A model generated the notes under the pieces. It was not told the DNA's origin. It did not search any database and saw only the letters and a program-made list of their open reading frames with translations. The position numbers were made by a program, and so were the translations under genes. Below, piece after piece: positions 1 through 34,123 of a DNA stretch of 34,123 nt. The stretch spans positions 1 to 34,123 of the forward strand of contig JANXPQ010000174.1 of NCBI GenBank assembly GCA_025357235.1, written 5' to 3'. Source of the DNA: Betaproteobacteria bacterium (GTDB taxonomy: Bacteria > Pseudomonadota > Gammaproteobacteria > Burkholderiales > JACQAP01). Positions within the stretch are counted from its first letter, which is position 1, and the number at the start of each line of letters is the position of its first letter.

Positions 1-122
1 GCCTCCGTTCAGTGTGTTTGTGCCACCGTGCCAAACCTGTGGCTCTGTGCGTTGCGCGCACAACCCACGTTACCCCGGAGGCGGGCCGCCCGCACCTGAA
101 CGAAAGCCATTCTGTCTAGGCC

Positions 123-2276
123 ATGGAAAAATCCTTCAAGAAAGAGATCGAACTGCTGAGCCTGGGGGAAGGCGAAACCTTCCACGGGGAAGGCATTCTG
201 GCCATCACCAAGGCGTTGCTGCAGTCCGGCGTGGCCTATGTCGGCGGCTATCAGGGCGCGCCGGTTTCCCATCTCATCGACGTCATGGTGCAAGCCGAAG
301 ACTATCTGGACACGCTTGGCGTGCATGTCGAAGCTTGTTCCAACGAGGCCTCCGCCGCCGCCATGCTGGGTGCGTCGATTCACTACCCGCTGCGCGGCGC
401 AGTGACCTGGAAATCCATCGTCGGCACCAACGTTGCGGCCGATGCGTTGTCGAATCTCTCCTCGCCTGGCGTAACCGGGGGCGCGCTCATCGTCGTCGGC
501 GAAGATTACGGCGAAGGTGCGAGCGTGATCCAGGAGCGTACGCATGCGTACGCGCTGAAGTCTTCGATGCTGATGCTGGATCCGCGGCCCGAGCTCTCGA
601 CCATGGTGCGCATGGTCGAAGAGGGCTTCCGGCTTTCCGAGGCCACCAACATGCCGGCCCTGCTGGAGCTGCGCATTCGCGCCTGTCATGTGCGCGGCAG
701 CTTCGTGTGCAAGGACAACGTCGCACCGGCGATCTCGACCCGGCACCTCATGGAGGAACCGGCGAAGTTCGACTATTCGCGGCTGGCGCATCCGCCAGTG
801 ACTTTCCGCCAGGAAAAACTCAAGGTGGAAGCGCGCATTCCGGCGGCCCGGCACTACATCGCTGAGCATCGACTCAACGAATTGTTTCCCGGCGAGCGCG
901 ACGACGTCGGCTTCATCGTGCAGGGTGGTCTGTACAACTCGCTGATCCGTGCGCTGCAGCAGTTCGGCCTGGCCGATGCGTTCGGCGAAGCCCGGATCCC
1001 GATCCTCGTGCTCAATGTGACCTTTCCGCTGGTGCCGGAGGAGATTGCGCAATTCTGCCTGGGCAAACGCGCGGTACTGATCGTGGAAGAAGGCACGCCC
1101 GAGTATATCGAACAGGAGATCCTCGCCTCGCTGCGCCGGCTCGACATCAACACGCCGATCCACGGCAAGGACATGCTGATCGCCGCGGGCGAATACACCG
1201 TCGAAGTCATGGCCGGCGGCCTGGAAAAATTCACTGACCGCTATCTGCCGGGCAGTGCGGCGCAACCCGGCAAGGGCTGGCTGCGCAGCAACGCCAAACG
1301 CCGCCAGGAAATCGCGCAACAGCTCACGACGCCGTTGCCGGCGCGTCCGCCGCAGTTCTGCGTCGGCTGTCCGGAGCGACCGGTGTTCGCCGCGCTCAAA
1401 CTGTCCCAGCGCGATGTCGGTCCGACCCACATCGCCGGCGACATCGGCTGCCATTCGTTCGCGACCTTCGAGCCGTTTTCGTTCGGACACTCGATCCTCG
1501 GCTACGGCATGAGCCTGGCCAGCCGCGCCGGCGTATCGCCGATGATGAAGCGGCGCGTGCTCTCGGTCATGGGCGACGGCGGTTTCTGGCACAACGGATT
1601 GCTCACCGGCGTGCAATCGGCGCTGTTCAACGGTGACGATGCGGTGCTGGTCATCTTCAAGAACGGCTATACCTCGGCCACCGGCACGCAGGAACTGATC
1701 TCCACGCCGGACGAAGATGACAAGGTCGCCGCGCAGGACAAGCAGCAGAGCCTGATGCATCGCAATCTCACCATCGAAAATACGCTGACAGGCATGGGCG
1801 TGCAATGGATGCGCACCGTGCACACCTATCACGTCGAAAAAATGCGCAGGACGTTCGACGAGGCCTTTACCTCCGAATTCAACGGACTCAAGGTCATCAT
1901 TGCCGAGGGCGAATGCCAGCTCGAGCGGCAGCGGCGCATCAAGCCGTGGCTCGCCGGATTGCTGAAAGCGGGAAAACGCGTGGTGCGCGTGAAATACGGC
2001 GTCGACGAAGACGTTTGCACGGGCGATCACGCCTGCATCCGGCTGTCGGGCTGCCCGACGCTCACCTTGAAAGACAGCCCGGATCCGCTCAGGGTCGACC
2101 CGGTCGCCACGGTCATCGATGGCTGTGTGGGCTGCGGGCTGTGCGGTGAGAATGCACACGCGGCCACGCTTTGCCCGTCGTTCTACCGTGCCGAAGTGAT
2201 CCGCAATCCGAAGTTGCACGAGCGCCTGCTCGACGGATTGCGCGGTTCCGTATTGCGTTGGTTGCAAGCCGCATGA
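123..2276 (+). CDS. iorA: indolepyruvate ferredoxin oxidoreductase alpha subunit-like, TPP-dependent, with C-terminal ferredoxin-type Cys motifs
   Basis: 717 aa; TPP-type GDGGFWHNGLLTGVQSAL...FKNGYTSATGTQE; C-terminal CVGCGLCGENAHAATLCPSF; paired with an iorB-like gene. Confidence 0.88.
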   Translation: MEKSFKKEIELLSLGEGETFHGEGILAITKALLQSGVAYVGGYQGAPVSHLIDVMVQAEDYLDTLGVHVEACSNEASAAAMLGASIHYPLRGAVTWKSIVGTNVAADALSNLSSPGVTGGALIVVGEDYGEGASVIQERTHAYALKSSMLMLDPRPELSTMVRMVEEGFRLSEATNMPALLELRIRACHVRGSFVCKDNVAPAISTRHLMEEPAKFDYSRLAHPPVTFRQEKLKVEARIPAARHYIAEHRLNELFPGERDDVGFIVQGGLYNSLIRALQQFGLADAFGEARIPILVLNVTFPLVPEEIAQFCLGKRAVLIVEEGTPEYIEQEILASLRRLDINTPIHGKDMLIAAGEYTVEVMAGGLEKFTDRYLPGSAAQPGKGWLRSNAKRRQEIAQQLTTPLPARPPQFCVGCPERPVFAALKLSQRDVGPTHIAGDIGCHSFATFEPFSFGHSILGYGMSLASRAGVSPMMKRRVLSVMGDGGFWHNGLLTGVQSALFNGDDAVLVIFKNGYTSATGTQELISTPDEDDKVAAQDKQQSLMHRNLTIENTLTGMGVQWMRTVHTYHVEKMRRTFDEAFTSEFNGLKVIIAEGECQLERQRRIKPWLAGLLKAGKRVVRVKYGVDEDVCTGDHACIRLSGCPTLTLKDSPDPLRVDPVATVIDGCVGCGLCGENAHAATLCPSFYRAEVIRNPKLHERLLDGLRGSVLRWLQAA

Positions 2277-3850
2277 ACCTCGCGGATCGTCGTCCTGTCA
2301 CATTGCTGATCTGCGCCCTGGGCGGCGAAGGCGGCGGAGTGCTGGCCGAATGGCTGGTCGAAACCGCGACGCGCTGCGGCTTTGCGTCGCAGAGTACTTC
2401 CATCCCGGGCGTTGCGCAACGCACCGGTTCGACGACGTACTATTTCGAAGTGTTTCCCGTACCGGTCGCGGAACTGGGCGGCCGCAAACCTGTGTTCAGT
2501 CTTTATCCGGTGCCCGGTGCCCTGGACGTGCTGGTTTCCTCGGAACTGCTGGAAACGGTGCGCCACATCGGCAACGGCATGACTTCCGCGGATCGCACGC
2601 TCGTGGTGAGTTCCAGCTCCCGAACACTGACGACCGCCGAAAAGTTGCAGCTTGCCGACGGACGCGCATCCTCCGCGGATTTGCTCAAGGTCGTGCAGCA
2701 GTACAGCAAGAGCGCCCGCATCTTCGACATGTCCGCGGTGGCCCAGGAAACGGGAACCGTGTTGAGCGCGGTGTTGTTCGGGGCAATTGCGGGCAGCGGG
2801 GCGCTGCCGTTTTCCCGTGAAGTTTATGAACAAACCATCCGCCAATCGGGGAGAGGCATCGAGCCGAGCTTGCGCGGATTCGCCCGCGCATTCGAGATTG
2901 TTGCCGGGGGACTTGCGGCACAGACGCCGGCCTCTGTCGTGCCGCAGGTGGCCGCCCCATTGCCGGATGCTCTCGCCCGTGCTTTCCCGCCACCGACCCA
3001 TGCGATGCTGGGCGCTGGCCATGCGCGCATGCTGGAGTATCAGGATCGCGACTACGCCGATCTCTATGTGCGGCGCATGATGCGGGTTCTCGAAGCCGAA
3101 CGGGCCGGGGATCCTTCGGGCGAAGGCAGTTTCGCGACCACCAGCGAGACGGCGCGTTATCTCGCGCTATGGATGGCCTTCGACGACATCGTGCGCGTGG
3201 CTGATCTCAAATGCCGCGCGAGCCGCTTCGCACGCGTAAGACGGGAAGTCAAAGCACAGGATGAAGAATTGCTGAGAATCTACGATCACTTCAAGCCGGG
3301 CGTGCCGGAGCTCGCCGCGTTGCTGCCCCCGACCTGGGCACGCGCACTGATCGGCTGGGACAGGCACCGCCACCAGAACGGCAAAACCGCCCTCGCGCTT
3401 CCGCTCAAAATCGGCATACACACTATTTCGGGTTTTCTCGCGCTGCGCTTGCTCGCCAGCCTGAAATGGCTGCGCAAGCGCGGCAGCCGGTTCGCGCAGG
3501 AGCAGGCCATGATCGAACGCTGGCTGGCAGCAGTGGAGCAGGGCGCGCGCAGCCATTGGCAATTGGGCCATGAGATCGCTTTGTGCGGCCGTCTCATCAA
3601 AGGCTACGGCAGCACCAACGATCGCGGCAGGGAAAACCTGCTGCATGTACTGGACCATCTCGCAGTCGGCGGGAAGTGGGATGGGCCGCGAGCGCGCGCA
3701 GAAGCGATTCGCGCGGCGCGCGCGGCGGCATTGGCTGACGATGCCGGCAAGGAACTGGACAAGACCCTGATCAAGCACGGCGCGGCGCCGCTGCCGGTGA
3801 AGGCGCAGCCGATCATGTGGGTGAAAAAGCGGCGCAGCACGACATCCTGA
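2273..3850 (+). CDS. iorB: indolepyruvate oxidoreductase beta subunit-like with long C-terminal extension
   Basis: ATG at 2273 overlaps the iorA TGA (ATGA); N-terminus LLICALGGEGGGVLAEWLVETATRCGF...QSTSIPGVAQRTGSTTYY typical of the POR gamma/IorB domain; about 525 aa, much longer than a minimal IorB (~200 aa). Confidence 0.85.
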   Translation: MNLADRRPVTLLICALGGEGGGVLAEWLVETATRCGFASQSTSIPGVAQRTGSTTYYFEVFPVPVAELGGRKPVFSLYPVPGALDVLVSSELLETVRHIGNGMTSADRTLVVSSSSRTLTTAEKLQLADGRASSADLLKVVQQYSKSARIFDMSAVAQETGTVLSAVLFGAIAGSGALPFSREVYEQTIRQSGRGIEPSLRGFARAFEIVAGGLAAQTPASVVPQVAAPLPDALARAFPPPTHAMLGAGHARMLEYQDRDYADLYVRRMMRVLEAERAGDPSGEGSFATTSETARYLALWMAFDDIVRVADLKCRASRFARVRREVKAQDEELLRIYDHFKPGVPELAALLPPTWARALIGWDRHRHQNGKTALALPLKIGIHTISGFLALRLLASLKWLRKRGSRFAQEQAMIERWLAAVEQGARSHWQLGHEIALCGRLIKGYGSTNDRGRENLLHVLDHLAVGGKWDGPRARAEAIRAARAAALADDAGKELDKTLIKHGAAPLPVKAQPIMWVKKRRSTTS

Positions 3851-3895
3851 GTGCCGTCGTCCGGCTTCGTCGCGGGCGACTCGCGAACCGGCGCG

Positions 3896-3923
3896 TTGAC
3901 AACCATCCCCGCTGGTCTAAACT
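3896..3923 (+). promoter_or_regulatory. putative sigma70 promoter for the CBS-domain gene
   Basis: TTGACA (3896-3901), N16, TAAACT (3918-3923), upstream of ATG 3981. Confidence 0.45.
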
Positions 3924-3980
3924 GCCCTTGCAGGAACGCTGACGGATCAAACGTCAGGACTGTTGCCCGAGGGGGAGAAA

Positions 3981-4409
3981 ATGAAAACAGTTCAGCAACT
4001 CCTGGAGTCGAAGCGCCACAGCCTGATATCAGTCGCACCTTCGAGCACCGTGCTCGACGCGCTGAAGGTGATGGCGGAAAAGGAGATCGGCGCCGTCGTA
4101 GTGATCGACGATGGGCACTTGGTCGGCATATTTTCCGAACGCGACTACGCCCGCAAGGTGGTCCTGCAGGGCAAGGCTTCGAAGGACACGCCGGTGCGGG
4201 AGATCATGACCGAGAAGGTCGTGTGCGTGCGGCCGGAGCAGACGATAGAAGATTGCATGGGCCTGATGACGGACAAGCGCATCCGCCACCTGCCGGTGCT
4301 GGAGCACAAAAAGGTGATCGGCGTGATTTCGATCGGCGATGTCGTGAAGGAAATGCTTTCAGAGAAGGAATTCGTCATCAAACAGCTGGAAAGTTATATC
4401 CATAATTGA
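3981..4409 (+). CDS. CBS domain-containing protein (two CBS repeats)
   Basis: MKTVQQLLESKRHSLISVAPSSTVLDALKVMAEKEIGAVVVIDDGHLVGIFSERDYARKV...VREIMTEKVVCVRPEQTIEDCMGLMTDKRIRHLPVLE. Confidence 0.92.
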   Translation: MKTVQQLLESKRHSLISVAPSSTVLDALKVMAEKEIGAVVVIDDGHLVGIFSERDYARKVVLQGKASKDTPVREIMTEKVVCVRPEQTIEDCMGLMTDKRIRHLPVLEHKKVIGVISIGDVVKEMLSEKEFVIKQLESYIHN

Positions 4410-4485
4410 CTGCACGCGCCCCGGTTTGGAGCTTCGTTCGTCCGGCCGTTTACCTTCCACGATATTTTCTGCCCCATTGCAATTC

Positions 4486-4737
4486 ATGAAACCTCGAATC
4501 CTCATACTCGTGGTGCTTGTCTGCGTCCTGTCCGGCTGCAAAACCCAGAGCGCGATGACTGCCGGCGCGACCAACTGCCGCACGATCAGCGTTGACATAG
4601 TCAAGAGTCGCTATTCCCGCGAAGGGTCCACCACGGTGTGGTGCGCGAAATGCAAAAACAAGCTTTACCACTGTGTGTCCAACCCCGATCACAGCCGGGT
4701 GGAGTGCAAGGAAGCGGGGCCGGATATCTGCGAATGA
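4486..4737 (+). CDS. small cysteine-rich putative lipoprotein
   Basis: MKPRILILVVLVCVLSGCKTQ has a lipobox (LSGC); the mature part has several Cys (CAKC...HC...EC...IC). Confidence 0.65.
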   Translation: MKPRILILVVLVCVLSGCKTQSAMTAGATNCRTISVDIVKSRYSREGSTTVWCAKCKNKLYHCVSNPDHSRVECKEAGPDICE

Positions 4738-4844
4738 CCGGATTGCGGCGGGAAGCCTCGTATTTGGGCGCATTCGTTTAAAATCGCCATGTTTGCGCCG
4801 GACCCGATGGTGACTGGCGCGCTATTTGCATCCACTCCACAACC

Positions 4845-5660
4845 ATGATTCTCGCGCACCGTTTCCCTGGCCGCATTCTCCGTGCATGTGTCCTGGTTTT
4901 TGCAGCGGGGTCCGGCTTGCCGGGTGCCGCCCTTGCGCAGGTCGAAACCGCTTCCGGCGCGGATGCCGCGCCCAAGAGCGGCCAGCCTGTCGATTTCCGT
5001 AGCACGCGCGTCGAAATCCGCGACGAATATCAGGGTCTGCAGGGTGGCGGCACGGTCTACATGATCGTGCCCCGGGTGGATTTCTCGGTGAATCCCGACC
5101 TTTCGCTGCGCATCGAGACCCCGATAGTCTTTGCCGATCCCGGCACGCCGGGCAACAACAGCGAATCGGGTATCGGCGATCTGCTGTTCAGGGGCAGCTA
5201 CCGTGTCGCGCACGGCCCTGGGTATGCGATCGTCGCCGGCAGCGAGATCATCCTGAATAGCGCGTCGAAGGATTCTCTGGGCATGGGCAAGAACGTGATT
5301 GCGCCGTTGATATTCGCCTCCATCGATGTCCCGCAATGCAACTCGGTGGTGTTTCCGTTCTTGCAGCACTATATGACCGCAGGCGGCGACGACGGCCGGG
5401 CCGATGTGCATTACACCAGCCTCAAGGCGCCGTTCCTCACCCGCTGGTCGAACCTCGTCTATACGATTCTGGAACCGCAAATGGTCATCGACCACGAGCG
5501 CTCGGACAAGGTCGGCATGACGCTGGAAGGCGAGGTCGGCCGATTCCTCAATCGCGACCTGGCGATCTGGGGCCGTCCCGGCGTTGGCCTGTTCGGCGAC
5601 AACCTGCCGCAGGTCTACAACTGGAAACTCGAAATCGGCGTGCGTTTCTTCCTGAAGTAA
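4845..5660 (+). CDS. putative outer-membrane beta-barrel protein, unknown function
   Basis: 271 aa with signal peptide (…GAALAQ), alternating amphipathic strands, C-terminal aromatic motif WKLEIGVRFFLK. Confidence 0.65.
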   Translation: MILAHRFPGRILRACVLVFAAGSGLPGAALAQVETASGADAAPKSGQPVDFRSTRVEIRDEYQGLQGGGTVYMIVPRVDFSVNPDLSLRIETPIVFADPGTPGNNSESGIGDLLFRGSYRVAHGPGYAIVAGSEIILNSASKDSLGMGKNVIAPLIFASIDVPQCNSVVFPFLQHYMTAGGDDGRADVHYTSLKAPFLTRWSNLVYTILEPQMVIDHERSDKVGMTLEGEVGRFLNRDLAIWGRPGVGLFGDNLPQVYNWKLEIGVRFFLK

Positions 5661-5671
5661 CATCCGGCCAC

Positions 5672-5709
5672 AAAACAAAACGGGCAGCGCAGGCTGCCCG
5701 TTTTGTTTT
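5672..5709. terminator. bidirectional intrinsic terminator between convergent genes
   Basis: perfect 17-bp stem AAAACAAAACGGGCAGC-gcag-GCTGCCCGTTTTGTTTT, with A-tract and T-tract on either side. Confidence 0.92.
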
Positions 5710-5724
5710 CCATTGGCAAAGCGA

Positions 5725-6297
5725 TCAGTCCTTGGTTGCTTCCACTTCGATGCTGATTCTAACTTCGTCGCTCACTGCAGGGACGTAGGCGCTCAGGCCG
5801 AAGTCGCTGCGCTTGATCGTCGCCGTCGCGTTTGCGCCGCACATCGGCTTCTTGTTCATCGGATGCGGGCCGCATTTGAACGCGGTTACCGCAAGGCTGA
5901 CGGGCTTGGTCACGCCCAACAGCGTCAGTTCGCCGTCGGCGCCGGTCAGCTTGTCCCCGTCGAATTTCAGCTTGGTCGCCTTGTAGGCAAGCGTGGGGAA
6001 TTTGCCGACGTTGAAGAATTCCTCGCTCTTCAAGTGGGTGTCGCGCTTGGCATGGCCGGTATCGATCGAGGTGGCATCGATGGTGATGTCGATGCTGCCG
6101 CTCTTGGCGGCGGAGTCGAGCACGATCTTGCCGCTGGTCGCGCCGAAACGGCCGTGCATCGTCGAAAATCCGAGGTGGTTGATCTCGAAGTTCGGGAAGG
6201 TATGGGCCGGATCCACCGAATAGGCGTCGTCGGCGCTTGCCGGCAGCGCGAACGCTGCGCTGATCAGGAATGCTGCGAGTTTGGTTTTCAAATTCAT
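5725..6297 (-). CDS. YceI family periplasmic protein
   Basis: signal peptide MNLKTKLAAFLISAAFALPASA; YSVDPAHTFPNFEINHLGFSTMHGRFGATSGKI...HLKSEEFFNVGKFPTLAYK. Confidence 0.92.
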   Translation of the reverse strand: MNLKTKLAAFLISAAFALPASADDAYSVDPAHTFPNFEINHLGFSTMHGRFGATSGKIVLDSAAKSGSIDITIDATSIDTGHAKRDTHLKSEEFFNVGKFPTLAYKATKLKFDGDKLTGADGELTLLGVTKPVSLAVTAFKCGPHPMNKKPMCGANATATIKRSDFGLSAYVPAVSDEVRISIEVEATKD

Positions 6298-6371
6298 CTC
6301 CTTTACTGTTGAAAAATACCGCTGGTTGAACGATGCGTGCGCGATCGCCGGCACGCGATGGCGTGTGTATA

Positions 6372-6926
6372 TTATTTGTTGCCCGTGGTAACGATCTTGA
6401 ATTTCACCTGCACCTCATCGGCTACCGTCTCGGTGTCCGACCAGACACCTTCGCCGATCTTGAATTGCAGGCGTTTGAGCGTGAAGCCGCCCTCGAATGT
6501 GACGAGATCGCCCGAGCGCTTGACAGTGAATGGCGCGGCAATGTCCTGGCCGATGCCCTTGATGGATAGCTTGCCGTGTGCTTCATACTTGTCGGGGCCG
6601 GTCTGTGCGACGGAACTGGAAGCGAATTTCGCGGCGGGGAAGGCGCTGCTGTTGAACCAGGCTTTCTTGCCGACTTCGGCATCGGCGTCCGCGCTGCCGG
6701 TATCGATGCTGCCGAGATCGACTTCGATGTCCGCCTTCGAAGCGGCGGGTTTCTTCGGGTCGAAAGCGATCTGTGCGGTGAATTTCTTGAATCGTCCCTG
6801 CACCGGGACATTCATCTGCCTGGAGACGAAGGTGATCTCGCTTTTTGCGTAATCCACGCCCGCCGCTGCCGCAGGCAGGCTGAACGCGAACAATGCCGTC
6901 ATCGGCAGCAGCGACTGGAATCTCAT
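6372..6926 (-). CDS. YceI family periplasmic protein (second, divergent copy)
   Basis: MRFQSLLPMTALFAFSLPAAAAGVDYAKSEITFVSRQMNVPVQGRFKKFTAQIAFDP...AWFNSSAFPAAKF. Confidence 0.88.
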   Translation of the reverse strand: MRFQSLLPMTALFAFSLPAAAAGVDYAKSEITFVSRQMNVPVQGRFKKFTAQIAFDPKKPAASKADIEVDLGSIDTGSADADAEVGKKAWFNSSAFPAAKFASSSVAQTGPDKYEAHGKLSIKGIGQDIAAPFTVKRSGDLVTFEGGFTLKRLQFKIGEGVWSDTETVADEVQVKFKIVTTGNK

Positions 6927-7483
6927 TTGACGGCTCTCCGTTGTTTGATGAAAGGCAACATGCGCCACAGCACGTCGTCGCGGTCCATCAGGTGGTGCTT
7001 CAGCGCTGCTGCAGCATGCAGCGCGACAACCAGCGCCATCAGCCAGTTCAATGCTTCGTGCAATTGCTCGAGCTGAGCTGCGGTGTCCTTGTTTTTCGCG
7101 ATCAGATCGGGAATGGGAAATACACTGAGATACACGACCTGGAAGCCGGAGGCAGAGCTCATCAACCATCCCGACAGGGGAATGACCAGCGTCAGCGCGT
7201 AAAGAAAGAAATGGGCAATGCTGGCTGCGCTGTGCTGCCAAGCCGGCATAGAAGCCGGAGGCGGTGGCGGGCGATGCGCCAGACGCCATGCAAGCCGGAC
7301 CAGGACCAGCAGGAAAATCGTGACGCCGATCCACTTGTGATAGGAATACAGCTTCAGCTTGACCGGAGAAAGTTGCAGGTCCGTCATGTACTGGCCGAGC
7401 AGGAACGTGCACAAAATTGCCGACGCAATCAGCCAGTGCAGCGCGATCGCCACACCGGTGTAACGTTGCGGGGACGGGTTCAT
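6923..7483 (-). CDS. cytochrome b561 family membrane protein
   Basis: MNPSPQRYTGVAIALHWLIASAILCTFLLGQYM...YHKWIGVTIFLLVLVRLAWRL; 4-bp ATGA overlap with the downstream yceI-like gene. Confidence 0.9.
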   Translation of the reverse strand: MNPSPQRYTGVAIALHWLIASAILCTFLLGQYMTDLQLSPVKLKLYSYHKWIGVTIFLLVLVRLAWRLAHRPPPPPASMPAWQHSAASIAHFFLYALTLVIPLSGWLMSSASGFQVVYLSVFPIPDLIAKNKDTAAQLEQLHEALNWLMALVVALHAAAALKHHLMDRDDVLWRMLPFIKQRRAVK

Positions 7484-7484
7484 C

Positions 7485-7937
7485 TCACGCGGCCTTGCGT
7501 TCCGCCCGCGCCTCGCGCAAAGCATCGCGAAGCTTGTGCAGCAGTTCGGTTGTTTGATCCAGCTCGCGCGCGGACAACACCGTGAATGCGGACCTGAGGT
7601 GGCCGATGTGTGCCGGAAACGCGCGATCGAAAGTACGCACCCCCTGCGGCGTGAGCGCCACGAATACCTGCCTGCGGTCGGCGTCGGAGGCGCTGCGCCG
7701 GATCAGGCCGCGGGCTTCCATGCGATCCAGCACCCCGGTCAGCGTGCCTTTGGTGATCAGTGTTTTCTCGCCGAGTTCCTTGCAGGTCATGCCCGGCGTG
7801 TTACCGAGCGTGGCGACGATGTCGAATTGCGCGATCGTCAGTCCCAGCTTGCGCACGTGCGTGCCGGAATAGGCTTCGAAAGCCTGGTAGCACTCGGCCA
7901 ATGACCGTAATGTTCTAATGAACTGCTCTTTAGGCAT
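7485..7937 (-). CDS. MarR family transcriptional regulator
   Basis: LTIAQFDIVATLGNTPGMTCKELGEKTLITKGTLTGVLDRMEARGLIRRSASDADRRQVFVALTPQG is a typical MarR wHTH. Confidence 0.92.
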   Translation of the reverse strand: MPKEQFIRTLRSLAECYQAFEAYSGTHVRKLGLTIAQFDIVATLGNTPGMTCKELGEKTLITKGTLTGVLDRMEARGLIRRSASDADRRQVFVALTPQGVRTFDRAFPAHIGHLRSAFTVLSARELDQTTELLHKLRDALREARAERKAA

Positions 7938-7959
7938 AAAGCCGCTTCCCGGGGATTTA

Positions 7960-7973
7960 GTTCTAATCCGAAC
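7960..7973. promoter_or_regulatory. candidate MarR operator (inverted repeat GTTC-N6-GAAC)
   Basis: GTTCTAATCCGAAC just upstream of the marR-like start; related GTTCTAATGAAC at 7912-7923 inside the 5' coding region. Confidence 0.3.
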
Positions 7974-8088
7974 CATTTTTGCCGGGGCCCGGGGCGAATG
8001 TCAATGATTCAGTGAAGCCGGCGCGCTTGACGGCCGTTCCCGGCTGCCCGCAAACTCGCCGCCCTTACCTTGAAGCGAGGGCCGCAAC

Positions 8089-8829
8089 GTGTTCGGAGCG
8101 CTCATCATCGGCGATGAAATCCTGTCGGGGAAGCGGCAGGACAAGCACTTTCCCAAGATTGTCGAACTGCTGAAGGCGCGCGGCCTCGGGCTGTCCTGGA
8201 GCATGTACCTGCCTGACGATCCTGAGATCATCACGCAGGTACTGACCAGCACGCTGGCACGTCCCGACATCGTGTTCAGTTTCGGCGGAATCGGTGCGAC
8301 GCCCGACGACCACACGCGGCAATGCGCGGCGAAGGCGGCCGGCGTCGAACTGCAATTGCATCCCGATGCGAAACGCGAGATTGAAGCGCGCTTCGGTGCC
8401 GAGGCCTATCCCAAACGCATCCAGATGGGCGTATTTCCCGCCGGCAGCCGCATCATCCCCAATCCCTATAACCGCGTGCCCGGATTCAGTTTCGCAAGCC
8501 TTCACTTCCTGCCCGGATTTCCGGAGATGGCGTGGCCGATGATGGAATGGGTGCTCGATACCGAATATCCGCATCTGCACAACGCGGAGCCCCCGGTGGA
8601 CGTGGCCATCGTCGTCAAGGATGCGGGTGAGAGTCAGCTCATCGATCTGATGAACGACTGCATTGCCCGTCACCCAGCGCTGAAATTGTTCAGCCTGCCG
8701 AGCTTTACACCGGCAGGCCGGCGTATCGAACTGGGCATCAAAGGGGAAGCAAAACTGGCCGCGGAGGCCCTCGAATTCCTCAAACAGGGAGTGGGTGCGC
8801 TCGGTTTTACGTGGGATCCCAGGAAATAG
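8089..8829 (+). CDS. molybdopterin-binding / CinA N-terminal domain-like protein
   Basis: FGALIIGDEILSGKRQDKHFPKIVELLKARGL...DIVFSFGGIGATPDDHTRQCAAKAAGVELQLHPDA; GTG start. Confidence 0.88.
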   Translation: MFGALIIGDEILSGKRQDKHFPKIVELLKARGLGLSWSMYLPDDPEIITQVLTSTLARPDIVFSFGGIGATPDDHTRQCAAKAAGVELQLHPDAKREIEARFGAEAYPKRIQMGVFPAGSRIIPNPYNRVPGFSFASLHFLPGFPEMAWPMMEWVLDTEYPHLHNAEPPVDVAIVVKDAGESQLIDLMNDCIARHPALKLFSLPSFTPAGRRIELGIKGEAKLAAEALEFLKQGVGALGFTWDPRK

Positions 8830-8966
8830 GGACCGGACGTCTCGGCCAGTCACTGGTTATGGCTGAAGGCCGGTATCCCCGCGAGGGGGCACTAGTCACC
8901 GATTCTTTAACCCCGTTTTCCCGCGGCATCCGTTTACAGCGGTGTTCTCATAACAAGGAGCACACC

Positions 8967-9710
8967 ATGAAACGCTTGCTGCAGTTCCTCTGCCTGTTCC
9001 TGCTGGCCGGCCCGGTGCTGGCGGCGGGCCGTCTGGCCGACGTCGAAATCTATGATCGTGCATCCGGGCGTACGCTGCCGGTTTACGAAAACGGCGGCCA
9101 CTGGTTTGTGGCCGGGCGCCCCGGCAATGAATATCAGGTCACCATCCGCAACCGGGATCGGGGCGATTTGCTCGCCGTCGTTTCCGTGGACGGCGTCAAT
9201 GTCGTCACGGGTGAAACCGCGGCGTCTGCGCAAAGCGGTTATGTAATCGAGCGTGGCAGGCCGTTCTCCATTGCGGGCTGGCGCAAGAGCCTGGAGAAAA
9301 TAGCGGCGTTCTATTTCACCGATCTGGGCGATTCCTACGCCGCGCGTACCGGGCGGTCGGACAACGTGGGCGTGATCGGCGTTGCATTGTTCCGCCGCAA
9401 ACCCGAGCCGCTGGCAGAACTGGAGCAACCCAAGGCGCGCGCTGAAGCCGGTGCTGCCAATGACAGCGCGCCGCGCTCAAACGCTCCCCCGGTCGCGGAG
9501 AAGAAAATCGGTACCGGCCATGGGCGCAGTGAGAACGCCCCCGCGCGTTATGTCGAATTCGAGCGCGATTCGGAGCTGCCGGCAGAGGTCATTGCCATCC
9601 ACTACGACACTTACGCCAATCTGGTTGCGCGCGGCGTGATCCGGGAAGAGCGCAAGCTGCCTTCGCCTTTTCCGGGAGGATTCGTCCCGGACCCGCCGGA
9701 GAGGGGTTAG
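8967..9710 (+). CDS. hypothetical exported protein
   Basis: 247 aa; signal peptide MKRLLQFLCLFLLAGPVLAAG; RBS AAGGAG upstream; no family recognised. Confidence 0.7.
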   Translation: MKRLLQFLCLFLLAGPVLAAGRLADVEIYDRASGRTLPVYENGGHWFVAGRPGNEYQVTIRNRDRGDLLAVVSVDGVNVVTGETAASAQSGYVIERGRPFSIAGWRKSLEKIAAFYFTDLGDSYAARTGRSDNVGVIGVALFRRKPEPLAELEQPKARAEAGAANDSAPRSNAPPVAEKKIGTGHGRSENAPARYVEFERDSELPAEVIAIHYDTYANLVARGVIREERKLPSPFPGGFVPDPPERG

Positions 9711-9753
9711 TCGCGCACCCGCGGACCCGGCCCGCGCCATGGTGTCATGAACA

Positions 9754-10353
9754 ATGCTTCCGGCTAGACTGGTGCTCGTGAGTGCCGAGCCCGTCCCCGA
9801 TGAGCAATTGATGCTGCGCTACCGCGACGGCGACGCTGCGGCGTTCGAGGAGTTATACGGACGCCACAAGGGTGGAATCTTCCGCTACGTGTTGCGCCAG
9901 GTTGGCTTGCGCTCCGCGGCGGAAGAGGTGTTCCAGGAAATATGGATGAACATCGTTTCCTCGCGGGCGCGCTATCGGGTCGAGGCGCGCTTCTCGACTT
10001 TTCTCTATCACGTCGCCCACAATTGCGTGATCGATCATTTTCGCCGCAAGACGCCGCTGCACCTGATCTCGCTCGACGAAGATCCGGACGAAGCGATCCA
10101 GGTGGCGGGGCCGGACCGGGATCAGCCCGAGCGTGCGGTGGCGCTACGCCAATCGGCCGCGAAGCTCCTGAACGCGCTGGCGTTGCTGCCACCGGAACAG
10201 CGCGAAGTTTTCTTGTTGCACGAGGAAGGCGGCCTCACTCTGGAGGAGATCGCCACCGTGACCGGTACCGGAAGGGAAACCGCCAAAAGCCGCCTGCGCT
10301 ACGCGCTCGCCAAGCTGCGCGAGGGAATCGAGCATGAAGCCGACGTTGCCTGA
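9754..10353 (+). CDS. ECF-type RNA polymerase sigma factor
   Basis: ELYGRHKGGIFRYVLRQVGLRSAAEEVFQEIWMNIVSSRARY...LLPPEQREVFLLHEEGGLTLEEIATVTGTGRETAKSRLRYALAKLRE (sigma region 2 and 4). Confidence 0.93.
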   Translation: MLPARLVLVSAEPVPDEQLMLRYRDGDAAAFEELYGRHKGGIFRYVLRQVGLRSAAEEVFQEIWMNIVSSRARYRVEARFSTFLYHVAHNCVIDHFRRKTPLHLISLDEDPDEAIQVAGPDRDQPERAVALRQSAAKLLNALALLPPEQREVFLLHEEGGLTLEEIATVTGTGRETAKSRLRYALAKLREGIEHEADVA

Positions 10354-11134
10354 AGACCGCGAGCTCGAAGAGACGGGGCCGGAAGTCTCCGAGCGTTACC
10401 GCGCCGGCGCGCAGGACGAACCGCCGGCGAAGCTGGACGCCGTTATTCTCGCCGCCGCCCGTCGCGAAGTGGAGCAGCCGCGGCCCCGGCGCAACTGGCA
10501 GATGCCCGCTTCCATTGCCGCGATGCTCGTGATCGGCGTGTCCCTGGTGCTGATTGTGCGCGACAACGAACCGCCGCTGCCTTCCCTCGAACGTCCCGCT
10601 GCCGATGAAGCAAAACTGGCGAAGTCGACGCCTGCGCAACTGGCAATGAAGACGCAACCCAAGCCGCGCGCAGATTTTCATCGTGAAGACAGGCCTTCCC
10701 GGGAACGCAGCGTACGCCCGGATCGCGAGCCGGTGGCGCGGGATGAAGCAGCTGCAGTGCAGGGAAATGCGGCATCCGGGGCAGCGGCCCAGCCAGCCCC
10801 GGCGCCCGCCGCACTGGCGATGGCCAATCCGTCCAAGCCTGCTGAACAGGAGCAGGCCCGGATTGCCGAATCCAGCGACTTGCCCTCGCACAAGAAATCC
10901 GCAGCGGTGGCCGATGCAGCCCCGGAAACTCGTGCCAGCGCGGGGGCACTGCGCAAGCAAGAGTTCGCGGCTCCACCGGCCCAACCGCAGGACTGGCTCA
11001 GGAAAATAGACGACTTGCTGCGCGACGGCAAGGAGGCCGATGCACGGGAACAGTTGCTGAATTTCCGCAAACAATTTCCCCAATATCCCCTTCCCGAACG
11101 GCTGCAGGCACTGTTGCCGCCGGATCAGCGCTAA
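10334..11134 (+). CDS. membrane-anchored anti-sigma-like protein (translationally coupled to the sigma gene)
   Basis: overlaps the sigma gene by 20 bp; single predicted TM (MPASIAAMLVIGVSLVLIV); Ala/Pro-rich linker and C-terminal helical domain. Confidence 0.65.
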   Translation: MKPTLPEDRELEETGPEVSERYRAGAQDEPPAKLDAVILAAARREVEQPRPRRNWQMPASIAAMLVIGVSLVLIVRDNEPPLPSLERPAADEAKLAKSTPAQLAMKTQPKPRADFHREDRPSRERSVRPDREPVARDEAAAVQGNAASGAAAQPAPAPAALAMANPSKPAEQEQARIAESSDLPSHKKSAAVADAAPETRASAGALRKQEFAAPPAQPQDWLRKIDDLLRDGKEADAREQLLNFRKQFPQYPLPERLQALLPPDQR

Positions 11135-11213
11135 AGATCGTCGCGTGTTTTCCGATATCCGTTAGAGCGCCGGGTTCCAGCCGGCATCTTTTATCGGCCG
11201 GCTGCAGCAGCCA

Positions 11214-11490
11214 GCGCTGACCGGCTTGCCCAACCGCCGGCATCCGATGGAACGGATCGAGCAGGAGTGGGCCATCGCCTCGCGCAATCAACGTCCGTTT
11301 GCATTCCTGATGATCGACATCGATGCATTCAAGCAGGTGAACGACGTCCATGGGCATGAAGTGGGCGACCAGGTGTTGAGCAAGGTCGCTGCGCTGTTGC
11401 GTCAAACCGCGCGTATCGAGGACGTCGTCGGGCGGCCGGGAGGAGAGGAATTTGTCGTGGCCTGCCCTGGGGCGATTCCGGAGCGTCGGC
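11214..11490 (+). pseudogene. truncated GGDEF (diguanylate cyclase) domain remnant
   Basis: LTGLPNRRHPMERIEQEWAIASRNQRPFAFLMIDIDAFKQVNDVHGHEVGDQVLSKVAALLRQTARIEDVVGRPGGEEFVVACPGA; no upstream domain, no C-terminal half of GGDEF, similarity ends at the phasin gene. Confidence 0.75.
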
Positions 11491-11493
11491 CGC

Positions 11494-12015
11494 TTAAGCG
11501 GCTTTCTTTTTGCCGTTGGCGGCTGCCAGGTTCGTTTCCGTCAGCGAAGAAAGCTGCTTCGTCGCCTTGGAAATGGTGTCGTACACAGAATTGGCGACGT
11601 CGATGACCGATTTTGCCGCTGCGACCGCCGATTCCGAACCGGCCGGCGCGGACTTGAAGGCGGCGTCCAGTGCCACCGACACATTCTTGTTGAATTCGGA
11701 GACTTGCTCTTCGAACACCGCGCTGATTTCCTGTTGCGTGCCGCTGGCGACGTCGTAGAAGCTCTTTGCATATGCGGCGGCTTTGTCCATGCTGGGCTGG
11801 AAACTCATTCCGGCCCAAGAAGCGAATTGCGAAACGTCTTTCAGTTCGGTGAACGCCTTCGCATTCTTTACCACGTCGTCGAACGTGGCCTTGGCATTCT
11901 TGAGTTGCAAATCCAGGAGCTTTTCGGTGCCTGCGGCGGCGATAGTCGCGAAACGCACGGAAGCGTCCAACTGCGCCTTACCGGCTGCGGCAATTTGTTC
12001 TGGTTTGGTGATCAT
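11494..12015 (-). CDS. phasin family protein
   Basis: MITKPEQIAAAGKAQLDASVRFATIAAAGTEKLLDLQLKNAKATFDDVVKNAKAFTELKDVSQFASWAGMSFQP; KKKAA C-terminus. Confidence 0.92.
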   Translation of the reverse strand: MITKPEQIAAAGKAQLDASVRFATIAAAGTEKLLDLQLKNAKATFDDVVKNAKAFTELKDVSQFASWAGMSFQPSMDKAAAYAKSFYDVASGTQQEISAVFEEQVSEFNKNVSVALDAAFKSAPAGSESAVAAAKSVIDVANSVYDTISKATKQLSSLTETNLAAANGKKKAA

Positions 12016-12122
12016 GGTGAAATCCTTTCGTGGCAAGAGTGGACAAGCTGGATAACGCCTAAATATTGCATCGCACAATCCACATTCTTCTCTCAGCTAA
12101 CACGCAAGTCAAGGATAAAATG

Positions 12123-12136
12123 TTGCTTTGCAGCAA
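12123..12136. promoter_or_regulatory. candidate PhaR-like operator upstream of the phasin gene
   Basis: TTGCTTTGCAGCAA (reverse complement TTGCTGCAAAGCAA), a TGC/GCA-rich dyad; a second TTGC/GCACAA half-dyad at 12066-12078. Confidence 0.3.
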
Positions 12137-12194
12137 GGCATGCCGACTGCTAGGTCTTCTTTATTAAGCTGCTGAATAATATAAATATTAAGGC

Positions 12195-12857
12195 TTACAA
12201 TTTGAGGGCGAGGGTGAGGCCGTCGCCGACAGGCAGCAGCGAGAGGTGTATGCGCGGGTCGGTTCGAAGCTGATCGTTGAACTGCCTTATGGCTTGGGTA
12301 TCGGAGCTTTTGGATTTTTTATCAATAACTTGGCCGCCCCACAGCGTATTGTCGACCACAATGAGGCCGCCGGAACGCACTAAAGTGAGCGCCCGCTCGT
12401 AATAGGCGAGGTAATTGATTTTATCCGCGTCGATAAACGCAAAATCGAATGAACCAGCTCTCCCGGATTCAATCAATTCATCGAGCGTGGCCAATGCGGG
12501 TGCGATTCTCAAGTCGATTTTGCCGGCTACGCCAGCTTCAGCCCAGTATTTCCGCGCGATCGCGGTCCATTTCTCCGATACGTCGCAGGCGACGATGCGC
12601 CCATTTGCAGGCAGGACAAGCGCAACCGCCAGGCTGCTATAACCCGTGAATACACCGACCTCGAGGCAGTTTTTGGCACCCATGAGCCTGACCAGCAATT
12701 GCATGAACTGGCCTTGTTCCGGACCGATCTGCATCATCGACATGCTGTCTTTTGCCGTTTCTGCGCGCAGCCGCTGCAGGATGTCGGGTTCGCGGACCGA
12801 GTGCTCGACCAGATAGGCGTGCAGCGCCTTGGACAGCGAAAGCGTTTTATTGGCCAT
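12195..12857 (-). CDS. SAM-dependent O-methyltransferase (CCoAOMT-like)
   Basis: MLVRLMGAKNCLEVGVFTGYSSLAVALVLPANGRIVACDVSEKW...FDFAFIDADKINYLAYYERAL...GGLIVVDNTLWGG. Confidence 0.93.
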   Translation of the reverse strand: MANKTLSLSKALHAYLVEHSVREPDILQRLRAETAKDSMSMMQIGPEQGQFMQLLVRLMGAKNCLEVGVFTGYSSLAVALVLPANGRIVACDVSEKWTAIARKYWAEAGVAGKIDLRIAPALATLDELIESGRAGSFDFAFIDADKINYLAYYERALTLVRSGGLIVVDNTLWGGQVIDKKSKSSDTQAIRQFNDQLRTDPRIHLSLLPVGDGLTLALKL

Positions 12858-12925
12858 GGCAGGCGATAATCCGGGCGCGGGCAAGCGCACCGCGTCCGAT
12901 CAACGCAACAGGGCGTTCTAATTCA

Positions 12926-13696
12926 ATGTGCCAGCTGATGGGGATGAACTGCAACGTTCCAACGGACATCTGCTTCTCCTTTCGCGGCTTCCATCAACGC
13001 GGTGGCCGTACTGCGGACCATGCGGACGGTTTTGGGGTGGCCTTCTTCGAAGGCCCGGGATGCCGCATGTTCGTGGATTCACGGCCCGCCGTTGACTCGC
13101 CCGTCGCGGCCCTGATCGCAACCTATCCGATACGCAGCCAGAACGTCATTGCGCATATTCGCAAGGCGACTCGTGGCGCGGTGGCGCTGGTTAACACGCA
13201 TCCGTTCATGCGCGAGTTATGGGGACGATACTGGATTTTCGCGCACAACGGGACACTGGAAAATTTCAGCCCGGAATTCGGCGGCCAGTACCGGCCGGTC
13301 GGCTCCACCGATAGCGAGCAGGCGTTTTGCCATCTGCTCGCCGGCTTGCGACTGCGTTATCCGGACGGGCAGCCGACGCTTGCGGAACTCTACGGCAGCA
13401 TCGCGACATTGTCCGCGGAAATCGCGAGTCATGGAAAATTCAACTACATCCTGTCCAACGGCGATTATCTGTTTGCCTACTGCACCGACAATCTGTCCTA
13501 TGTATTGCGGCATGCCCCATTCACGACCGCGCACCTGAAGGACCAGGATATCGAGGTGGATTTCAGCCAGGTCACCACGCCGGACGATCGCATTGCAATT
13601 GTTGCCACCGAACCGCTCACCGACAACGAACGCTGGATGCCGTTCTCTTCGGGCCAGTTGATTGCTTTTCAGGACGGGGCGCCGCTGTCCCTGTAG
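12926..13696 (+). CDS. class II glutamine amidotransferase (YafJ-like)
   Basis: N-terminal Met-Cys nucleophile MCQLMGMNCNVPTDICFSFRGFHQRGG...HADGFGVAFFEG...THPFMRELWGRYWIFAHNGTL. Confidence 0.92.
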   Translation: MCQLMGMNCNVPTDICFSFRGFHQRGGRTADHADGFGVAFFEGPGCRMFVDSRPAVDSPVAALIATYPIRSQNVIAHIRKATRGAVALVNTHPFMRELWGRYWIFAHNGTLENFSPEFGGQYRPVGSTDSEQAFCHLLAGLRLRYPDGQPTLAELYGSIATLSAEIASHGKFNYILSNGDYLFAYCTDNLSYVLRHAPFTTAHLKDQDIEVDFSQVTTPDDRIAIVATEPLTDNERWMPFSSGQLIAFQDGAPLSL

Positions 13697-14586
13697 GCGG
13701 CAGGCGCAGCCGCGTTCACGGGCAGACGGCCGCGTGCCCAGTTTTCTGCGGCCCAGCGCCACAGGGCGGAAACGCCGTCAGCGCAAACCGCGTCGGGCGG
13801 CGGATGTTTCAGGAATCTGAGCACACCGGCAAGAGTGGTTGCCGCCCGCCCCGGGTCCACGGGCCTGGCCAGCGTCTGCTTGGAAAGTTTTTCGCCAGCA
13901 GCGTTCAGCGCGATCGGCAGGTGCAGGTAAGCCGGTGTAGGCAGGCCCAGCAGCCTTTGCAGATAAATCTGCCGCGGTGTCGATGCGAGCAGATCTGCGC
14001 CCCGCACGACATGCGTGATGCCTTGCGCATGATCGTCCACCGCGCACGCCAGGTGATAGGCGAAAATCCGATCGGCGCGAAACAGCACGAAATCGCCGGT
14101 CTCGCGAGCGAGATCCTGACGAACGGGTCCCTGCAGGATGTCCGTGAATTCGATCTGCGCATTCCCGGTGCGCACACGCCACGCCCGCGCGTCCCGCCCG
14201 GGAGGTAGGCCGTTGCGGCAGGTTCCGGGATAGACCGGCCCGTCCGGTCCGGCCAATCCGGCATCCCCGATCTCCTTACGGCTGCAGGCGCAGGCATAGG
14301 CCAGATCGCGGCTGCGCAGTCCATCAAGAGCTGCCTGATAGGCGTCCGTGCGCGCGCTCTGAAATACGACTTCGCCATCCCAGGTCATCTGAAATTTTTC
14401 CAGGCACCGGAAGATCGAATCGACCGAACCGGGCGCGATCCGCGGAGGGTCCAGATCGTCGATGCGCAATGCCCAGGTGCCGCCGCGCGATTTTGCGTCG
14501 AGGTAGCTTCCGACCGCGGCAACCATGGACCCGAGGTGCAGCGGTCCCGATGGCGTGGGTGCGAATCGTCCGCGATAAGTGGTCAC
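13669..14586 (-). CDS. gluQ: glutamyl-Q tRNA(Asp) synthetase
   Basis: TTYRGRFAPTPSGPLHLGSMVAAVGSYLDAKSRGGTWALRIDDLDPPR; CACSRKEI; KLSKQTLA (KMSKS-like); lacks the anticodon-binding domain; GTG start likely. Confidence 0.92.
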   Translation of the reverse strand: MTTYRGRFAPTPSGPLHLGSMVAAVGSYLDAKSRGGTWALRIDDLDPPRIAPGSVDSIFRCLEKFQMTWDGEVVFQSARTDAYQAALDGLRSRDLAYACACSRKEIGDAGLAGPDGPVYPGTCRNGLPPGRDARAWRVRTGNAQIEFTDILQGPVRQDLARETGDFVLFRADRIFAYHLACAVDDHAQGITHVVRGADLLASTPRQIYLQRLLGLPTPAYLHLPIALNAAGEKLSKQTLARPVDPGRAATTLAGVLRFLKHPPPDAVCADGVSALWRWAAENWARGRLPVNAAAPAAYRDSGAPS

Positions 14587-14629
14587 GGGAGAGGGCGCGG
14601 TTCTACCGGAAGGATGATCGAAGGTAAAT

Positions 14630-14974
14630 TCACGCTGGCTTTTCCACTGAGACGCGCACGTAGCACACGGCCGCACTGAAAAATATCAGCGAAAGCACGA
14701 TCTCGGCGATGGCAATCACCTGGCCCGATCCGCGTTCACTCCACCCGCGCACCACGCCCTCCGTAAAGTAGGCGAAGATCAGCATCGAAGACCATTGGTA
14801 GGTATAACGCTTGCCGCGCAAGACACCGAACAGCGGCACCAACAGAGGCAGCGCCTTCAACGCTATTGCCGAGCCGCCTGCTCGCACCGGGGCCAGCCAC
14901 AACTCCCAGGCAATGCACAGAAAGATCAGCGCAATGAGACTCGCGCTGGTGACGAGCCGCGCAGCGCGCATCAT
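14630..14974 (-). CDS. DUF2069-type small membrane protein
   Basis: LIFLCIAWELWLAPVRAGGSAIALKALPLLVPLFGVLRGKRYTYQWSSMLIFAYFTEGVVRGWSE. Confidence 0.85.
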   Translation of the reverse strand: MMRAARLVTSASLIALIFLCIAWELWLAPVRAGGSAIALKALPLLVPLFGVLRGKRYTYQWSSMLIFAYFTEGVVRGWSERGSGQVIAIAEIVLSLIFFSAAVCYVRVSVEKPA

Positions 14975-15663
14975 GCGCGGCTGGCCTGCGCGAGCTTCAC
15001 CAGTTCGGCGCGCGCGCCGCTCGCATCCTTCACTTCGGCGCCGAAATCGATGCGCAATAGTTCGCCGTCAGCGCGCACATCGAAGCCGTCACAGTCGATG
15101 CCGACCATCTCGGCGCTTGCCGGCGCTTTGCCGAGGACGTGGCGGCAATAGTCGAGCAGGTTGTGGGCATGGTCGACGTTCATGTGCTCGATCACATCGC
15201 TTTCCGCATCCGCAATCGGGTAAGCCGGCGCGAGGTAGCTTTCGGCAGAGATGGTGTGGATGCTGCCGAAGCCAGCGATGTAACGCAGGGAGAGTGGCTC
15301 GATGCGAAAGAAGCGAAAGCCGCCGATCTGCAGATATTGCCCGGCCTCGGGAAAATATCGCAGATAGCGGGAAGAGACCGTTTTGTCATCGATGGCCGCG
15401 ATGTCTCCGATCATGCTCACGCGTGCCTGCTCCTGCAGATCGCGGGTCAGCGCAGATACTAGAAAGCCGGACCGGGGGTCGCGGTCGGCATTCTGCGTAT
15501 GTTCGGCAAGATGGCTGATCAGCACCACGACGCGGCCGCGCTGATCGGTGCAGAACGGCAACGACGAAGCGTACGGATAGCCGGGAAATTTCAGCGACTG
15601 CGTGGCCAGCACGCCGCCTGCAAACTTGCGCACCAGCCTGCGCGCGTCCGACCCGCGGCTCAT
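14971..15663 (-). CDS. HugZ-like / pyridoxamine 5'-phosphate oxidase-related FMN-binding protein
   Basis: ARRLVRKFAGGVLATQSLKFPGYPYASSLPFCTDQRGRVVVLISHLAEHTQNADRDPRSGFLV...EHMNVDHAHNLLDYCR. Confidence 0.9.
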   Translation of the reverse strand: MSRGSDARRLVRKFAGGVLATQSLKFPGYPYASSLPFCTDQRGRVVVLISHLAEHTQNADRDPRSGFLVSALTRDLQEQARVSMIGDIAAIDDKTVSSRYLRYFPEAGQYLQIGGFRFFRIEPLSLRYIAGFGSIHTISAESYLAPAYPIADAESDVIEHMNVDHAHNLLDYCRHVLGKAPASAEMVGIDCDGFDVRADGELLRIDFGAEVKDASGARAELVKLAQASRA

Positions 15664-15676
15664 GTCCGATTCCGCT

Positions 15677-17589
<1,913 letters not shown>

Positions 17590-17596
17590 GGGAGTC

Positions 17597-18064
17597 ATGC
17601 AAAACCATCCAAGTCGTTTGCTGCTGGTTCTGGCGCTGTTCTGGATCGGGATCGCGCCCGCCGCGGAAAATTTCACGCTGACCGATGCGCAAGGTAAATC
17701 GCACAGTCTTGCCGATTACCGCGGCAAGTGGGTGATCGTGAACTTCTGGGCAACCTGGTGCCCGCCGTGCCTGGAAGAAATACCGGACCTGGTGGCGATC
17801 AAGGATTCGCGCAAGGATGTGGAGGTGATCGGTATTGCAATGGAGTTCCAGGACGCCAAGCAGGTGATGCAGTTTGCCGACGGGATGTTCGTCGACTATC
17901 CGATCGTGCTGGGCGATCGCAAGATTTCAGACAGCATCGGCCAGGTCGATGGACTCCCGACCACGTTCATCTACGATCCACAGGGCAAGCTCGCCGAACG
18001 CCACGTCGGCAAGATCACGCGCAAGCAGATCGAGCGCGTGATCGGCGGCAAAAAAGCCGGCTAG
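17597..18064 (+). CDS. TlpA-like thioredoxin-fold protein
   Basis: signal peptide; NFTLTDAQGKSHSLADYRGKWVIVNFWATWCPPCLEEIPDL (CxxC = CPPC); GLPTTFIYD. Confidence 0.93.
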   Translation: MQNHPSRLLLVLALFWIGIAPAAENFTLTDAQGKSHSLADYRGKWVIVNFWATWCPPCLEEIPDLVAIKDSRKDVEVIGIAMEFQDAKQVMQFADGMFVDYPIVLGDRKISDSIGQVDGLPTTFIYDPQGKLAERHVGKITRKQIERVIGGKKAG

Positions 18065-18070
18065 CCGGAT

Positions 18071-18742
18071 TCAGTTGCCACTGTTATAGCGGGTCGGGGC
18101 AATGATGATGCGCGAACGGCCTTTTTCGTAATCCCAGTCTCCGGCCCAGGCGCGCAGCACGTTATCGGGATAGCGTGATTGGCCGAGCGTCCCGTTATAA
18201 CGCGCCAGGGCGCGAAACGTGTCCCCGCGTTCGATGTTCAGGTAGTGGCGCAGGATCGTGCAGCCGTAGCGCAGATTGGTGCGCAGATTGAACAGATTCT
18301 GATTGCCGTCGCCGATCAGTCTCGTCCAGAACGGCATTACCTGCATGTAGCCTCGCGCACCCGCCTTCGATACCGCGTATTTGCGGAATTTGCTTTCCAC
18401 CTGGATGACACCGAGCACCATTTGCGCGTCGAGCCCGGCCCGTGTTGCTTCGTATTGCACGGTGACGAGTAAATCCTGGCGGGTGATGTCGTCGGGAATG
18501 TGTTTTGCCATCCGCTTCGACATTTCGGCAAGCCAGACGGCGCCTTCCGCTTGCGACTGGAACGCAAGGCGCGGACTGGCGATATCGGCGACGGAGCGAT
18601 GCATCACCGCTTGCACGCTTGCTGACAGCGGTTCGTATTGCTGCTCGCCAGCAAGACAGGTGCGCATGGCCAACGCGCACACGAGCAGCAGCGCAATGCG
18701 CGCCGCGTTTCCGGTTCGTGTGTGCGGCCGTTTCATCGGCAA
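18071..18742 (-). CDS. lytic transglycosylase (SLT domain)
   Basis: [63 protein letters not shown]. Confidence 0.92.
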
Positions 18743-20442
18743 AGCGATATGAGGTGGCCGGCCGCCTTCTGCAACTCGATCGGGGAGGCGGATTTGTCGG
18801 TGCGGCCCTGATATTCGATCCTGCCTTCCTTCAGGCCACGCTCGCCGATGGTCACGCGATGGGGTACGCCGATCAGTTCCAGGTCGGCGAACATGACGCC
18901 CGGGCGCTCGTCGCGGTCATCGAGCAGCACGTCCACACCCGCGGCCTGCAATTCGTCGTGCAACTGGTCCGCGACCTTTTTGATTTCCGCGTTCTTGCGG
19001 TAGCCGATCGGCGCGATCGCGACCTGGAACGGCGCCATGGGAACAGGCCAGATGATGCCTTTTTCGTCGTTACCCTGCTCGATGGCGGCGGCGACGATGC
19101 GCGAGACGCCGATGCCGTAGCAGCCCATTTCCAGCACCTGCGCTTTGCCGCCTTCGTCCAGGAAAGTTGCTTTCATCGCTTCGGAATATTTGGTGCGCAA
19201 CTGGAAGATGTGGCCGACTTCAATGCCGCGGCAGATCTCGAGCGTGCCCTTGCCGTCGGGGGCGGGGTCGCCGGCAATCGCGTTACGAATGTCGGCGACG
19301 ATTGCCGGCTCCGGCAGATCGCGGCCGAAGTTCACGCCGGTCAGGTGAAAGCCCGTTTCGTTGGCGCCGCAGACGAAATCGCTCATCGCTGCAACCGAGC
19401 GATCGGCGACGACCGTGACATCGGCAGGCATGCCAACCGGGCCTATGTAGCCGGGACGGCAACCGATGCGCGCCTCGATCTCCTTTTCGGTCGCGAAGCG
19501 GAACGAATTGAGGCCGGGCAACTTCGCCGCTTTGACTTCGTTCAGTTGATGGTCGCCGCGCACCAGCAGCATGAACATCCGGTCTTCGTTCACTACCGCG
19601 AGCGCCTTGACCGACTGCGACAACGGCAGGTTCAGGAAGGCGGTTACATCTTCGCAGGTCGTCTTGCCCGGCGTGGGCACCTTCTCCATTTTTCTTGCTG
19701 CGGCTGCGCGCGGCTGTGCCGGTGCCACCGCCTCGGCCAGTTCGACGTTCGCAGCGTAGTCGGACGCAGGCGAATAAGCGATGGCGTCTTCGCCCGAATC
19801 CGCGAGCACATGAAATTCGTGCGATCCGGTGCCACCGATCGCGCCGGTATCCGCCGCCACCGCGCGGAATTGCAGGCCGAGCCGCGTAAAGATGCGCGAG
19901 TAGGTGTCGTACATATTGAGATACTCGCGCTCGAGGTCCTCGTAATTCACGTGGAAGGAGTAGGCGTCTTTCATCATAAACTCGCGCGCACGCATGACGC
20001 CGAACCGCGGCCTGATCTCGTCGCGAAACTTGGTCTGTATCTGATAAAAATTCAGCGGCAGTTGCCGGTAAGAGCGGATCTCCTTGCGGGCGATATCGGT
20101 GATGACTTCTTCGTGCGTCGGGCCGAAACAGAAGTCGCGCTCGTGGCGGTCCTTGATCTTGAGCATTTGCGGGCCGAATAGGTCCCAGCGGCCCGTTTCC
20201 TGCCAGAGTTCGGCCGGCTGCACGGCCGGCATGAGCAATTCCACTGCGCCGGCGCGATTCATTTCCTCGCGCACGATATTTTCGACCCGCCGCAGCACGC
20301 GCAAGCCCAGCGGCATCCAGGTATAGAGGCCGCTGCCGAGTTTTTTGATGAGGCCGGCGCGCAGCATCAGCTTGTGGCTGAGGAGTTCGGCTTCACTGGG
20401 GGCTTCCTTGAGCGTGGAGATGAAGAACTGCGAGGTGCGCAT
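18733..20442 (-). CDS. proS: prolyl-tRNA synthetase
   Basis: [72 protein letters not shown]; class II motifs; INS domain; bacterial type. Confidence 0.97.
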
Positions 20443-20586
20443 GCGCCTGATTCCGTTGTCGAAAAGCCGCTATTCTACAGGCCGGCGCCGGTGCGCAACG
20501 ACGCATGCGCCGCTTTTGGCTGCGGTTTTGCGACCCGGATCGGGATGCTGAACGCGGCCAGCCGGTAAATTTTCAGGGAGGCGAAC

Positions 20587-21366
20587 TTGCTCGGAAAGTG
20601 GAAAATCAGCCGTTCGGCGAACCGCGAAGTCAGCGTCGAAGTCAGCGAGAAGAATGGCGTCCGGTCTTTGCACCTGGGCAGCGATACGGTGCAAAGTTCG
20701 ATGAAGCTCGACGATCCGTACGAACTGGTGCTGTCGTATACGCGCGCGATGATGGCGTTTCTGTTGTTTCGCCCGCGCCCCGAACATGTCCTCATGATCG
20801 GCCTGGGAGGCGGTTCGCTGCCCAAGTTCGTCTACAAGCACTTGCCCGGCACCAGAACCACGGTCATCGAATTCGAACCCAAGGTCATCGCCATTGCACG
20901 TCAGTATTTTCATGTGCCGCCGGATGATGAGCGCTTGGTCGTGGAAGCAGCCGAGGGCGGCGCCTGGGTGGCGGCGCATCCCGATTGCTGCGACGTGCTG
21001 ATGGTGGACGGCTACAACGGCAATGAGCAGGGTGCGCAGCTGTGCTCGGAGGACTTCTATGCGAGCGCACGCGCCGCGTTGTCCGACGATGGTGTCCTGG
21101 TGGTGAATCTGTGGAGTTCGGACAGCCGCTACGACGCTTATCTGCAGCGCATCGAAGGGGTATTCGATGCGGTTGTCTGCGTACCGGCGGAAAGACGCGG
21201 AAACGTGGCGGTTCTTGCCTTCCGCCGTTCGCCGGGACAGCCGCGCTGGGACGATTTGCGGGCGGCGGCCCGCTCCCTTCAATCGCTCTACGGCCTTGAA
21301 TTCCTTAAATTTGTGGATGGATTACGGGATCTCAATCCGCGCTCCGCGGCGCGGCTGTTGGTCTGA
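20587..21366 (+). CDS. spermidine synthase-like methyltransferase-fold protein
   Basis: HVLMIGLGGGSLPKFVYKHLPGTRTTVIEFEPKVIAIARQYFHVP...CDVLMVDGYNGNEQGAQLCSEDFYASARAALSDDGVLVVNLW; TTG start likely. Confidence 0.87.
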   Translation: MLGKWKISRSANREVSVEVSEKNGVRSLHLGSDTVQSSMKLDDPYELVLSYTRAMMAFLLFRPRPEHVLMIGLGGGSLPKFVYKHLPGTRTTVIEFEPKVIAIARQYFHVPPDDERLVVEAAEGGAWVAAHPDCCDVLMVDGYNGNEQGAQLCSEDFYASARAALSDDGVLVVNLWSSDSRYDAYLQRIEGVFDAVVCVPAERRGNVAVLAFRRSPGQPRWDDLRAAARSLQSLYGLEFLKFVDGLRDLNPRSAARLLV

Positions 21367-21445
21367 TACCGGATAGCGAAACTTCTTTTATGCCGCTATT
21401 TGTGGAAAAATCCAGCCATTGATGAATTGGCTAGTGGTGGCTCAC

Positions 21446-21979
21446 ATGATAGATCGTGACGGCTATCGCCCGAATGTAGGAATCATTCTTTGCAACGTCA
21501 GGAACGAGGTTTTCTGGGGTAAGCGGATCAAAGAGCACGCCTGGCAGTTCCCGCAAGGCGGCATCAAGGGTGGCGAGACACCCGAGCAGGCGATGTACCG
21601 CGAACTCAAGGAGGAGGTCGGCCTCGACCCCTGCCATGTGAAGATCCTTGGGCGCACCCGCGAATGGTTGCGCTATGACGTGCCGCAGAACTGGGTGCGG
21701 CGTGAAACTCGCAGCCAGTATCGCGGGCAAAAACAGATCTGGTTTCTGCTCAGGCTGGTCGGGCGTGATTGCGACGTTTGCCTGCGCCAGTCCGAACACC
21801 CGGAGTTCGACGCCTGGCGCTGGCATGAGTACTGGATTCCGCTGGAAAGCGTCATCGAGTTCAAGCGCGAGGTTTATCAGCGGGCTTTGCAGGAACTCGT
21901 GCGTTACCTCAATGCGTCGCGCGTACGCCGCGAGCAGGATCAGCGCGCGCCGCAGTCCTTTACGTCGCTGGACAGCTGA
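21446..21979 (+). CDS. rppH: RNA pyrophosphohydrolase (Nudix)
   Basis: [60 protein letters not shown] (Nudix box GX5EX7REUXEEXGU). Confidence 0.96.
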
Positions 21980-22412
21980 TCTCGGCAAGCTCCGGCGCCA
22001 GTGCCGGGGTTTCCAACTCGACGACGACGAGCAGAGCTTTTTTTTCGCCTTTCCAGTAATCCGCAGCATCCGCCATTGTGTCCACCGCAGCGGCGAATTC
22101 TTCCGGCTCGGCCCTCGCAAAGCCCGACGCTTCCCGCAGCACCAGCAGCGTGCCGGCGCCATCGCCATGGTTCAGGTCGAGCAGGCAATCGTAAAAGGCA
22201 TCCCAGTTGTGGCCGAAATAGTCGGGAAATTGCAGCGCTCTGGCGATCACATTCAGGACGGCGTTTTTATCGCGGGCTGCAACCAACCTGACCGGCACCA
22301 CCCGCATTTCCATTTGCACTGCGGATTCCAGTGCCCGATCAGGCAAGGGCACATGGCTGCGGAATACCCCGCCTGCGCGCGATTCGATAAGTTTGAGGAA
22401 GTCGGTTTTCAT
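21960..22412 (-). CDS. barstar family ribonuclease inhibitor
   Basis: [29 protein letters not shown] (barstar FPxYFGxNWDAxxDCLxDL); immediately downstream of an RNase Sa-like gene. Confidence 0.9.
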
Positions 22413-22771
22413 TCGACGATGCGCCTGAAGCTGCGATAGTGGTCTGCGCTGTACCAGAACTGGTTGCTTCCAGCGGCAATGATTCTGCGGGCGCCCCGAT
22501 CGCGGCTGCCCGGGGTCTTCACCGTATATTCCCGGTAAGTGCCGCGTGCTGCGCGCGGTAACCTGCCCTCGCGATTCCCAAACACCGCGCCATCCCTGGA
22601 ATAAGGAAACGACCCCCCCTGCTTGATCAGGGCGAGGGTCTCCTGCGCTTCCCTGGGCAACTCGGCCGTGCGGACCACGCCCCCCGCCCTGGTTGCCGGA
22701 GACCGCGCCGATGCCGGGACGACAGCAGACAGCAGCAATATTCCGAGCAGGCAGGTGCCAACGACTTGCAT
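22409..22771 (-). CDS. secreted guanyl-specific ribonuclease, RNase Sa/barnase-type
   Basis: signal peptide; LPREAQETLALIKQGGSFPYSRDGAVFGNREGRLPRAARGTYREYTVKTPGSRDRGARRIIAAGSNQFWYSADHYRSFRRI; 4-bp ATGA overlap with barstar. Confidence 0.93.
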   Translation of the reverse strand: MQVVGTCLLGILLLSAVVPASARSPATRAGGVVRTAELPREAQETLALIKQGGSFPYSRDGAVFGNREGRLPRAARGTYREYTVKTPGSRDRGARRIIAAGSNQFWYSADHYRSFRRIVE

Positions 22772-23020
22772 CAGAGAGAGAGGTTGTCGCGTGTCGTGAC
22801 CTTTCTTCCAATCGTTCAAGGTATTACCTTTGTACCGTAGGTTCAAACCGGCTCCATCCCGGCTCCAGGCAGCCGTTACGCGGCGTGGCACCGATAATGC
22901 GCGCGAAGAATATGCAAGTAGAAGATTCGCCTTGAAAATCCGGCCGCCGCGAGGTTACCATGACGGCTGTTCGCCGGTCATGAAACGGCCACCGAAATAC
23001 TGTATCGGGGAAATTGTTCA

Positions 23021-23968
23021 ATGGCACGCCGCAACGACTACGACGTAACCGACCAGGTCAACACAACTGACCCGGCTTCGGTCAATGGCGAGGTCAATCG
23101 CATCTTCCTCGAGCTTTATCCGAACGCGTCCACGCATGTCCTTAATCGTTGTTTCCGCGACCTGACGCGCCTGCAGACCGGAGAATATCCCGGTTATCAC
23201 GCCTGCGATACCAGTTACCACAACCTGCAGCATTCGCTCGATGTCACGCTGGCGATGGCGCGATTGATGGACGGATACGAACGCACCCAGGATCGCGGCG
23301 GTGAACTCGGCGCCAGGCTGTTCCGCTTCGGTATCGTCACAGCACTGTTTCACGACATCGGCTACCTGCGCAAAGTCAACGATACGCGGCACAAGAACGG
23401 GGCGGAATACACGCTCAAGCATGTAACCCGGGGTGCCAAGTTCCTCGAAGATTACATGAACCGCATCGGCATGGCCGAACTCGCGCCGATTGCGTCGCGC
23501 ATCATCCATTTCACCGGATACGAAAAGCCGATCGCCAAGATCGACGTGCCGAACCTGACGTTCCGGCTGATCGGCAACATGCTCGGTACCGCCGATATCA
23601 TCGCGCAGATGGCCGATCGCTGTTATCTGGAGAAATGCCGCGACCGCCTGTATCCGGAATTCGTCGAAGGCGGGCTTGCCGCGCGCGATGAGGCCGACCG
23701 GCGCAGCAGCGTGATGTTCAGGTCCGTCGGGGACCTGATGGTGAAGACGCCGAATTTTTACAAGACTGCGACGGTGCGCCTGAACGACCAGCTCGGCCAC
23801 GCGCACAGCTACGCCGGCAAGCACTTCGGCGGACAGAACCTGTACTTCGACGAAATCGACAAGAACATGCAGTACGCATCCGCCGTCGCGCAGCAGGGCG
23901 ACCTGTCGCTGCTGCGGCGCGAGCCGCCGACACCCGGCGAAGAAGCCCAACCACTCGAAATTTACTAG
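23021..23968 (+). CDS. HD-domain phosphohydrolase with PDE-like YHN..H motif
   Basis: CDTSYHNLQHSLDVTLAMARL...GIVTALFHDIGYLRKVNDTRHKNGAEYTLKHVTRGAKFLEDYM. Confidence 0.88.
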   Translation: MARRNDYDVTDQVNTTDPASVNGEVNRIFLELYPNASTHVLNRCFRDLTRLQTGEYPGYHACDTSYHNLQHSLDVTLAMARLMDGYERTQDRGGELGARLFRFGIVTALFHDIGYLRKVNDTRHKNGAEYTLKHVTRGAKFLEDYMNRIGMAELAPIASRIIHFTGYEKPIAKIDVPNLTFRLIGNMLGTADIIAQMADRCYLEKCRDRLYPEFVEGGLAARDEADRRSSVMFRSVGDLMVKTPNFYKTATVRLNDQLGHAHSYAGKHFGGQNLYFDEIDKNMQYASAVAQQGDLSLLRREPPTPGEEAQPLEIY

Positions 23969-24972
23969 TTTTTCTTCCGCACGCTCAGCATGATTTTTCC
24001 GACGTGCTCGCTTGATTCCATGAGCGTGTGCGCCGCTGCCGCCTCTTCCAGTCCAAATGTCCGGTAGATCACCGGCCGGATTTTTCCCGCCTCGATCAGC
24101 GGCCATACCTTTTCCCGAAGTGCGCGCGCGACGGTCGCTTTGAACTCCACCGGACGGGGACGCAGCGCCGAACCCGTGATCGTCAGGCGCCGGCGCAGGA
24201 TATCGCTCAGATCCAGTGAAGTCTTGGAGCCTCCCAGAAACGCAATCAGCGACAGCCTGCCGTCAACCGCGAGGCATGCCAGTTCGCGCGGCACGTAATC
24301 TCCACCGACCATGTCCAGGATCACATCGACGCCGTGGCCGCCGGTCAGTTGTTTGATGACGGCGACGAAGTCCTCGGTGCGGTAGTTGATCGCGCGGGTG
24401 GCCCCGAGTTTTTCGCACGCCGCGCATTTTTCGGCCGTGCCCGCCGTGACGAAGACGCGATGCCCCAATGCGCGCGCCATCTGGATTGCGGTGACGCCGA
24501 TGCCGCTCGATCCGCCTTGCACGAGCAGCGTCTCGTCGCCTTTCAGTGCGCCGCGCTCGAAGACATTGACCCAGACGGTGAAGAACGTTTCCGGCAGGCT
24601 GGCGGCTTGTTCCAGCGTCAGGCCTTGGGGGACGGGCAGGCATTGCACCGCGGGTGCGGCGACATATTCGGCGTAACCGCCACCGGTGACCAGCGCGCAA
24701 ACTTCGTCGCTGATCTTCCACTCATTCACTTGTGGCCCCAGCGCGACGATAGTCCCGGCCACTTCAAGGCCGGGGATGTCGGAGGCTCCGGGCGGCGGCG
24801 CATAGCCGCCTTTGCGCTGCAGGACATCCGGACGGTTCACGCCGGCGGCGGCAATCTCTATCAATACCTCGCCTGCCGCGGGTGAAGGGACGGGGCGTCG
24901 ACCGGGACGCAGCACTTCCGGGCCGCCGGGCGTGGAGATTTCGATCGCTTGCATCTGGGACGGAATGGGCAT
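23965..24972 (-). CDS. NAD(P)H quinone oxidoreductase, MDR superfamily (PIG3-type)
   Basis: MQAIEISTPGGPEVLRPGRRPVPSPAAGEVLIEIAAAGVNRPDVLQRKGGYAPPPGASDIPGLEVAGTIV...LLVQGGSSGIGVTAIQMARALG. Confidence 0.94.
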   Translation of the reverse strand: MPIPSQMQAIEISTPGGPEVLRPGRRPVPSPAAGEVLIEIAAAGVNRPDVLQRKGGYAPPPGASDIPGLEVAGTIVALGPQVNEWKISDEVCALVTGGGYAEYVAAPAVQCLPVPQGLTLEQAASLPETFFTVWVNVFERGALKGDETLLVQGGSSGIGVTAIQMARALGHRVFVTAGTAEKCAACEKLGATRAINYRTEDFVAVIKQLTGGHGVDVILDMVGGDYVPRELACLAVDGRLSLIAFLGGSKTSLDLSDILRRRLTITGSALRPRPVEFKATVARALREKVWPLIEAGKIRPVIYRTFGLEEAAAAHTLMESSEHVGKIMLSVRKKN

Positions 24973-25104
24973 GATTGAGGGGCTCTTGAATGGATCGGTG
25001 TTTATATCATTTTACGGGTTGGCCCTTTCAAGTTTGCGCCTTGCGGGGGCTTGCGGCATCATTCGGCGCTCTTTCGACGAAAAGCAAATCAGCGGGGGGA
25101 GTCA

Positions 25105-26115
25105 ATGGAATATCGCAAGCTTGGCAACAGCGGGTTGAAGGTTTCGCCATTGTGCCTCGGCACCATGATGTTCGGAGATCGTACCGATGAAAAGGAAGCG
25201 GGCCGCATCGTCGGTTCCGCTTTCGACGCCGGCGTGAATTTCCTCGACACCGCCGACCAGTATGCGAAGGGCGAATCGGAGCGCATTACCGGCAAGCTGA
25301 TCGCATCCAACCGCGATCACTGGGTGCTCGCCACCAAAGTCGGCAATGTCATGGGCCCGGGCCCGAATCAGGTGGGACTCGGACGCAAATGGATCATGCA
25401 GGCGATCGACGCCAGCCTGAAACGCGTCGGCAGCGACTATGTCGACATTTACTATCTGCATCGCGATTTCGACGACGCGACTCTGGAAGAAACGGTCGCC
25501 GCCATGGGCGACATCATCCGTTCGGGCAAGGCGCGCTATTTTGGATTGTCCAACTTCCGCGGCTGGCGCATCGCCGAGATCGTCCGCCTTTGCGAACAGT
25601 TGAATGTTCCGCGTCCGATCGTCTGCCAGCCTTACTACAATGCGATGAACCGCCAGCCCGAAGTGGAAATCCTGCCGGCGTGCCGGCACTACGGCATCGG
25701 CGTCGTGCCTTACAGCCCGCTCGCGCGCGGCGTGCTGACCGGAAAATATAGACCGAAGGAGGCACCGCCGGAAGGCACGCGCGCCGGGCGCGCCGACAAG
25801 CGCATGATGGAAACCGAATTCCGCAAGGAGTCCCTGGCGATCGCGCAGAAGATCCGCGCCTTCGCCGAAAAGAAGGGTACGAGCGCCGGACACTTCGCGG
25901 TCAACTGGGTGCTCAACAACGCTATAGTCACCAGCGTCATCGCCGGACCGCGCACCCTCGAGCAGTGGCAGGATTATCTGAAGGCGCTGGAGTTCAAGTT
26001 CGAACCCAGGGGCGAAGCGCTGGTGGATTCCCTGGTGTCCGTCGGACATCCGTCGACGCCGGGATACAACGACCCGCAATATCCGCTGACCGGACGCGTG
26101 CCACTCGTCGGCTGA
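25105..26115 (+). CDS. aldo/keto reductase
   Basis: MEYRKLGNSGLKVSPLCLGTMMFGDRTDEKEAGRIVGSAFDAGVNFLDTADQYAKGESERITGKLI. Confidence 0.95.
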   Translation: MEYRKLGNSGLKVSPLCLGTMMFGDRTDEKEAGRIVGSAFDAGVNFLDTADQYAKGESERITGKLIASNRDHWVLATKVGNVMGPGPNQVGLGRKWIMQAIDASLKRVGSDYVDIYYLHRDFDDATLEETVAAMGDIIRSGKARYFGLSNFRGWRIAEIVRLCEQLNVPRPIVCQPYYNAMNRQPEVEILPACRHYGIGVVPYSPLARGVLTGKYRPKEAPPEGTRAGRADKRMMETEFRKESLAIAQKIRAFAEKKGTSAGHFAVNWVLNNAIVTSVIAGPRTLEQWQDYLKALEFKFEPRGEALVDSLVSVGHPSTPGYNDPQYPLTGRVPLVG

Positions 26116-26122
26116 GGCAAAC

Positions 26123-26881
26123 ATGGACAAGGCCCGTGTTGCAGTCGTTACCGGCGGTTCGCGCGGCATCGGACGCGCGATCGTGGAGATGTTGGCGTCG
26201 CGCGGATACCGTGTGCTGTTCACCTATGCTAATCGGCAAAGCGATGCGGCTGCCGTCGAATCCGCGGTGGCGGCGGCAGGCGGCGAAGCGAAAAAATTGC
26301 GCGCCGATGTGTCGGACGCGAAGTCCGCCAAGGCAGTCGTTCAGTCCGCGTTGGATGCATTCGGCCGCGTGGACGTGCTGGTCAACAACGCCGGCACGCA
26401 CTTGCCGGATGTCTCCGTTGCGGATACATCCCCGGAAGAATGGGACCGTGTTCTGCGCGTGAACCTGTACGGAACGTTCCACATGGTCCAGGCCGTGCTG
26501 CCGCACATGCAGGCCCGCAAAAGCGGCAACATCGTCAACCTGTCGTCCAACATCACCAGCCGGTTTGCCGCGCGGAACTGCGTCTATACCGTTTCGAAGG
26601 TCGGGGTCGAAGCGCTGACCCGCATCCTGTCGAAGGAAGAAGGCCGCAACGGCATCCGCGTGAACGCAGTCGCCCCCGGTCCGATCCGCACCGACATGCT
26701 CGAAGAAACGATGGTCAAGATCGGCCCGGAACGCGCCGACGCATTCATCAAGTCGGTGCCGCTCGGGCGCAAGGGCGAGCCGGGCGAAATCGCCGAAGCG
26801 GTGGCCTTCCTTGTTTCCGACGCCGCCAGCTACATGACCGGCCAGATCGTATTCGTCAACGGCGGCGGCCCGGGTAGTTAG
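26123..26881 (+). CDS. SDR family oxidoreductase (FabG-like)
   Basis: VAVVTGGSRGIGRAIVEMLASRGYRVLFTY...VLVNNAGTH...YTVSKVGVEALTRILSKE...FLVSDAASYMTGQIVFVNGG. Confidence 0.95.
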   Translation: MDKARVAVVTGGSRGIGRAIVEMLASRGYRVLFTYANRQSDAAAVESAVAAAGGEAKKLRADVSDAKSAKAVVQSALDAFGRVDVLVNNAGTHLPDVSVADTSPEEWDRVLRVNLYGTFHMVQAVLPHMQARKSGNIVNLSSNITSRFAARNCVYTVSKVGVEALTRILSKEEGRNGIRVNAVAPGPIRTDMLEETMVKIGPERADAFIKSVPLGRKGEPGEIAEAVAFLVSDAASYMTGQIVFVNGGGPGS

Positions 26882-26884
26882 TTG

Positions 26885-27107
26885 AGTGTCCTGTCGCGCT
26901 GATTCGTGGGACGACGCATGTGCCCTGATCGTCGACTCGTTATTTCCGCCATGACAGCCATCCAGCACCGATTGGAAAACCTGCGAAATCGGTGTCAGAC
27001 AAGGCGCGAGACCTCGACAGTGGCGGGCTCCACGGCGAGGGCTCGTAACGCCGTATGGCGCCGATTCTCGTCGGGTTTTCAGTCGCGAATCAGCGCGACA
27101 GGACACT
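26885..27107. mobile_element. MITE-like non-autonomous element, 223 bp, with perfect 22-bp terminal inverted repeats
   Basis: left AGTGTCCTGTCGCGCTGATTCG (26885-26906), right CGAATCAGCGCGACAGGACACT (27086-27107), exact reverse complements; no convincing internal CDS; no clear target-site duplication. Confidence 0.7.
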
Positions 27108-27111
27108 TTAA

Positions 27112-27624
27112 ATGCCGTTGATCCGGCCGGAACAGACCGGAGATTTCGATACGGTCGATGCGCTTCTTCTCGCCACTTTCGGGCGCGACGCGGAGGTGCG
27201 GCTGGTGCATCGGTTGCGTGCCTCGGAAAAAATCACTTCTGCCCTGGTCGCCGAGGAAAAGGCACGCATCCTCGGGCACGTGGTGTTTTCAAAAATTGTC
27301 GTGGACGGTGAAAGCGGCGAGGTGGGTGCGCTCGCACTCGCGCCGCTCGCAGTGGAGCCAGCGTTCCAGCGCCTCGGTATCGGCAGCGCACTTGTCAGTG
27401 CCGGTTTGGAGCGCTGCCGGCTGAATCGCCATCCGCGCGTGCTGGTGCTGGGCGATCCGGTTTACTACTCGCGCTTTGGATTCGTGCCGGCCGAGCGTTT
27501 CGGATTGAAATGTCTATTTCCCGCGCGCGACCACGCTTTCCTGGCGATCGAACTGGAGCCCGGCGCATTCGCCAGGGCCTCAGGCACGGTGCGCTACGGC
27601 CATGAGTTCGACGATCTCGAGTAA
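27112..27624 (+). CDS. GNAT family N-acetyltransferase
   Basis: MPLIRPEQTGDFDTVDALLLATFGRDAEVRLVHRLR...ALALAPLAVEPAFQRLGIGSALVSAGLERCR...VLVLGDPVYYSRFGFVPAERFGL. Confidence 0.93.
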   Translation: MPLIRPEQTGDFDTVDALLLATFGRDAEVRLVHRLRASEKITSALVAEEKARILGHVVFSKIVVDGESGEVGALALAPLAVEPAFQRLGIGSALVSAGLERCRLNRHPRVLVLGDPVYYSRFGFVPAERFGLKCLFPARDHAFLAIELEPGAFARASGTVRYGHEFDDLE

Positions 27625-27635
27625 AGAGATTCTCT

Positions 27636-28070
27636 TTAGATCAGAATTTTCTCCAGCGCGGCGCGCATGTCGGATGGCACCGCAGTGGAGCGGCGCGAGG
27701 TGCGATCCACGTACACATGGACGAAGTGCCCTTGCGCCGAGGCCGTCTCCTCTTCGTTCCTGAACAAGCCGATTTCATAACGCACGCTGCTGTTGCCCAG
27801 CTTTGCGACCCGTAACCCGGCGTGAACCACGTCCGGGAAACTGAGCGGGGCGAAATACTGGCATTGGGTTTCCACCACCAGGCCGATGACCGTGCTCGTC
27901 AAGAAGTCGAGTGCGCGCTGCTCGATCAGATACTGGTTCACAACCGTGTCGAAGTAGCTGTAGTAGACGACGTTGTTGACATGGCCGTATACGTCGTTGT
28001 CCGTCCAGCGCGTTGGTATGGCCTGGAAGTGGCGGTATGTGTCGCGTGTGTGTGGTGTCGATCGGGTCAT
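27636..28070 (-). CDS. acyl-CoA thioesterase, hotdog fold (4HBT-like)
   Basis: RHFQAIPTRWTDNDVYGHVNNVVYYSYFDTVVNQYLIEQRALDF. Confidence 0.92.
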   Translation of the reverse strand: MTRSTPHTRDTYRHFQAIPTRWTDNDVYGHVNNVVYYSYFDTVVNQYLIEQRALDFLTSTVIGLVVETQCQYFAPLSFPDVVHAGLRVAKLGNSSVRYEIGLFRNEEETASAQGHFVHVYVDRTSRRSTAVPSDMRAALEKILI

Positions 28071-28085
28071 GGACGTTCCTCGTTG

Positions 28086-28997
28086 TCAGTGCGTGCCGGT
28101 CTGGTCGTCGGCATCGCTCAATCGTCGCATGTGTTTCCAGTTCACCGCGAGCATTCCGGCCGCGACGACGACCAGCATGCCGAACAGGGTCATGGGCTCC
28201 GGAAAATCGCCGAAAACCAGAAAGGCCAGCAGCGTCGACCAGATCAGTTGCGAATAGACAAACGGCGCCAGCGTCGAGGGCGACGTGCGCTCCATGGCGC
28301 GGATCAGCAGCAGGTGGCCGAAGCCGCCGAGAAAGCCGATGCAAACCACGAATCCCGCCTGGGTCAGAGTCGGCGTAATCCAATGCAGCGGGACCGCGAA
28401 ACTGGTGATCGCCCCGCCGACGAGGGCGGTGTAGAACAGCGACGTATACGGATGCTCCCGCCCCGAAAGCTTGCGCGTCACGATCTGATACATGCTGAAC
28501 AGGATCGCGGTTGCGAGCGGAAACATGGCGGGAAGCGAGAGCACCCCACCGCCAGGCCGCATGATGATCAAAACGCCGGTGAACCCCAGCGTGACGGCGA
28601 TCCATTGGCGCCGGGTGACCTTGTCGCCCAGCATCGGGCCGGACAGCAGCGCCGTGAGCACCGGCCCGACGAAGGTAATGGCCGCGGCTTCCGCCAGCGG
28701 CAGGTAGCGCAACGCGAAGTAGAAAAAGGTCGTGCTCCCCACCAACAGCACGCCGCGCAGGATCTGCAGCCACGGGTGCGAGGTGTGGAACAGCTTCTTT
28801 CCCATTCGCGGGCCCAGCCAGGCCATCATTACCACGACGTGAACCATGTAGCGGGCCCACATCAGCGCGGATATCGGGTACGACTTGAGCATGTATTTGG
28901 CGAGCGTGTCCATCGCCGAGAACATGAATACCGCGGACATGATCAACCCGATGCCGCGCAAGGTGCGGCGGTGATGCAGGGCTTCTGCGGTAGTCAT
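28086..28997 (-). CDS. EamA/DMT family transporter
   Basis: about 10 TM segments; GIGLIMSAVFMFSAMDTLAKYMLKSYPISALMWARYMVHVVVMM...YLPLAEAAAITFVGPVLTALLSGPMLGDKVTRRQWIAVTLGFTGVLIIMRPGG. Confidence 0.92.
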   Translation of the reverse strand: MTTAEALHHRRTLRGIGLIMSAVFMFSAMDTLAKYMLKSYPISALMWARYMVHVVVMMAWLGPRMGKKLFHTSHPWLQILRGVLLVGSTTFFYFALRYLPLAEAAAITFVGPVLTALLSGPMLGDKVTRRQWIAVTLGFTGVLIIMRPGGGVLSLPAMFPLATAILFSMYQIVTRKLSGREHPYTSLFYTALVGGAITSFAVPLHWITPTLTQAGFVVCIGFLGGFGHLLLIRAMERTSPSTLAPFVYSQLIWSTLLAFLVFGDFPEPMTLFGMLVVVAAGMLAVNWKHMRRLSDADDQTGTH

Positions 28998-29111
28998 CTG
29001 ACCGGCCGTGAATAACGTGTCCGCATGGGATACGGGGCTAAGGCCCATAAATGCCGCAAAGGTGGCGTTGTTGCACTGGTTACGATATTCACGAATTCAC
29101 GGCCCTTCATG

Positions 29112-30407
29112 TTATGCACGGTCCTTCTGTTCCGGCAATACACTGCGGCCGGCGAAGCTCGTCTTGCTGCCGAGCTGCTCTTCGATGCGCAACGCCTCGT
29201 TCCACTTGGCCATGCGTTCCGAACGCGCAAAGGAACCGACCTTGAGTTGTCCGGCATCCCAGCCCACGGCGAGGTGCACGATGGTGACGTCCTCGGTTTC
29301 GCCCGAGCGCGCGGAGACGATGGTGCCCCAGCCGGCGCGCTTGCCCGCGTCCAGGGCCGCCTTGGTTTCGGTCACGGTGCCGGCCTGGTTGGGTTTGATG
29401 AGCACGGCATTGCAGGCGCCGGAAGCCACCGCGTCTTTCACTCTCGCGGCGTTGGTCACCAGAAAATCATCGCCGATGATCTGCACTTTTTTCCCGGCCG
29501 CCGCGGTGAATTTCCTCATGCCTTCGGCGTCGTCTTCGGCCACGGGGTCTTCGATCGAAACGATCGGATAGCGGTCGAGCCATCCCAGCAGCAATTCGCA
29601 CAAGCCATCGCTGTCGAGTTCGCGACTTTCCAGGCCGAGCCGGTAGCGGCCCTCGCGGCCGAATTCGGAAGCCGCGATGTCGAGCGAGATGCCGACATCC
29701 TCGCCGGGACGGTAGCCCGCGCGCTCGATCGCGCGCATCAGCATGGTGAGCGCCTCTTCGTTGGAATCGAATGCCGGCCAGAAGCCGCCTTCGTCGGCCA
29801 CACCTTGGAGCTTGCCCGCTTCTTTCATCAAGTCGCCGGCGGCGCGATAGATTTCTGCGGTCATCGCGGCGGCATCGTTGAAGCTGTGCGCGCCCAGTGC
29901 CATGACCATGAAGTCCTGGATGTCGACGCGCCGTCCAGCGTGCACGCCGCCGCCGAAAATCTGGATTTCCGGCAATGGCATGCGCACGCTCTTGCCCTGC
30001 GCGAGATAGGCGTAGAGCGGCATCCGGTGCGCACCGGCCACGGCATGCAGCACCGCCATCGACGTGGCGATCATGGCATTGCCGCCGAGCCTGGATTTGT
30101 TCGGCGTGCCATCGCACGCGATCAGTTCGTCGTCGATTTCGGCCTGGCGCAAGGCGTTGCATCCGAGCAGCAGGCGGGAGATGTCTTTGTTGACATTCGC
30201 CACCGCTCTCGACACCCCCATGCCGCCGAATGCCTGTCCGCCGTCGCGCAGATCCACGGCTTCATTCGATCCTCGCGAAGCGCCCGCGGGAGCGATTGCC
30301 CGGCCGACCGAACCGCCTGCGACGTGCACTTCGACTTCGACGGTCGGCCGGCCCCGGGAATCCCATACGCGGCGGCCATGAATTTTGGTGATGGTGGTGT
30401 CGGTCAT
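29112..30407 (-). CDS. divergent enolase-superfamily protein (phosphopyruvate hydratase paralogue)
   Basis: ITKIHGRRVWDSRGRPTVEVEVHVAGG...MPLPEIQIFGGGVHAGRRVDIQDFMVMALG...SIEDPVAEDD...IGDDFLVTNA...VLIKPNQAGTVTET...VSARSGETEDVTI...RSERMAKWNEALRIEEQLG. Confidence 0.88.
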   Translation of the reverse strand: MTDTTITKIHGRRVWDSRGRPTVEVEVHVAGGSVGRAIAPAGASRGSNEAVDLRDGGQAFGGMGVSRAVANVNKDISRLLLGCNALRQAEIDDELIACDGTPNKSRLGGNAMIATSMAVLHAVAGAHRMPLYAYLAQGKSVRMPLPEIQIFGGGVHAGRRVDIQDFMVMALGAHSFNDAAAMTAEIYRAAGDLMKEAGKLQGVADEGGFWPAFDSNEEALTMLMRAIERAGYRPGEDVGISLDIAASEFGREGRYRLGLESRELDSDGLCELLLGWLDRYPIVSIEDPVAEDDAEGMRKFTAAAGKKVQIIGDDFLVTNAARVKDAVASGACNAVLIKPNQAGTVTETKAALDAGKRAGWGTIVSARSGETEDVTIVHLAVGWDAGQLKVGSFARSERMAKWNEALRIEEQLGSKTSFAGRSVLPEQKDRA

Positions 30408-30423
30408 GAATCGTTCGCTTCTG

Positions 30424-31425
30424 TCATTGTCTGGCGAGTTCGCTCTGCCAGGCTGCACGCACGCCGGCAAGGCTGTCCACCGGATGGAGCAGCAGCGCGC
30501 GCGCGACACGGCGCACCGGTTCGCGCTGCGTGTCGATCGTGATGTATTCCACCGGTGACTTGCCGTCCACCCGTCCCAGGAACAGGCCCGGCAGCAAGTG
30601 CGCGGTGCGCTCTTCGATATCTTCGCGGGCTTCCCAGGTGACGTTTGTCAGATAGCTCCCGGCCAGTGCGTCGAAGCTCTCCATGTAGCGCGCCTGCCAT
30701 TGCGGCCGCCACACGCATTTGAGCAGCAGATGATTCAGGCAGAACGCCAGATCGAACGCCGGATCGCCGTACCACGCGCATTCGGCATCGAGGAACACCG
30801 GGCCGCTCGGCCCCGCCAGAATATTTTTCGGGCTGACGTCGCCGTGCACCAGCGCTTTCTTGGTCGCGCCGGTCACGCGCACCAGGCTTTCCAGCCGGCC
30901 GGCACAATCGGGGTGCTTCTTCGCCGTGGCGGACAGGTAAGGCTCGAGGCGGATCGGAAAGAAAATGTGATCCGTGGGAAATTTGTTCGCGATCTCGATG
31001 CGGCCCGCGGTGCTGCCGTGAATGGCGGCGATGCGCCGGCCGACTTCGCGCGCGGTGTCCATCGAAATTTCGCCGTCGCGCAGCTGCGTTTTCCACACGG
31101 GGTAGCGTTCCCCGTCGAGGAACTCCATCGCGAACATGCCGGTTTCGCGGTCTTCGCCGAGCACCTTCGGCACCGCCTGCGGATTGATGGCCGCCGCGGT
31201 GCGCATCCATTCGATTTCGTACTGGTTGCGCTCGACCGAGGCGTGCCAGTCGGCTTGGACCTTCAGTTTGGGCAGTGCGCGCTTGATGCAGATCGGGCCG
31301 CTCCTGAGGTCCACGCGCACGATGTCCGAGGACACACCGCCGGTGAGCGGCGCAATGGCGGGAGATTCGCCGGGCTGAAGCAACCCCATGCGTTCGAGCG
31401 CAATGAGGAAGGGATCGTTGCTCAT
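30424..31425 (-). CDS. phosphotransferase (APH/choline kinase-like fold)
   Basis: ALVHGDVSPKNILAGPSGPVFLDAECAWYGDPAFDLAFCLNHLLL is the APH catalytic loop (HGDxxxxN...D); an alternative start at 31443 is possible. Confidence 0.9.
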   Translation of the reverse strand: MSNDPFLIALERMGLLQPGESPAIAPLTGGVSSDIVRVDLRSGPICIKRALPKLKVQADWHASVERNQYEIEWMRTAAAINPQAVPKVLGEDRETGMFAMEFLDGERYPVWKTQLRDGEISMDTAREVGRRIAAIHGSTAGRIEIANKFPTDHIFFPIRLEPYLSATAKKHPDCAGRLESLVRVTGATKKALVHGDVSPKNILAGPSGPVFLDAECAWYGDPAFDLAFCLNHLLLKCVWRPQWQARYMESFDALAGSYLTNVTWEAREDIEERTAHLLPGLFLGRVDGKSPVEYITIDTQREPVRRVARALLLHPVDSLAGVRAAWQSELARQ

Positions 31426-31697
31426 TATTATCTTGAAGGACACCGCACCGACCGATGCCGCGATATTGGCGCATCACGCAGTGCGGAAAGCGAGACAAGA
31501 ACTTTATCACAGCTGTGCCGCCCTTCCTTCGCCCCGTCGTGGCTCGCGCGGGCGGGCTGAGGGGCAAACGCGGCGCGCATACTCATGTTTGGCAGCGGCG
31601 GTGGCGATAAGACTGACAAGGCCCCTGTCCGGAACGCAGATTTCCGGCCATACCGGCCGGCACGCGGCTCCGGATGTCGAAGTAATCTCAAATCAGA

Positions 31698-31727
31698 TTG
31701 ACAAGCGGCTGATTCAATTAGTATTGT
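31698..31727 (+). promoter_or_regulatory. putative sigma70 promoter upstream of the parA-like gene
   Basis: TTGACA (31698-31703), N18, TATTGT (31722-31727) in a locally AT-rich stretch. Confidence 0.4.
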
Positions 31728-31773
31728 GTTCGTCTTTCCCAAGCGGTTCATGCAGGTCGTTGGCGGGGAGGCC

Positions 31774-32619
31774 ATGGCCAAGATCGCGGTGTTCAATCAG
31801 AAGGGCGGGGTCGGCAAGACCACGACTTCACTCAACCTCACGGCGGCGCTCGCCCGGCGGGGCTACAACCCGTTGTCGATCGACCTCGATCCGCAGGCCC
31901 ATCTCTCTTATATATGCGGCACGACCGTCGGCAATGCCGACGATTCGATGTTCGGCTTTTACGAAAGCACCAAGCCGCTGACGCAGTTGATCCGCCCCGC
32001 GGCGGGCGGCTGGCTGGTCATCCCTGCGCACGTCGAACTGTCGAAAGTCGATACGCAATTCGGCAAAGGCCCGAACATCCTCAACCGGCTCAACGTCGGC
32101 ATCGTCAAGGAAAACCTCAATACCGGCCGGCCGATCGTACTGGATTGCTGCCCGATGCTGGGCGTGCTCTCCTTGAGCGCAATTTTCGCGTCGGACCGCG
32201 TGCTGATCCCGGTCTCCGCCGACTACCTGGCTGTGCAGAGCGTGCACCAGGTCGAGAAAACGCTGAAGGCGCTGGAGCACGTGCTGAGAAAACGCGTGCC
32301 GCGGCGCTATGTGATGACGCGCTTCGATGGCCGCCGCAAGATGTCGCACCAGATTTACGACGAGCTCAAGGCGCGGCTGGGCGACGAGGTCTGCGACACC
32401 AGGATCACGGAGAACGTCAGCGTCGCCGAAAGCCCCGCGTCAAAGAAGGATGTCTTCGCGCATTCGCCCGACAGTCGTGGAGCGAAGGACTATGAGGCGC
32501 TGCTGGAGGAACTGATCCATGTCGGCTTTATCGAGCGGCGCGAACCCGAAGTCACTACCGAGTCCCCCGTTACGGCTTTTCTTCGTCCGGATCCTGCTGC
32601 CTCGATATCAGCGAGATGA
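31774..32619 (+). CDS. ParA family P-loop ATPase
   Basis: MAKIAVFNQKGGVGKTTTSLNLTAALARRGYNPLSIDLDPQAHLS (deviant Walker A); RPIVLDCCPMLGVLSLSAI. Confidence 0.92.
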   Translation: MAKIAVFNQKGGVGKTTTSLNLTAALARRGYNPLSIDLDPQAHLSYICGTTVGNADDSMFGFYESTKPLTQLIRPAAGGWLVIPAHVELSKVDTQFGKGPNILNRLNVGIVKENLNTGRPIVLDCCPMLGVLSLSAIFASDRVLIPVSADYLAVQSVHQVEKTLKALEHVLRKRVPRRYVMTRFDGRRKMSHQIYDELKARLGDEVCDTRITENVSVAESPASKKDVFAHSPDSRGAKDYEALLEELIHVGFIERREPEVTTESPVTAFLRPDPAASISAR

Positions 32620-32836
32620 TGCCTTCAAGGTCGCTGCCTTCTTCCCTGGCCGTCGAGGCGATCTGCTTGCACTCCATGATTTCGCAGTGCATGTACATCT
32701 GCGTGATCTTGCGCTCCGCTTCCGCCTGGTCGCGCGCGTGAACGACGAGGTTGTCCACCGGCAAACCGCTGCGCGTGCGGATCTTGAATCCGAACTTGAT
32801 TAGATGTTGCGCGGGACCTGTGGCGGGCGCGGACAC
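32570..32836 (-). CDS. conserved hypothetical protein (88 aa)
   Basis: compact ORF, 3' end overlaps the parA 3' end by 50 bp; stop 2 bp upstream direction of the gamma-CA gene end, same strand. Confidence 0.6.
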   Translation of the reverse strand: MSAPATGPAQHLIKFGFKIRTRSGLPVDNLVVHARDQAEAERKITQMYMHCEIMECKQIASTAREEGSDLEGIISLISRQQDPDEEKP

Positions 32837-32838
32837 GG

Positions 32839-33363
32839 TCAGCCCGGCTGAACCTTCAGATCCAGCCGGTAGCGCTGGAAGTTTGTCACATAGTGCAGCG
32901 CATTCTCCAGAAGCTTCGCCACTTCCTCGTCGGTGAGTTGCCGCACCACTTTACCCGGCGAGCCCACCACCAGCGAGCGGTCCGGAATTTCCTTGCCTTC
33001 GGTGATCAGCGCATGCGCGCCGATCAGGCAGTGCTTGCCGATCTTGGCGTGGTTGAGGATGGTCGATTTGATGCCGATCAGGCTGCCCTCGCCGATGGTG
33101 CAGCCGTGCAGCGTGACCTGATGGCCGATGCTCACGTTCTTGCCGATGGTGAGCCGCACGCCTTCGTCGGTATGCAGCACGCAGTCGTCCTGCACGTTCG
33201 AGCCTTCGCCGATGGTGATCAGGTCATTGTCCCCGCGCACCACGCAGTTGAACCAGACGCTGGCGTTATGCTCCAGCACCACGGAACCGATGACCGTCGC
33301 GTTGTCCGCAACCCAGTAATCGCCGCGGGTGATGACTTTTCTGTCGCCGAGGGAATAAATCAT
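32839..33363 (-). CDS. gamma-carbonic anhydrase-like hexapeptide-repeat protein (YrdA-type)
   Basis: VADNATVIGSVVLEHNASVWFNCVVRGDNDLITIGEGSNVQDDCVLHTDEGVRLTIGKNVSIGHQVTLHGCTIGEGSLIGIKSTILNHAKIG. Confidence 0.94.
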   Translation of the reverse strand: MIYSLGDRKVITRGDYWVADNATVIGSVVLEHNASVWFNCVVRGDNDLITIGEGSNVQDDCVLHTDEGVRLTIGKNVSIGHQVTLHGCTIGEGSLIGIKSTILNHAKIGKHCLIGAHALITEGKEIPDRSLVVGSPGKVVRQLTDEEVAKLLENALHYVTNFQRYRLDLKVQPG

Positions 33364-33466
33364 GCTTTCTTCTTGGTCAGGGCCGATCGGAGCATTATAA
33401 GGGACGCTTAACGCGCGCACCGAGCCGGTGGATAATATCGCCAACCGCATTCAGGAGAACCGCATC

Positions 33467-34123
<657 letters not shown>

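Follow-up and report, generated by a model that had tools for sequence, protein, structure and literature searches.

A probable IS630-type miniature element between SDR and GNAT genes carries a conserved hairpin core apparently selected to fold on one strand

The window analyzed here is a stretch of 34,123 nucleotides from a Betaproteobacteria bacterium (contig JANXPQ010000174.1). The interval between an SDR-family oxidoreductase gene and a putative GNAT gene in this window was found to hold a 223-bp element, which we regard with good confidence as a non-autonomous MITE of the IS630 class with a conserved hairpin module that acts as a folded single strand. The structured core, AAGGCGC...hairpin...AACGC, forms the apex of short inverted-repeat elements belonging to at least 21 arm families, and the AAGGCGC...AACGC strand has apparently been selected to fold, as RNA or as single-stranded DNA.

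The element at the SDR-GNAT junction

The initial annotation had described a 223-bp element with perfect 22-bp terminal inverted repeats (TIRs) that occupies nearly the whole interval between the two genes. Both points were confirmed, the right TIR being the exact reverse complement of the left (Table 1). By chance, two perfectly inverted 22-bp copies lying no more than a few hundred bases apart are expected approximately 1e-6 times in a 34-kb window, estimated as approximately 1.7e7 position pairs multiplied by 4^-22. The interior was found to lack a plausible gene, as had been noted before; an open reading frame on the minus strand (25994-27106) spans the element, but it is antisense to the SDR gene and looks spurious. 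The GNAT gene had no NCBIfam match.

Table 1. Features at the SDR-GNAT junction, in window positions (the core folds on the + strand of the element)
Feature	Position	Strand	Remark
Probable IS630-type MITE, 223 bp	26885..27107	+	Length counts one terminal A/T of each flanking pair
Left TIR, AGTGTCCTGTCGCGCTGATTCG	26885..26906	+
Right TIR	27086..27107	-	Exact inverse of the left TIR
Conserved core hairpin	26975..27079	+	Match to covariance model R1
Inner core	26986..27066	+	Match to model R2, 55.8 bits
Short hairpin, ACCGATT (26967-26973) / AATCGGT (26987-26993)	26967..26993	+	Minor alternative pairing
SDR-family oxidoreductase, upstream gene	26123..26881	+	Stop codon 3 nt ahead of the element
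Downstream gene, GNAT according to the initial annotation	27112..27624	+	Ortholog directly abuts SDR in congener G003
AGGA within the right TIR, Shine-Dalgarno-like from its sequence	27100..27103	+	In the TIR stem, 8 nt before the GNAT ATG

The + strand of the element, when folded as RNA, forms one long branched hairpin of -118.7 kcal/mol, compared to a mean of -82.5 kcal/mol (SD 4.3) for shuffled sequences, an excess for which the inverted repeats alone account in part. The short ACCGATT/AATCGGT hairpin pointed out earlier is present, but it is of minor importance since the dominant fold pairs AAATCGG (26986-26992) with CCGATTCTCG (27061-27070).

Three further copies were found in the same assembly (582 contigs), on contigs C349, C146, and C114, and many more in relatives, including the congeners G001 and G003 and the more distant genomes G074 and G019. 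Several contigs of draft genomes (L281, L284, L285, L287, L024, and others) end inside or at these elements, and copy numbers from draft genomes are therefore underestimates. In G003 the SDR-GNAT pair is present (84% identity for SDR and 84% for GNAT), and nothing but CTC separates the SDR stop from the GNAT start; in G001 the two genes lie approximately 35 nt apart. Neither junction contains the element. In the lineage of the window, therefore, the element was inserted into the junction, and together with the dispersed copies this bears out the earlier proposal of a non-autonomous transposon.

The location exactly between two codirectional genes and the very stable fold would also suit a fixed, non-mobile regulatory hairpin or attenuator of an SDR-GNAT operon. 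However, the orthologous junction is empty in two congeners and copies are dispersed at unrelated loci, which refutes such a hairpin as the origin of the element and leaves this reading very improbable. A later regulatory effect of the insertion at this site is possible. It is plausible that the insertion would alter translation of GNAT, which it parts from SDR and whose candidate Shine-Dalgarno sequence it places in the stem of the TIR.

Ends, target site, and source of the transposase

The ends of the element (AGTGTCCTG...) are of the CTAG/TA-targeting IS630 class. Elements of the same class in genus g6 of the same order (genomes G008, G057, G101, and G140) end in AGTGTCCTGAGTC, and the joined flanks of these copies were queried against the genus in search of empty sites. 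An AGTGTCC-ended sister copy was found in the arrangement CATC-TA-[GTGTCC...GGACAC]-TA-GATGCG, while three relatives carry the same locus empty as GAC-TA-GATTCG, GAC-TA-TATGCG, and GGT-TA-GATGCG. At a second locus the empty site aligned with 240 of 240 joined bases without a gap. The sister copies in g6 have thus duplicated a TA target in a YTAR context, and TA duplication is the signature of IS630/Tc1-mariner elements (PMC2170065). The window copy no longer has a surrounding TA..TA pair, its flanks being GA and TT, so that a duplication of its own is not seen. Because of the TA duplication at the three sister-copy empty sites, and because annotated IS630 elements have AGTGTCCTGAGTT or AGTGTAGTGCTTC ends, the element was assigned to the IS630-type MITEs.

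Dispersed palindromic hairpins that sometimes stand in head-to-head pairs are also seen with REP/REPIN elements moved by a Y1 (RAYT) transposase. Such repeats are 20-40 bp and GTAG- or CGTC-tagged (PMC3733652), whereas the elements studied here are 160-280 bp with long TIRs, a TA duplication, and ends that match IS630 elements. Membership in the REP/REPIN group was rejected on their length, TIRs, and TA duplication, and we give this origin hardly any credence.

It had been suggested earlier to look for a transposase flanked by the same TIR. Genome G001 has an IS630-family element (NF033545, 199.7 bits, frame broken) with the same ends, CTAGTGTAGTGCTTCGTA, as the MITEs of G001, but no AGTGTCCTG-ended counterpart was found in the assembly of the window. 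Plasmid-borne IS630 elements have CTAGTGTCCTGAGTT ends in Acidovorax carolinensis pACP3.1 and CTAGTGTAGTGCTTC ends in Caballeronia, and the match between the element and an autonomous IS630 comprises AGTGTCCTG plus a partial inner match (L336). No exact autonomous partner for the end variant of the window, AGTGTCCTGTCGCG, was found in its own genome, and AGTGTCCTG ends could not be fitted exactly to any IS630 transposase of this genome, G074, or genus g6. G003 contains MITEs and gave no DDE_3 match, and a BLASTN search of the window element against plasmids gave no match. In genome G376 all paired copies of the GGAACCTCTGCACGAATC end are parts of MITEs; no interval large enough for a gene lies between such a pair, and no partner insertion sequence was found there. 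Ends of the GGAACCTCTGCACGAATC kind may be those of IS5-type elements.

From its ends, the element is probably mobilized in trans. An IS630-family transposase supplied in this way would recognize the ends and cut the element out, and reinsertion would take place at the TA inside a YTAR/CTAG-like site with duplication of the TA. In the lineage of the window the element would have landed between SDR and GNAT, which were probably tightly coupled beforehand. For the symmetrical arms of the elements, hairpin capping is also a conceivable origin.

The mobile part is of an ordinary kind and is similar to RUP and NEMIS, with which it was compared by description only. RUP of Streptococcus pneumoniae, attributed to IS630-Spn1, is approximately 107 bp with IS630-like TIRs, TA insertion, and a stable fold (PMC2229807, PMC3049150), features that recall the present element; however, RUP occurs only in pneumococcus and its near relatives, and no core common to elements with other ends has been described for it. 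The Correia/NEMIS elements of Neisseria have a terminal TA, TIRs of approximately 24 bp, and a size of 107-155 bp, and their transcripts form long stem-loops proposed to be RNase III substrates (PMC2229807). They are similar in TIRs, TA, and size, but they differ in their hosts and no such common core has been described. Full IS630-family insertion sequences, e.g., ISPsy32 and IS870, share CTAGTG-type ends and the TA target but are approximately 1.15 kb and encode a transposase, and the core was absent from all three IS630 elements run against the core model.

A core hairpin common to elements with unrelated ends

A covariance model of the core (R1) was built from 16 sequences, one of them the window copy, which it matched with an E-value of 5e-27. 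Of 399 genomes sampled within the order, 83 contain R1 matches, often with at least 10 copies per genome. The second model (R2) was derived from 43 further elements taken from diverse genomes, the window copy not among them, and matched in 52 of 399 sampled genomes of the phylum (E <= 1e-5), including other classes. When named genomes were searched with a DNA pattern for the innermost core, at least 120 matching stretches were identified, most of them in Comamonadaceae and other Burkholderiales. The ends of these elements are of unrelated types, e.g., CTAGTGTCCTG, CTAGTGCAGTGTTCGATG, CTAGTACGCCGACCC, CTAGGGAGCCTCTGCACG, AGAGCCTGTTCAAAGTC, and AGAACTTGTCCGTAAATAG. The Rfam release 15 covariance models, run on 15 loci, gave no significant match to the element, and the core has no Rfam family; the only significant match was to the unrelated ZMP/ZTP riboswitch RF01750 (L099, 247-365), which shares its contig with a core element. 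A literature search with the core sequence as text returned nothing relevant.

One layout has a single core hairpin in approximately 160-190 bp, and the window copy is of this one-hairpin type. Another comprises approximately 265-285 bp and has a second core hairpin that is inverted relative to the first; in L065, L264, L246, L248, and others, of 265-285 bp, a CCCGAAGGG-like linker is present and the second core lies on the opposite strand. The CIR elements of Caulobacter and Brucella likewise consist of two inverted-repeat arms and a linker between them, but they contain a GANTC methylation motif and no TIR has been reported for them (PMC2229807). Two of the four copies in the genome of the window (L003, 1501-1853, on C146; approximately 1963-2320 on C114) have an apex approximately 135 bp longer with an inverted repeat of its own, GGAGCAGGGGCCCC...GGTCACATCCC, and represent a third layout. 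Hairpins of approximately 115-145 bp with the variant core CAAGGCGAA...ATGAGCAT...CAACGC and no clear IS-like ends were seen in L254-L258 (genomes G549, G607, and G617). Core hairpins are also present on two IMG/VR viral contigs (L207, 4769-4847 and 7202-7280, 2.4 kb apart; L206, 5099-5176), and GGACCCTCTGCACGAATC-ended core elements lie on plasmids of Cupriavidus and Diaphorobacter near IS481 and IS66 transposase genes (L340 and L341).

Folding of one strand and its meaning

Among 43 diverse cores, 90.5% of cells were paired compared to 66.9% in shuffles, and covariation was 0.590 compared to 0.167 for shuffled cores, falling to approximately 0.1 when partners were shifted by 1-3 bases. Letters of the core had been used to find many of the elements, whereas the outer and apical stems had not, and these hold most of the covariation. 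In the arms of 56 elements, aligned with G.U and A.C scored alike, G.U mismatches numbered 224 and A.C mismatches 38. The excess of G.U was 51:4 when counted per element and 21:0 per arm family. In two-hairpin elements the ratio was 19:9 in the first hairpin and 10:26 in the inverted second, i.e., the bias flips. The excess in all families and its reversal in the inverted hairpin suggest that the AAGGCGC...AACGC strand is selected to fold.

A mutational asymmetry between the strands could also leave an excess of G.U, with a functionless core merely inherited through recombination. MITEs are able to exchange parts in this way, and members of one family do not count as independent observations. 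On the other hand, the bias is the same in all 21 arm families and reverses with the hairpin, and the stems covary heavily. Within families, G.U occurs both beside G-C (39) and beside A-U (31), so that simple deamination or a one-way mutation bias is unlikely. We consider the mutational explanation improbable.

With neighboring genes assigned by a simple longest-ORF gene call, the elements showed no bias of orientation (12 sense, 14 antisense). Selection through host operons is therefore not visible, and it may be the element itself that benefits. The selected molecule is most likely RNA, folded in transcripts that cross the element. Pairing could instead take place in protein-bound single-stranded DNA during replication, conjugation, or transposition. 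This would agree with the missing orientation bias, with a G.U bias that is still seen in the outermost 20 bp of each arm (60:14), and with one hairpin per strand in the larger elements. Against it, G.T pairs in DNA are less favored than G.U pairs in RNA, and cut-and-paste IS630 elements have no known single-strand step (PMC2170065). Overall we find single-stranded DNA a rather unlikely but not negligible answer.

We offer a wider suggestion tentatively, at somewhat less than even confidence. One structured RNA (or single-stranded DNA) module could have spread across Pseudomonadota as common cargo of miniature elements mobilized by several unrelated IS families and be advantageous to them, the two-hairpin type presenting one working hairpin on each strand. 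If so, the advantage might be, e.g., weaker polar effects on the genes between which an element lands, or help with its own mobility.

Bacterial MITEs are usually regarded as shortened insertion sequences with a disposable interior. In the elements described here, conservation is highest in the interior, which is common to elements with unrelated ends and has a strand-specific pairing bias. The core may also explain the unexplained beta-proteobacterial repeat element BRE and its small RNA in Bordetella. BRE was described from a Bordetella small RNA as a 75-91 bp repeat that is mainly intergenic, frequently forms tandem arrays, and occurs in Bordetella, Polaromonas, Delftia, and Acidovorax, among others, with one copy giving rise to transcripts of 80 nt and approximately 200 nt (Hot et al., 2011; PMC3110155). 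From this description its taxa and size fit the core, and the two may be the same, although BRE was described without TIRs, structure, transposase, or mechanism, and its tandem arrays set it apart. Whether small parasitic elements carry functional RNA becomes directly testable with this core.
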